Shown in pieces: positions 1 to 64,000 of a stretch of DNA of 64,000 nt. The notes below the pieces were generated by a model. That model worked only from the letters and a program-made list of their open reading frames with translations. It ran no database searches and was not told where the DNA came from. Made by a program: the position numbers and the translations under genes. The stretch is from an uncultured Rubrobacteraceae bacterium (lineage in GTDB: Bacteria; Actinomycetota; Rubrobacteria; Rubrobacterales; Rubrobacteraceae). Position 1 is the stretch's first letter, and every line of letters begins with the position of its first letter. Location of the stretch: the NCBI GenBank assembly GCA_902806065.1, contig CADCVE010000001.1, positions 248,001-312,000 of the forward strand, in the 5' to 3' direction.

Positions 1-2
1 AG

Positions 3-503
3 ATGCTCGGCGACGTGGCCGAGCCGGTCGAGGTGGCGTGGCACAACCGTAAGGTGCTGAACTTCAGCTTCAGCATCGGTCGCAAGGCCCAGAAGTGGGA
101 CCAGTGCGACGAGAACCTGAAGTCGTTTGCCCACATGGCGGTGGCCAGCTTGGTCGGCTGCAGTTTTTGCCTGGACCTCGGCTACTTCCAAGCCTATAAC
201 GAGGGACTAGACGTGACCAAGGCGCGTGAGGTACCCCGGTGGCGTGAGTCCGACGTCTTCACGCCGCTGGAGCGGGACGTCATGGAGTACGCCGAGGCGA
301 TGACGCAGACCCCGCCGACGGTCACTGACGAACTGTCGGCCAGGCTGCTGGAGGCGCTCGGCCCGGCCGCGCTGGTGGAGCTGACCATGTTCACTGCGCT
401 GGCGAACCTGTATACCCGCTCCAACACTGCGATTGGCATTGAGTCGCAGGAGTTTTCGGCGGCATGTGACTTGAAGCCGCTCGCCGTAGCTTCGACGACA
501 TGA
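3..503 (+). CDS. carboxymuconolactone decarboxylase (AhpD-like) family protein, probably 5'-truncated by window edge
   Basis: CxxC motif (GCSFCLDL) and AhpD/CMD-like helical protein; stop overlaps the downstream sigma factor start (ATGA). Confidence 0.8.
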   Translation: MLGDVAEPVEVAWHNRKVLNFSFSIGRKAQKWDQCDENLKSFAHMAVASLVGCSFCLDLGYFQAYNEGLDVTKAREVPRWRESDVFTPLERDVMEYAEAMTQTPPTVTDELSARLLEALGPAALVELTMFTALANLYTRSNTAIGIESQEFSAACDLKPLAVASTT

Positions 504-1369
504 CCGACGACCCGTTCGTCACCCATCGCAGCCTGCTCTTCACTGTCGCCTACGAGATGCTCGGCTCGGCCGCCGACGCTGAGGACGTGGTCCAGGAGAC
601 TTGGCTGCGGTGGGTCGACGTCGACCGCGCCGAGGTGCGGGCCCCGCGAGCCTACCTGGTGCGGATCGTCACCCGGCAGGCGCTCAACCGGCTGCGGACG
701 CTGGCGCGGCGGCGCGAGGAGTACGTCGGGGAGTGGCTGCCCGAGCCACTGCTCACCAGTCCCGACGTGGCCGAGGACGTCGAGTTCGCCGAGAGCGTCT
801 CGATCGCGATGCTAACCGTGCTGGAGACCCTCGCGCCTGCCGAACGGGCGGTCTTCGTCCTGCGCGAGGTCTTCGACCTGCCTTACGCCGACATCTCCGC
901 AGCGGTCGACAAGACGCCGGCAGCGGTCAGGCAGATCGCTCACCGGGCCCGGGAGCACGTGGCCGCGCGGCGGCCACGGATACAGGTCGATCGTGCCGAG
1001 CACCAGCAGGTGGTCGATCGGTTCCTGGCGGCGCTGCGGACCGGTGATCTCCAGGTGCTACTCGACGTGCTCGCACCCGACGTGGTGCTTGTCGCGGACG
1101 GTGGCGGCGAGGTGGCCGCTGCCCGGCGTCCGATGGTGGGCAGGGACCGGGTGGCGACCCTCCTCTCCCGCTTCAAGACGGTCGCGCCGGGTGCGGTGGT
1201 CGGCACTGTGTGGATGAACGGTGCGCCCGCCGGCCGAATTGACCTCGCTGGCGAGCTCAACACGGCGGTCAGCCTGGTGGTCACGGCCGGCCGGATCACC
1301 CGCATCTACGCGATCCGCAACCCGCACAAGCTCGCTCGACTGGACGAAGAGGTCACGCTCAGCCGCTAA
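500..1369 (+). CDS. ECF41-type RNA polymerase sigma factor with C-terminal SnoaL-like extension
   Basis: sigma70 regions 2 and 4; WLPEP linker motif, DGGG motif and NPHKL near the C-terminus, as in ECF41; adjacent CMD gene. Confidence 0.88.
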   Translation: MTDDPFVTHRSLLFTVAYEMLGSAADAEDVVQETWLRWVDVDRAEVRAPRAYLVRIVTRQALNRLRTLARRREEYVGEWLPEPLLTSPDVAEDVEFAESVSIAMLTVLETLAPAERAVFVLREVFDLPYADISAAVDKTPAAVRQIAHRAREHVAARRPRIQVDRAEHQQVVDRFLAALRTGDLQVLLDVLAPDVVLVADGGGEVAAARRPMVGRDRVATLLSRFKTVAPGAVVGTVWMNGAPAGRIDLAGELNTAVSLVVTAGRITRIYAIRNPHKLARLDEEVTLSR

Positions 1370-1491
1370 CTGCCGTCGCTGCCGACCCGGCCGGTCCGGG
1401 GGCGGCATACCCAGTGCCGGTCCGCTGTTGCACCACCGTCAACGGGTACGGTGCAGTGGCGAACTCCGGTGCGACGTGGTATATCGCGAAG

Positions 1492-1941
1492 GTGACCAGC
1501 AGACCCGCCGCAGCGCATCACCTGCGCAACCTCGCGCGACTGCGCCGCGTTCGCGACCGGATCGACCGGGAGTACGCGCAGCCGCTGGACGTCGAGGCAC
1601 TCGCCCGCAGCGCGCACATGTCGGCCGGGCACCTCAGCCGCCAATTCCGACTCGCCTATGGCGAGTCGCCGTACGCCTATCTGATGACGCGGCGCATCGA
1701 GCGCGCGATGGCGCTGCTGCGTCGTGGCGACCTCAGCGTCACCGAGATCTGCTTCGCGGTCGGCTGCTCGTCGATGGGCACCTTCAGCAGTCGCTTCACC
1801 GAACTCGTCGGTGTGCCGCCCAGCGTCTATCGGCGCCGGGCGGCGCGCTCCACGGCGGGGATGCCGTCCTGCGTGGCGAAACAAGTGACCAGACCGGTCA
1901 GGAATCGAGAAGTGCCGGCCCCCGAGCCGCACGTAGAATGA
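1492..1941 (+). CDS. AraC family transcriptional regulator (HTH domain)
   Basis: AraC HTH pattern (ARSAHMSAGHLSRQFRLAYGESPYAYLMTRRIERAMALLRRGDLSVTEICFAVGCSSMGTFSSRFTELVGVPPSVYRRR); GTG at 1492 in frame with the 1414 ORF. Confidence 0.85.
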   Translation: MTSRPAAAHHLRNLARLRRVRDRIDREYAQPLDVEALARSAHMSAGHLSRQFRLAYGESPYAYLMTRRIERAMALLRRGDLSVTEICFAVGCSSMGTFSSRFTELVGVPPSVYRRRAARSTAGMPSCVAKQVTRPVRNREVPAPEPHVE

Positions 1942-1979
1942 CTGCCATGGACACCATTCGAGAGAGGAGAATGATTGCC

Positions 1980-2404
1980 ATGGACATCAAGATTCACGCC
2001 AGCTTCCTCCCGCACGATGACCCGGACGCTGCCCTGGCCTTCTACCGTGACACCCTCGGCTTTGAGGTACGCAACGATGTCGGATATGGCGGGATGCGCT
2101 GGATCACGGTTGGCCCCGCCGATCAGCCCGGAACGTCCATCGTCCTGCATCCGCCGGCCGCAGACCCCGGCATCACCGACGACGAGCGTCGCACCATCGC
2201 CGAGATGATGGCCAAGGGCACCTACGCCGGCATCCTCCTGGCCACTGCCGACCTCGACGGGGCCTTCGAACGGGTGCAGGCCAGCGGAGCCGAGGTCGTC
2301 CAGGAGCCGACCGAGCAGCCGTACGGCGTTCGCGACTGCGCGTTCCGCGATCCCGCGGGCAACATGGTCCGCATCCAGGAGCTGCGCCGACAGAAGGAGG
2401 CACG

Positions 2405-2408
<4 letters not shown>
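1980..2408 (+). CDS. VOC (glyoxalase/bleomycin resistance-like) family protein
   Basis: VOC fold sequence (DPDAALAFYRDTLGFEV...DCAFRDPAGNMVRIQE); stop overlaps next ATG (ATGA). Confidence 0.85.
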
Positions 2409-4792
<2,384 letters not shown>

Positions 4793-4795
4793 CCA

Positions 4796-5119
4796 GTGGA
4801 CCACCTCGCCATCCCGGTGCCGATCAGGAGCGGTCGCGGCGCTTCTTCTACGAGGCGCACAGCCGCCGCGGCGGTACGACGACGGCTTTTTGATGCTCTA
4901 CGACGCGCACGGTTTGCGCTCGTGCTCGGGCCGGCGGACGAGCCGGTCGTGCGGCCGGACCGTGCGGCAGTGCTGACGCTGCGTGACCGGCTCGCGGCGG
5001 ACGGCGTCGAGCTCGTCGAGCAGTGGGACGAGCTGGGCTACGTGAGCGTCAAGTGCCGCGACCCGGACGGTTATGTCATCGAGGCGTTTTGGGAACCGGT
5101 TGGGCCTCGACGGACGTGA
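4796..5119 (+). pseudogene. VOC family protein remnant with internal frameshifts
   Basis: VDHLAIPV in one frame, DQERSRRFFYEAH in a second, RYDDGFLMLYDAHG in a third, then back to FALVLGPADEPV...CRDPDGYVIEAFWEP. Confidence 0.65.
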
Positions 5120-5167
5120 CTGGGTCCCGACGCTCGTCTGACTTAGTTCGAGCTGTGGTGCAGGCCG

Positions 5168-5779
5168 TTGCACTTCATGACGACGATGCTCGCCGCCGTC
5201 CTGGCCTGGAACCCGTTTCTAGTCTACAGCCCCGGTTTCCAGCTCTCCGTCGCCGCTGTCTTCGGCATCCTGCTTCTCAGAAGGCCGCTAAAAGCATTTC
5301 TCGAACGCACCCTGCTCAGGCCATTCAGGAAGCCGCCCGAGATACTCTCCAACCTCCTGGCCGTCTCTCTGGCCGCCCAGATCGCAACCGCTCCTATTAT
5401 CGCGACCAGCTTCGATGAGGTCTCCGTGATCGGGGTGCTCACCAACCTCATCGCCGTGCCGCTCTCCGGCCCGATCCTCACCCTGGGCCTCCTCGGAACG
5501 CTCGCGGGTAGTATCCTGGCGCCTCTGGGCTATCTCATAAACGCCTCCAACGGCTTTCTCACCACCATCCTTATCTGGGTCGCTGAAGCAGCCTCCGGCC
5601 TCCCATTCGCCGCCGTTGCCACACCGGGGGCGACACTGTTTCTAGTCGGGCTGTTCTACCTGGCCTGCGTACCCGCCGCCGTCGCCGAAGTTGCGCTGCC
5701 GGAGGAACGTTGGCCGAGGGTCGCGGGCTTGCTGGTGTTGTGGTCGGCGCTCTGGATTGTGCTGGTCGCCGTACTCTGA
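5168..5779 (+). pseudogene. comEC: ComEC C-terminal fragment (5' end missing)
   Basis: Multispanning ComEC-type sequence (NPFLVYSPGFQLSVAAVFGILLL...APIIATSFDEVSVIGVLTNLIAVPLSGPILTLG); upstream sequence is unrelated. Confidence 0.75.
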
Positions 5780-6023
5780 GAGCCTCTTGGAACCATAGTT
5801 CATCTAAAAAGATCCAATCTTCTTTACAGGCCCTACACCCTTTCTCCTCATTATCCGCATAGGTAGCGAACGCTGTTTGTATGGGTTCTAAGAGTTTCTG
5901 GGGAGGTCGTTGATGGGCGGTCACTATGGTAAGCACGAATCTAACCTAGAGGGTGGTCTAACGCTTATTGAAAAGTCCTGCAAATAGTGTCTCAAGTTTA
6001 GGTATAACTTGACCTCGACAGAC

Positions 6024-6040
6024 ATATGCATACCGCATAT
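6024..6040. repeat. perfect 6-bp-arm inverted repeat (ATATGC-ATACC-GCATAT)
   Basis: Read directly; upstream of the DUF6414-like ORF. Confidence 0.6.
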
Positions 6041-6081
6041 AGTAGTTGCAGAATGTTGGCGATCCCCAGAAAAGGACGCAC

Positions 6082-6969
6082 ATGGTAGCGCGGAGAAAAC
6101 CACCACCCCAGTTTCGATATCTTGACCCGGAGATAGCCGAAAGTTACCTCGCCAGCTTGACTGGTGGATTGCCCGAGGGGAGCAGCACTACAGAACGGGC
6201 AAACGTCATTGAACGTAGCGTGTACAACGTCGGTACGAGAGGCACTGGGGCTGGTGGGGGTAGGGATACGGAAGATGGATCGGAGAACCAGGAGAGGTAT
6301 CGCTACCCGCCCGAGGCGATATTCAGATTCTTATACGAAGAACTTGATGCGGAGACAGAAGAGGGGAAGATTTTAATTCCTCTAGATCGACTTGATGAGG
6401 AAAGCTGGCAAGAGTTAGAAGATAGGAACATAGTCGAGATCACGGGGACCATTAAAATCCCCGACCCACTCAAGGCTATGGAAGCAATGGGCACCTTCAA
6501 GACTTGGCTCCCGGCTTTAGAACGTATAGGAGAATTTGTCGGTGAGGGTGTGGAGGACATAGGCATAGGTCAGAAGGAAAGGTCAATGATAGACGGTCTG
6601 GGAGATATGAAAGAGGTAGCCGACTCTCAGGACGCAACTGTGATCGTTATTGAAGTGATAAACACTCCTCGGTATCGCTTCGTGGCGAAGCTCAAGAAGA
6701 GCCTCCTGCGCACCAGTCTAATGGACATTGAGGGCGAAGCGAAGATACTCGGTACAGTCCAGAGAAAACTCAAAAAAGGCGACCCTCCTATCGGTTTCGA
6801 ACAGCTTATTCCTGGATTAGACGCGCTGCGGGCGTTTCAGGGTAACCAGCAGCCACGTCCTAATCGTGCAGCCCGTCGAGGTCCGCAAAGAAGAAGAAAG
6901 CCACAGGGCAGCGACGGTAATTCGATCAGCTACCCAGCGGCTACCTTCACTCCTATTGGCATCTACTGA
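6082..6969 (+). CDS. uncharacterised protein resembling the DUF6414-type family
   Basis: N-terminus FRYLDPEIAESYLASLTGGLPEG resembles the YLD..xVESYLAQLxGG opening of DUF6414-type proteins; AT-richer than flanks; ATG 6082 preferred over 6046. Confidence 0.55.
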   Translation: MVARRKPPPQFRYLDPEIAESYLASLTGGLPEGSSTTERANVIERSVYNVGTRGTGAGGGRDTEDGSENQERYRYPPEAIFRFLYEELDAETEEGKILIPLDRLDEESWQELEDRNIVEITGTIKIPDPLKAMEAMGTFKTWLPALERIGEFVGEGVEDIGIGQKERSMIDGLGDMKEVADSQDATVIVIEVINTPRYRFVAKLKKSLLRTSLMDIEGEAKILGTVQRKLKKGDPPIGFEQLIPGLDALRAFQGNQQPRPNRAARRGPQRRRKPQGSDGNSISYPAATFTPIGIY

Positions 6970-7029
6970 TAGAAGGGGATATATTGCGGGCAGCAGAGGC
7001 ACCTGACGTCAACGGGTAGCCTATGGGCT

Positions 7030-7083
7030 GGCTTGTTAGTGTTGTGGTCCTCGCTCTGGATCGTGCTGGTCGCCGTACTTTGA
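7030..7083 (+). repeat. second copy of comEC 3' end (54 bp, 48/54 identical to 5726..5779)
   Basis: Encodes GLLVLWSSLWIVLVAVL* versus GLLVLWSALWIVLVAVL* in the upstream copy. Confidence 0.85.
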
Positions 7084-7098
7084 GTTTAGAATAAGCAC

Positions 7099-8016
7099 AT
7101 GGCAGTCTACCTCTTGCTCGGCGACGACGAAGAACGCAAGGCTCGCGGCGTAGAAAAGCTCCGCAAGGGCCGGGCGGCGCAAGCCTATGACGCGGCGGGC
7201 ACCAGCCCGGAGGCTATTGTCTCGGCCTGCAACTCTTACTCCCTCTTCGGGGAGGGAACGTTCATCCTCCTCAGGAACCTCGACGCCTGGAACGCCGCCC
7301 AGAAAGCCAGGATAGTGGACTATCTTCAGGACCCGTCTCCCGAGGCCGACCTCGTAATGCTCGGCGGAAAGCTCGGTGCACGCGAGAGGTTGCTCGCGGC
7401 AGTGAAGAGGGAGGGCGAGGTCCACGACTTCAAGCAGCCAACCGGCAGAGCACTCGCGAAATGGGCTGTTGGCTATGCCAAGAAGCAGGGGCTGGAGTTG
7501 CCCGAGGACGTGGCCGGGGAGCTCGCGGCGCGTTGCTCCGATGAGAAAATCCGGGTCTCGCGGGAGGTCGAGAAGCTCGCTTTATATGCTCACGGAGTTG
7601 CGACCCTCGATGACGTCGAGGCGCTGTGTCCGCCGGATATTCAGTCCAATATCTTCGCGTTCGTGGATTCGCTGGCCACCGGGGACCGGGGAAAGGCGCT
7701 GGAGCTTCTGGAGGCTTTGCTCGGTACTGGCGAGCCGGAGTTGCGGATCGCGTATATGATCCGTCGCCAGTTCCGCCTCCTCGCCCGTGCTCGTGCGCTC
7801 TTCGAGGAAGACACCCCTCGCCCCGAGGTTGCAAGTACGCTCAAGGTCCCGCCCTTCGTCGCCCGTAAGCTCGAAGAGCAGGCCGGGAAGATGAGTGAAG
7901 AAGACCTCGAACGGGCACTCGCCCTCGTCCTGGACCTGGAACGGGGGCTCAAGGGTGGGAGCGACCTCCGTGAAGAGTTACAGGTGGAACTGGTGGTGCT
8001 CGGCCTCTCTCGCTAG
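7099..8016 (+). CDS. holA: DNA polymerase III subunit delta
   Basis: HolA-like sequence; comEC-holA-rpsT-lepA synteny. Confidence 0.88.
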   Translation: MAVYLLLGDDEERKARGVEKLRKGRAAQAYDAAGTSPEAIVSACNSYSLFGEGTFILLRNLDAWNAAQKARIVDYLQDPSPEADLVMLGGKLGARERLLAAVKREGEVHDFKQPTGRALAKWAVGYAKKQGLELPEDVAGELAARCSDEKIRVSREVEKLALYAHGVATLDDVEALCPPDIQSNIFAFVDSLATGDRGKALELLEALLGTGEPELRIAYMIRRQFRLLARARALFEEDTPRPEVASTLKVPPFVARKLEEQAGKMSEEDLERALALVLDLERGLKGGSDLREELQVELVVLGLSR

Positions 8017-8696
8017 CCCTGGGGCGCCTCGACGCATAGAAGCTGGTTGCCGCCGATCTGAAACTCGTAAGGCACCCGCCTCGTCTCGGCCCGGTACCCG
8101 CGTGTCCGCAACTCGTTCAAGAGCGGTCGTAGGTGCGGAGACGGCTCCCCGTCATAGTTCAGTAGCGGGAAGATGCGCGCCTCGGAGGCTACCCGGCACA
8201 TCTCCTCGACGGCGGTGAGATGAAGGTCGGCTGATAGCTGCTCGGAGTAAGTGAATAAGAAATGGGAGCATAAGGCCAGGTCGAACGTGTCGTCGTCGAA
8301 ATCGAGCGCGGGTAAACCATCCGTGCGGTAGCGTTCTTGCCTAAATCCTTGCGAAAAATCGTCGAGGAAGCGTTGCATAGCCTCCATCCGCACCTCCCCC
8401 AGTCGAGCCGGAGACGCGATGTCCTTCCAGACGTAGCGGTCGCGGTTGGCCTCGGCACCCGCCAATACTATCTCTTGAGTCTCCTCGATGCGGGCCTGGA
8501 TCTCGCCAGCGGTTAACCGGTAGAGCGGATCGCAAGAGACAACACGGTATTCCTTTTGGCTTGCTTCGGCGTTGAAGCTTGCGGGGCCTGCGGCGCAATC
8601 AAGAATTCGCCCGGAGAGATCCAGGGGGGAGAGATCGAACATACTGACGTACTCCGCCTTGGAGCGTCCCCAGGGCATAACCTCGTTGAGATTCAA
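8013..8696 (-). CDS. SAM-dependent methyltransferase
   Basis: Motif I ILDCAAGPASF and class I methyltransferase layout. Confidence 0.7.
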   Translation of the reverse strand: MNLNEVMPWGRSKAEYVSMFDLSPLDLSGRILDCAAGPASFNAEASQKEYRVVSCDPLYRLTAGEIQARIEETQEIVLAGAEANRDRYVWKDIASPARLGEVRMEAMQRFLDDFSQGFRQERYRTDGLPALDFDDDTFDLALCSHFLFTYSEQLSADLHLTAVEEMCRVASEARIFPLLNYDGEPSPHLRPLLNELRTRGYRAETRRVPYEFQIGGNQLLCVEAPQG

Positions 8697-8728
8697 TGTG
8701 AACAGATGACGGGGAAACCCGCCGGTGC

Positions 8729-9022
8729 TTAAGCTGGCGAGACAGACTCGTTCTGGTCCCTATCAGGGGTTCTGACACCAGCTAATGCCTTGTCGAGGCG
8801 GCTGGTCTTGCGAGATGCCTTGTTAGAGTGGATGACGCCCTTGTTAGCGGCCTTGTTGTAGGCCCGCTGGGCCTCGTCCCTAAGCTGCGTGGCTCTTTCA
8901 GTGTCACCAGCATCGATAGCTTTATAGAAGTTCTTCGAGAGGTTCCTTAGGTGAGTGCGCACGGGCTTGTTCTGCTCGTACTTCTTTATGCTCTGCTTGT
9001 CGCGCTTGGATGGTGCGGGCAT
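8729..9022 (-). CDS. rpsT: 30S ribosomal protein S20
   Basis: S20 sequence (KRDKQSIKKYEQNKPVRTHLRNLSKNFYKAI...KGVIHSNKASRKTSRLDKAL). Confidence 0.93.
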   Translation of the reverse strand: MPAPSKRDKQSIKKYEQNKPVRTHLRNLSKNFYKAIDAGDTERATQLRDEAQRAYNKAANKGVIHSNKASRKTSRLDKALAGVRTPDRDQNESVSPA

Positions 9023-9098
9023 CTTATGGCTCCCTTGTGTATGGTATTCAGCCTAACCGAGAGAATGTAACACATGCGGAACAATGGAGCAATCATGG

Positions 9099-9104
9099 TA
9101 GAAT
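9099..9104 (+). promoter_or_regulatory. putative -10 (TAGAAT) for leaderless lepA
   Basis: 6 nt before GTG 9111; -35 not obvious. Confidence 0.4.
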
Positions 9105-9110
9105 CCGCGG

Positions 9111-10889
9111 GTGCAAAACATTGAGCGTACACGTAACTTCTGCATAATCGCCCATATAGACCACGGCAAGAGTACCCTCGCGGACAGGCTTCTGGACATA
9201 ACAGAGGCTGTCGCCGAGCGGGACCGGATGGCCCAGATCCTGGACACGATGGACATCGAGCGGGAGCGGGGCATTACGATCAAGGCGCAGGCCGTCCGGG
9301 TCTTGTACCGCCGCGACGATGAACAGTGGACACTGAACCTCATAGATACGCCGGGGCACGTGGACTTCGCCTACGAGGTCTCGCGGGCCATCGCCGCTTG
9401 CGAGGGGGCGCTTTTGATCGTGGACGCGAGCCAGGGCATTCAGGCCCAGACGCTCGCCAACCTGTATCTGGCGATGGAGCACGACCTGGAGATCATCCCG
9501 GTCCTCAACAAGATAGATCTCCCGATAGCCGATGTGCCCGCCGTGACCGAGGAGCTCGTCGAGCTTCTAGGGGTGGACGAGAGCGACATCATAAAGATCT
9601 CCGCCAAGACCGGCGAGGGTGTACGGGACGTCCTCGACGCCATAGTGGACCGCGTTCCCGCCCCAAAAACCACGCAGGATGAGACGCGGGGGCTCGTATT
9701 CGACTCGTACTACGACCCGTACCGCGGTGTGGTCTCACTGGTGCGGCTCGTGGACGGCGAGTTGAAGAAGGGCGAGGAGGTCCGGGCAATGGGCTCAGAG
9801 GAGCGCTTCGAACTGCTGGAGGTCGGCTGCTACTCGCCCAAGCCGACGGCTTTGCCCTCGCTATACGCTGGTGAGGTCGGGTATATCATCGCGGGTCTCA
9901 AGGACATCGAGGCGTTGCGGGTGGGGGATACGGTAACGCGGGTTCAGGACCCGACGTCGGAGCCGTTGCCCGGTTACGCGCAGGCGCTGCCGACGGTGTT
10001 CTCGGGGCTGTACCCGACTGAGGGGGACGACTTCGAGCACCTCAGGGAGGCGCTGTCCAAGCTGCAGTTGAACGACGCCTCGCTGTTCTTCGAGCCGGAG
10101 AACTCGCGGATGGGTTTCGGTTTCCGGTGCGGGTTCCTGGGATTGCTGCACATGGAGATCATTCAGGAGAGGTTGGAGAGGGAGTTCGACCTGGATCTCA
10201 TCGCCTCTTCGCCGAGCGTGCGGTATGAGGTCGTGGCTGGCGGCGAGGCGCGGGAGATAACCAACCCGAGTGACTTGCCGGAGTTCTTCGAGGATATACG
10301 GGAGCCCTGGGTGCGCGCGACGCTCATATCTCCGAAGGAGTATGTCGGGGCGATCATGGGTTTGTGTCACGAGCGGCGCGGTGTCTCGGTGGGGATGGAG
10401 TACATCTCGACGCGCAGGGTGCAGCTAACCTACGATTTGCCGCTCGCGGAGATTATTACGGACTTCTTTGACGCGCTGAAGAGCCGCACTCGCGGTTACG
10501 CTTCGTTCGACTACGAGTTCACGGGCTACGAGGCTTCGGATCTGGTGAAGGTCGAGGTGCTGGTGTCGGGGGAGCCGGTGGACGCGCTCTCGATCATTGT
10601 CCACCGCGACAAGGCGTACTACCGGGGCCGGGCGCTTACAGAGAAGCTCAAGGAGCTCATCCCGCGCCAGCAGTTCGAGGTGCCGATACAGGCGACGATG
10701 GGGAAGCGTGTGATCGCACGCGAAACCGTCCGCGCATACCGGAAGGACGTCACGGCGAAGTGCTACGGCGGAGACATCAGCCGTAAGCGCAAGCTGCTGG
10801 AGCAGCAGAAGAAGGGCAAACGCCGCATGAAGCAGGTCGGGAGCGTGGAGATACCGCAGGAAGCGTTCCTCGCCGCCTTGAGGATCTGA
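9111..10889 (+). CDS. lepA: elongation factor 4 (LepA)
   Basis: [29 protein letters not shown]; LepA C-terminal domain. Confidence 0.97.
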
Positions 10890-10934
10890 GCCTGCTCGGC
10901 GACGCTGCACGACTGAAGCCCACTGCCGTCGTGG

Positions 10935-10940
10935 TAAAAT
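10935..10940 (+). promoter_or_regulatory. putative -10 (TAAAAT) for leaderless hrcA
   Basis: 7 nt before ATG 10948; CTGAAG about 16 nt upstream as -35. Confidence 0.5.
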
Positions 10941-10947
10941 CCCCCGC

Positions 10948-11982
10948 ATGACGATCTCCGTCAGACAACGCGAGATACTTATCAAGACCCTGGAGTTGTA
11001 CATCTCCACCGGTACGCCCGTGAGCAGCGGTGCTCTTACGGAGTTGGTGGATGCCAGCAGCTCGACTATCCGGGCCGATCTAGCCGTCCTGGAGGCTGAG
11101 GGTCTGCTTACGCACCCGCACACCTCCGCCGGCCGCGTACCGACCGACGCGGGCTACCGCTTCTACGTGGATGCCCTGATCTCATGCGCCGAGCCCGAAG
11201 GCTCGCCGGAGGAGCAGCCCCCGTTCCGGGCGCCGGAGAGCTACGGTAATGTAGACGAGTTGTTGCAGGGTGTCTCCGAGGGTATGAGCGAGGTCACACG
11301 CCTGCTTGCGGTGGTCGCGGGACCGAGCGCCCTTGGCGATTCGATCTCCCGCGTCGACTACCTTCCGTTGCGGGAGGGGGCGCACCTCATCGTGGTCTCC
11401 ACGGAGAGCGGCGAGGCGACGAGCACGACTATAACCCTGCCGCACCACGTAGAGAACGAGGAGTTGCGTGAGATCCTCTCTTCCCTCAACGCCTTCCTCG
11501 GTGGCCGTCCGATAGGCGCGAACCTGGAGCTGGCGACCGCGAAGCGCTTCCTCTCCGACTACAACCCGCTCGCCGTCGGCGCGGTCCTCGAAGCGGTCGA
11601 AGTCCTGAGCCGGGCCACGGAGCGTGGCCTGTTTATCCGGGGCGCGTCGGCCCTCCTCGCCCGCCTCGACGACCTCGACCCGGGAAGCCTCTCCGCGGTC
11701 GTGGAGATCTTCGAGCGCCGCCGCTGGCTCTTCAAGCTCGTCGGCGAGGCCCTCGTGCGCTCGGTCTCCAACTCCTCCGGCGTGATCGTCTCCATCGGTG
11801 CCGAGTCGGGCTTCTATAACCTTGTGAACACGAGCCTGGTCGCCGCCGCTTACCAGCACCACGAGCGCCCCTACGGCGTCGTTACCCTGATAGGCCCGAA
11901 GCGCATGGAGTACGATGCCGCCATCTCCACGGTTCGCTCGGCTGCCGATACCCTGACCCACCACCTCAACTCCAGGTTCTAG
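10948..11982 (+). CDS. hrcA: heat-inducible transcription repressor HrcA
   Basis: N-terminal HTH (RQREILIKTLELYISTGTPVSSGALTE), HrcA length and synteny with dnaJ. Confidence 0.93.
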   Translation: MTISVRQREILIKTLELYISTGTPVSSGALTELVDASSSTIRADLAVLEAEGLLTHPHTSAGRVPTDAGYRFYVDALISCAEPEGSPEEQPPFRAPESYGNVDELLQGVSEGMSEVTRLLAVVAGPSALGDSISRVDYLPLREGAHLIVVSTESGEATSTTITLPHHVENEELREILSSLNAFLGGRPIGANLELATAKRFLSDYNPLAVGAVLEAVEVLSRATERGLFIRGASALLARLDDLDPGSLSAVVEIFERRRWLFKLVGEALVRSVSNSSGVIVSIGAESGFYNLVNTSLVAAAYQHHERPYGVVTLIGPKRMEYDAAISTVRSAADTLTHHLNSRF

Positions 11983-11988
11983 CATAGT

Positions 11989-13134
11989 TTGGCGAGCAAG
12001 CGCGACTACTATGAGGTTCTGGGTCTCTCCCGCGAAGCCTCGGAGACGGAGATAAAGAAAGCCTACCGCAGGCTGGCCCGTGAACATCACCCCGACGCCA
12101 ACCCTGGAGACCACGGCGCAGAGGAACGCTTCAAGGAGCTAACCGAGGCCTACGAGGTCCTTTCAAGTCCCGAAGCACGTCGCGCCTACGACACCTACGG
12201 TCACCAGGTACCCCGAGCCGGAGCCGGGACTGCCGGACCCGGTGGCGACCCGTTCGGCGGCTTCCAGGACATCTTCGAGGCCTTCTTCGGCGACCAGATG
12301 GGAGAAAGTCCCTTCGGCTCCTTCTTCGGAGGCTCCGGTGGGCGTGCTCCGGCGCGTGGAGGCGATGCTGAAGTTGATGTAGAGCTTACCCTCAAGGAAG
12401 CTGCTTTAGAGACGGAACGTGAGATCAAGGTTCAGATCATCAAGGAATGCTCGGTCTGTGATGGTGTTGGGGGGACGCAGACCCGGCAGTGCGGGACGTG
12501 CGGTGGTGCGGGAGCGGTACGGATGGTGCGGAATAGTTTTCTCGGGCAGATGGTTAGCACGCAGGCCTGTGCGACTTGCGGAGGGCGAGGCAGGGTCATC
12601 GAGGTTGTCTGTGAGAACTGCCGGGGTGGCGGCAGGGTTTCGGAGGTCCAGACGCGGAGTATTCGAATACCCGCCGGTATCGAGGATGGCATGAGCATCC
12701 GGGTTCCGGGAGCGGGGCATGCCGGAGCGCGAGGCGCTTCGTCCGGCGACCTGTACGTAAGGGTGAAGGTTGAAGAAGACCTGGAACTCATGCGGGACGG
12801 AGATGACCTGATCCACCGGATGAGGATCAACTTTGTGGAGGCGGCACTGGGTGCTCAGGCTGAGGTGCCGACGTTGGAGGGAACGAGCACGGTGCGGGTA
12901 GAGCCGGGGACGCAGCCGGGGACCACAGTAGTTTTGAGGGGAGAAGGGATGCCCCGTTTGAGGCGTCGGGGGCGCGGTGACCTGAAGGTAGTCGTAGACG
13001 TAATGGTGCCCACCAGGATCACGGGTGAACAGCGGGAGTTGCTGGAGCGTTTCGAGGCGGCCAGTGGCGAGGAGACGTACAAGAACGGTGGCGGCGAATC
13101 CTTCTTCGACCGCCTCAGGAGCGTCTTCCGGTAA
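11989..13134 (+). CDS. dnaJ: chaperone protein DnaJ
   Basis: J domain (DYYEVLGLSREAS..HPD), four CxxCxGxG-type zinc repeats. Confidence 0.95.
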   Translation: MASKRDYYEVLGLSREASETEIKKAYRRLAREHHPDANPGDHGAEERFKELTEAYEVLSSPEARRAYDTYGHQVPRAGAGTAGPGGDPFGGFQDIFEAFFGDQMGESPFGSFFGGSGGRAPARGGDAEVDVELTLKEAALETEREIKVQIIKECSVCDGVGGTQTRQCGTCGGAGAVRMVRNSFLGQMVSTQACATCGGRGRVIEVVCENCRGGGRVSEVQTRSIRIPAGIEDGMSIRVPGAGHAGARGASSGDLYVRVKVEEDLELMRDGDDLIHRMRINFVEAALGAQAEVPTLEGTSTVRVEPGTQPGTTVVLRGEGMPRLRRRGRGDLKVVVDVMVPTRITGEQRELLERFEAASGEETYKNGGGESFFDRLRSVFR

Positions 13135-13145
13135 GGTATTCGTCT

Positions 13146-13898
13146 TTGGCGGAGATCACACGCCTCTTCTCTACTTCCCGACTCGAGATCGGAGACGCCC
13201 TGCGCCTCTCCGAAGAGGACGGCAACCATATCTTCAAGGTGCTGCGGGCCAAAACAGGGGACACAGTAGAAGTCGTGGATAGTACCGAGCGGCTGTTCGT
13301 CGCGGAGCTTGCAGGCGGACGGGAGGCTACGATCCGCGAGGAGAGATTTACCTCCAGGGTAATGGTAGGGGAGGCTACCCTATATCAGGCAGTACCAAAA
13401 GGGCGGCACATGGACCTCGTGGTAGAGAAGGCGACTGAGTTGGGCGTCGACCGGATCGTGCCGTTGTCCACGGAGCGGGGTGTGGTGAGGCTCTCTGAAG
13501 GTGACGGCAAGGTGCGGCGCTGGCGCCGGGTGGCCGAGGCGGCGGCCCGGCAATCCTTGCGGCTCCGTGTCCCTGATGTAGCTGAGATTCTCGCTTTTTC
13601 GGAGGCGGTACGCGAGGTGGGAGAGAGCGGGCTGATCCTGCACAACGAACCCGGTCTGCCCTCTCTTGAGGACGCGATGCCAGGGCGGTCGGGACCTCTG
13701 TCGGTCGGGCTGTTCGTGGGGCCGGAGGGGGGATGGAGCGATGGGGAACTGGCGCTGGCGCGCGAGGCCGGCCTCTTACTGGCTTCGCTTGGGCAGTACC
13801 GGTTGCGGAGCGAGACGGCGGGGATGGTGGCGGTGGCGCGAGCCTGTGCCGTTCTGGAGGCTGAACGGCGTACCAAGAGTGTTGGTAGGAGCGCATGA
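13146..13898 (+). CDS. rsmE: 16S rRNA (uracil1498-N3)-methyltransferase
   Basis: RsmE motifs (VGPEGGWSDGEL, LRSETAGMVAVA). Confidence 0.92.
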   Translation: MAEITRLFSTSRLEIGDALRLSEEDGNHIFKVLRAKTGDTVEVVDSTERLFVAELAGGREATIREERFTSRVMVGEATLYQAVPKGRHMDLVVEKATELGVDRIVPLSTERGVVRLSEGDGKVRRWRRVAEAAARQSLRLRVPDVAEILAFSEAVREVGESGLILHNEPGLPSLEDAMPGRSGPLSVGLFVGPEGGWSDGELALAREAGLLLASLGQYRLRSETAGMVAVARACAVLEAERRTKSVGRSA

Positions 13899-14239
13899 GC
13901 GAGAACGATTGCATATTCTGTAAGATAGTGGCTGGAGAGGCGGAGTCGGAAGTGGTGCATGATGAGGAGGGGGTGATGGCGTTCATGGACATAGGCGCCA
14001 AGGCCCCGGTGCATGTGCTCGTCATCCCCAAGGAACACGTCTCTTCGCTTCAGGAGGTCGGGAGGCTCCCGGACGGCGTAGCGAAGCGAATCTTCGAGGT
14101 TGCGCAGGAGGTAGCGGAGAATATGGGCATCGCCGAATCAGGTTATGCGTTCAGGATCAACAACGGCCCCGATGCCAGGCAGGAGGTCTTTCATCTGCAC
14201 GCACATGTTATGGGTGGCAGGAAGATGGGGATGCCGTGA
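13895..14239 (+). CDS. HIT family protein (HinT-like)
   Basis: CIFCKIVAGE...HLHAHVMGG (HIT triad). Confidence 0.93.
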   Translation: MSENDCIFCKIVAGEAESEVVHDEEGVMAFMDIGAKAPVHVLVIPKEHVSSLQEVGRLPDGVAKRIFEVAQEVAENMGIAESGYAFRINNGPDARQEVFHLHAHVMGGRKMGMP

Positions 14240-14367
14240 ACGGACGTTACGGAACCTCACCGGCCGGCCGTTTCGGCTATCAGAAGGGTGGCCTCGTCTA
14301 CTACGGTGACGAGGGCAGGGAGACCAGCACCGAGCGGTTGATGGCTAAACTAGAAGGTGAAGGATAG
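14236..14367 (+). CDS. 43-aa small ORF, uncharacterised
   Basis: GTG start overlaps the HIT stop (GTGA); MNGRYGTSPAGRFGYQKGGLVYYGDEGRETSTERLMAKLEGEG*; below the ORF-track cutoff. Confidence 0.55.
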   Translation: MNGRYGTSPAGRFGYQKGGLVYYGDEGRETSTERLMAKLEGEG

Positions 14368-14369
14368 GG

Positions 14370-14822
14370 ATGAGCATACGGGATGACATCTCGCGCGACA
14401 CTAAAGAGGCGATGAAGAGCCGGGAGAGGCCTCGTATCGAGGCGCTGCGGATGCTCTCGGCCGCGCTGAAGAACGCCGAGATCGAGAAGGGTGAGCCTCT
14501 AATCGAGGATGAGGAGATGGCGATCCTGCGGCGCCAGCTCAAGCAGCGCGAGGAGTCGGCCGACGCGTTCCACAAGGCGGGTCGCGAAGAGCAGGCCAAC
14601 GCGGAGGAGACGGAGGCTGACATCATTCGCGGCTACCTCCCCGCTCCTCTCTCCGACGAGGAGATGATCCAACTCGTCGACGAGGCTATAGAAGAGGTCG
14701 GCGCCACGAGCATGAGGGACATGGGAGCCGTGATGGGCCAGGCAAGTGCGCGCGCGGAGAACCGGGCGGACGGCAGGAGGCTCTCTACCCTTGCGCGAGA
14801 GCGATTGCAAGCTCAAAGTTAA
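14370..14822 (+). CDS. GatB/YqeY domain-containing protein
   Basis: YqeY-like sequence (LRMLSAALKNAEIEKGEPL...YLPAPLSDEEM). Confidence 0.9.
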   Translation: MSIRDDISRDTKEAMKSRERPRIEALRMLSAALKNAEIEKGEPLIEDEEMAILRRQLKQREESADAFHKAGREEQANAEETEADIIRGYLPAPLSDEEMIQLVDEAIEEVGATSMRDMGAVMGQASARAENRADGRRLSTLARERLQAQS

Positions 14823-14850
14823 AGTTGTTTTAGAGAGTTAAGGAGGAGAT

Positions 14851-15828
14851 ACGGAAACCAGGGCTGGAAAAGAGGTCGAGGCCAAGCTGGTAGTACCGCC
14901 GGGGCGGATGTTGGAGGTCTTCGGGGAGCGGGACGCGGTTCTGCGGCGGGTCGAGGAGCTTGTGGAGTGTGAGGTCATCGTGCGGGGCAATGAGATCCTG
15001 CTTCGCGGTGAAGAGGCGGCTGTGGAGAGGGCCGAGGCGGTCTTTGACGGGCTGGTCGAGCTCGCGGAGGGCGGCAACCAGCTCACGCCCGATACGGCGA
15101 AGCAACTGTACAGGATGGGCGCCGGCGGGGGTGGTAAGGAGGTTCTGGGGGACGTTATTATCTCTCACCGGGGCCGCCGCGTAGCGCCGAAGACCCGCAA
15201 CCAGAAGGCTTACACGGACGCCATTCGGAAGGATCAGGTCGTCTTCGGGATCGGGCCGGCGGGTACTGGGAAGACTTATCTGGCTGTAGCTCTGGCGGTA
15301 GAAGCGTTGAGCCGGGGGGAGGTCACCAGGATCATCCTGACCAGGCCGGCGGTCGAGGCGGGAGAGTCTCTTGGTTTCCTGCCGGGAGATGTGATGGCGA
15401 AGGTAGACCCGTACTTCAGGCCGCTTTACGACGCCTTGTACGAGATGATCGACCCGGCCAAGTTCCAGGCGCACCTGGAGCGGGGTATAATCGAGATTGC
15501 ACCCCTGGCGTTTATGAGAGGCCGTACCTTGAACGATGCGTTCGTTATCCTCGATGAAGCTCAGAATACTACTCCGCAGCAGATGAAGATGTTCCTCACG
15601 CGTCTGGGCTTCGGCTCCAGGATGGTCATAACCGGTGATACTACCCAGGTAGACCTGCCGAAAGGAAAAACGAGCGGCTTGGAGGACGTTCAGAGAAAGC
15701 TCACTGGGATAGACGGTGTGTCATTTGTGCGGCTCAAGCGAGATGACATAGTCCGCAGCGATCTCGTTATGCGCATTGTGGACGCCTACGAAGGGGCCGG
15801 TGACGACCCCTCCGAGGCGGAGGCTTAA
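14851..15828 (+). CDS. PhoH family protein; probable ACG start (track start 14908)
   Basis: GPAGTGKTYLAVALAVEAL, DEAQNTTPQQMKMFLTRLGFGSRMVITGD; SD AAGGAGG just before ACG 14851; in-frame TAA at 14839. Confidence 0.85.
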   Translation, partial: TETRAGKEVEAKLVVPPGRMLEVFGERDAVLRRVEELVECEVIVRGNEILLRGEEAAVERAEAVFDGLVELAEGGNQLTPDTAKQLYRMGAGGGGKEVLGDVIISHRGRRVAPKTRNQKAYTDAIRKDQVVFGIGPAGTGKTYLAVALAVEALSRGEVTRIILTRPAVEAGESLGFLPGDVMAKVDPYFRPLYDALYEMIDPAKFQAHLERGIIEIAPLAFMRGRTLNDAFVILDEAQNTTPQQMKMFLTRLGFGSRMVITGDTTQVDLPKGKTSGLEDVQRKLTGIDGVSFVRLKRDDIVRSDLVMRIVDAYEGAGDDPSEAEA

Positions 15829-15851
15829 AGGGCGACTCTGACGGGGGTAGT

Positions 15852-17513
15852 ATGACGAACGGCGCGGACAATACTCCGGAGAACGGGACTCCAAAGAGTG
15901 GAATCCCGGAGGACGAGGTCTCGCAAGCCGGGCTCCTGGCAGACGAGGTCTTGAGAGACGAAGTTTCGGGGAACGGGGCCGCGGACAGGCCTCTGGACGC
16001 GGCTTCCGCGTCCGGTTCGTCCGGCAGGAGAGTGGAGGAGTTCCATCGGCCGCCGACGCAGATGGAGAAGCTGCGAGCCCGGATCGAAGGGCTACCCCGA
16101 GTGCGGTTGTACGCGACGGTACTTTGCATCGTCTGGGCCTCGCTAACGCTCTTGATCGGGGTAGATATACGTCCCTCTTCGGAGGCTCCTAATCCCTGGA
16201 CGGTATTTCTCGGGGTCGGGATAGTGGTAGCGACCGAGATGTGGGTCGTTTGGTACTTCCTGGAGCGGTTCGGAAAGAGGATCCTACGCAGGAACGCGCT
16301 TATCCGCATCCTGCTCGCGGCCTCGCTGCTGGTCCTCTTTACCGCCCTGGCCAAGATGTTTATCTTGCTATCTCTGCCGCCTTACCTTATACCGCTCGCC
16401 GGCTTGAGCATCCTCGGCACCATACTCCTTGGGCCTCGCCTGATGTTCCTAATGGTCGTCATCACTAGCGTGAACGTCGGTATTGTTGCTGGCAACGACT
16501 TCTTGCTGTCCTCCTCCTTGCTGCTGGCTTCGGGGTTCGCCATCTACACGGTGTTGCGCGTAGGACCTCGAACAGAGCTACTGCGGGCAGGGCTGCTCAT
16601 AGCCCTCGTCTCCGCCGTCGTGACCTTCGCGGTCGTCCTGATCGGGGGCTTCAACATCCGTACGGCGATGGAGCTCGGCGGAATCGGGCTCGCCAACGGG
16701 CTCCTCTCGTTAATGCTTGCGATGGTCCTGCTACCGCTGCTCGAAAATGTCTTCAACATCCTCACGCCTATGAAACTACTGGAGCTCTCCGACCCCGGTA
16801 GGCCCCTCTTGCACAAGCTACTGCGCGGGGCCCCCGGAACGTTCTCCCACTGCATGCAGGTTGGTTACCTTGCCGAGAACGCCGCCGAGCGGATCGGGGC
16901 TGACCCCTTGCTCGCCCGCGCGGGGGCCTATTACCACGACGTCGGTAAGCTCTACCACCCAAACTACTTCATAGAGAATCAAGTCTCGCGCATGAACCCG
17001 CACGCGACCCTCACCCCCGCTCTCTCGGCCCGTATCATCAAGCGCCACGTCAAGGATGGCCTCGCGCTAGGCCGCGAGTGGAACCTGCCCGTGGAGGTCC
17101 TCGACATGATCGCCGAGCATCACGGTACGACCCGTATCGAATACTTCTACCGTAAGGCTCTAGAAGAAGCCGTTGCGAACGGTGCGAGCGTCAACGAAGC
17201 GGACTTCCGCTACCCCGGTCCCCGCCCCAAGAGCAAGGAGGCGGGTATCCTGATGCTCTCTGATTCCATCGAGGCGACCGTAAAATCGCTCGAAAAACCG
17301 ACCCCCAAACGCCTCGAAGATATTGTCAGAGGCACAATCCGCGCCAAGCTCGAGGACGGGCAGTTCGACGAGTGTGAGCTTACGATGCGAGAGATCCAAG
17401 AAACCGGCGAGGCGATCCTCGAAGTTCTTTTCGGCATTATCGGTCCCCGCATCGATTACCCGAGCGCCTCCACCGAGAAGCCTAGCCCCGCGACAAACCC
17501 CACCACTCCCTAG
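15852..17513 (+). CDS. 7TM-HD family phosphohydrolase (PgpH-like)
   Basis: Multiple TM segments followed by HD domain (HCMQVGYLAENAAERIG...YYHDVGKL). Confidence 0.85.
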   Translation: MTNGADNTPENGTPKSGIPEDEVSQAGLLADEVLRDEVSGNGAADRPLDAASASGSSGRRVEEFHRPPTQMEKLRARIEGLPRVRLYATVLCIVWASLTLLIGVDIRPSSEAPNPWTVFLGVGIVVATEMWVVWYFLERFGKRILRRNALIRILLAASLLVLFTALAKMFILLSLPPYLIPLAGLSILGTILLGPRLMFLMVVITSVNVGIVAGNDFLLSSSLLLASGFAIYTVLRVGPRTELLRAGLLIALVSAVVTFAVVLIGGFNIRTAMELGGIGLANGLLSLMLAMVLLPLLENVFNILTPMKLLELSDPGRPLLHKLLRGAPGTFSHCMQVGYLAENAAERIGADPLLARAGAYYHDVGKLYHPNYFIENQVSRMNPHATLTPALSARIIKRHVKDGLALGREWNLPVEVLDMIAEHHGTTRIEYFYRKALEEAVANGASVNEADFRYPGPRPKSKEAGILMLSDSIEATVKSLEKPTPKRLEDIVRGTIRAKLEDGQFDECELTMREIQETGEAILEVLFGIIGPRIDYPSASTEKPSPATNPTTP

Positions 17514-17522
17514 CGGCTTCCA

Positions 17523-17942
17523 GTGCCCTTCTCAGTACCAGTCCTCGACGACGTGGATTACGGGAAGCTCTCCACCGAACGGGCTGGTGTCCTCTGCACT
17601 GCCGCCTTCTCCGCCCAAGGACTCGACGTTGAACGTATGGGAGAGGTTTCGGTAGTCTTGGTGAGCCTGGCGACCATACAAGACCTGAATCTGAAGTACA
17701 GAGAGATAGACTCTCCGACCGACGTGTTGAGCTTTGTCATGGATGGACCGTATGGGGAGATGGCCGGCGAGGTTTTGATTGCGCCTGAGTACGTGCGTTT
17801 CGAGGAGATATTGGTGGAAGAGTTGGTAGTGCATGGGGCACTGCATCTGGCGGGGATGGATCACGGGGACGAGTTCGAGGGGACCGAGATGGCGCGAGTG
17901 CAGGAGGCAGTACTGAGGGACGTCGGGGCTTGGGATGGGTAA
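17523..17942 (+). CDS. ybeY: endoribonuclease YbeY
   Basis: HGALHLAGMDHGDE zinc motif; DSPTDVLSF. Confidence 0.9.
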   Translation: MPFSVPVLDDVDYGKLSTERAGVLCTAAFSAQGLDVERMGEVSVVLVSLATIQDLNLKYREIDSPTDVLSFVMDGPYGEMAGEVLIAPEYVRFEEILVEELVVHGALHLAGMDHGDEFEGTEMARVQEAVLRDVGAWDG

Positions 17943-18678
17943 GCCCGGCTCAAAGGGCGTCAAGCCTTTAAAGGGGCAGCAAGGGGTTGCGCGTTCGTTC
18001 AACCACGCTTACTGCGGTTTGATCTACGCGGTCCGTACGCAGCGCAATATGCGCTTTCACGTCGTGGCGTCGGCGGCCGTTCTGGTACTCAGCTTGCTCG
18101 TTGGTGCGAGCCGTATAGAGCTTGCGATACTAGTGCTCGTGATCACGGCGGTCTTTATCGCGGAGATGTTCAACACCGCGCTGGAGTTCACGGTCGACCT
18201 CGTGACTAATGAGTATCATCCGCTTGCCAAGCTCGCCAAGGACGTCTCGGCAGGCGCGGTACTGGTCACGAGCATCGCGGCTTTGGCGGTAGGGTACCTG
18301 ATTCTAAGCGACAACCTCGGCTCCCTCTCACTAGAGACATTAGAGCGCGTTCGCCGCTGGCCAGGCCATGTTACGCTCGTCGCGCTCGTGCTCGTTGCTA
18401 TCGCCGTGCTCCTGGGGAAAGCGTTCACGAGGGCACCCAACTCGTTCATGGGCGGGATGCCCTCCGGCCACGCGGCCGTGTCGTTCGCGGGGTGGGTAGC
18501 GGCGAGCTTTATAGCTGCCGAGGGGCGCTATGCGGGTCTGGTCTCCCTGATCACCCTGCTCATGGCCCTCCTTGTTTGCCAGAGCCGCGTGGAGTCCGGC
18601 ATACACACTACCTACGAAGTGTTCGCTGGCGCCGTCCTCGGTACCCTCCTCGCTGTAGCAGTGTTCCAATTCTTATAG
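17935..18678 (+). CDS. DgkA-type lipid kinase fused to PAP2-like phosphatase domain
   Basis: N-term TQRNMRFH...EMFNTALEFTVDLV...HPLAKLAKDVSAGAV (DgkA/UdpK); C-term MPSGHAAVSF and SRVESGIHTTYE (PAP2). Confidence 0.85.
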   Translation: MGKPGSKGVKPLKGQQGVARSFNHAYCGLIYAVRTQRNMRFHVVASAAVLVLSLLVGASRIELAILVLVITAVFIAEMFNTALEFTVDLVTNEYHPLAKLAKDVSAGAVLVTSIAALAVGYLILSDNLGSLSLETLERVRRWPGHVTLVALVLVAIAVLLGKAFTRAPNSFMGGMPSGHAAVSFAGWVAASFIAAEGRYAGLVSLITLLMALLVCQSRVESGIHTTYEVFAGAVLGTLLAVAVFQFL

Positions 18679-18690
18679 CTCGCCGTCCTA

Positions 18691-18696
18691 TACAAT
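18691..18696 (+). promoter_or_regulatory. putative -10 (TACAAT) for leaderless cdd
   Basis: 7 nt before GTG 18704. Confidence 0.4.
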
Positions 18697-18703
18697 CGCT
18701 ACT

Positions 18704-19102
18704 GTGGATCTCAGACATGTCATCGAAGCTGCGCGCGCGGCCTCTTCGAAAGCATACGCTCCATACAGCAGCTTTCGTGTCGGCGCCGCGATCCTGACGG
18801 GGTCCGGCGCAATACATTCTGGCTGCAATGTCGAGAACGCCTCTTATGGGTTGGCCATCTGCGCCGAGCGTGCCGCCGTTACCAGGATGGTCAACGCTGC
18901 CGCGAACGCGAACGACCGCAAGATACAGTTCATTGCCGTAGTGAGTCCCGACGCTACGCCCTGTTTTCCGTGCGGGGCTTGCCGGCAGGTATTGCACGAG
19001 TTCGGCTGCGAAGAGGTCGTGGTGCTCGACGCCTCCGAAGATCCGGTACGCTACCCATTTTCAGAGATACTCCCGCACGCCTTTGGTCTGGAGGACCTGT
19101 GA
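18704..19102 (+). CDS. cdd: cytidine deaminase
   Basis: CAERAAV and PCGACRQVLHEF zinc motifs. Confidence 0.94.
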   Translation: MDLRHVIEAARAASSKAYAPYSSFRVGAAILTGSGAIHSGCNVENASYGLAICAERAAVTRMVNAAANANDRKIQFIAVVSPDATPCFPCGACRQVLHEFGCEEVVVLDASEDPVRYPFSEILPHAFGLEDL

Positions 19103-20007
19103 TCGAAGAACCCCGGGAGGGATTCAAGAGCGGCTTCGTCGCGGTTCTCGGGCGCCCGAACGTGGGGAAATCCACTCTGGTCAACAAGCTTGTGGGTACG
19201 AAGGTCTCCATCACCTCGCCCCGGCCCCAGACTACTCGCGGTCCTATCCGGGGGGTGCGCAATGGCCCGGACTTCCAGGCCGTTTTTGTAGATACTCCGG
19301 GCTCGCAGAAGCCTCGCGACACTCTACGGAGCCGTATGCAGCAGCAGGTTCTCGATAGCCTCTCCGAGTCGGACGTAGTGCTCGTGCTGTTCGATGCCGC
19401 GCAGGCGCGAGAGAGGCTTGGGACCGGCGACCGCTACGTGGCTCGACTGGTTGCGGAGTCGGGGACACCGGCTATCGCGTGTTTGAACAAGGTGGATCTC
19501 CTGCGCGACCCCTCCGAAGCGTTCCCGGTCGTCGAAGAGATCTCCGGGCTCGCGGAGTACGAGGATACGTTCCTGCTTAGCGCGAAGGAGGGGCGAAATG
19601 TCGAGCAATTAATGGAAGCGGTGGTCAGGCTGTTGCCACCTGGTCCCCGCTACTTCCCGGAAGGCGCGGTCACGGACTATCCGGAGTCGTTGATCCTTGG
19701 CGAGTACATCAGGGAGAAGGCGCTGAACGCGCTGCGCGAAGAGGTCCCGCACGCTATCGCCGTGGAGATCGACGAGGTAGAGCGTAAGGATAAGGTTACG
19801 GTCGTGTACGCTATCATCCACGTCGAAAGAGCGTCGCAGCGAATGATCGTGCTCGGCAAAGGCGGAAAGATTATCAAACAAATAGGCACCGAAGCCCGCC
19901 GCGATGTCGAACGCCTCCTCGGTACGCGTATTTACCTCGATCTCAAGGTAAAGGTGACGCCTGGCTGGCGCAATGATACGCGGTTCCTGGAAAAGCTAGG
20001 GTTATAA
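19099..20007 (+). CDS. era: GTPase Era
   Basis: GRPNVGKSTLVNKL, DTPG, NKVD, KH domain; GTG 19099 overlaps the cdd stop. Confidence 0.94.
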   Translation: MIEEPREGFKSGFVAVLGRPNVGKSTLVNKLVGTKVSITSPRPQTTRGPIRGVRNGPDFQAVFVDTPGSQKPRDTLRSRMQQQVLDSLSESDVVLVLFDAAQARERLGTGDRYVARLVAESGTPAIACLNKVDLLRDPSEAFPVVEEISGLAEYEDTFLLSAKEGRNVEQLMEAVVRLLPPGPRYFPEGAVTDYPESLILGEYIREKALNALREEVPHAIAVEIDEVERKDKVTVVYAIIHVERASQRMIVLGKGGKIIKQIGTEARRDVERLLGTRIYLDLKVKVTPGWRNDTRFLEKLGL

Positions 20008-20055
20008 TAAAGTCGTACTGTAGCTTTTACCGTTTCTATCTAGAGATTTGGAGGA

Positions 20056-20772
20056 GTGTGGGCTGTGGGCATGAGAGTGCGTGAGTTTGCTAAGACCGTG
20101 GATCACACACTCCTGAGGCCCGACGCCGTGGAGGACGATATTCGGCGGCTGTGCCGCGAGGCAGCCCAATATCACTTCGCTGCCGTGTGTATCCTCCCGT
20201 GCCACGTAAGGCTCGCGGCCAGAGAGTTGCGTGGTACGGACGTAAAGGTAGCGACGGTTGTCTCTTTCCCGTTCGGGGCCGACACCACGATGGTCAAGGC
20301 GGCGGCGGTGCGCGACGCCATTCAGGGCGGGGCCTCCGAGTTGGATGTGGTGATGAACGTCTCGAAGTTCCTCTCCGGAGAGTTTGCCTATGTCGCGGAG
20401 GAGTTGGCCAGCCTCAACGGCGAGGTGAGCGCCGTCGCGATGAACAACGGTCTCAACGACGCGGTGTTGAAGGTGATCATCGAGTCGACATACCTCTCCA
20501 GCAAGATGAAGCGGCTGGCGGTGCAAGTAGTCGCCGCGAGCGGAGCGGACTTCGTAAAGACTTCCACAGGCTTTGGACCTGGCGGCGCGACCACCGAGGA
20601 TGTTGCTCTCCTGCGGGAAGAGGCCCCGGAGGGGCTGGCGGTCAAGGCTTCGGGCGGAATTCGGACCCTCGAAGATGCTCTGGATATGCTGAATGCCGGG
20701 GCGTCCAGAATCGGGACGAGTGGCGGCGTGGCGATTATGCGGGAGGCCGAGGATGGCGGTCTACAAGAGTAA
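20056..20772 (+). CDS. deoC: deoxyribose-phosphate aldolase
   Basis: DHTLLRP...ELDVVMN...VKTSTGFGPGGAT...VKASGGIRT. Confidence 0.95.
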   Translation: MWAVGMRVREFAKTVDHTLLRPDAVEDDIRRLCREAAQYHFAAVCILPCHVRLAARELRGTDVKVATVVSFPFGADTTMVKAAAVRDAIQGGASELDVVMNVSKFLSGEFAYVAEELASLNGEVSAVAMNNGLNDAVLKVIIESTYLSSKMKRLAVQVVAASGADFVKTSTGFGPGGATTEDVALLREEAPEGLAVKASGGIRTLEDALDMLNAGASRIGTSGGVAIMREAEDGGLQE

Positions 20773-21529
20773 GGGTATAGTCTTGCGTTCGATCCGCTTT
20801 GGTGAGGCCGATCGTATACTGGACCTTTACACCCAAAACGCGGGGCTGGTCTCCGCAATAGCCAAGGGCATTCGGCGTACCAGGTCCCGATTTGGAGGAC
20901 GCCTCGAACCGCTCTCGTGCGTGGACTTCCTCGCGTATCAAGGACGTACTCTGGATACCGTAACCCAGGTAGAAGTCTTGCGCTCCTTCCACGGTGTACG
21001 CGAAGACCTGGATCGTTTCGAAGCCGCGGGCAATATGGTCGCGGTAGTTCGGGCTATCTCGGGGGGTGACGAGGCAGATCGCCGCGTCTTCAACCTCCTG
21101 TACCACGCCCTCGACACCCTCGAAGGCCGTACTTCAGGCTTCGAGAGCATCAAAGCTGCATTCTCTTTGAAGCTCTCGGTACTCGCCGGCTACACTCCCC
21201 GGCTCGACGCCTGCGTGATCTGTGACAGGGGCTTGAAGGAACCTCTCGACGGCGAGCCTCCCTACTTCGCCCCGCCTCTGGGCGGCGCGCTCTGCCCCGA
21301 CTGCCGCGCGGCGTCCGGGGATGCTTTTCCCCTACCGCCCGGGACTCTGTCCGCGCTGCAAAGCCTCGTAGCGCTACCGATAAGGGAGGCTGCCGTCGAA
21401 GAGAGGCTTGAAGAGAGCGTCAGCCGCGTAGTTTCTGCTCACGTCCTCGCCCACGCCCCCGGCGGTGCGCCTGGCCGCGCCCTCGCCGCTCGCGGCGGAG
21501 CCGGTTGGCGTCGGCTGCATCCGGCGTGA
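20753..21529 (+). CDS. recO: DNA repair protein RecO
   Basis: KSKGIVLRSIRFGEADRILDLYT, CxxC zinc motif; start MAVYKSKG. Confidence 0.88.
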   Translation: MAVYKSKGIVLRSIRFGEADRILDLYTQNAGLVSAIAKGIRRTRSRFGGRLEPLSCVDFLAYQGRTLDTVTQVEVLRSFHGVREDLDRFEAAGNMVAVVRAISGGDEADRRVFNLLYHALDTLEGRTSGFESIKAAFSLKLSVLAGYTPRLDACVICDRGLKEPLDGEPPYFAPPLGGALCPDCRAASGDAFPLPPGTLSALQSLVALPIREAAVEERLEESVSRVVSAHVLAHAPGGAPGRALAARGGAGWRRLHPA

Positions 21530-22536
21530 AGGCTGGAGAGAACAGGGAACTTGGGGACGCTTTGGGGGGACGTGGTGTGCCAGAGGCAGAGTGGGCTTGC
21601 AAGACCAGCATTGGGCGTCCTGTGGCGGAGCCACCCGATGGGGTGCGCAACCCTTTTCAGCGGGACCGGGACCGCATTATTCACGCGAAGGCGTTCAGGC
21701 GTCTGATGCACAAGACCCAGGTCTTTATCTCCCCGGATGATGATCATTTTCGCACGCGCCTCACGCACACGCTGGAGATGATGCAGATCTCCCGCACCAT
21801 CGCCCGCTCTCTGGATCTCAATGAAGACCTTGCCGAGGCTATAGCTCTCGGCCACGATCTCGGCCACACTCCATTCGGTCACACCGGTGAGGAGGCCCTA
21901 TCCCGTGTCCTCGCGAGTCACGCACGCGGCTTCCGCCACAACGAGCACTCCTTGCGGGTCGTCGATGTCCTCGAAAAGGGTGGAAAAGGCTTGAACCTCA
22001 CCCATGAAGTCAGGGACGGCATCCTCAATCATACCGGCAAAGGTTATCCATCTACGCGTGAAGGTGAGATAGTGCGAACTGCCGACCGTATAGCTTATGT
22101 AAACCACGACGTCGATGATGCGTTGCGTGCGGGTGTGATCTCCTGGAACGACCTGCCCGAGGGACCGATCGCCGTGCTCGGCGAGGGTATGAGCACCAGG
22201 ATCGACACCATGGTGCGCGATATGATCGTCACGTCGAGGTATAGGGGAGAGATAGCGCTCTCCGAACGAGTCTATGATGCTCTCATGGAGTTGCGGACGT
22301 GGCTCTTCAAGAACGTCTATCGCAACCCTAACTCACGCGAGAGCCAGAGAGCCGGAAACGTCGTGGCGGCGCTCTTCAGCTACTACCTCGAAAACCCGGG
22401 GGAGCGTGCAAAGAGCGACCCTGACCCTGTTATCGAAACTATAGACTTCGTGGCTGGTATGACTGACCGCTATGCCCTGGCAGCCTATAAGCGTCTATTT
22501 CTGCCCCGGAGCGACGTTATTTCGGGTGGCCATTAA
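21505..22536 (+). CDS. dgt: deoxyguanosinetriphosphate triphosphohydrolase-like protein
   Basis: FRRLMHKTQVF...RTRLTHTLE...LGHDLGHTPFGH. Confidence 0.9.
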   Translation: MASAASGVKAGENRELGDALGGRGVPEAEWACKTSIGRPVAEPPDGVRNPFQRDRDRIIHAKAFRRLMHKTQVFISPDDDHFRTRLTHTLEMMQISRTIARSLDLNEDLAEAIALGHDLGHTPFGHTGEEALSRVLASHARGFRHNEHSLRVVDVLEKGGKGLNLTHEVRDGILNHTGKGYPSTREGEIVRTADRIAYVNHDVDDALRAGVISWNDLPEGPIAVLGEGMSTRIDTMVRDMIVTSRYRGEIALSERVYDALMELRTWLFKNVYRNPNSRESQRAGNVVAALFSYYLENPGERAKSDPDPVIETIDFVAGMTDRYALAAYKRLFLPRSDVISGGH

Positions 22537-22552
22537 TAAGCAGAGGTTCTGA

Positions 22553-25405
22553 CTATCCCGTATTTAGGAGTCCGGAGGAGATGCCCGAGATCGTGAGGAG
22601 GAGGGGATGGGCAATCGCCTCGCGCTCGGGAGAGTCTTCGGGGAGGGAGCGGAAGCGCCGGAGGAGGCTCACCTGTATATAGGAGAGCGGGTCCACATAG
22701 GGGTTGCGGAGACGTATTGAGCGTTGCAAGACCGGGGTGTTATCCAGGAGGTTCTTTTGTTCGGTGATGAGGAGCAGGGCTCGCATGGTTGACTCGTGCT
22801 CCGTGGAGACTCGTTCCCAGAGGCGTGCTCTGATCTCGGGGTCTTCAACGAGCGTTGAGTAGGCTTCGGCGATGCGCAGGTCGCCCTTTGCCAGCGTCAT
22901 CTGCATAAAGTCCACGAGGGTTCGGAAGAACGGCCAATCTCGGTACATCTCTCGCGGGAGTTCCAGGCCCCCTTCTGTCTCTTCGATCAGGGCGGAGAGC
23001 GCGCTGCCCGCGCCGTACCAGGAGGGGAGTAGGAAGCGGTTCTGAGTCCAGGCAAAGACCCAGGGGATCGCGCGTAGACTCTCGACGTTCGGGTCCTCAA
23101 CTCTCTTTGACGGGCGACTCCCGATGTTAATAAGCGACAGCTCTCCTATTGGCGACGCCCCGGAGAAGAAGGTGTAGAAGTCTTCGTTCTCATAGACCAG
23201 GTCCCGGTAAGTCTCGCGGGATGACGCTGAGAGGCGCTCCAGTGCATCCGTCCACTCTTTCTTAGGCTCCCGGGCGCTCTCTTCGGCGCTTGCCTCCAGG
23301 GCCGCGGCGAGTACGGTATCGAGGTTACGCCGGGCGAGCCCCGGCATGCTGTATTTGAACGAGATGACCTCACCCTGTTCGGTGATCCGGATGCTCCCTC
23401 CGACCGTCCCGGAAGGTTGGGCGAGTATGGCGTCGTAGCTCGGCCCGCCGCCGCGGCCTACCGTTCCGCCCCGGCCATGAAAGAGTCTGAGCCTTACGCC
23501 GTGTTCCCGGGCAACGGCACTCAAAGCCTTCTGGGCTTTGTAGAGTGCCCAGTTGCTCGTCACGTAGCCCGCGTCCTTCCCCGAGTCGCTGTAGCCGAGC
23601 ATGATCTCCTGCAGGTTTCCCCGCTTTTCGAGGGCCGAGCGATAGAACGGGTCTCCGAGCAGCCGTTCGAGTACGCCAGGTGCCTCGTCAAGGTCGTCAA
23701 TAGTCTCGAAGAGAGGCGTCACCCCGAGACGGTTTTCCTTACACCGCCCCTCTTCGTCAACCACGAGCAGGCCGCTCCCGCGTGCCAGGAACTGCACCGC
23801 GAGTACGTCGCTGGCCCCGCGAGCCATGCTCAAGATGAAAGACTCGACCGACGACTCGGCCTCGTCCTCAGCCCGCTTGATGTGAACAAAGGTCTCAAGG
23901 ACGTCCCGGCTCTCGTCCGAGAGATCATCAGGGGGAGCATCGTTCGCTGGCGGCTTCTTTAACAGCCGCTGCAGGAGATCCACCTTCCCGGTCTCGTCCA
24001 GGTTCGAGTAGTCCTCGCCCGTCGGCGCCAACAGCTCGGCGACGGCCCGGGCTATCCGGGAACTCTCCTGGCGGACGTCCAGGCGGGCGAGGTGAAAACC
24101 GAAAACGTCTACTTGCCGGATAAAGTCCCTCAACCCGCCCTGTGCGACCCGCTCCCCGCCGTGCCGGAGGAGGCTTCTTCTTACGACTAGCAGGTCCTCT
24201 TTGAGTTCCTCCGCGCTCTTGTAGGCCGCGGGTGATTCGGAGTCTGCAAGCGTCTGCCGCAGGCGGGCGGCTACGAGTAGCATCTTGCGCCGGTAGGGCT
24301 CGTTATTCTCCTGGGTCCTGAACCCGCGGGCCGTCTCCGGCAGTAGCCACTCGTACCGCTCGATGGATCGCTCCAGCTCTTCGGAGATCGCCGCGAGCCG
24401 CAAGGACTGGCTCAGGTGCTCGGCTAGTGAGAGGGCGGAGTCCCGGTGACGGTCCAGGATGAGTTCCCGGTGCAGACCGAGAGCCGTGCCGAGCGTATCC
24501 GGCTTCACGAACGGGTTGCCGTCCTGATCGCCTCCCACCCAGGAGCCGAACTCGAGGACGCGGCCTGGAACCGGAGTGCTTCCGGGGAATTGGCGGGCGA
24601 GTTCGTTTTCGAGGTCCCGGTAAACGTCGAGGGTCGAGGAGATCAAAGGTCTTTCGAAGAAGAGCAGGGTGCGGCGTATCTCGTCTTCTACCTCCGGCCG
24701 CTCGACGCGCAACTCGTCGGTCTGCCACAGAACGGTTATCTCTTCGGCGAGACTGTCCTCCGCCTTTTCGAGCTCCCTGGGAGTGAGGTTTTCGATATCC
24801 AAAGACTCCAGGATATTACCTATCCTTAGGTGTATCAGGCGGATGCTGCGTCTCTGGGTCTCGGTCGGGTGTGCCGTCAAGACCAGGCTTACGTTCAACC
24901 TGCCGAGCAGGTGCTTCATGCCCTCGCCGTCCATGCCTTCGTCTTTGAGACGCGCGATAGCGCCGCGCAGCGAAGCCCTCTGCGGGGGGTTATCCGGCAA
25001 GGACTCGTACTGTCTTCGCCGCCGGATGCGGTGGTAGCGCTCCGCGATATTGATTAGTTGAAAGTACACCGAGAAGGCCCGCACGATCCGCCCGAGCTCC
25101 GCCGGCCTCATGCGTTCTATCCTTGCCCTGAGCCTCTCGTCGAGTCCGGGATCATACTCAAAGCGCAGCCGCCTGCACAGCAGACGGATTTCCTCCTCCG
25201 CCCCGAATAAACCCTTGCCCTCCTGCTCCACGATAACCTGTCCCAGAATGCGCCCAAGCAAGTTGATGTCGCGCCTCAGGGGTTCGTCCTTCGGCTCGAA
25301 GCCGACCCCAGGCGGCAGGTTCGCGAAATCAGGTCGCGAGTTCTCGACTATCTGTTCTCCACGTACGTCCACTCTTTGTAGGTTAACATCGGCACTGTCC
25401 ACCAT
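22553..25405 (-). CDS. ppc: phosphoenolpyruvate carboxylase
   Basis: LTAHPTETQRRSI, GYSDSGKDAGY, FHGRGGTVGRGGGP, C-terminal NTG; start MVDSADVN preferred over 25486. Confidence 0.95.
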   Translation of the reverse strand: MVDSADVNLQRVDVRGEQIVENSRPDFANLPPGVGFEPKDEPLRRDINLLGRILGQVIVEQEGKGLFGAEEEIRLLCRRLRFEYDPGLDERLRARIERMRPAELGRIVRAFSVYFQLINIAERYHRIRRRRQYESLPDNPPQRASLRGAIARLKDEGMDGEGMKHLLGRLNVSLVLTAHPTETQRRSIRLIHLRIGNILESLDIENLTPRELEKAEDSLAEEITVLWQTDELRVERPEVEDEIRRTLLFFERPLISSTLDVYRDLENELARQFPGSTPVPGRVLEFGSWVGGDQDGNPFVKPDTLGTALGLHRELILDRHRDSALSLAEHLSQSLRLAAISEELERSIERYEWLLPETARGFRTQENNEPYRRKMLLVAARLRQTLADSESPAAYKSAEELKEDLLVVRRSLLRHGGERVAQGGLRDFIRQVDVFGFHLARLDVRQESSRIARAVAELLAPTGEDYSNLDETGKVDLLQRLLKKPPANDAPPDDLSDESRDVLETFVHIKRAEDEAESSVESFILSMARGASDVLAVQFLARGSGLLVVDEEGRCKENRLGVTPLFETIDDLDEAPGVLERLLGDPFYRSALEKRGNLQEIMLGYSDSGKDAGYVTSNWALYKAQKALSAVAREHGVRLRLFHGRGGTVGRGGGPSYDAILAQPSGTVGGSIRITEQGEVISFKYSMPGLARRNLDTVLAAALEASAEESAREPKKEWTDALERLSASSRETYRDLVYENEDFYTFFSGASPIGELSLINIGSRPSKRVEDPNVESLRAIPWVFAWTQNRFLLPSWYGAGSALSALIEETEGGLELPREMYRDWPFFRTLVDFMQMTLAKGDLRIAEAYSTLVEDPEIRARLWERVSTEHESTMRALLLITEQKNLLDNTPVLQRSIRLRNPYVDPLSYIQVSLLRRFRSLPEDSPEREAIAHPLLLTISGISSGLLNTG

Positions 25406-25464
25406 TACAGTCCACCGGTAATATTCATACGACGGGATAAAGATCGACACCGGAAAAGGGGCGA

Positions 25465-27315
25465 TTGCGTTTGAGGATCTCTCCACAGAGCATAGAACTA
25501 GTGCGGGAGACCGCGAATATCGTGGAGGTAGCCTCCGAGTTCACCGCCCTCAAAAGACAGGGTGCAAACTACTCCGGTCTCTGCCCCTATCACGAAGAGA
25601 AGACTCCTTCCTTTAGCGTCTCCCCAGAGAAAAACTTCTACTATTGTTTCGGCTGCCAAAAGGGCGGTGACGCCATAAAGCTTGTAATGGAGCTCAAGTC
25701 CCTCCCCTTCGCGGAAGCAGTCTCACACCTCGCCGAACGCTTCGGCATCGAACTCAAGCTTGAAGGACGCTCTCCGGAAGCGGAGAGAGCCGCCGAACAA
25801 CGCACCTCCCTTCGCCGCTCTGCCCACAAGGCCCTCGCCGCCGCTACCGCCTACTACCACAAGTACCTCCTCAAGTCCCCGGCCGCTGAGGAGGCGCGCC
25901 AGTATCTGGAGAGCCGCGGATTTTTACGTTCTACTATAGAAGAATTTCGCTTAGGGTACGCTCCACCTCGTGGGCGTCCGGGCTTCACGCAGGCTGCTCG
26001 GACGGTGAATCTCGGCCGTGAGGCGTTGGAGGCTGCGGGCTTGCTTTCGCAGCGTGGCGGTGAGCGTTTCGTCGACCGCTTGATGTTTCCTATCTCTGAT
26101 CGGCGCGGCAGGATGGTGGGCTTTGGTGCACGTTCTCTGGGGGATGCCAAGCCGAAGTATCTCAACTCACCTGAGACCGAGATCTTCAACAAGCGTTCCC
26201 TACTCTATGGTTTCCCCCAGGTTCTGGAGGCGACGCGTCGGGAGAAGGCGGTCCTCGTCGTCGAGGGCTACACCGACGTTCTCATGCTCTACCAGTCGGG
26301 GATAAAGAACGCCGTTGCAACGCTGGGCACGGCGATGACCGGGCAGCACCTCAAGACTCTGAGCAGCTACGCGGAGAAGGTCTACCTGCTCTTCGATCCG
26401 GATGAGGCCGGTGAGAATGTGCTTGAGAAGGCCTTTTTTCCCGCTGCCGAGTTGAGGCTCGACCTCCGGGTGGTGCGCCTGCCCCAAGACCCGGCCGACT
26501 GGCTCCTTGAGAACCCCGCGCGGGAGTTTCGCGAGCTGCTCTCCGGGGCCTCGTCAGTACTGGAGTATGTCGTCCGGCGAAATACCGACCGGGTTCGCGG
26601 CACCGACGCCGTTGACCGCGCCCGGGCGCTCCCCAAGATAAAGGATTTGGTGCAGCGGATCGAAGACCCCATTCTCAGCCGCGAGGCGCTGCGCCTCGCG
26701 GCCGAAGCGCTCGGGATGGACCCCGGTACTCTTCGTGAGGAGCTTCGCGAGGAGCCCGGCGCACCGAACGTGGCTAATGTTCGCGCCTCCCGCGAAGCCC
26801 CCCCCGCGAGGGTAACGCCGCGGCGTGATCAGCGCGTCCTCTCGGACCCCGTTGTGGAGGCCGGACGCGAGTTACTTGCTCTCATGCTCGCTCGCCCGGA
26901 CCTGTCGGTTCGCGCTCTGCGCGAAGGGATGAAGGCGCCACCTCCTTGGAATGGTTCGGTCATGCTCGGGACCGGGGACTTCGGTGACGAGACGCAGGGG
27001 CGCATCTTCGCTCTTCTGGAGGAGTATGCGAGCGGGGGGGATGGCGCAGGGCCTCACCAAGGGCTCGACCCTATCCTCTCCGACGAGCGAGCGCGCCCTT
27101 TGCTCGATGAGATCTCCGCTCTCCGCGCTGCCGGGGAGCGGCTCTACCCCTCCACCGCTGCCCTACGCGCCGCCTGGTTCAGGCTCGCCGCCATCAAGCG
27201 CGCCGAGGCCAAGCTTCTGACCGAAGACTTCGACGAGAAGTACCGGCTCCACACGGAGGTCAAACTCCTCAACGCCGCCGCCGTGGAGGCGAGCAACCAG
27301 ACTCTCGACTCTTGA
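25465..27315 (+). CDS. dnaG: DNA primase
   Basis: CPYHEEKTPSFSV...YYCFGCQKGGD zinc finger; TOPRIM VVEGYTDVL. Confidence 0.95.
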   Translation: MRLRISPQSIELVRETANIVEVASEFTALKRQGANYSGLCPYHEEKTPSFSVSPEKNFYYCFGCQKGGDAIKLVMELKSLPFAEAVSHLAERFGIELKLEGRSPEAERAAEQRTSLRRSAHKALAAATAYYHKYLLKSPAAEEARQYLESRGFLRSTIEEFRLGYAPPRGRPGFTQAARTVNLGREALEAAGLLSQRGGERFVDRLMFPISDRRGRMVGFGARSLGDAKPKYLNSPETEIFNKRSLLYGFPQVLEATRREKAVLVVEGYTDVLMLYQSGIKNAVATLGTAMTGQHLKTLSSYAEKVYLLFDPDEAGENVLEKAFFPAAELRLDLRVVRLPQDPADWLLENPAREFRELLSGASSVLEYVVRRNTDRVRGTDAVDRARALPKIKDLVQRIEDPILSREALRLAAEALGMDPGTLREELREEPGAPNVANVRASREAPPARVTPRRDQRVLSDPVVEAGRELLALMLARPDLSVRALREGMKAPPPWNGSVMLGTGDFGDETQGRIFALLEEYASGGDGAGPHQGLDPILSDERARPLLDEISALRAAGERLYPSTAALRAAWFRLAAIKRAEAKLLTEDFDEKYRLHTEVKLLNAAAVEASNQTLDS

Positions 27316-27340
27316 AGCTCACCCACTGAAATCGTATAAT
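27312..27340 (+). promoter_or_regulatory. sigma70 promoter TTGAAG-N17-TATAAT for tRNA-Asn
   Basis: -35 at 27312..27317 overlaps the dnaG stop codon; -10 at 27335..27340. Confidence 0.7.
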
Positions 27341-27354
27341 CGACTCGCAAACTT

Positions 27355-27427
27355 TCCCGTGTAGCTCAATTGGCAGAGCATTCGACTGTTAATCGAAGGG
27401 TTGTTGGTTCGAGTCCAACCACGGGAG
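27355..27427 (+). tRNA. tRNA-Asn(GTT)
   Basis: Cloverleaf TCCCGTG...CACGGGA-G; anticodon loop CTGTTAA; CCA not encoded. Confidence 0.95.
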
Positions 27428-27473
27428 CCCGGCTCTCCGCAGAGCGTCGTCGAAGCGCCGGGGGTTCGCCAAA

Positions 27474-27547
27474 GGGCCTATAGCTCAGTTGGTTAGAGCA
27501 TCCGACTCATAATCGGACGGTCCCAGGTTCGAGTCCTGGTGGGCCCA
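27474..27547 (+). tRNA. tRNA with CAT anticodon (elongator Met or Ile2)
   Basis: Cloverleaf GGGCCTA...TGGGCCC-A; anticodon loop CTCATAA; CCA not encoded. Confidence 0.93.
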
Positions 27548-27710
27548 CACCCTTTGATCCCGCCTCACCCCCAAGTATCCACTTGCACCCCTGCAATCCC
27601 CGACCTATTTCTTATCCACCCAATATATAGGCGCGAACGCACCACCATACCCCCAACATATTCCACTCCTAAGCCCGCCCTATATACACATCTACTCTAC
27701 AGGCGCCCCC
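27548..27710 (+). terminator. C-rich, G-poor rut-like segment (possible Rho-dependent terminator)
   Basis: Hand count about 45% C and 10% G over 163 nt, directly after the tRNA pair. Confidence 0.35.
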
Positions 27711-27796
27711 GCCACTAGAGGGTCTGAAGAAGCGTTTCTTTTATTTCTCGGAGGGGTTCCAGTCCCTTAGGGGGAGGGATAAGAGGAGAGAATTGG

Positions 27797-27828
27797 GCTG
27801 TTTTCGGGTGCAAGAGGGGGAAAACAGC
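27797..27828. repeat. 9-bp perfect inverted repeat GCTGTTTTC-N14-GAAAACAGC
   Basis: Read directly; upstream of mraZ. Confidence 0.7.
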
Positions 27829-27874
27829 GGGCCGATTTGCGCATTTTCCGTGCATATGCAAGAATTTCCGCGTC

Positions 27875-27899
27875 GTGGGTCAAAGTGGGACGTAGTGGG
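27875..27899 (+). promoter_or_regulatory. three MraZ-box direct repeats (GTGGG at 10-bp spacing)
   Basis: GTGGG-TCAAA-GTGGG-ACGTA-GTGGG directly upstream of mraZ. Confidence 0.85.
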
Positions 27900-27910
27900 A
27901 GGACGAAGCC

Positions 27911-28351
27911 CTGGCCCTTCTTGGAGAGTATGAGCACACCCTGGATGAGAAAGGGCGGTTGACTCTCCCCTCCCGGCTCCGGTCATATTTCGAGGGTGGC
28001 ATCGTTGTTACCAAGGGGGTTGATCGGTGTTTGTTTGCTTTTCCGCCGGAGGAGTGGGCGGCTTTCAAGGCGAATATAAAGGCCAATGCGGATTTGTCGG
28101 CCAAGGGGCGCCAGCTCAGCCGGATGTTCTTCTCGATGGCATTCGAGGCGGGGTTGGACAGGCAGGGGCGGGTTTTGATCCCGCCGAAGCTCGCTACTTA
28201 TGCGGGTCTAGGACGCGACGTTACGATAGCTGGAGTGGACGACAGGTTGGAGATCTGGGACACCGAGGAATGGAACCGATACGTGACTGGCGCTGACGAG
28301 TCCTTCGCGGACATCATAGAGGAGTTCGCCGGGAGGGACTCCGGCGTTTGA
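27911..28351 (+). CDS. mraZ: transcriptional regulator MraZ; probable CTG start (track start 27959)
   Basis: LALLGEYEHTLDEKGRLTLPSRLR conserved N-terminus lies upstream of TTG 27959; GGGAGG 8 nt before CTG; in-frame TAG at 27893. Confidence 0.9.
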   Translation: MALLGEYEHTLDEKGRLTLPSRLRSYFEGGIVVTKGVDRCLFAFPPEEWAAFKANIKANADLSAKGRQLSRMFFSMAFEAGLDRQGRVLIPPKLATYAGLGRDVTIAGVDDRLEIWDTEEWNRYVTGADESFADIIEEFAGRDSGV

Positions 28352-29307
28352 TGGCGGCCGAACACTACCCGGTGATGTTGGACGAGGCCGTGGCGGCGCT
28401 CGCCCTCGGAGGCGCCGAAAGGGTGGTGGACGCCACGTTCGGCGGCGGGGGGCATGCTCGTGGCATCCTCCGAAGGCTCGGGTCTCGCGGTGCGCTTCTC
28501 GGCGTGGACCGCGACCCCGAAGCGGCGGCGAGGGCGGCGGCGCTCGCGGAAGAGGACCGGCGTTTTACCTTCCGGCCTGGAGCCTACGACGAGGTTCTGG
28601 AGGGCCTCGTCGTGGAGGGTGAGAAGGTAGACGCGGTCCTCTTCGATTTGGGTCTCTCCAGCTATCAGGTTGACGAGGCCGGCCGGGGCTTTAGCTATGT
28701 TCGGGAGGGGCCGCTGGACATGCGAATGGACCCGGAGCGCGGGGCGTCGGCGGCGGACTTCTTGAACGGAGCGGAGGCGCAGGAGATCGCTAACGTCCTC
28801 GTCCGGTATGGGGACGTCCCTCGTGTTGAGGCTCGTCGGGTGGCCAGAGAGATCGTGCGGAGGCGTCCTCTCGGGACCACCGTGGAGCTGTCGGAGACTG
28901 TGAGGGCGGCTGTTGGCTGGAAGGAGAGGGGCGGCAACCCGTCCAAGAGAGTCTTTCAGGCCGTCCGTGTGTATGTGAACGACGAGTTGGGAGGCCTCGA
29001 AAGGGCGCTTGGCGCGGCGGAGAAGCTCCTCGTTCCGGGCGGGCGGCTCGTGGCTATCACGTTTCACTCCGGTGAGGACCGGATGGTGAAGCGATTTATC
29101 TCCGAGCGGGAAGGGCGTTGCGTTTGCCCGCCAGAGCTGCCGGTCTGTTCTTGCGGGGCGCGTCCAATATTTCGCAGAGGCGTCATCCGCAAGCCCTCCG
29201 CGCGTGAGAACGAGGAGAACCCGCGCAGCGGCTCCGCGCGTCTTCGTTCCGCCGTGCGTACCGCAGAGCCGCTCGGCGCCGTGGCCCCGCCGGGAGAAAC
29301 CCTTTAG
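28348..29307 (+). CDS. rsmH: 16S rRNA (cytosine1402-N4)-methyltransferase
   Basis: HYPVMLDEAV, DATFGGGGHARGIL, DLGLSSYQVDEAGRGFSY. Confidence 0.96.
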   Translation: MMAAEHYPVMLDEAVAALALGGAERVVDATFGGGGHARGILRRLGSRGALLGVDRDPEAAARAAALAEEDRRFTFRPGAYDEVLEGLVVEGEKVDAVLFDLGLSSYQVDEAGRGFSYVREGPLDMRMDPERGASAADFLNGAEAQEIANVLVRYGDVPRVEARRVAREIVRRRPLGTTVELSETVRAAVGWKERGGNPSKRVFQAVRVYVNDELGGLERALGAAEKLLVPGGRLVAITFHSGEDRMVKRFISEREGRCVCPPELPVCSCGARPIFRRGVIRKPSARENEENPRSGSARLRSAVRTAEPLGAVAPPGETL

Positions 29308-29747
29308 TGGCCGCGCCGCAGCGGAGGCCGCGGTACCGGACAGACCCGCAGACAATTCAACGGCCGGAGGGTACACCGGGAGAGACTCCGGGGCGGGCGC
29401 CGAGGAGGGCGTGGCGGAGTGGGGCGCGGCGTGGGCGGACATTCTTGGTGCTGGTGTTGGTGCCTGTGTTGTTGATGCTGGGGAGCGTCTATCTACATAC
29501 GGTAGCGACGGGATTCGAGAGGGAGGCCGTTCGGCTGGAGGAGGAGAGGAGCCGGGCCGAGGGCGAGGGGGAGAGGTTAGAGGTAAGGCTCACGGAGCTT
29601 TCGGAACCGGGGAGGATCCGGGTTCTAGCGAGCGATGGTATTGGGATGCGGGACCCAACCGCGGAAGACCTCGAAATATTGGATGGAAGATACGGGGAGG
29701 ACATAGCAGATGGCGGGGGAGAGCAGGAAGAAGAGACGGCCAAATGA
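29307..29747 (+). CDS. ftsL: FtsL-like cell division protein
   Basis: Position between rsmH and ftsI; basic N-tail, one TM, short coiled coil. Confidence 0.7.
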   Translation: MAAPQRRPRYRTDPQTIQRPEGTPGETPGRAPRRAWRSGARRGRTFLVLVLVPVLLMLGSVYLHTVATGFEREAVRLEEERSRAEGEGERLEVRLTELSEPGRIRVLASDGIGMRDPTAEDLEILDGRYGEDIADGGGEQEEETAK

Positions 29748-31650
29748 TACGAGGCATAACCCGAGGGGCACCTCTCGGAGTGGAAAGTCCCGCACCATAA
29801 AAGGAGCGCGAGACCAACGGCGTGAGCAGCGTAAAGCAAAGGTCGTCCCGCTCTCCCAGAGCCGGTCGGGCCGGCCACAGACGCCCAAAAAACGTACCAA
29901 CTGGACGCCGAGCCACGTCTCCAGGCGTGACTCCGGTAGTACCTCCGGGCGGACCTCCCGGGGACGGAAGACGTTTAGGGCAGTGGGACAGGGGAGGCTC
30001 CGGCTCGTGGTGGGAGCAGTGGCGCTGGTCTGCCTCTCTCTCGGGGCGCGGGCCGTACAGTTGAGCGTCGCGGACGACGCGCGCTACGGGACGTTCTCCA
30101 CCGAGGCTTTTGCTTCAGAGCGGGTAGACGCAGCGGAGAGGGTGACGGGCCGGGGCGCGATCGTCTCCGCCGACGGCCAGCGCCTGGCGGCCAGCCTCGA
30201 TGCCGGCAAGGTGGTTGCTACTCCTTACCAGATCGAAGACCCGGAGGCAGTCGCCAAGTCCCTCGCCGAAACGCTCGGTGACGAGGCCGGGAGCGCCGAC
30301 GAGATAGAGGAGAAGCTCACCGGAGCCGGTAAGGGCGCCTCCCGTGGCTACAGTGTAGTCGCTGAGGGAGTCGAACCGGAGACAGCGCGCGAGGTCACGG
30401 AACTCGGCCTGACCGGTATCTCGGTGGCGCCGGACGAGGTCCGGGCTTATCCGAACGGGCCCCTCGCCAGCCAACTCATCGGATACCTCGGCACCGACCA
30501 AGCCTACGGTGGGGTCGAGGCTCGTTACGACGAGGTTTTGAAGGGTGGCCAGGACGTGGAGTTGACCCTGGACACCGCGGTGCAGCGGGAGCTCGAAGTG
30601 GCGCTCAACGAAACCGCCGAAACGTACGAAGGCAAGAGTGCTCTTGGGCTCGTCATGCGGGTCGAGGACGGGGCGATAGTGGCGCTCGCCCATACACCCG
30701 GCTACGACAACAACCAGTTTGCGGAGGCCCCCGAGGAGGTCAAGCGCGACCGTATCCTCACAGATCCTTACGAGCCAGGGTCCACCTTTAAAGCCTTTAC
30801 CATGGCGGCGGCGCTTGAAGAAGGGGCCGTCTCCGAGCAGGACACGTTCATGGTAGCCGACTCCATGCCGGTCGCTGACGTTGTGATCAAGGACTCCGAA
30901 GTGCACGCGCCGGAGATCCTGAATCCCGCGGGCATCCTCCAACATTCGAGGAATGTCGGTACGATCCAGGTGGCCCAATCCCTCGGCGGCGAGCGTCTCG
31001 TTGAGAACATAAAGCGCTTCGGGTTCGGAGAGGAGACCGGCGTGGACCTGTGGGGCGAGAACGCGGGGATAGTGCCACCGTTCGAGGAGTGGAGCGGCTC
31101 CTCCATCGGCAATATACCCATCGGCCAGGGCCTGACCGTTACCCCGCTGCAACTCGCCTCTGGTTACGCTGCACTCGTCAATGGCGGACTGCGGGTAACG
31201 CCTCATGTAGCCAGTAACGCCGATACCGGGGAGCCCGGTCGCAGAGTGATGAGCGAGAAGACCTCGTCTATAGTGAAAGGGATGCTCCAGACCGTGGTCG
31301 ACGAAGGGACAGGACACTTTGCCCAGATCCCCGGTTACACCGTGGCCGGCAAGACCGGGACTGCGCAGAAGGTAGATCCAGAGACCGGGCGCTACGGTGA
31401 TGAGTACGTTACCTCCTTTATAGGCTTCGCCCCCGCCCAAGACCCCGAGTATCTCACCCTTATAGTGGTCGACGAGCCGCAGAAGGCGATTTGGGGCGAG
31501 GTCGTCGCCGCCCCGGCTTTCCAGAACGTCATGGGCTTCACCCTGGGCTATTACAACGTGCCCCCGGATCGCGAGAGCACAAAGAACGATGCACCAACCC
31601 CCGACCCTGTTCTCGCTCCAGACGCTAAGAAGGAGGACAGCATCCGTTGA
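29710..31650 (+). CDS. ftsI: division transpeptidase, penicillin-binding protein 2/FtsI family
   Basis: GSTFKAF (SxxK), SRN, AGKTGTAQK. Confidence 0.92.
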   Translation: MAGESRKKRRPNDTRHNPRGTSRSGKSRTIKGARDQRREQRKAKVVPLSQSRSGRPQTPKKRTNWTPSHVSRRDSGSTSGRTSRGRKTFRAVGQGRLRLVVGAVALVCLSLGARAVQLSVADDARYGTFSTEAFASERVDAAERVTGRGAIVSADGQRLAASLDAGKVVATPYQIEDPEAVAKSLAETLGDEAGSADEIEEKLTGAGKGASRGYSVVAEGVEPETAREVTELGLTGISVAPDEVRAYPNGPLASQLIGYLGTDQAYGGVEARYDEVLKGGQDVELTLDTAVQRELEVALNETAETYEGKSALGLVMRVEDGAIVALAHTPGYDNNQFAEAPEEVKRDRILTDPYEPGSTFKAFTMAAALEEGAVSEQDTFMVADSMPVADVVIKDSEVHAPEILNPAGILQHSRNVGTIQVAQSLGGERLVENIKRFGFGEETGVDLWGENAGIVPPFEEWSGSSIGNIPIGQGLTVTPLQLASGYAALVNGGLRVTPHVASNADTGEPGRRVMSEKTSSIVKGMLQTVVDEGTGHFAQIPGYTVAGKTGTAQKVDPETGRYGDEYVTSFIGFAPAQDPEYLTLIVVDEPQKAIWGEVVAAPAFQNVMGFTLGYYNVPPDRESTKNDAPTPDPVLAPDAKKEDSIR

Positions 31651-33026
31651 AGCCCATCTCCTTGAACACGGTCGCACGGGCCGTCGATGGCTCATTGACG
31701 GGCGGCGACGCAGCAGCCCTCGTCTCCGGGGTATCGGTCGACTCACGTTCCGTACGTGAAGGGGATCTTTTCTTCGCGCTCAAGGGGAGGGTGGACGGCG
31801 CGGACTTCGCGGCTGAGGCGCATCTCCGGGGGGCGGTCGCGGTAGTTGCCGACCGGCCGCTCTCCGTCCCGACGGTGGTAGTCGAGGACCCGCTTGTGGC
31901 GCTGCAAGACCTGGCGCGCTTTAGCCTCGGCGGCATGAACGCGCCGACGATCGTCGGCATAACCGGAACAGTTGGAAAGACTACCGTCAAGGACGCCATG
32001 GAGGCGATACTCAGGTCCGTCGGTCGCAGGGTCTCGGCGACAGTCGGCAACTTCAACAACGAGATAGGCCTGCCCCTCACGGTCCTCGCTGCCGACGAAA
32101 GAACGGAGGTCCTCGTCCTGGAGATGGGCGCGACCCACACGGGCGACATCGCCCACCTCTGTCGTATAGCCTTGCCCGAGGTAGGCGTCCTCACGGCCGT
32201 GTCGCCGGTACACCTGGACTCTTTTGGGGACCTCGACTCTCTGGCCGCGGCGAAGGGCGAGTTGGCCCTGGCGGTTCCTGAGACCGGGGTACTCGTCTCC
32301 CCCGTGGGTGTCCCGGAGGCCGCCACGGGACCGGGGCGGGTCTACGCCAGACGCATCACCTTTGGCCGTGGACCCGAAGCCGACCTTTACCCTGGCCGGG
32401 TCTCGGAGCTAGAAAGCGGACTCTCCTTCGAGTTGCGCGTGAGGGATGGGTCGGAGGAGCATACCGTCGAGGTAAAGACTCCGGTCTTCGGGACGCACCT
32501 CGTGGAGCCGCTGCTCGCGGCGATCGGAGGCGCTCTGGCGCTCGGGTTGACCGCGGAGGAGTGCGCACGCGGGCTAGCCAGGCTGCGGCGAACCGGACTC
32601 AGGGGTGAGTTGTACAAACTGCGGGACGACATCCTCGTCTATGACGACTCGTACAACGCCTCGCCTGCGGCGGTAGAGGCGGTCTTGCGCTATGGAGCGG
32701 AGGGGGCGAGGAACCAGAGTCGGCGGCTCGTTGCGGTGCTGGGCGGGATGTTCGAGCTTGGGGCCGAGGCCAGGGAGTATCATCGGGAGGCTGGTCGGCT
32801 CGCGGGGGAGGTTGGGGTGGATCTCCTGGTGTGCGTGGGGGACGAGGCCCGGTGGTACGCGGAGGCCTTTGCCGGCGAGGTGCTGTTCTACAAGGACGCG
32901 GTGGATGCGGCGGACGGTCTCGAAAAACAGCTTCGGGGAGGAGACTATGTAGTCGTCAAGGGGTCTAGGGGTGTAGGATTAGACCGTTTGACCCGAAGGT
33001 TAAAGGAGAGATTGGCTCTTGTTTAG
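31647..33026 (+). CDS. murF: UDP-MurNAc-tripeptide--D-Ala-D-Ala ligase
   Basis: Mur ligase motif GTVGKTTVKD; order in dcw. Confidence 0.93.
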   Translation: MKPISLNTVARAVDGSLTGGDAAALVSGVSVDSRSVREGDLFFALKGRVDGADFAAEAHLRGAVAVVADRPLSVPTVVVEDPLVALQDLARFSLGGMNAPTIVGITGTVGKTTVKDAMEAILRSVGRRVSATVGNFNNEIGLPLTVLAADERTEVLVLEMGATHTGDIAHLCRIALPEVGVLTAVSPVHLDSFGDLDSLAAAKGELALAVPETGVLVSPVGVPEAATGPGRVYARRITFGRGPEADLYPGRVSELESGLSFELRVRDGSEEHTVEVKTPVFGTHLVEPLLAAIGGALALGLTAEECARGLARLRRTGLRGELYKLRDDILVYDDSYNASPAAVEAVLRYGAEGARNQSRRLVAVLGGMFELGAEAREYHREAGRLAGEVGVDLLVCVGDEARWYAEAFAGEVLFYKDAVDAADGLEKQLRGGDYVVVKGSRGVGLDRLTRRLKERLALV

Positions 33027-34014
33027 CGTTATCCTGGCTGCGGCGATCGCGTTCGCGGTAACCGTTTCGTTGGGGTCGAAGTTCATAATCTTTCTGCAGA
33101 ACAAGAAGTTCGGGCAGTTCGTGCGGGAAGAGGGGCCGCAGACGCACCTGATCAAGCAGGGCACCCCGACGATGGGTGGGGTGGTGATGCTGGTCGGTCT
33201 CGTGGCCGCGTTGCTCGTCGTGGCCCGCCCGAATGTGGCGACGCTAACGACCCTCCTTATCGTCTCGGCGGTCGCGGGCATCGGGCTGTACGATGATTGG
33301 CAGAAGATCTCCAACAGACGCAACGAGGGCCTGAGCGTGCGCTGGAAGTTCTTGCTGCTCTCGCTCACGGTCATCATCGCGGACGTAATGGCGTTGCGTT
33401 ACGTAGGTGTGACGCAGAACGTCATCATGCCCGGCTTTGAGCGTAACCTCGTGCTCGGGCCAGGGGTGATCGGGGTCGCGCTGTTCAGCATTTTGATGTT
33501 GCTGGTCATTGTCGGGACGACCAATACCGTGAACCTCTCCGATGGCCTGGATGGGCTCGCGGCGGGAGCCGGTGGGATAGCGCTGCTTGCGTACACGGCC
33601 ATCGCGTTCCTGGAGCGCCAGTATGACGTGGCGATTATCTGCGGTGCCATGGTCGGCGCGATTATCGGTTTTCTCTGGTACAACGCCCATCCGGCGCAGG
33701 TCTTTATGGGTGATACGGGGTCTCTCGCCATAGGCGGGGTTCTCGCTGCCGCCGCGGTTATTACCAAGACGGAGATGCTCTTGCCGGTGATCGGGGGGCT
33801 CTTCGTGATCGAGGGTTTGTCGGTGATCATTCAATACAGTTTCTTCAAGCTTACCGGGCGGCGGGTCTTCAAGATGGCGCCGATCCATCATCACTTCGAG
33901 CTCTCCGGATGGGAGGAGAACAAGATAGTGGTGCGATTTTGGATCATTCAGGGAGCCTTTACCGCACTCGGTTTCGTTGTCTACTACTTCACCCTCTATC
34001 AGGACGCCGTATGA
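33019..34014 (+). CDS. mraY: phospho-MurNAc-pentapeptide transferase
   Basis: GTPTMGG, NLSDGLDGLAAG, APIHHHFEL. Confidence 0.96.
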   Translation: MFSVILAAAIAFAVTVSLGSKFIIFLQNKKFGQFVREEGPQTHLIKQGTPTMGGVVMLVGLVAALLVVARPNVATLTTLLIVSAVAGIGLYDDWQKISNRRNEGLSVRWKFLLLSLTVIIADVMALRYVGVTQNVIMPGFERNLVLGPGVIGVALFSILMLLVIVGTTNTVNLSDGLDGLAAGAGGIALLAYTAIAFLERQYDVAIICGAMVGAIIGFLWYNAHPAQVFMGDTGSLAIGGVLAAAAVITKTEMLLPVIGGLFVIEGLSVIIQYSFFKLTGRRVFKMAPIHHHFELSGWEENKIVVRFWIIQGAFTALGFVVYYFTLYQDAV

Positions 34015-35405
34015 GGACGCTCGTCTACGGTCTTGGAGAATCCGGCATCGCCGCCGTCCGAGCCCTGATCGAGCGGGGCGAAGAGGAGCAGGTCATTGTG
34101 GCCGACTCCAACGACTCACCTCGCCTACGGGAGACCGTCCGCGATCTCGGCGTTGAGGGACGGTTAGAGGCAGACTCGTTGATCCTTGAGGAGGGCTTCG
34201 ACCGCGTCGTGACCAGTCCGCTAGTCCGGCCGCAAAATCCGGTCCTCGTCGCCGCCAGAGAGCGTAATATCGAGGTTCTCTCGGAGGTCGCCCTGGGCCT
34301 CGAACTGCTCTCCGGGGAGAGGGCGGATATGAAGATCGTGGGCGTGACCGGGACGAACGGCAAGACGACCGTCGTGGATATGCTGCGCGGCATCCTCACG
34401 GCGGCGGGCGTACCTCATGTGGTGGCCGGTAACTCCTGGCGGGCTTTGACAGGTTGTCTGGACGAGGTTCGGGAGGCTGGGTTGCTCGTTTTGGAGCTCT
34501 CCTCCTTCCAGTTGCACTATCTGCCCGAGCCGGGCTTCGATGTAGCCGCTCTTCTCAACGTACGCCCGGATCACCTCAACTGGCATACCTCGTTGGAGGA
34601 ATACGCAACCGACAAGCTGCGCGTCTTCGAGGGGCAGGACCCCGAAGACCTCGCGCTGGTAAGCGCCAACGACAAGGTTGGCCGGGACGCCGTGAAAAAC
34701 CTCACTGCCGAGACGCTCGTGGTGGGGGAGGGCGAGACGCTTGTCGAGGGAGGACGGCTCCTTGTGCGAAACCGGCCTTTAGTGGGTGTTGAGGAGTTGC
34801 CTTTCGCGGGGCCGCACAACTACGAGAATGCGCTCTTTGCGGCCGCTGCCGCGGAGAGGGTTGGGGTGAAAGTCGAGGCCGTTTGGAAGGGTTTGCTGGG
34901 ATACGAGGTCAAGCCGCACAGGATGCGGGTAGTGGCGGAGCGTAGTGGCGTGAAGTACGTGGACGACTCCAAGGCGACCAACCCGGCGTCGGTCGCGGCG
35001 GCTCTGGCGAGCTTCGAGGAGCCCGTCGATCTTATCCTCGGCGGCTCTGAGAAGGGGACGGACTTCACGGAGGTTCTGCCGCTTATCGAACACTGCCGTG
35101 TGATCGTGTGCCAGGGTGAGGCTGGGCCGAGGATCTACGAGTTTCTGGAGGAGAGAGGCGTGGGGATAGACGTCTTCCTCTACCTGGAGAAAGACCTCGC
35201 CGCCGCGGTGGCCCGGGCGCGAAAGGTGGCCCATCGTGGCGACGTGGTACTCCTCTCGCCGGGATGCGCGAGCTTCGACCAATTCGCCGGGTACGCCGAG
35301 CGGGGGATGGCCTTCGCCGGACTCGTGACTGCGAAGGACGAGACTACTGAGGACCTGTCCCGCCGTAACGGAGCGCGTTCTAAATGGCGGGGTGCCGGCC
35401 GGTAA
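34011..35405 (+). CDS. murD: UDP-MurNAc-L-Ala--D-Glu ligase
   Basis: VTGTNGKTTVVDML; ATG 34011 in frame; DDSKATNP. Confidence 0.93.
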   Translation: MRTLVYGLGESGIAAVRALIERGEEEQVIVADSNDSPRLRETVRDLGVEGRLEADSLILEEGFDRVVTSPLVRPQNPVLVAARERNIEVLSEVALGLELLSGERADMKIVGVTGTNGKTTVVDMLRGILTAAGVPHVVAGNSWRALTGCLDEVREAGLLVLELSSFQLHYLPEPGFDVAALLNVRPDHLNWHTSLEEYATDKLRVFEGQDPEDLALVSANDKVGRDAVKNLTAETLVVGEGETLVEGGRLLVRNRPLVGVEELPFAGPHNYENALFAAAAAERVGVKVEAVWKGLLGYEVKPHRMRVVAERSGVKYVDDSKATNPASVAAALASFEEPVDLILGGSEKGTDFTEVLPLIEHCRVIVCQGEAGPRIYEFLEERGVGIDVFLYLEKDLAAAVARARKVAHRGDVVLLSPGCASFDQFAGYAERGMAFAGLVTAKDETTEDLSRRNGARSKWRGAGR

Positions 35406-36607
35406 TGGCGCTCCGAACGAACCTCTTTGTGGTGGCGTTGGCGCTCGCCCTGTTCGGGAACGTCATGGTGTACTCGGCGACCTCCAAGGAGTACGGGACG
35501 CACTACCTGATCGTACGCTTCGCCCACCTGGCCGTCGGGGTGTTGGCGTTCCTGGTGGCAAAGCACGTGCGTTATACCCTGTGGCGCAAGGTCACGCCCG
35601 GGTTCTACTTCATAGTGCTCGTGAGTCTTGTGCTGGTGCTCTTCCCAAGCATCGGGACGGAGGTTGGAGGATCGAGGCGCTGGTTTGATCTGGGACCTTT
35701 CAGCCTGCAGCCGGCGGAGTTCGCGAAGCTCGCGGGGATCTTGCTGCTCTCCAGCGCCGTCGCGAAGGCGCCTCCGGGCTCGGGGCTGCCCCTGTGGCCG
35801 GTCGTAGGTGTCGGGCTGCTCTTCGGGCTGGTGCTCGTCGAGCCGGACTTCGGCACCTCGGTTATCGTCGCCTCCGGCGCGGCCGGGGTATTGTGGGCCT
35901 CGGAGCTAAGGACCAGGGACCTTCTGCTCGCGGGTTCGGCGGCGTTGGTGGCGATATCGGGGTTGATGTTTCTGGAGCCCTACCGGCGCGACCGCTTCCT
36001 GACCTTCCTCGACCCGTGGAGCGTCTCCGATGGGTCCGGGTATCAGATAGTACAGTCCATGGTCGCCATCAAGGCGGGCAGTGTCTTCGGCGCCGGGACG
36101 GGAGCTGGTGGAGGAGGCGTCATCGTCCCCGAGGCGCAGACCGACATGATCTTTGCCCTGATCGGCGAAGAGCTTGGGCTACTCGGGATGGTGGCCGTGA
36201 TCGGAGCTTTCGGCTTCCTCGCGCTCGCTGGGTTCAAGATAGCCCTGGACGCGCCTTCGGTGATGGGTCGTTGCCTGGCGGCGGGGCTCTCCACGATTCT
36301 CGCCGTCCAGACGACCTTCAATATCGGGGCAACCATGGGCGCCGTTCCGCTAGCCGGCATGACGCTCCCCTTTGTAAGCTACGGAGGCACGAGTGTAATC
36401 GTCTGCTTCGTCGCTATTGGAATCCTCTACCGCATATCCGAGGACGGTGAGAGAGTACGTGAAGCCAAACCAAAAAAGGCCCGAACCAAATCGAAAAAGG
36501 CCCGGACCAGCGGAAGGGCAGGAGAGCCCCCGGAACGCCCCGCGAGTCTTGATCGCCGGCGGAGGAACGGGGGGACACGCAATCCCCGCACTCTGCGTGG
36601 CGGATAG
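35405..36607 (+). CDS. ftsW: lipid II polymerase FtsW (SEDS family); ORF may start at 35384
   Basis: SEDS multispanning protein, GTGAGGGG...FALIGEELGL, PFVSYGGTS. Confidence 0.93.
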   Translation: MALRTNLFVVALALALFGNVMVYSATSKEYGTHYLIVRFAHLAVGVLAFLVAKHVRYTLWRKVTPGFYFIVLVSLVLVLFPSIGTEVGGSRRWFDLGPFSLQPAEFAKLAGILLLSSAVAKAPPGSGLPLWPVVGVGLLFGLVLVEPDFGTSVIVASGAAGVLWASELRTRDLLLAGSAALVAISGLMFLEPYRRDRFLTFLDPWSVSDGSGYQIVQSMVAIKAGSVFGAGTGAGGGGVIVPEAQTDMIFALIGEELGLLGMVAVIGAFGFLALAGFKIALDAPSVMGRCLAAGLSTILAVQTTFNIGATMGAVPLAGMTLPFVSYGGTSVIVCFVAIGILYRISEDGERVREAKPKKARTKSKKARTSGRAGEPPERPASLDRRRRNGGTRNPRTLRGG

Positions 36608-37625
36608 CCTGGACGCCAGGGGCGCCGTTGTGCAGTTCATCGGCTCGACGGCCGGAATAGAATCCACCCTCGTCCCCAAGGCAGGCTACACTCTGCACGC
36701 ACTCCCACTCACGGGCCTCTCCGGCGGACCCGTCAACCGCGCCCGCGCCGGTCTACTCTTCCTCAAAGCCCTCAGGCGCTGCCGCACGATCCTGAAGGAG
36801 TTCCGCCCCGGCGCGGTGCTCGGCGTCGGTGGATACGCCAGCGCCCCGGCCGTCATAGCAGCAAGCGGCCTCGGGATACCAACCTTCTTGCACGAGCAAA
36901 ACTCCGTACCTGGCAGGGTCAACCGCTTCGCGAGCCGGTTCACGAAAGAGGTCTTCGTGACCTTCCCGGCGGCGGCCGGGTTTCTGCGCGAAGCCACGCC
37001 GGTGGGTATGCCGACGCGAAACGAGTTCTTCGAGGTGTCCAGAGAGGAGGCATTGGAGAGGCTTGGGCTCGAGCCCCCGGTCGTCTTGATCTTCGGTGGT
37101 AGTGGAGGCGCTTTGAAGCTGAACCTTGCCGCCGTCGAAGCCTTCAGGGGCACGACGCCGTACACGATCTTCCACATCTCCGGCAGAAGGGACTTCGCCC
37201 GCCTCTGCACCGACAACCTTCGCCACAAGATCGTCGAGTACGAGGACGAACTCTGGCATCCGCTGGCCGCCGCCGATGTAGTAGTGATGCGCGCTGGCGC
37301 TGGCTCCTTGTTCGACGTAGCTGCAACGGGCCGGGCCTCGGTCCTGATCCCCTTCCCGTACGCAACCGGAGACCACCAATTGCACAACGCCCGGTACTTC
37401 ACAGAAAAGGCCGCCGCCGAGCTCGTGCTCGACGACGAAGTCACGGCCGATACCTTGCGCGCTCGTGTTGAAGGGCTGTTAAATGACAAACAGCGCCGGA
37501 ACCACTTCGCCGCCAATATGCAAAGCCTGGCTACACCTGAGGCCGCCGGCACCGTAGCCGGGCAACTGCTCGAAGCAGCGAAGGTCACGACGGGCGCTAT
37601 CACGATAGATCAGAGAGGAAGATGA
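36459..37625 (+). CDS. murG: UDP-GlcNAc--lipid I GlcNAc transferase
   Basis: VLIAGGGTGGHAIPAL, GGSGGALKLN, HEQNSVPG; start uncertain (36417 to 36459). Confidence 0.92.
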   Translation: MKPNQKRPEPNRKRPGPAEGQESPRNAPRVLIAGGGTGGHAIPALCVADSLDARGAVVQFIGSTAGIESTLVPKAGYTLHALPLTGLSGGPVNRARAGLLFLKALRRCRTILKEFRPGAVLGVGGYASAPAVIAASGLGIPTFLHEQNSVPGRVNRFASRFTKEVFVTFPAAAGFLREATPVGMPTRNEFFEVSREEALERLGLEPPVVLIFGGSGGALKLNLAAVEAFRGTTPYTIFHISGRRDFARLCTDNLRHKIVEYEDELWHPLAAADVVVMRAGAGSLFDVAATGRASVLIPFPYATGDHQLHNARYFTEKAAAELVLDDEVTADTLRARVEGLLNDKQRRNHFAANMQSLATPEAAGTVAGQLLEAAKVTTGAITIDQRGR

Positions 37626-38995
37626 GTTTGAGGATACATATGATTGGCATCGGCGGCGCGGGGATGAGCGGTGTCGCCGAGGTATTGCATAGGAGCGGTC
37701 ACGCGGTCACGGGTTCGGACCTCAAGGAGTCGCCTTATACCAGGAGACTTGAAGAGGCAGGCGTAACCATCTATATCGGGCACGCTCCCAGCCAGATCGG
37801 AGACGCCGAGCAGATAGTGATCTCCACCGCCATCCCTTCCACGAACCCCGAGCTCCTGGAGGCCCGGCGCCGCTCTATCCCCGTCGTCCCTCGTGGCGCT
37901 GCGCTTGCCAGCATCCTCGAAGGGGGCCGGAGCGTGGCGGTCGCCGGCACCCACGGCAAGACCACGACCACGAGCATGACGGCCCACGCCCTCAGAGCCC
38001 TCGGCGAGAACCCGACCGCCATAGTAGGCGGCGAACTCAACGACATCGGAAGCAACGTCGTCGTCGGTAACTCCGACCTGTTCATCGCTGAGTCGGACGA
38101 GAGCGACCGCTCACTCCTGTACCTGAAACCCCAGGCCGCGGTCCTCACCAACGTCGAGTTCGATCACCCGGACTTTTACGCTTCATTCGACGATGTCCTC
38201 TCGACCTTTGCGGCCTTTGTCGGGGCACTGCTACCCGACGGGCACCTGGTCGCCTGCGCCGAAGATCCGAATTGCCTGGATCTCGCCGCCCATGCTCTCT
38301 GCCCGGTCACGACCTACGGCCTCTCGGCGGGGGATTTGCGCGCGAGGGTTCTCTCACCGAACTCCTACATGCTCATCGAAGATGGAGAAGAGAGAGGCAA
38401 GGTCGAGCTTGGAGTTTACGGTAAGCACAACGTCTTGAACTCTCTGGCGGCGGCCGGTGTCGCTCGTTGGCTCGGCTACGATGCTTACCAGGCCGCGGCG
38501 AGTCTCCATAGCTTCTCCGGGGTTCGGCGCCGCTTCCAACTAAAGGGGGAGCGCGGTGGGATCCGGGTGGTAGACGATTACGCTCATCATCCGACGGAGC
38601 TCTCGGCGACGCTGGAGGTTGCGCGGGCTACCCTACTCGAAGACGGCCGCGTGGTCGCGGTATTCCAGCCGCACCGCTACTCGCGCACCCGCGCCCTCTA
38701 CCGCGAGTTCGGCGAGGCTTTGACCCTTGCGGACACCGTCCTTGTTACAGACGTCTACGGAGCGGGTGAGATGCCCCAGCCCGGTGTGAGCGGCAAGCTC
38801 ATCGTGGACGCCGTCTGCGAGAGCCAGTACGGTCAGAGTGAGAGTCACGGACGCCCCGACGTCTATTACATCCCCGGCCAGCACGACGTCGCTGGCGTCC
38901 TACGTGAGGTTGTTGAGCCGAAGGACACCGTACTGACGATGGGCGCGGGAGATATCTCTCGCGTGGGCGACGAGCTACTGGCCATGCTGGGCTAG
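37622..38995 (+). CDS. murC: UDP-MurNAc--L-Ala ligase
   Basis: HMIGIGGAGMSGVAEVL, GTHGKTTTTSM, DDYAHHPTE. Confidence 0.95.
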   Translation: MSLRIHMIGIGGAGMSGVAEVLHRSGHAVTGSDLKESPYTRRLEEAGVTIYIGHAPSQIGDAEQIVISTAIPSTNPELLEARRRSIPVVPRGAALASILEGGRSVAVAGTHGKTTTTSMTAHALRALGENPTAIVGGELNDIGSNVVVGNSDLFIAESDESDRSLLYLKPQAAVLTNVEFDHPDFYASFDDVLSTFAAFVGALLPDGHLVACAEDPNCLDLAAHALCPVTTYGLSAGDLRARVLSPNSYMLIEDGEERGKVELGVYGKHNVLNSLAAAGVARWLGYDAYQAAASLHSFSGVRRRFQLKGERGGIRVVDDYAHHPTELSATLEVARATLLEDGRVVAVFQPHRYSRTRALYREFGEALTLADTVLVTDVYGAGEMPQPGVSGKLIVDAVCESQYGQSESHGRPDVYYIPGQHDVAGVLREVVEPKDTVLTMGAGDISRVGDELLAMLG

Positions 38996-39010
38996 AGTGG
39001 AAGATCAGGC

Positions 39011-39727
39011 TTGACGCGACTCCTTTCCTGGCTCTCTCCGCGAAGGCTACTACAGTCGTTGGTGATCTCGGCCGTCGCCGCAGCCGTCACCGGCCTCGCC
39101 GCTCTCGCTATCTCCTACCTCTTCTTCCCCGTAACCGGCATGGAAGTCCAGGGCGCCCGCATGTTCCCGAGATCCGAGGCCTGGAATGCCGTTCCAAGCT
39201 ACGCCAGCCTCCTCTTTCTCAACACTAATGCCCTCGAAAGAGATATAGAGACTAACCCATGGGTCAAAGGTGCCGTGGTGCTCAAAGATTGGGAGTCCGG
39301 TATAGTTACAGTTGAGGTTGAAGAACGGAGAGCAGTGCTTGACGGAGACTTGAGGGGGCGCCGGGCTGTGGTTTCGGCGGATGGTACGGAGCTACCGGGT
39401 CTTGGCGGGGCGGGACTCAACAGGGTCGAGCTCGACGAGGTGCAGTTGGAGGAGATCGTGAAGGTTGGAGAGGTGTTCGAGGAGAATGATATCGTCCTGG
39501 ACTCCGTAGACGAGGTCGACGCGAGAGGTATAGCGGTCACGGTTGAGGGTCAGCGCGTCCTCTTCGCCTCAACTGTCGGCAGCGGTCAGGCTCGGGCGCT
39601 CGAACGTCTGTTCGTCGAGAATCCCGAGGCGCCCTACTTCGACCTTCGTTCGCCAGAGAGGGTTGTGGTTGGCGCGAAGCCCGGAGGAGACTCCGAAGCC
39701 TCCTCCGGTGCGGGGCTGGGAGGGTAG
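39011..39727 (+). CDS. ftsQ: cell division protein FtsQ
   Basis: Single N-terminal TM plus POTRA-like region between murC and ftsA. Confidence 0.8.
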   Translation: MTRLLSWLSPRRLLQSLVISAVAAAVTGLAALAISYLFFPVTGMEVQGARMFPRSEAWNAVPSYASLLFLNTNALERDIETNPWVKGAVVLKDWESGIVTVEVEERRAVLDGDLRGRRAVVSADGTELPGLGGAGLNRVELDEVQLEEIVKVGEVFEENDIVLDSVDEVDARGIAVTVEGQRVLFASTVGSGQARALERLFVENPEAPYFDLRSPERVVVGAKPGGDSEASSGAGLGG

Positions 39728-39730
39728 CTT

Positions 39731-40945
39731 TTGGCGTCCAGGCTGGTATATGGGATAGACGTTGGTACGACGAAGATCGTCGCCATTGCTGGCCGGGTCG
39801 TCGATGGTCAGCGGGGTTGGGTAGAGGTCGTGGGTGTCGGTGAGGCGCCCAGCTACGGGCTGAAGCGCGGTTTGATCGTGGACCGGGACGCGGCGACCGA
39901 GTCGGTGGCGGCGGCGATAGAGGCTTGTGGAGGGGGTTTGCATGGGGGAACGGTCAGCGTCGGTATCGCAGGCGGGCACATCTCGTCTTCCAATGTCGAA
40001 GTCGCGCTTCTCAACCGGAGCCGCGACCGGATCGTAACGGAGCGTTTCGTGAGGCGGTTGGAGGCGGAGGCCCGGCAGACCGGGTTTGCGGAGGAAGAGA
40101 AGGTGATTCACGTCGTCCCTCGCTCCTTCGTTCTGGACGGTACGGATGGAGTCCACCAGCCGGTCGGCCTCGCGGCGCGGAAAGTGATGATGCGGGCTCA
40201 TGTGGTTAGCGGCGCCATATCGTCCATCCAAAATATCCTGGGCGCCGTCGAGGACTGTGGCGTCAAGGTCTCGCGTGTGGTCCTCGAGCCTCTGGCTTCG
40301 AGCGAGGCGTGCCTTCTCGATGAGGACCGCCGCCTGGGCGTCGCGCTAATCGACATAGGCGGTGGCACGACGGATATCGCCGCCTTTGTCCGCGGCTCTC
40401 TTACGCATACCGATGTGGTCCCCTTGGGCGGCGAGAGCTTCTCTGCCGACGTCGCCTACGGCCTAAAGGTACCCTTTGAGACCGCCGACGACCTGAAGCT
40501 CAGGTACGGGACCGTCCTCTCCCACACGATAGACGACGTGGCCGCCGTTCGGCTCGGTGAGAGACACTACAACGCCAACTTTATCAGTCAGATCCTGGAG
40601 TACCGCGCCCGTGAAGTGTTGGAATACGCTCGCGACTCCCTGGATCAGGTGGGGGTCCGAAACTCACTGCCCGCGGGGGCCGTTCTAACCGGCGGAGGCT
40701 CCCTACTGCGGGGCATGGATGAGCTCGCCGAGAAGATCCTCGGCATGCGCACCAAGATCGTGATGCCCCGGCAAATCAAAGGCAATGCTGAACCTGTGCG
40801 CAAGCCTCAGTATTCGACGGCTGTAGGTCTGCTATACTTCGGCGCGAAAAACGATGACCTTAGACCGAAAGGTAAAGGTGCAAGAAACACCAGTTTTGGT
40901 AGCATAGTGAGCGCGGTCAAGGAGTGGTTCGGTTTCGGAGTGTAG
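39731..40945 (+). CDS. ftsA: cell division protein FtsA
   Basis: GIDVGTTKIVAI, DIGGGTTDIAAF, LTGGGSLLRG. Confidence 0.94.
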   Translation: MASRLVYGIDVGTTKIVAIAGRVVDGQRGWVEVVGVGEAPSYGLKRGLIVDRDAATESVAAAIEACGGGLHGGTVSVGIAGGHISSSNVEVALLNRSRDRIVTERFVRRLEAEARQTGFAEEEKVIHVVPRSFVLDGTDGVHQPVGLAARKVMMRAHVVSGAISSIQNILGAVEDCGVKVSRVVLEPLASSEACLLDEDRRLGVALIDIGGGTTDIAAFVRGSLTHTDVVPLGGESFSADVAYGLKVPFETADDLKLRYGTVLSHTIDDVAAVRLGERHYNANFISQILEYRAREVLEYARDSLDQVGVRNSLPAGAVLTGGGSLLRGMDELAEKILGMRTKIVMPRQIKGNAEPVRKPQYSTAVGLLYFGAKNDDLRPKGKGARNTSFGSIVSAVKEWFGFGV

Positions 40946-41018
40946 TTCGGGAGGATGGGAGGTCTTTTTCGGGCGGCAACCGGGAGTGAACGGGAGAAGC
41001 TAAGTGAGAGGTTAGAAG

Positions 41019-42077
41019 GTGAACTTGGACTCGGGTACGAGCTATCTGGCAGTAATAAAGGTCGTGGGGATCGGTGGCGGCGGGACCAACGCGGTGAATC
41101 GCATGATCAACTCCGGGTTGTCGGGGGTAGAGTTCATCGCGGTAAACACGGACGCGCAGTCGTTGCAGATGACCGACGCTGATATGAAGATCCACATCGG
41201 TGAGAAGCTCACCCGTGGCCTGGGTGCCGGGGCGGACCCGAAGCTGGGAATGGAGGCCGCCGAGGAGAGTAAGGCGGAGATCGAGGAGTCGCTCAAGGGG
41301 GCTGACATGGTCTTCGTCACGGCTGGCAAAGGCGGTGGTACGGGTACGGGCGCTGCGCCCGTGGTTGCGAAGCTGGCCCGGGAGGCGGGGGCTCTGACGG
41401 TCGGGGTCGTTACCCGGCCGTTCACCTTCGAGGGCAAGCGCCGCGGTACGTATGCGGAGGAAGGGATCAAGCGCCTCAAGGAGAACGTAGACTCCCTTAT
41501 TATCATCCCGAACGACCGGCTGTTGCAGGTAGCAGATAAGCGCACGAGCATGATGGATGCCTTCAAGATGGCCGACGACGTGTTGCGAAAGGGCGTGCAG
41601 GGCATTACGGACCTCATCACGGTGCCGGGGCTCATAAACTTGGACTTTGCGGACGTGCGGACCATTATGCAGAACTCCGGGTCGGCGCTTATGGGTATCG
41701 GCGAGTCGAGTAGCGAGAACAGGGGGGCCGAGTCGGCGAAGATGGCCATCTCCAGCCCGCTTCTGGAGGCGAGCATCGAGGGGGCGACCGGGATTATCTT
41801 GAACATCACCGGTGGCTCGGATCTCGGGCTCTTCGAGGTCAACGAGGCGGCCGAGATCGTTCACAACGCCGCCCACCAGGACGCTAACTTGATCTTCGGG
41901 GCAGTCGTGGACGAGGCGTTTGGCGAGCGCGTAAGCGTGACGGTAATAGCTACGGGCTTCGATCAACGCCTCGTTACGAGGCGTCGTGATGAGCAGGCGA
42001 CCGCAGAGCCGTTCGAGGAGCCGGTCCAGCAAGAGGGCGATGTCCTCGACATCCCGGCCTTCCTCCGGCGTCGCTAA
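41019..42077 (+). CDS. ftsZ: cell division protein FtsZ
   Basis: [13 protein letters not shown] tubulin signature; C-terminal DIPAFLRRR. Confidence 0.98.
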
Positions 42078-42111
42078 ACAGCGCGAGCAAGAAAGCCGGT
42101 CGGACTTCTCT

Positions 42112-42822
42112 TTGCAGGCCACACCAGAGCGTATCAGCGAGCGGCTAGAGGCCGTCCGCTGGGGCGTCCGCGAGGCTTTGAACGAGAGTGGCCGCGGGCC
42201 GGATGAGACCAGGATACTGGTAGCCAGTAAGTACTATACGCTGGAGCAGATGGGGGCTCTCGCCGGAGCCGGGGTCGAGATTGTGGGAGAGAATAAGGTT
42301 GAGGACCTCTTGAGGAAGCAGGAGGCATTCGAAGATGCCTTCGAGTGGCACTTTATCGGTCATCTACAGCGGCGCAAGGCAAGAGACGTCGTCTCTCGCG
42401 TGACACTCATTCACTCCGTGGATTCCGTAAGGCTTGTCGAGGAACTAGCGAAAAGGGCCCCCGAGGAGGGGGTCGAGGTCCTCGTACAGGTTAACGTCAG
42501 CGGGGAGGAGTCGAAGTACGGGGTTAGAGAAGATGAGGTCGACCCTATGCTCGAAGTCATAGGTGAGACTGAAGGTAAGGTACGGGCGCGCGGGTTTTCA
42601 ACCCTCGCGCCGCTAGTTGAACAGGCGGAAGATGTACGTTATGTTTTCGCAAAACTGCGGACGATTCGTGATAGGCTGAAAAATCGTTGGAGTTCCCGCT
42701 TCGACCTTTCGGAGCTATCGATGGGTATGAGTAACGATTACCGCGTCGCCGTCGAGGAAGGGGCCACTATTGTCAGGATCGGGCGGGCATTGATAGAGGA
42801 GCCAAGGGAGGCCCGTTCGTGA
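42112..42822 (+). CDS. YggS/PLPBP family pyridoxal phosphate homeostasis protein
   Basis: LVASKYY...GENKVEDLL...WHFIGHLQRRK...LSMGMSNDY; TTG 42112 probable start. Confidence 0.9.
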   Translation: MQATPERISERLEAVRWGVREALNESGRGPDETRILVASKYYTLEQMGALAGAGVEIVGENKVEDLLRKQEAFEDAFEWHFIGHLQRRKARDVVSRVTLIHSVDSVRLVEELAKRAPEEGVEVLVQVNVSGEESKYGVREDEVDPMLEVIGETEGKVRARGFSTLAPLVEQAEDVRYVFAKLRTIRDRLKNRWSSRFDLSELSMGMSNDYRVAVEEGATIVRIGRALIEEPREARS

Positions 42823-42831
42823 GGAGGCTGG

Positions 42832-43419
42832 ATGGGAGTTAGAGATCGTCTGGACAACGTTATGGCCTGGTTCGGCTTCGGCGTCGAAGAGGATGACTAC
42901 TACGATGAAGAAGACGAGAGACAGGCCCACACAAAGGATCGCCACACAGGTGGCGCTCAGAGTTCCGAGCCGCGTCCGACCGTGCGACGCCTGGGCCGCT
43001 CGGAGCACTCCTCGGCTTTTGGTACGTCCATCGGCGATCTCTTTGGCAGCGAAGGTTCGGCTGACCGGCTATCTCCTTACGGCGATGAGGGTAGCGGATC
43101 TCAGGCGCGCCTGCGCGCCGTCCCCGATCAGCGGGTCGCTCCTACGAGGGTGAGCGTGGTGGACCCATCGAGCTTTAATGACGCTCAAGCTGTCGCCGAC
43201 CGCTTCAAGCGTCAGCAGCCGGTGATCCTGAACCTGCAGCAGGCCGACGGGGAACTTAGTCGCAGGATGGTCGACTTCTGTTCGGGCCTGACTTATGCCC
43301 TGGACGGACAGATACAGACAGTCGCGAACCGAGTCTTCCTCCTGACGCCGCGCAACGTCGAGGTCTCGGCCGAGGAGCGCAAACGGCTCGCCGAGCGGGC
43401 ATTCTTCAACCAGCTTTAG
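42832..43419 (+). CDS. sepF: cell division protein SepF
   Basis: SepF C-domain (VVDPSSFNDAQAVADRFKRQQPVILNLQ...RRMVDFCSGLTYALDG). Confidence 0.94.
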   Translation: MGVRDRLDNVMAWFGFGVEEDDYYDEEDERQAHTKDRHTGGAQSSEPRPTVRRLGRSEHSSAFGTSIGDLFGSEGSADRLSPYGDEGSGSQARLRAVPDQRVAPTRVSVVDPSSFNDAQAVADRFKRQQPVILNLQQADGELSRRMVDFCSGLTYALDGQIQTVANRVFLLTPRNVEVSAEERKRLAERAFFNQL

Positions 43420-43422
43420 GAT

Positions 43423-44211
43423 TTGAAGAGGGTAGGCATAATCGGGGCGGGTAAGATCGGAGGCTCGCTCATCTCTAGGCTCTCGGCCTCCGGAGACTTC
43501 GACCTTACGGTCAGCGACATTCATGAGGCGCAGTTGAAGCTTTTCGCCGAGGGTTACGGTGTAAGGACCACTCACTCGAATAGGGAGGCGGCCGAGGAGA
43601 GCGACTTGCTCATAGTGGCCGTGAAGCCCTGGGATGTTGGGGCGGCACTCGACGAGGTCTCGCCCGCGATGGAGAGTGAGGAGAAGGCGGTGGTTAGCGT
43701 AGCCGCCGGGGTGCCGATCAAGGCCATCGAGCGCAGGCTGCCTGCGGGGGCGGCGGTTTTGAGGGTCATGCCGAATGTGTGCGCGGCGGTGGGTCTGGGT
43801 TCGGCGGTAGTGGCGGCGAATGAGCCCGGTGAGGCGTACCTGCGAATGGTCGTGGGTATCTTCCGGCATGTGGGGGATGTGATCGAGCTTCCAGAGAGAC
43901 TCTTCGACGCCGCGACGGCGCTACACGGGTCAGGGCCGGCATATGTGGCGCTCTTCGCGGACGCTCTTATTCAGGCAGGCGTGAGAGAAGGCATCCCGCG
44001 CGACGTGGCGAGGAGGCTCGTCAACGAAACCATAGGAGGTACGGCGGTCCTGCTCAAGGAGAGGTCGGCGCACCAGATCCGGGACGAGGTGATGACCCCC
44101 GGCGGAACTACCGCGGCGGCCTTCGTTGCAATGGAGAAGGCCGGCTTCGTGGCCGCAGTCTACGATGGGATCGAGGCCGCTACCGAGCAGTCCCGGAGGT
44201 TGGCGGAATGA
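43423..44211 (+). CDS. proC: pyrroline-5-carboxylate reductase
   Basis: Rossmann GAGKIGGSL, HGSGPAYVALFADAL, TPGGTTAAA. Confidence 0.93.
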   Translation: MKRVGIIGAGKIGGSLISRLSASGDFDLTVSDIHEAQLKLFAEGYGVRTTHSNREAAEESDLLIVAVKPWDVGAALDEVSPAMESEEKAVVSVAAGVPIKAIERRLPAGAAVLRVMPNVCAAVGLGSAVVAANEPGEAYLRMVVGIFRHVGDVIELPERLFDAATALHGSGPAYVALFADALIQAGVREGIPRDVARRLVNETIGGTAVLLKERSAHQIRDEVMTPGGTTAAAFVAMEKAGFVAAVYDGIEAATEQSRRLAE

Positions 44212-44588
44212 TGGCGCTCGTGGAAGAGATTATGTTGGATCCGATGCTCGCCGTGTTCGTGCAGACGTTCGGGTTCAGCGTCAGCGTATTGCTTATGACC
44301 GCAGTAAACTACGCTTTTTACATACTGCTCGGGTTTATCATAGCGTGGATACTCTTCAGCTGGTTCCCGGGTTACCCGTCTAACAGATTTTTTCAGGTCG
44401 TCTACGATGCGGTGGGTGCGGTAGTCAACCCGATTATGATGCCGTTGCGTAGCAGGCTACCGGCCCTCAACCTTGGCGGGTTCGCGTTGGATCTCTCGCC
44501 TATTATTGCTATCTTTGGACTGTATATCGGACGTAGTCTACTGAATGGCATAATTATTCCGCAGTTCATACAACCTATTACGGGGTGA
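44208..44588 (+). CDS. YggT family membrane protein
   Basis: Two YggT segments, DLSPIIAIFGL. Confidence 0.88.
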   Translation: MMALVEEIMLDPMLAVFVQTFGFSVSVLLMTAVNYAFYILLGFIIAWILFSWFPGYPSNRFFQVVYDAVGAVVNPIMMPLRSRLPALNLGGFALDLSPIIAIFGLYIGRSLLNGIIIPQFIQPITG

Positions 44589-44592
44589 TCTC

Positions 44593-45552
44593 ATGGCAAT
44601 AAGACCGGTGGATATACGGCGCAAGGAGTTCAAGAGCGGCTTTCGCGGCTACGACGCGAACCAGGTGGATGATTTCCTGGACGAGGTCGCCGACGAGTTC
44701 GAGCGCACCTTCGCCGAGAACCAGCGCTTGTCAGAGGAGATAACGTCGCTCCAGGAGCGCACGCAGCAGTTCGAGGACCTGGAGACTTCTATTAGGGAGG
44801 CTCTGGTACACGCCCAGCAGGTTGCCCGCGACCTTCGGCAGAACGCCGGCAAGGAGGCCGAGCTGATCGTACGCGAGGCCAATGAGCAGGCGCACCGCAT
44901 CCTCGCCGAATCCTCGGGCCGGCTAGAGCGGATCCAGGAATCCTACGAGGTCTTGCACAAGGCCAAGCAGGACTTCGCCAGCGATTTTAGACATCTCCTC
45001 AAGAGCTACCTCGCCGTTATGGATAACGCTGACGTCGCCTCGGCCAGGGAGATAGAAGCCTCACTACGCGAACGCCTCGACCTTGAATCAGTCGGCGCCG
45101 CGCGTGAAGCCGCCGAGACTCGCAGGCAAGAGGGCCGCGACGATACCGCCGCGCACGAGCAGCCGTTGCGCGATACGGATGAAACTCGTGGTACGGAGGA
45201 GACCCGCAGAACAGGGGACGTTGAGAGTACCCAGCAGCTACAGGTCACTTCCTCACCGAGTGGCGAGGGAACGAGCGCAGTCGGGGACCGCGGGGGGGCG
45301 GAACCTGAGGTCGAGGAACCGGAGGTCGAGCCTTCGAGCACCCGCCAGGACCCGGCCTTCCGGCGAAGCGGCTCGGCAGAGGCGGACACCATGTCGCAGC
45401 GGCCCGATCGGGAGTTCGAGCGGGCGGAGCAGTCTGCGCCGGCTGAAGAGAACCGTGCCGCCGACGAGTTCTTCGGTCAAGAGGGGCAAGGTGATGAGAA
45501 CGAGGAGCGTAAGATCTTCCGGGCCAGCCGCTTCCTGCGCCGCCGCAACTAA
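44593..45552 (+). CDS. DivIVA domain-containing protein
   Basis: IRPVDIRRKEFKSGFRGYDANQVDDFLDEVADEFERT; coiled coil and low-complexity tail. Confidence 0.94.
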   Translation: MAIRPVDIRRKEFKSGFRGYDANQVDDFLDEVADEFERTFAENQRLSEEITSLQERTQQFEDLETSIREALVHAQQVARDLRQNAGKEAELIVREANEQAHRILAESSGRLERIQESYEVLHKAKQDFASDFRHLLKSYLAVMDNADVASAREIEASLRERLDLESVGAAREAAETRRQEGRDDTAAHEQPLRDTDETRGTEETRRTGDVESTQQLQVTSSPSGEGTSAVGDRGGAEPEVEEPEVEPSSTRQDPAFRRSGSAEADTMSQRPDREFERAEQSAPAEENRAADEFFGQEGQGDENEERKIFRASRFLRRRN

Positions 45553-45556
45553 CACA

Positions 45557-45901
45557 ATGGCCAAAGCTGAGGCTAGAGTCGAAGCCAAGGCCGAGGAGAG
45601 TTTCGTCAGTTTCGCGAACAACGGAGTCTACGTAAACCTCCGGGTCTCTCCCGGGGCGAAGAGCACAGAGGTCAAGGGACTACACGGGGGACGCGCCGTC
45701 AAGCTCTCCGTCGCGGCTCCACCGGTCGAGGGGAAAGCTAACGTGGAAGTGCAGCGTTATTTAGCGCGGCTCTTTGGAGTCTCCCGCTCAGAGGTTGCAG
45801 TGGTAAAGGGTGCATCGAGCCGGGACAAGCGCGTCTTTGTACGTGGAGCGGAACCGGCCGCCGTCCGGAAAGGCCTGGGCGATCTCGCCAGCTTCAGCTA
45901 G
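45557..45901 (+). CDS. DUF167 (YggU) family protein
   Basis: VNLRVSPGAKSTEVKG...PPVEGKANVEV; ATG 45557 in frame with the longer ORF. Confidence 0.9.
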   Translation: MAKAEARVEAKAEESFVSFANNGVYVNLRVSPGAKSTEVKGLHGGRAVKLSVAAPPVEGKANVEVQRYLARLFGVSRSEVAVVKGASSRDKRVFVRGAEPAAVRKGLGDLASFS

Positions 45902-46814
45902 CCGGGGGGACGAACACGCTCCGGATAGCGTCCAGAGATTCGAGGTCGCCCCCGAAGAGATTGGAGAGCGCCTGGACCGGCTCATTGCATCGTGGTTGGA
46001 GATCAGCCGTAGCGCGGCGCGGCGGATGATCGAGGAATCCTTCGTGCGAGTCGGGGGCACCGAGGCCACTCCGTCTCACAAGGCGCGAGGTGGAGAACAG
46101 GTCGAGGTCCGGCTCGTCGAAGAGAGGCTGAGACCTGAGGATATTCACGTTCCCGTGGTCTACGAGGACGAATATCTTCTGGTGGTAGACAAGCCCGCCG
46201 GACTCGTGGTGCATCCCGGCGCGGGGAACCGTTCGGGGACGCTGGTGAATGCGCTCCTGGACAGGGGTATCTCTGGTGGTGAGGACCCGGAGCGGCCGGG
46301 TGTCGTTCATCGTCTGGACCGCGATACGTCGGGGCTCATGGTGCTGGTAAAGGGCGAGGAGGCCTACTCGGGGCTCGTGTCGGATCTCGCGGCCCGGCGT
46401 GTGAAACGTGTCTACCGGGCGCTCGTTGTCGGGGAGGGGCTTCCAGCGGCCGGGATGGTCGACTCTCCGGTGGGGCGAGACCCTGAAAACCCGACCCTCA
46501 TGGCCGCGGGTATCGGGAGGCCGGCGGTTACGCACTTCGAGGTCGTGGATGAGGGTGTGGGGCACGCGATGCTGCGAGTCCGTCTAGAGACGGGGAGGAC
46601 GCACCAGATCCGGGTACACCTCTCGGCCATAGGGCACCCCGTCTACGCCGACCCACTCTACGGTGAGGCCGTCCCCGGCCAGCGTCTGTGGCTCCACGCC
46701 GAGCGCTTGGCCTTTGTTCATCCGGTGACCGGAGAGCATCTGGAGTTCGAGACTCCGATACCCGAAGACCTGCGCGAGGCGGCCCGGGCTCTGGATGTAC
46801 GCTTCCTCGCTTGA
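45843..46814 (+). CDS. rluD: RluA/RluD family pseudouridine synthase; start uncertain
   Basis: HRLDRDTSGLMVL, S4-like N-terminus GERLDRLIASW, GRTHQIRVHLS. Confidence 0.92.
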   Translation: MERNRPPSGKAWAISPASASRGDEHAPDSVQRFEVAPEEIGERLDRLIASWLEISRSAARRMIEESFVRVGGTEATPSHKARGGEQVEVRLVEERLRPEDIHVPVVYEDEYLLVVDKPAGLVVHPGAGNRSGTLVNALLDRGISGGEDPERPGVVHRLDRDTSGLMVLVKGEEAYSGLVSDLAARRVKRVYRALVVGEGLPAAGMVDSPVGRDPENPTLMAAGIGRPAVTHFEVVDEGVGHAMLRVRLETGRTHQIRVHLSAIGHPVYADPLYGEAVPGQRLWLHAERLAFVHPVTGEHLEFETPIPEDLREAARALDVRFLA

Positions 46815-46854
46815 CGGGACCCTCATGCTCTGTTAGCTTTTCTTAGATTAGCAC

Positions 46855-46887
46855 CCTTTAACGGCGCTCAGTGAGGCGCGAAGGAGG
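46855..46887 (+). promoter_or_regulatory. PyrR-binding-loop-like RNA hairpin overlapping the pyrR Shine-Dalgarno
   Basis: CCUUU-AACG-GCGC-UCAGUGAG-GCGC-GAAGG then AGG; contains CUCAGUGAGGC, close to the recalled PyrR loop consensus UCCNGNGAGGY. Confidence 0.7.
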
Positions 46888-46897
46888 CAGTACAGGC

Positions 46898-47506
46898 TTG
46901 AAACTATTGAGCGCCGACGCCCGTCGGCACGGTCACACTGAGGGTCGAGTCCTCTCCGAACTTCTTTCTAGAGATGGTATCGACCGCTCCTTGAGACGTA
47001 TCTCGCATGAGATCCTTGAGCGCAACGCGCATTCGCTGAACGACCTCGCTCTCGTAGGCGTCCTGACCCGCGGAGTACCACTAGCGGAGAGGATCGCACG
47101 CAACATCGAGCACTTCGAGGGTCTGGAGGTTCCAGTGGGAGCCCTGGACATCACCCTGCACCGGGACGACCGCCAGGCGCAGAACGCAGAGCGCGACGCG
47201 GAGCGGGGCATGGAGCCCGAGGTGCGCTCGGGTAGCGTACCTTTCGATGTCGCCGGGAAGACGATCGTACTCGTAGACGACGTTTTGTATACCGGGCGTA
47301 CGGCGCGGGCGGCGATGGATGCTCTTCTGGAACTCGGCCGTCCGGCGGCGATACGCCTGGCCATACTCGTCGATCGGGGGCACAGAGAGTTGCCTATCCG
47401 GGCCGACCACGTAGGGAAGAATGTCCCGACCAGCCGTGAGGAGACAGTGCGGGTAAGGCTCGCCGAGACTGATGGGGAAGACGGGGTGATCCGGGTTGCT
47501 AAGTAG
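46898..47506 (+). CDS. pyrR: bifunctional PyrR regulator/uracil phosphoribosyltransferase
   Basis: [24 protein letters not shown] motif; TTG 46898 follows SD AAGGAGG. Confidence 0.93.
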
Positions 47507-48419
47507 AAATTTTCTGACACTGGAGGGCGTAAGCAGGGAAGAGCTGAGAGACATTCTAGACCTGGCGCGGGTACATGCCGCGGGTCACGGTGGGCTCTCT
47601 CTGGTTGGAAGGACCGTGTGTCTGGCCTTCTTTGAGGCCTCGACGCGCACCGCGGTCTCCTTCGAACTCGCCGCCCGGCGCGCCGGGGCGGATGTCATCT
47701 CCATCTCGGAGAAAGGGTCGGCGGTGCAGAAGGGCGAGTCCCTTATCGATACTGTGGTCACCCTCGATGCTTTGGGGGCGGATGCGATCGTGGTCCGTCA
47801 CCCTTCCGTGGGTGCCGCGCGGTTGGCGGCTCGCTACACGGACGCCGCCGTAGTCAACGCGGGCGACGGGTGCGGCCAGCATCCGACCCAGGCCTTGCTG
47901 GATCTTCACGCGCTCTCGAACGCCGTGGGGAGCTTCGACGAACTCTGCGGACGAAAGGTCGCCGTCGTTGGCGATGTCTTGCACAGCCGGGTGGCGCGCA
48001 GCGTCATCCCCGCCTTCCAGGCAGCGGGTATGGAGGTGGCTCTGGTCGCTCCCGAAACCCTCTTGCCCTCTGAGAATGGGGCTTGGGAACTCCCGATCCT
48101 GCCCTCCGTGGACGACGCGATCGACTGGGGCGCCGACGTTCTGTACGCGCTCCGCCTTCAGAACGAGCGGATGACTAGCGAGTCTCCGCGCATCCCCTCG
48201 GTTGCCGAGTACGCCCGCTACTACGGTGTCGCGCGGCGGCATCTGCGGGACGATGTCCTCGTCATGCATCCGGGACCAGTCAACCGGGGTGTGGAGATCT
48301 CCGGTGATGTCGTGCTCTCGGACTCTTCTCTGATCCCCGCCCAAGTCGCCGCCGGAGTCGCTGTTCGCTCCGCGGTCCTCGCCTACGCCACCGGCGTCGC
48401 CCAAAAGGCCGTCGCGTGA
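47496..48419 (+). CDS. pyrB: aspartate carbamoyltransferase catalytic subunit
   Basis: [27 protein letters not shown]. Confidence 0.95.
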
Positions 48420-49744
48420 CGGAGGCCCGAATGGGTGCTCAAGACCTCATAATCCGCGGCGCTCATGTCCTGGATCCCGGTTCCAACCTCGACGGCATAA
48501 CGGACGTGCGCCTCTCAGCAGGACGTATCACCGAGGTCGGCGAGGGCCTGCGCGGCGTGCGAGCCCTCGACGCCAGCGGCCTGCACCTGTTCCCAGGCTT
48601 TGTGGACGTTCATGCTCACTGGCGTACGCCGGGTCGGGAAGACGAAGAGACCATAGAGACGGGCTCCGCCGCTGCGGCGGCTGGTGGCTTCACGAGCGTG
48701 GTAATGATGCCGAATACGGACCCGGTGATAGACAAACCTGTGGTCGTCTCGGGTCTCGTCCGGCGCATAGAGAGGGAGTCGAGGGTGCGAGCCTACGTCT
48801 CGGCTGCCTTGCACGAAGGTCTAGAGGGTAAACGGCTCACAGAGATGCGCCTGCTCAAAGAGGCCGGGGCGTTTTGCGTCTCCGACGACGGGCTCGGGAC
48901 GCAGTCCGCCGGGGTATTAAGGAACGGGATGCTCTACGCCAAATCTGCTGGGCTGCCGGTGATTCTGCACTGTGAGGACCATACCCTGGCGACCGGCGTC
49001 GTCCACGATGGGGTAGCGGCGGCACTCGCTGGGTTGCCGGGTTCTCCGGGGAGCGCCGAAGACGTAGCAACGGCGATGGCACTCGTGCTCGCAGCAGAGA
49101 CTAGCGCGAAGGTCCACGTAACTCACGTCTCGACCGCTCTCTCAGCCGCGCTCGTCGGTTTCTTCAAGGTGCGGGGAGACATCACCGCTGATACCACGCC
49201 GCACCATTTGACGCTGACCGAGGAGTTGGTCAGCACGCTTGAAGGCCTTTATAGGGTAAACCCGCCGTTGCGACCGGATGAAGACCGGATCGGTGTTGGA
49301 GATGCGCTTGCGAGTGGTATCCTAGATTTCGTGGCTACGGACCACGCGCCGCACGCCGCGTCGGAGAAAGAGCTACCGTTAGAGGAGGCCGCACCAGGTT
49401 TCTTGGGCCATGAGACTGCTTTTTCGGCACTCTACACAGACCTCGTACAGAGCGGGAAGCTCTCGCTCTCGCGGCTTATCGAGACGATGGCGTCGGCTCC
49501 GGGCCGCTGGGTCAGAGAAGCCAGCGGCGCCAGCGGCGCTTGCGGGATCTGCCCGGGAGCGCCCGCCGACCTGGCGCTCGTAGACCTCTCTGGAGAGTGG
49601 ACGGTTCGGGCGGACGCACTTGTCAGCCGTTCCTCGAATAGCCCGTACCTCGGGCGCAGGCTCAAGGGCCGGGTCGTTGGCACGGTGGTCGGTGGCGAGA
49701 TGGTGTACGATGGAATAGGAGCGAAGTTTGGAGCAAGGGCGTAA
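48416..49744 (+). CDS. pyrC: dihydroorotase
   Basis: [28 protein letters not shown]. Confidence 0.94.
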
Positions 49745-50858
49745 CTTGGGCCTCGCGGGGCGGAGCCGGGCGTTAGTGGTGCTGGAGGACGGAACCTCGT
49801 TCTCAGGTTGGACCTTCGTGGGCGAGGGTGAGGTCTCGGGAGAGGTCGTGTTCACGACTAGCATGGTCGGCTACCAGGAGACCCTCACGGACCCCTCGTA
49901 CCGGGGTCAGATCTTGTTGTTTACTTACCCTCTTATCGGAAACTACGGTGTTATTCCCGGTGATGAGGAGTCCACGAAGATACAGGCCGCCGCCGTCCTC
50001 GTCCGCGAGTACACTACGTACCACAGTAACTGGGCGAGTGAGAAATCCCTCTCCGACCTCCTCGAAGAGAACGGCACATTGGGCGTCGAAGGTATAGACA
50101 CGCGGGCACTAACCCGTCACTTGAGGGACAAAGGCGCGATGCGCGGGATCATCTCTACCGTCGAGCACAACGTCAATGTTCTGCAAGAGAGAGCCAATGC
50201 TCATCCGAAGATGGTTGGCCTCGACCTTGCCTCCTCTACGACCGAGCTCTCCGAGCCGACCTTGCTCCCGGCGTTTGGTGAGGAGCGTTGCCGCATCGTC
50301 GCGCTCGATTATGGCGTAAAGGGTTCGATCTATAAGGAGTTGCGGAGTCGCGGTGCTTCGGTATTGGCGGTGCCGGGTTCAACACCCGCCGCCGAGGTCC
50401 TGGCCGAGGAGCCAGACGGAGTGTTCCTCTCCAACGGTCCCGGAGACCCGGCCGCCCTGGAAGACGCGGTCGCAAACCTGCGCGGCTTGTTGGGTGAGAA
50501 GCCGGTCTTTGGGATCTGCCTCGGGCATCAGCTACTCGGTCTGGCTCTGGGCTGCAAGACGTACAAGATGCCCTTTGGCCACCATGGTGCCAACCACCCT
50601 GTTCGTAACCTCAGGACGGGCCACATCGAGATCACCAGCCAGAACCATGGCTTCGCCGTGAGCAGAGAAAATCTGCCCGAAGGTGTCGAGCTGACACATC
50701 ACAATCTCTACGACGACACCGTCGAAGGGCTGGCAAGCCCCTCGCTCGGCGCCTGGAGCGTCCAGTACCACCCAGAATCCAGCCCCGGGCCACGTGACTC
50801 CGGTTATCTCTTCGACGAGTTCGTCGAGGACATCTCGGAGAGAAAGGCGCGGGTGTAG
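49728..50858 (+). CDS. carA: carbamoyl-phosphate synthase small subunit
   Basis: [37 protein letters not shown]. Confidence 0.96.
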
Positions 50859-50861
50859 GGC

Positions 50862-53800
50862 ATGCCACGCCGGGACGACATACAGAGCATCCTGATCATC
50901 GGCTCTGGGCCTATAGTTATCGGGCAGGCTGCTGAGTTCGACTACTCTGGGACCCAGGCCTGCCGCGCCCTGCGCGACGAGGGCTACCGCGTCATCCTCG
51001 TCAACTCCAACCCCGCCACTATAATGACCGACCCGGATCTCGCCGACGCCACCTACGTCGAGCCGTTGACGGTCGAGACGGTCGCCGAGATTCTGCGCCG
51101 CGAACGTCCCGACGCTCTACTACCAACTCTTGGCGGCCAGACCGCCCTTAACCTGGCTATAGAACTGCACGAGAGAGGTACGCTCGACGAATACAACGTT
51201 GAACTCCTCGGCGCCTCCGTCTCTTCTATCCACAAGGCCGAAGACAGACAGCTTTTCCGTGAAGCGATGGACCGCATCGGGCTCAGAGTCCCCGAGAGCC
51301 GCGTCGTCAACCGGGTCGAGCAAGCATTGGAACTGGCACGGGAGATCGGCTTCCCGCTGATTATCCGCCCGAGCTTCACCCTGGGCGGTAAGGGCGGCGC
51401 GACGGCCTACGACCCCGAAGACCTCCGCCGTGCCGTAACCGATGGCCTCGCCGCCAGCCCTGTTCACAGCGTCCTCGTCGAGCGTAGTGTTAGCGGCTGG
51501 AAAGAGTTCGAGCTCGAAGTAATGCGCGACCTCGACGACAACGTCGTCGTTATTTGCTCTATAGAGAACCTCGATCCCATGGGCGTCCATACCGGCGACT
51601 CCATAACCGTCGCCCCCGCCCAAACCCTCTCTGACCGCCAATACCAGACCCTCCGTAACGCCTCTTTACGCATAATACGAGAGATTGGAGTACAAACGGG
51701 GGGCTCGAACATACAGTTCGCCGTAGATCCGCAGGGGGAGGATTTCTACGTGATCGAGATGAACCCGCGTGTCTCCCGGAGTAGTGCGCTGGCGAGTAAG
51801 GCGACCGGGTTCCCTATAGCCAAGTTCGCGGCGAAGCTCGCGGTCGGCTACTCGCTCGATGAAATTCCAAACGATATAACCCGCGCGACCCCGGCCTCCT
51901 TCGAGCCGGCCGTTGACTACGTGGTAACCAAAGTGCCGCGCTTCGCCTTCGAGAAGTTCCCGGCCTCCACGCCCCGCCTAAACACCAGGATGCATTCCGT
52001 GGGCGAGGTCATGGCTATAGGTAGGACGTTTACGGAGAGTTTGTTGAAGGCTTTAGCTTCTCTGGAGGTCGAGCCTCAGGACATAACCGCGGTCCTCGAC
52101 GAGCCAAATCCTTATCGTATCTTCGCCATTTTCGATGCTTTGAGGGCGGGAGCGGATATAGCGGAGGTCGTGTCTCGGACGCAGATCGATCCGTTCTTTA
52201 TAGCCTCGATCGCCAGGATCGTAGCCGCCGAAGGTGTTATCTCCGAGACTTTGAGCGCGGAGAAGTTGTGGGATCTCAAGAGGATTGGGCTCCCAGACGA
52301 GTCCCTGGCGGTCGCCACCGGTACTTCGACGGAGGTGATGCGCGGCGTTCGCGGCGCACTTGGGATCCACCCGACCTACAAGTCGGTTGACACCTGCGCC
52401 GGAGAGTTCCCGGCACGAACGCCATACTACTACTCGACCTACGAGACCGAAGACGAGGTCGAGCGCGGCGAGAACCCCTCCGTGGTGGTGCTAGGGAGCG
52501 GCCCGAACCGTATTGGTCAGGGCATCGAGTTCGACTACGCGTGCGTCCATGCCAGCTACGCTATCAAAGAGGCTGGCTACGACGCTGTTATGGTCAACTC
52601 GAACCCGGAGACCGTCTCTACCGACTACGATACCTCCACGAGGCTCTACTTCGAGCCTCTGACCGCGGAGTACGTCCTGGAGGTTATCCGCCGGGAGAAG
52701 CCGGAGGGTGTGATCCTCCAGTTCGGAGGCCAAAGCCCCCTGAAGCTAGCCGGAGAGCTCAAGAAGAACGGGGTAAGGATCCTCGGTACCACCCCTGATG
52801 CTATAGACCTCGCCGAAGACCGCTCGCGTTTCGGGCATCTCCTTACCGAGCTGGGGATTCCCCATCCTCGCTTCGGTGCCGCCAGGAGCGCCCAGGAAGC
52901 CCGGGAGATAGCGCGAGAGCTGGGTTATCCGGTGGTCGTACGCCCTTCTTACGTGCTGGGTGGTCGTCGTATGGAGATCGTGTACGACGACGAAGACCTG
53001 GACCTGTATCTGAAGTCGAGTGTGGCGGCTGACCCCGAGCACCCGATCCTCGTGGACAAGTTCATGGAGGATTATGTTGAGGTCGACGTTGATGCGGTAT
53101 CGGATGGGGAGGACGTATACGTCGGGGGGATCATGGAGCACGTCGAGGAGGCTGGGGTACATTCCGGGGACTCCTCGTGCGTAACGCCTCCAATCACGAT
53201 CCACAAAGCCCTCGTCGAGCGGATCGAGGACTATACAAGGCGCCTGGCTCTGGCGGTTGGGGTCGTGGGGTTGATGAACGTGCAGTTTGTGGTGCGTGGG
53301 GAGGATGTGTCGGTGATCGAGTGTAACCCTCGCGCCTCACGTACCGTACCGTTTATCTCCAAGGCGACCGGGGTGCCGCTGGCGAAGGTGGCGACGCGGG
53401 TGCTGTTGGGGGAGAAGCTGCGGGAGATGGATCTGGAGACGTCCTTGAACGGGCACTTTAGCGTCAAGGCCCCGGTGTTTCCCTTTGACCGGTTTGCGGA
53501 GGCGGACCCGTTGCTTGGTCCGGAGATGCGCTCGACGGGAGAAGCGATGGGAATAGCCCGCTCCTTCGGGGGCGCATTCGACAAGGCGCTTATGGCAGCG
53601 GGGCAGAAGCTGCCGACCTCGGGACGGGTATATATCTCGGTAGCCAACAGAGACAAGCGGGCGGTCATCTTGATCGCACGGGCCTTTGCCGACCTCGGGT
53701 TCGAAGTTGCGGGGAGCGAAGGAACCGCTGAGGTTTTGAGGAACAATGGTCTATCGGTGGCTGTGGTGCCAAAGATCGGGGAGAACGGAGAGGACGTGTT

Positions 53801-54029
53801 GGGCCTCATCGAGCGCGGCGGGGTGGGGCTTATAGTGAACACGCCCTGGGGCAGGGGCGCCAGGACGGATGGATACCTGATCCGGCGCAAAGCCCTCTTG
53901 CATGGTGTTCCCTGCATCACCACACTCGCCGCCGCCGCCGCCGCCGTGCAAGGCATAGAGTCCAAGATACGCGGAGGTGGCGTCGAGAAGGTCAACTCTT
54001 TACAGGGCCTCTTCACAGCGAAGACGTGA
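50862..54029 (+). CDS. carB: carbamoyl-phosphate synthase large subunit
   Basis: [26 protein letters not shown], duplicated ATP-grasp, MGS domain. Confidence 0.97.
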
Positions 54030-54039
54030 CCGCGAGCTC

Positions 54040-54804
54040 GTGAAGCTGCACGAGGTGAAGGTCCTTGGACGGGAGAGGTTCGGGGATCACGCCCTGCTCC
54101 GCTACCGCTGGTCGGGAGTTGCCCACGAGCCCGGACAGTTCGTCATGGTCCGCGCTCTCTCCTCCCCGACTCTAGATCCCTTTCTCTCCAGACCACTCTT
54201 CGTTCATGACTACGATGGCGAAGTCGTGAGCCTACTCTTCGAGGTTCGTGGCCGGGGAACGGCCCGACTCGCCAGGGAGGACGCGGGGCTCTTGGTCAGC
54301 ACTCCGCTAGGCCGCGGCTTCGTCTTCGATGGCAAAGAGCCGGTCGCGCTGGTGGGTGGTGGTGTCTGGGTCTCCCCACTAAAGTTCCTCTCGCGGGCTC
54401 TGAATACGTCCGGCATCGCTCACGATATCTACCTTGAAGTCCCGGCGACCGCCTCCACGGCTTACGCGGACTGGCTCTCCAAGAGCTACCCGCACGCGGT
54501 CTTGATTCCTACCGATGGATCCCTGAACAGTCCGAAGACAGTCTTGAGCCATCTGGGTGACTTCTCCCGCTACGCCGCGATCTGTGCCAGCGGCCCTTCC
54601 GAGATGCTGGCTAGGGTAAAGGAAGTCTCGACCGTACCCGCCCAACTCGCGTTGCGCGAGCGCATGGCGTGCGCGAACGGCTCCTGTTACGGTTGTGCCG
54701 TCCCGCTGTGGAGGGAAGGCGCCCGGATCTATACTCGCGCCTGCATAGAGGGGCCGGTTTTCGGGGCGGAAGAAGTCGTAGACGTGCAAAAGAGTGGCGA
54801 CTGA
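54040..54804 (+). CDS. pyrK: dihydroorotate dehydrogenase electron transfer subunit
   Basis: FNR-like fold, C-terminal CANGSCYGCAVPL 2Fe-2S motif; position before pyrD. Confidence 0.85.
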   Translation: MKLHEVKVLGRERFGDHALLRYRWSGVAHEPGQFVMVRALSSPTLDPFLSRPLFVHDYDGEVVSLLFEVRGRGTARLAREDAGLLVSTPLGRGFVFDGKEPVALVGGGVWVSPLKFLSRALNTSGIAHDIYLEVPATASTAYADWLSKSYPHAVLIPTDGSLNSPKTVLSHLGDFSRYAAICASGPSEMLARVKEVSTVPAQLALRERMACANGSCYGCAVPLWREGARIYTRACIEGPVFGAEEVVDVQKSGD

Positions 54805-54816
54805 GGGCGGGAGGCT

Positions 54817-55071
54817 ATGATGGACGCTTTCTTGATCGCTCCGGGTCTGTCCCTGATATTAGCTGTCGGTACTCTCTGTACCTTAGTACCGCTCAAGGCT
54901 GATCGCTTCTGCGTCAACACTGTAGGGCCGCAGTACATGGCGGGCATGAGCGAACACTCTTGGGTGCTCCTGTGGCGAATTGCCGGCTTGGTGTGCCTGG
55001 CAGGCTTTGTGATTCTTAGTTCCTATGTCGTTTGGGTGGGCCTATTACGGCCTCTTTACTATGGCTTCTGA
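54817..55071 (+). CDS. small membrane protein, uncharacterised
   Basis: 84 aa, two hydrophobic segments; between pyrK and pyrD. Confidence 0.6.
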   Translation: MMDAFLIAPGLSLILAVGTLCTLVPLKADRFCVNTVGPQYMAGMSEHSWVLLWRIAGLVCLAGFVILSSYVVWVGLLRPLYYGF

Positions 55072-55969
55072 ACATTTGGAATTCGTCGAATCGTCTGCGC
55101 TTGCCGTCGAGCTTTGCGGCATACCACTGGCCACACCGCTTATCCCTGCTGCGGGTACCCTCGCAAGAGAGGCGCTGGAGGACGTGAGAGGCGTCTATGG
55201 GGCGATGCTACCGAAGACCGTTACGCCCGCGCCGCGCTCCGGCAACCCGCCGCCGCGCGTCGCCGAAGCCGCCTCCGGGATGGTTAACTCCATCGGCCTG
55301 CAGAACCCTGGGTTGGAACGGTTCTTGGAGGATCTCGAACACTACGATATCGGAGCACCCCTCTTTGTCTCGGTCGCGGCGGATACCGTGGGAGAGTTCG
55401 CGGCCATGTGTGAAAGGCTAGTCGGGGAGGAGAGGGTCGCGGCGGTGGAGTTGAACCTTTCGTGCCCGAACGTGGAGCATGGCGGTCTGCAGTTCTGCGC
55501 GGGTCCGTCGGCCGTACGCGAGGTGGTCTCTGTCTGTCGCGGTGCGTTGGCTGGGAAGCCGATGTTCGTAAAGCTGACGAGCGAGAGGGTCGTGGCGAAT
55601 GCCGTGGCCGCCGAGGAGGCCGGGGCGCATGCGTTGACGCTGATAAATACCGTACCTGCGCTCGTCGTGGATGCGCGTGCGCGTGGGGTTTTCCTGCGCG
55701 GCGGGTTGTCGGGGCCGGCGATCAAGCCGGTGGCTTTGCGGGCGGTTTATGAGGTCTCGAAGGTAGTAGAAGTGCCCTTGATCGGGGTCGGCGGTGTGGC
55801 CGGCGGGACGGACGTGGCGGAGTTCATGCTTGCGGGAGCCACGGCGGTACAGGTGGGGTCCGGGAGTTTTGTCCGCGAGCCGCAGGTGGTGCTTGAAGAG
55901 TTCGCGGCTTATCTGCGGGAACAGGGAGTTTTCGCGCGGGACCTCACGGGGGCTCTCGCCGGGTATTAA
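55061..55969 (+). CDS. pyrD: dihydroorotate dehydrogenase (class 1B type)
   Basis: NSIGLQNPG, ELNLSCPNVEHGG (active-site Cys), VGGVAGGTDVAEF. Confidence 0.93.
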   Translation: MASEHLEFVESSALAVELCGIPLATPLIPAAGTLAREALEDVRGVYGAMLPKTVTPAPRSGNPPPRVAEAASGMVNSIGLQNPGLERFLEDLEHYDIGAPLFVSVAADTVGEFAAMCERLVGEERVAAVELNLSCPNVEHGGLQFCAGPSAVREVVSVCRGALAGKPMFVKLTSERVVANAVAAEEAGAHALTLINTVPALVVDARARGVFLRGGLSGPAIKPVALRAVYEVSKVVEVPLIGVGGVAGGTDVAEFMLAGATAVQVGSGSFVREPQVVLEEFAAYLREQGVFARDLTGALAGY

Positions 55970-55983
55970 CAGATGCGGGGTGG

Positions 55984-55989
55984 TATACT
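55984..55989 (+). promoter_or_regulatory. putative -10 (TATACT) for leaderless mihF
   Basis: 8 nt before GTG 55998. Confidence 0.4.
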
Positions 55990-55997
55990 TCGGGGCC

Positions 55998-56324
55998 GTG
56001 CTTAGGCGTACGCCAGAGAGGACATTCGAGGAGCGGCGTAACGCTCTGGAGGAGGCAAACCGGGTTCGTTTTGCCCGGGCCGACGCCAAGCGCGACCTCA
56101 AGAGTGGTGCGCTCCACATCTACGACCTGCTTATGGACCCGTCCGAGGAGTTGAAAGGTGCGAAGGTTGAAGAGATGCTGCTCGCGGTACGGGGCATGGG
56201 GCGGGTGAAGGTAACGAGGATCATGCGCGAGGCGGGGGTAAGCCGGGCCAAGACGCTCGTTGGCCTCACGCACGGCCAGCGGGATCGTCTACTCAAGGCG
56301 TTGGGTTGCGGCGAGGACGGCTGA
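55998..56324 (+). CDS. mihF: integration host factor, actinobacterial type
   Basis: RTPERTFEERRNALEEANRVRFARADAKRDLKSG...VKVTRIMREAGVS; precedes gmk. Confidence 0.9.
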   Translation: MLRRTPERTFEERRNALEEANRVRFARADAKRDLKSGALHIYDLLMDPSEELKGAKVEEMLLAVRGMGRVKVTRIMREAGVSRAKTLVGLTHGQRDRLLKALGCGEDG

Positions 56325-56893
56325 TCGTCGTCTCCGGTCCCTCCGGAGCCGGCAAGTCGACGCTGATTCGGGAAGCCCTCGAAGCCGTTCCCGAGCTAGC
56401 TTACTCTGTATCGGCGACCACTAGACGGCCTCGTGAGGGTGAGGTCGACGGCCGCGACTACGTCTTCCTCTCACGGGAGGAGTTCGAGAAGTGGATACAA
56501 GAAGGGCGCTTCCTCGAATGGGCCGAGTATTCCGGCAATCTCTACGGCACGCCGGAGCAACGCGTCGATGAGCTACTTCGGAGCGGGCAATCTGTAATCC
56601 TGGAGATAGAGTTGCAGGGCGCGAGGCTCGTGCGAAAGAATCGTCCCGACGCGGTGATGGTGTTCGTCCGGGCGCCCTCTCTGGAGGAGACGCGAAAGCG
56701 TTTGCGGGGTAGGGCCACCGAGGACGAAGAGACGCTGGAGGCGCGCATGTCGACGGCTGTACAGGAGGTCGCGGCGCGGGACGAGTTCGACCGGGAAGTG
56801 GTAAACGGAGACCGTGAGCAGGCCCGCGAAGATATGATGAGGACCATGCGGGACATAATAGAAGGAGGCGCGGAAGATGATAAACGAGCTTAA
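56306..56893 (+). CDS. gmk: guanylate kinase
   Basis: VSGPSGAGKSTLI, SATTRRPREGEVDGRDYVF. Confidence 0.95.
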   Translation: MRRGRLIVVSGPSGAGKSTLIREALEAVPELAYSVSATTRRPREGEVDGRDYVFLSREEFEKWIQEGRFLEWAEYSGNLYGTPEQRVDELLRSGQSVILEIELQGARLVRKNRPDAVMVFVRAPSLEETRKRLRGRATEDEETLEARMSTAVQEVAARDEFDREVVNGDREQAREDMMRTMRDIIEGGAEDDKRA

Positions 56894-57278
56894 GATAGAC
56901 GAGTTGTTGGGTAAGGTGGACTCCCGGTACGGGCTCGTCCTCGCGGGAGCGCGGCGGGCGCGTCAGATCAACGAGTACGCTGCTACCCTGGGGTTAAACG
57001 AGTCTCTGGGCATTCCGGGGCCGCAGGTCCACACGCGTTCCCAGCATCCCTTGAGCATCGCCTTCGAGGAGCTCCGGTCGAACAAGCTCGAAGTCAACTT
57101 CAAGGAATCTCCCGCAGAGGCCGACGAGAGAAGGCTCGCGAGTGGCGCGGATGCAGCCGCCGCGGGTGACGCCTTCCTGGACCCTCCGAGTGGCGCCGGC
57201 GTCCCCGAAGCTACGGGTACCGAGGCGGCGAGTACCGAAGTGGCGAGTGCCGGAGACACTGGAGAGGGCGCGGCCTAA
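56877..57278 (+). CDS. rpoZ: RNA polymerase omega subunit with Ala/Gly/Thr-rich tail
   Basis: SRYGLVLAGARRARQINEY, PLSIAFEEL. Confidence 0.85.
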   Translation: MINELKIDELLGKVDSRYGLVLAGARRARQINEYAATLGLNESLGIPGPQVHTRSQHPLSIAFEELRSNKLEVNFKESPAEADERRLASGADAAAAGDAFLDPPSGAGVPEATGTEAASTEVASAGDTGEGAA

Positions 57279-57299
57279 CCCTCCGGGAGCGCTTGAATC

Positions 57300-58415
57300 T
57301 TGATCCTCCTGGTGATAGGACCCGGCCCGGGTGCGCTTCGGGCTCCGGATATCATCCGTGAGCTGGCCACCGCCGGGCACTGCGTCGAGGTCGTACTCCA
57401 ACCCAACACCGAATACTTCGTCGGTCCTGCGGCCTTTACGGCCCTGGCGCCGGTAGTAGAGGAGCCTACCGAGCTCCCCGAAGCCGTGATCTTCGCACCC
57501 GCCGGCGCCGGTGAACTGGCGCGTCTCGCTAGAGGCCTGAATGACGGAGTCGCTGAGTACTCGTACTCCTCAAGTGATCGGCCGGTTGTGGTCGCCCTTG
57601 AGTTAGACGAGGCAACCCGCGAGCACCCGGCCGTGCGTGAGAACGTCCGACTACTTTTGCGGGAGGACGGGCGGCGCATCTTAGAGGGTTCTGGGGATGG
57701 AACGGTGGCACCGCTGGCAGTGGCGAACGAGGCTCTCAACGCTTTGAGTGGGCCGATGTCCGGGTTGCGTGTGTTGGTGACGGCCGGGGGGACGAGGGAG
57801 CCGATAGATAAGGTTCGGTTCGTGGGCAACCGTTCGTCGGGGAAGATGGGGCGGGCCGTTGCACGCGAGGCGTTGAGGCGCGGGGCCGAGGTAACGGTCG
57901 TCGCGGCGAGTGTGGAGGAGAAAGAGCCGGGTACGCGTTGGCTTGATGTAGAGAGCTATGCGGAGCTCGAAGAGGCGACGGTGAGGTTCGCGGGGGAGGT
58001 GGATGCGCTGATTATGGCTGCTGCCGTTTCGGATTTCACGCCCGTGGAGGTCGTGGAGGGGAAGATCCGGCGCGGTGGGTCGAAGGAGCTGGAGCTGAAG
58101 CTCGTGGCGACCGGCGACATCCTCAAGGCCGTGCGGGAGTCTAACTCGGGGCTCTTTATGGTAGGATTCGCCGCTACGCACGGGGACCCTGTGGCCGACG
58201 CCCGCGAGAAGCTGGAGTCGAAGAACGTGGACCTGGTAGTCGGTAACGACGTTTCACTCTCGGGGTCTGGATTCAGCTCCGACGAGAACGAGGTTCACAT
58301 AGTGGGCCGCTCTGGAGAGCAGTTTGTCTCCCGGGCCCCGAAAACAGAGGTAGCCCGCGCTATACTAGACGCCTTGATAAGGGAGATAGGCGAAAAAGAG
58401 GCAAGAAAGGACTAG
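57300..58415 (+). CDS. coaBC: CoaBC-like protein (CoaB domain intact, CoaC domain divergent)
   Basis: CoaB motifs [27 protein letters not shown] and NDVS; N-terminal flavoprotein-like region lacks CoaC catalytic motifs. Confidence 0.85.
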
Positions 58416-58416
58416 C

Positions 58417-59676
<1,260 letters not shown>

Positions 59677-59694
59677 AGCCTGTAAGAGTAGCGA

Positions 59695-61989
59695 TTGGCG
59701 AACCACACGGCGCCTCTGCGCGGGCCATTCAGGCCCCCGCACAGGGGCGCCGCGCCACGTCAGAAAGTCTTGCCCGTCGCGCGGGTGAGCCTCCTTATAC
59801 CCTCGCACGCCCTTCCGCCTTTCAGTTACCGCATCCCAGAACACCTCGTAAGCGAGGTCCGGATCGGAATGGCGGTCGTCGCCCCACTATCAGGATACGG
59901 TCGGCTTGGCATAGTTGTCGGCTTTGAGGAGGATGGTGATCGGCCACTCAAGGAGATAAGAGCTCTGGCGGAGGGGCTATCACTCCCCGGGAACCTGGTA
60001 AAGCTGTGCGCCTGGACCGCCGGGGCATCTGCACTCCCGCTCAATGCCGTGCTCCGGATGGCGCTCCCTCCGGGACTCTCTACCTCTGCCCTTCAGGTGC
60101 ACGACCCCGCACCAGACTGGCCCTGGAGAGCAGGCAGTATCGTTAGCCGCACGCAACTGCGGCGTGTTCTGGGCGGCGAAGGACTGAAGGCTGCCGAAGA
60201 GGCTGGTAGGATCGTTTTCGCTCCGGCTCCTCCCGTGCGGCGAAATATCGAGTGGGCCGTGGCGGAAGACGAAGCTTACGAGGTCCCCAGCCGTGCCTCA
60301 CGGCAGCGAGCGCTGCTGGAGGCTCTCGTGGATCACGATAGCGGTCTTCCGGTCGTGGGTCTTTTGGAGGCGGCGAACGCCGGGAGGGACTCTTTGCGGC
60401 GGCTGGTTCGGAGGGGGGCTGTCAGGATAGAGAAGAGGCCCGAGCCACTATCAGTTTCGTACACGAGGGGTTCCGGATCTGGGCTGGCCGAGTACGAGGA
60501 AGGAGCGAAACGGGCGCTCGCACGGGGTGGAGCCTGGATCTGGCGTATGCCGAATGCAGAGGGCGTCGCTGCGGCGGCGGCTGTAGCAAGGTGTGCTGTC
60601 AGGCGCGGGGAGCAGACCCTGGTGCTGACACCAGAGATCGGGGCAGTCGAGCGCCTGGTGGAGGAGTTCGAGAGGCTACTGCCCGCGGGGCTCACGGTCG
60701 CGTCGTACCACAGCGAGCTTGGGCGGGACCGTGCCGCGGTTCATGAGGCGGCGCGCCTGGGAGAGGTAGACGTCTTGGTTGGGACGCGCGTGGCGGTGCT
60801 CGTGCCGCTGGCTCGTCCTGGGGCCATCTGCGTAATGGACGAGCCGAATGAGGCGCATCGGGCGAGTCCCGGCTATGAGGGCGTGCCGATACACGTCCGG
60901 GAGCCGGCGATTGCACGCAGCCGGATCGAGGGCGACGCTGCCGTGGTATTTTTCTCGCCGTTCCCTTCGTTGAGACTATACGCTCCGGAGAGCGGAGTGC
61001 TGCGCCTGCCTGCTATCGAGGCTGACTGGTGGCCGGCGGTCTCTGTGGTGGACATGAGGGGTACGGGGGCTGCGTTGAGCTCGACTCTCCTGGCAGCTTG
61101 CCGCCGGACGATACAGTTTGGGGGACGGCGGCGCCGCGTCGGCGTCGTGGTGAACCGTCTCGGTCACGCCGCGAGCCTCTCCTGCGCCCGGTGTGGGTTT
61201 GTGTGGAGGTGTCCAGCTTGCGCTTTTCCCCTGGCGCTTCGAGATACGGTGGGCAAGTCTCTGTCTTGTAATCGTTGCGGAACAGATGAAGGCTCCGCCA
61301 GGCAGTGCCCGAACTGCGGCTCGGGTCGTCTGGACAGAACAGGTCTCGCCGTGGATAAGGTGCGGGCAGGGCTGGCGGACGCCCTTGGTGTCGAGGTTGG
61401 AGTCTCGACGGCGGATAAGCGGGAGGGCGAGGACGGGTCGGTTGTAGTGGGGACGGCCCGGCGTATGCTGGAGGAGGAGTGGGACCTGGTGGTGGTCCCT
61501 GACGCGGACTCGTTACTCTTTGGCGCCGCGGGCACGGCCGAGAAGGGCTTTAGATTGCTGTACGCGGCGGCCCAGGCGAGCCGGGATCGGGTACTGATCC
61601 AGACGCGCCAGCCGGAGCATCACGTGCTGCAGGCCGCGCTGCGGGGTGACTACGAGGCGTTCGCGGCGTCGGAACTCCCGAAGCGCCGGAGTCTGGGCTA
61701 CCCGCCCCACGCCCACCTGGCGCAGATAACCCTGGAAGGTTCCAAAGAGACGGTGCGGCGTACGGTAGAATCAAGGCTGCGACCGATCCTCGGGGACGGG
61801 GTAGAGATGCTTGACCCGGTCCCGTTTCCCGGAGATGGAGTAGGGACTGCATGGCGGGTTCTGCTGAAGAGCCGTAAGCGCGGTGCCCTGGCGGAGGCCG
61901 CGGCGCTTGTCGCCCGGATTGCGGCTGAGACCCGCGGTGGTGGCAGCGGACTCAAGGCGCGTATAGATATGGACCCTGAGGAGGTATGA
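59695..61989 (+). CDS. priA: PriA-like primosomal protein N' lacking helicase motifs
   Basis: PriA N-terminal fold, CARCGFVWRCPACAFPL and CNRCGTDEGSARQCPNCGS zinc motifs; no Walker A or DEEH. Confidence 0.85.
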   Translation: MANHTAPLRGPFRPPHRGAAPRQKVLPVARVSLLIPSHALPPFSYRIPEHLVSEVRIGMAVVAPLSGYGRLGIVVGFEEDGDRPLKEIRALAEGLSLPGNLVKLCAWTAGASALPLNAVLRMALPPGLSTSALQVHDPAPDWPWRAGSIVSRTQLRRVLGGEGLKAAEEAGRIVFAPAPPVRRNIEWAVAEDEAYEVPSRASRQRALLEALVDHDSGLPVVGLLEAANAGRDSLRRLVRRGAVRIEKRPEPLSVSYTRGSGSGLAEYEEGAKRALARGGAWIWRMPNAEGVAAAAAVARCAVRRGEQTLVLTPEIGAVERLVEEFERLLPAGLTVASYHSELGRDRAAVHEAARLGEVDVLVGTRVAVLVPLARPGAICVMDEPNEAHRASPGYEGVPIHVREPAIARSRIEGDAAVVFFSPFPSLRLYAPESGVLRLPAIEADWWPAVSVVDMRGTGAALSSTLLAACRRTIQFGGRRRRVGVVVNRLGHAASLSCARCGFVWRCPACAFPLALRDTVGKSLSCNRCGTDEGSARQCPNCGSGRLDRTGLAVDKVRAGLADALGVEVGVSTADKREGEDGSVVVGTARRMLEEEWDLVVVPDADSLLFGAAGTAEKGFRLLYAAAQASRDRVLIQTRQPEHHVLQAALRGDYEAFAASELPKRRSLGYPPHAHLAQITLEGSKETVRRTVESRLRPILGDGVEMLDPVPFPGDGVGTAWRVLLKSRKRGALAEAAALVARIAAETRGGGSGLKARIDMDPEEV

Positions 61990-62495
61990 GAATGGAGAAG
62001 GTAGCACACGAGGTCAGGACGTTCGGGGATCCGGTCTTGAAGTCGCGGGCGAGTAAGGTGAAGGACTTCGATGAGCCTCTCAAGCAACTGGCGGAGGACA
62101 TGATGAGGGTCATGCACGAGAGGGAGGGCGTGGGCCTCGCCGCTAACCAGATAGGCCGGCTCAAGCGTATCTTCGTCGCCGCCTATGAGGACGATGAGTA
62201 CGTGATAATCAATCCGGAGATCGAAGAGCGATCCGAGACCATCGAGAAGGACACGGAGGGCTGCCTCTCCATCCCGGAGACGCGGGTCGAAGTGGAGCGA
62301 CCGACCGCAGTGACCGTCACAGGTCAGGACCTTTCGGGCGCGCCTGTACGCGTCGAGGCCGAGGGCCTGCTAGCTCGCATCTTTCAGCACGAAATAGACC
62401 ACCTCGATGGCGTCCTGATCCTGGACCGCACTGACCGCGAGTCTCGCAAGAACGCAATGCGTGAGATCCGGGAACGTATGCTGGCCCGCCGATAA
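61986..62495 (+). CDS. def: peptide deformylase
   Basis: GVGLAANQIG, EGCLSIPE, QHEIDHLDG. Confidence 0.96.
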   Translation: MRMEKVAHEVRTFGDPVLKSRASKVKDFDEPLKQLAEDMMRVMHEREGVGLAANQIGRLKRIFVAAYEDDEYVIINPEIEERSETIEKDTEGCLSIPETRVEVERPTAVTVTGQDLSGAPVRVEAEGLLARIFQHEIDHLDGVLILDRTDRESRKNAMREIRERMLARR

Positions 62496-62508
62496 CCTCC
62501 GCTACTTT

Positions 62509-63429
62509 ATGAACCTGACCTTCGCCGGTACCCCGCCTTTCGCCGCCACTATCCTGCGCGGCCTCCTGGAATCGGACCACGAGGTCGGGCTCGTGATCTC
62601 TCAACCTGTCCGCAGACGCGGACGCGGACGTACGCTCTCCTCGACTCCCGTCGCTGAACTCGCACTCTCAGCGGGCATTCCCTTGCTCCAGCCAGCTCGC
62701 ATAGGCGAGGTGACCGAAAGGATCTCCCAACAAGACGCCCTCGTGGTCGCAGCCTACGGCCAGATACTCCGCCCCGATACCCTCTACGCCGCTCCCCTGG
62801 GGGCCTGGAACGTCCACGCTTCCCTGCTCCCCGCCTACCGCGGAGCGGCCCCAATAGAACGTGCAATTATGGCTGGCGAGACCGAGACCGGGGTCTCCAT
62901 CATGCGCATGGACGAAGGTCTCGATACCGGCCCCGTTGCCCTTCAACTCCGAACGCCGATCCCACCGGATATGTCCGGCGGTGAACTCACTCAGGCCCTC
63001 GCTAACCTTGGGGCTAAAGCTATAGTAGAAAGTATGTCTAGCCTGGAGCAAAATTCGCTAACCCTAAGCGAGCAGGACAGGCTTAAAGCTACATATGCTG
63101 CTAAACTAGAGGATGAGGATAAGGTGATCCGGTGGGGTGAAGGGGTACGGAAGACGCACGATCTGGTCCGCGCTCTCACACCACATATAGGTGCGCGGAC
63201 GTTCCACCCCGAGGTCTCCGGTCCCGTCAAAGTCCTCCGCTCGAAGATATTTAAGGAAGGCCCTCAGGACTCTGAGACTGGAACCATTATTCCTGCAAAA
63301 GAGGCCATTTTGGTGGTATGTGGTGATGGTATATTGGAGGTTGTGGAGATTCAATTGCCGGGTGGAAAGGCTCTTCCGGCCGCTGATTTTCTGCGAGGAA
63401 GGGCTCTCTCGGGCGCTTTCGAACTCTGA
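62509..63429 (+). CDS. fmt: methionyl-tRNA formyltransferase
   Basis: FAGTPPFAATIL, HASLLPAYRGAAPIERAI; ATG 62509. Confidence 0.94.
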   Translation: MNLTFAGTPPFAATILRGLLESDHEVGLVISQPVRRRGRGRTLSSTPVAELALSAGIPLLQPARIGEVTERISQQDALVVAAYGQILRPDTLYAAPLGAWNVHASLLPAYRGAAPIERAIMAGETETGVSIMRMDEGLDTGPVALQLRTPIPPDMSGGELTQALANLGAKAIVESMSSLEQNSLTLSEQDRLKATYAAKLEDEDKVIRWGEGVRKTHDLVRALTPHIGARTFHPEVSGPVKVLRSKIFKEGPQDSETGTIIPAKEAILVVCGDGILEVVEIQLPGGKALPAADFLRGRALSGAFEL

Positions 63430-63519
63430 GTAGACACCATATGTGGTGCTTGAGGTTTCGTGCTCCGCAGGATGTGGAGATGGGCGCGCGCTGTTAGCGC
63501 CAATGCTACAATGCGTGCC

Positions 63520-63558
63520 ATGGGTGCCGTGGCGAGTTCGGGAAGGATAGTGCGATAA
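63520..63558 (+). CDS. possible 12-aa leaderless upstream ORF
   Basis: TACAAT (63507..63512), 7 nt, ATG; MGAVASSGRIVR*. Confidence 0.25.
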   Translation: MGAVASSGRIVR

Positions 63559-63581
63559 CAGAGCGGGAGACCACTACTGGC

Positions 63582-64000
63582 ATGTCTCAACCGCAAGTTC
63601 AGGTGCAAGAAGTAGACCTTGACGAAGGTATAAGGCTGGCCATTGTGGGGGCGGGTGGTTACGGGCGTCTCGCGCTGGATGTCTTGATCGCGAGCGGGTT
63701 CGAGAGCTGGGTTATTGGCTTTTACGACGACGCTCACGCCATACTTCCGGATAAGGTGCGCGGTTTTCCGGTCCTTGGGGATATTGGGATGTTGAAGAGC
63801 ATGCTCTCCGTCGAGGCCGTGCATATCGTGGTGGCCATTACGGACAACGTCGTGAGGTTGCGACTGGCGAACTCCATTCGGGCGCTCGGGGCGCAGTTCT
63901 TTACGGCTGGGCATCCGGCTGCGTATGTGTCGGCGGATGCGGTTGTTGGAGATGGGACGGTTTTGGCGGCGGGGGCGGTGGTGCATCCGGATGCAGCGGT
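63582..64000 (+). CDS. NeuD/PglD-like sugar O-acyltransferase, truncated by window end
   Basis: LAIVGAGGYGRLALDVLIASG...VIGFYDD...FPVLGD, then left-handed beta-helix-like hexapeptides (AYVSADAVVGDGTVLAAGAVVHPDAAV). Confidence 0.8.
   Translation, partial: MSQPQVQVQEVDLDEGIRLAIVGAGGYGRLALDVLIASGFESWVIGFYDDAHAILPDKVRGFPVLGDIGMLKSMLSVEAVHIVVAITDNVVRLRLANSIRALGAQFFTAGHPAAYVSADAVVGDGTVLAAGAVVHPDAA

Follow-up and report, generated by a model that had tools for sequence, protein, structure and literature searches.

The window analysed here, a 64-kb stretch of DNA from an uncultured Rubrobacteraceae bacterium (genome G000, contig C1:248001-312000), holds the 3' end of comEC twice. The two copies flank a short one-gene cassette, and the second lies directly in front of holA, which encodes DNA polymerase III delta (Table 1). 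A repeat search at E <= 1e-4 returned two repeat pairs in the whole window: an internal repeat of uvrA type and the comEC-end pair (E 3e-13 by BLAST), a single direct pair of 58 nt with 88% identity. Within the G000 genome, DNA-level matches to comEC were found at just these two places (E 3.4e-13), and the repeat search showed no inverted repeats at the ends of the cassette. A previous reading of the letters, hereafter the sequence-only reading, had reported 48 identities in 54 positions with the peptide and stop preserved. Direct reading of 5726-5779 against 7030-7083 likewise gave 48/54, and both copies encode AGLLVLWS(A/S)LWIVLVAVL followed by a stop codon.

Table 1. Features of the comEC-holA region, in window positions.
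Feature	Position	Strand	Basis
Right-hand part of the high-GC island that splits comEC	1..5158	.	Positions of the comEC halves; island ORFs, Pfam
comEC C-terminal half, codon ~321 (PLHFMTT) to stop	5159..5779 (contig 253159-253776)	+	tblastn, Pfam
Repeat copy 1, comEC 3' end	5723..5780	+	Direct-repeat search; codon comparison with copy 2
AT-richer one-gene cassette between the comEC ends	5781..7026	+	GC; absent from empty-site relatives
TCGACA-17-TATAGT, promoter-like, ahead of the cassette gene	6015..6043	+	Consensus match only
DUF6414-family protein gene, 295 aa	6082..6969	+	PF19952 E 2e-22 (Pfam); ORF also open from TTG 6046
Repeat copy 2, comEC 3' end, presumably the native one severed from the rest of comEC	7027..7084	+	Repeat search; lies right before the holA promoter, like the comEC end of empty-site genomes
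TAGAAT, -10-like, 6 nt ahead of the holA ATG	7087..7092	+	TAnAAT conservation
holA (DNA polymerase III delta), intact	7099..8016	+	Pfam DNA_pol3_delta_C 2e-24

The cassette is ~1.25 kb long, and its description as an AT-rich segment with one ORF proved accurate: GC is 0.47-0.54 inside and 0.60-0.65 in the flanks, and the one credible ORF encodes a DUF6414-family protein, with the ATG at 6082 a likelier start than the TTG at 6046. This protein had zero matches in PADLOC, NCBIfam and PHROG, and its assignment to a known defence, phage or NCBI family was rejected for that reason; no plasmid or phage homologs were found. Few genomes of the phylum have a DUF6414 homolog (5 of 397, this one included), and none of the other DUF6414 genes in the family lies at the comEC-holA junction. 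The same cassette was absent from the other genomes searched, where the best match had 27% identity. The fold was predicted with low confidence (pLDDT 65), comparison of the predicted structure with the PDB gave no match below E 0.1, and a literature search found no paper on DUF6414. The cassette encodes no recombinase, DUF6414 being its sole ORF. No tyrosine recombinase was found near it, and the serine recombinases of the G000 genome are on other contigs.

The comEC gene of G000 is itself cut in two by an accessory island of ~15 kb, at the codons for PLHFMTT. The sequence-only reading had taken 5168-5779 for comEC, and comEC does end there, but this is the C-terminal half only. The N-terminal half (aa 6-325) is ~15 kb upstream, at contig 237206-238165, where comEC natively lies, after obgE, nadD, rsfS and comEA. 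The C-terminal half (aa 321-524) matches ComEC of the relative G007 at 81% by tblastn and the Pfam Competence family at 5e-30. The island starts ~9.8 kb to the left of the window, which holds its last third, with genes for a CMD-family protein, an ECF sigma factor, an AraC protein, a VOC protein, a UvrA-type ABC protein and a VOC fragment. Over its whole length it encodes HbpS-like, VOC, MerR and CMD proteins, methyltransferases, a two-component system, an ABC-2 transporter, the ECF sigma factor, AraC and the UvrA-type ABC protein, several of these genes having been named from sequence alone; none was recognised as coding for a recombinase. The UvrA-type ABC protein (window 2405-4792), at 795 aa, is shorter than the repair UvrA. 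In G007 the second comEC fragment starts at the same PLHFMTT codon, and in G031 PLHFMTT lies near the start of the comEC fragment. No more than ~15 bp separates the breaks in the three genomes, and this clustering hints at a site preference; common ancestry of the break in G000 and G007 was rejected, as the left flanks are unrelated.

Relatives with an empty site, and other cargo at the same position, had been proposed as the informative comparison for this junction, and both were found. In most of the family's genomes, holA follows the comEC stop at a distance of 9-32 bp, and the empty site in G002, G006, G009, G015, G035 and others has the form comEC stop-9 bp-holA. This is the ancestral arrangement, and relative to it the cassette of G000 is an insertion. 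The empty sites also support the earlier placement of the native comEC end at the holA-side copy. The junction is occupied, with differing cargo, in 11 of 35 genomes from several separate clades, where occupied means an insert of ~0.5 kb or more, a contig end within such an insert, or a lost link (G004). On a holA tree, this distribution requires at least five changes. All 36 holA-bearing genomes, empty and occupied alike, have the motif TAnAAT immediately before the start of holA. Since it is kept in every genome, the insertions that survive are probably those that spared the holA promoter, and holA would survive because its promoter sits at the very end of comEC.

The cargo differs among the occupied genomes: G001 has an HTH protein, G013 a membrane protein and a zinc-ribbon protein, G026 a 213-aa protein, and both G034 and G061 a pyridine-nucleotide oxidoreductase. 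A coiled-coil-like gene beside holA is common to G007 and G008 clearly, and to G003 probably. AT content in the inserts of G000, G013 and G026 exceeds that of the flanking DNA. In G007 a full-length comEC is followed by the cargo and a displaced comEC end, and the duplicated length of comEC is 57 nt in G000, 615 nt in G007 and at least 618 nt in G013. G026 is a mirror image, in which a 45-nt holA head has been left behind comEC, before the cargo. Only G000 and G004 have a statistically clear comEC tail beside holA; the impression by eye that all occupied genomes carry one failed a shuffle test in the nine others, none of which had a significant tail. In G004 (L052, C407, 4173-6048), comEC appears to have been lost between rsfS and holA, with a comEC tail of ~38 nt remaining in front of holA.

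The ancestry of the two comEC ends was examined by codon comparison. Between the G000 ends, 19 codons long, there are 6 synonymous differences and 1 nonsynonymous (P=0.0023 against neutral decay). The corresponding counts are 29 and 11 over 205 codons in G007 (P=6e-9) and 54 and 10 over 206 codons in G013 (P=1e-21). This pattern rejects neutral decay of an in-place duplicate in all three genomes. Because the differences are almost only synonymous, the second ends stem from other comEC lineages. As judged from their codons, the ends of each pair most likely diverged inside functional comEC genes and were brought together by transfer from one lineage to another. The sequence-only reading had called the G000 differences mostly synonymous, discounted a recent tandem copy, and proposed a segment that brought its own diverged comEC end; the ratio of 6 to 1 (P=0.002) and the different ancestry of the ends are in line with this reading.

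We consider it about an even chance that one-sided, homology-facilitated illegitimate recombination (HFIR) of DNA from a related Rubrobacter made this arrangement and that the island split comEC separately. DNA in which the cargo gene already stood behind the donor's own comEC would have entered the cell, presumably by natural transformation. On the left side it would have undergone homologous recombination inside comEC, and on the right side it would have been joined without homology, a few dozen bases before the recipient's comEC stop. The product would be a comEC with the donor 3' end, the DUF6414 cassette, the final ~57 nt of comEC from the recipient and holA; in a separate event, the 15-kb island would have split comEC at PLHFMTT. 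Copy 1 would thus have come with the incoming DNA and copy 2, at holA, would be the recipient's native end, an assignment of donor and recipient that 57 nt of sequence do not themselves decide. As far as can be read from the letters, the left side is continuous with comEC, and on the right, at 7027, the comEC tail appears to be joined to DNA without homology. One-sided recombination of incoming linear DNA would lead to a homologous left side, an abrupt right side, variable native remnants and the mirror case of G026, and an illegitimate junction would be expected to give duplicated lengths that vary among genomes. No jump in identity was seen along comEC that would mark a crossover. The HFIR route does not account for so many donors with cargo behind comEC.

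HFIR is known in transformable S. pneumoniae, A. baylyi and P. stutzeri, and its published products have insertions of ~1 kb on average, usually with 3-10 bp of microhomology (PMC3240628); a deletion typically accompanies the insertion. The G000 arrangement resembles these products in an insert of ~1 kb that needs no recombinase (here ~1.25 kb with DUF6414 only), and would do so in having one homologous and one non-homologous side. It would differ from them in that the events are natural, repeated at one locus across a bacterial family and anchored inside the DNA-uptake gene itself. The junction offers a natural, repeated record of horizontal gene gain whose mark, a second comEC end of separate ancestry, is still legible, and ties gene gain in an actinobacterial lineage to a locus of the DNA-uptake machinery.

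A weaker rival, which we regard as unlikely, is site-specific integration by an element whose attachment site lies in the 3' end of comEC. Such an element would restore comEC with a replacement end and push the native end to holA, its recombinase acting in trans or having been lost. The layout of G007 is the classic outcome of integration at a gene 3' end, large serine recombinases occur in the genus (one of them fused to the comEA tail in G008), and comEC breaks recur at PLHFMTT. As in known elements of this kind, a direct repeat of the gene end lies on both sides of the cargo, the end is restored and relatives have empty sites; unlike them, the cassette has no integrase, and the length and side of the repeat vary among genomes. 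The gene-3'-end element suggested by the sequence-only reading fares poorly for the same reasons, the G026 repeat being a holA head on the holA side and not a comEC tail. The constant attachment sequence expected of such an element is not seen among the occupied sites, where the repeat is 57, 615 or at least 618 nt of comEC, or 45 nt of holA in G026. A serine integrase would not be expected to leave a 57-nt repeat. We also rejected an IS element or transposon, given the lack of a transposase and of terminal inverted repeats and the 57-nt, diverged repeats, and an integron cassette, given that a clear IntI match was found only in G005 and none in G000, and that the dispersed repeat R (see below) is absent from the DUF6414 cassette.

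Equally doubtful is that the occupied stretch arose in an old event in another strain and was then passed on whole by ordinary two-sided homologous recombination. The comEC and holA flanks offer the homology for this, and one cargo gene beside holA is shared by G007, G008 and probably G003, but the origin of the double comEC end is left unaccounted for, and no other genome searched has the DUF6414 cassette. A tandem copy of the comEC end made within this lineage, with a later insertion or partial deletion, gains something from the two G000 ends: by direct reading (48/54) they resemble each other slightly more than they resemble the nearest relative's end. A dead piece of 18 codons should, however, decay codon-blind, and the synonymous bias (P 0.002), repeated in two other genomes, makes this origin very improbable. 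A chimeric join in a 3.75-Mb genome assembled into 112 contigs, with an island of differing composition, is the least credible reading of all, as the join lies inside a 317-kb contig and independent assemblies show a like arrangement at the junction and the same comEC break point.

Mobile elements are known to disrupt the competence genes comK, comYC, comFA and comEC elsewhere (Croucher et al. 2016, PMC4774983), and disruption of comEC has been reported in Piscirickettsia (PMC12955456). The 15-kb island resembles such elements in cutting comEC, and in the genus comM is cut and comEA is joined to a serine recombinase. The DUF6414 cassette differs from them in sitting behind comEC, which it need not break, and the island in having no identified recombinase. 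With comEC split, comM cut and comEA joined to a serine recombinase, this genus lends itself to testing whether mobile DNA attacks competence genes.

A dispersed repeat of ~130 nt, R, occurs in the comEC island in one orientation (L084:3652-3781, 8166-8284 and 12806-12948; C1:238151-247447, to the left of the window), its first copy abutting the comEC break. The G000 genome has ~10 further copies elsewhere, and of 40 family genomes, 16 contain R or its reading, often as single-orientation arrays. The comM (YifB) gene is truncated at the same codon in two genomes, at GGHNLLM just before the Walker A motif (L193:664-1409, G007 C49; L131:1611-2315, minus strand, G000 C37). In G007 an R array begins exactly at the comM break, and in G000 R lies ~150 bp past it. 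Two R copies of G000 that lie away from com genes have at their left edge ~28-30 nt resembling comEC or comM (L125:2217-2250; L127, R at 5061-5189, minus strand); for the comEC-like piece, 2 of 1000 shuffles scored as high. R was rejected as a coding 3' end, as its differences are not concentrated at third positions, and as attC, as it has no such fold and no integron integrase is found in the R-array genomes. It is conceivable, if improbable, that an undescribed family of mobile Rubrobacter islands, in which accessory genes form same-orientation arrays with the ~130-nt repeat between them, inserts site-specifically in comEC (at PLHFMTT) and comM (just before the Walker A motif) and shuts off DNA uptake, with the comEC-holA cassettes as by-products of the traffic this brings to the locus. 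In G008 (L117:72-1802, C270), a large serine recombinase ORF is in frame with the last 21 codons of comEA, and this fusion lies directly upstream of an intact comEC.
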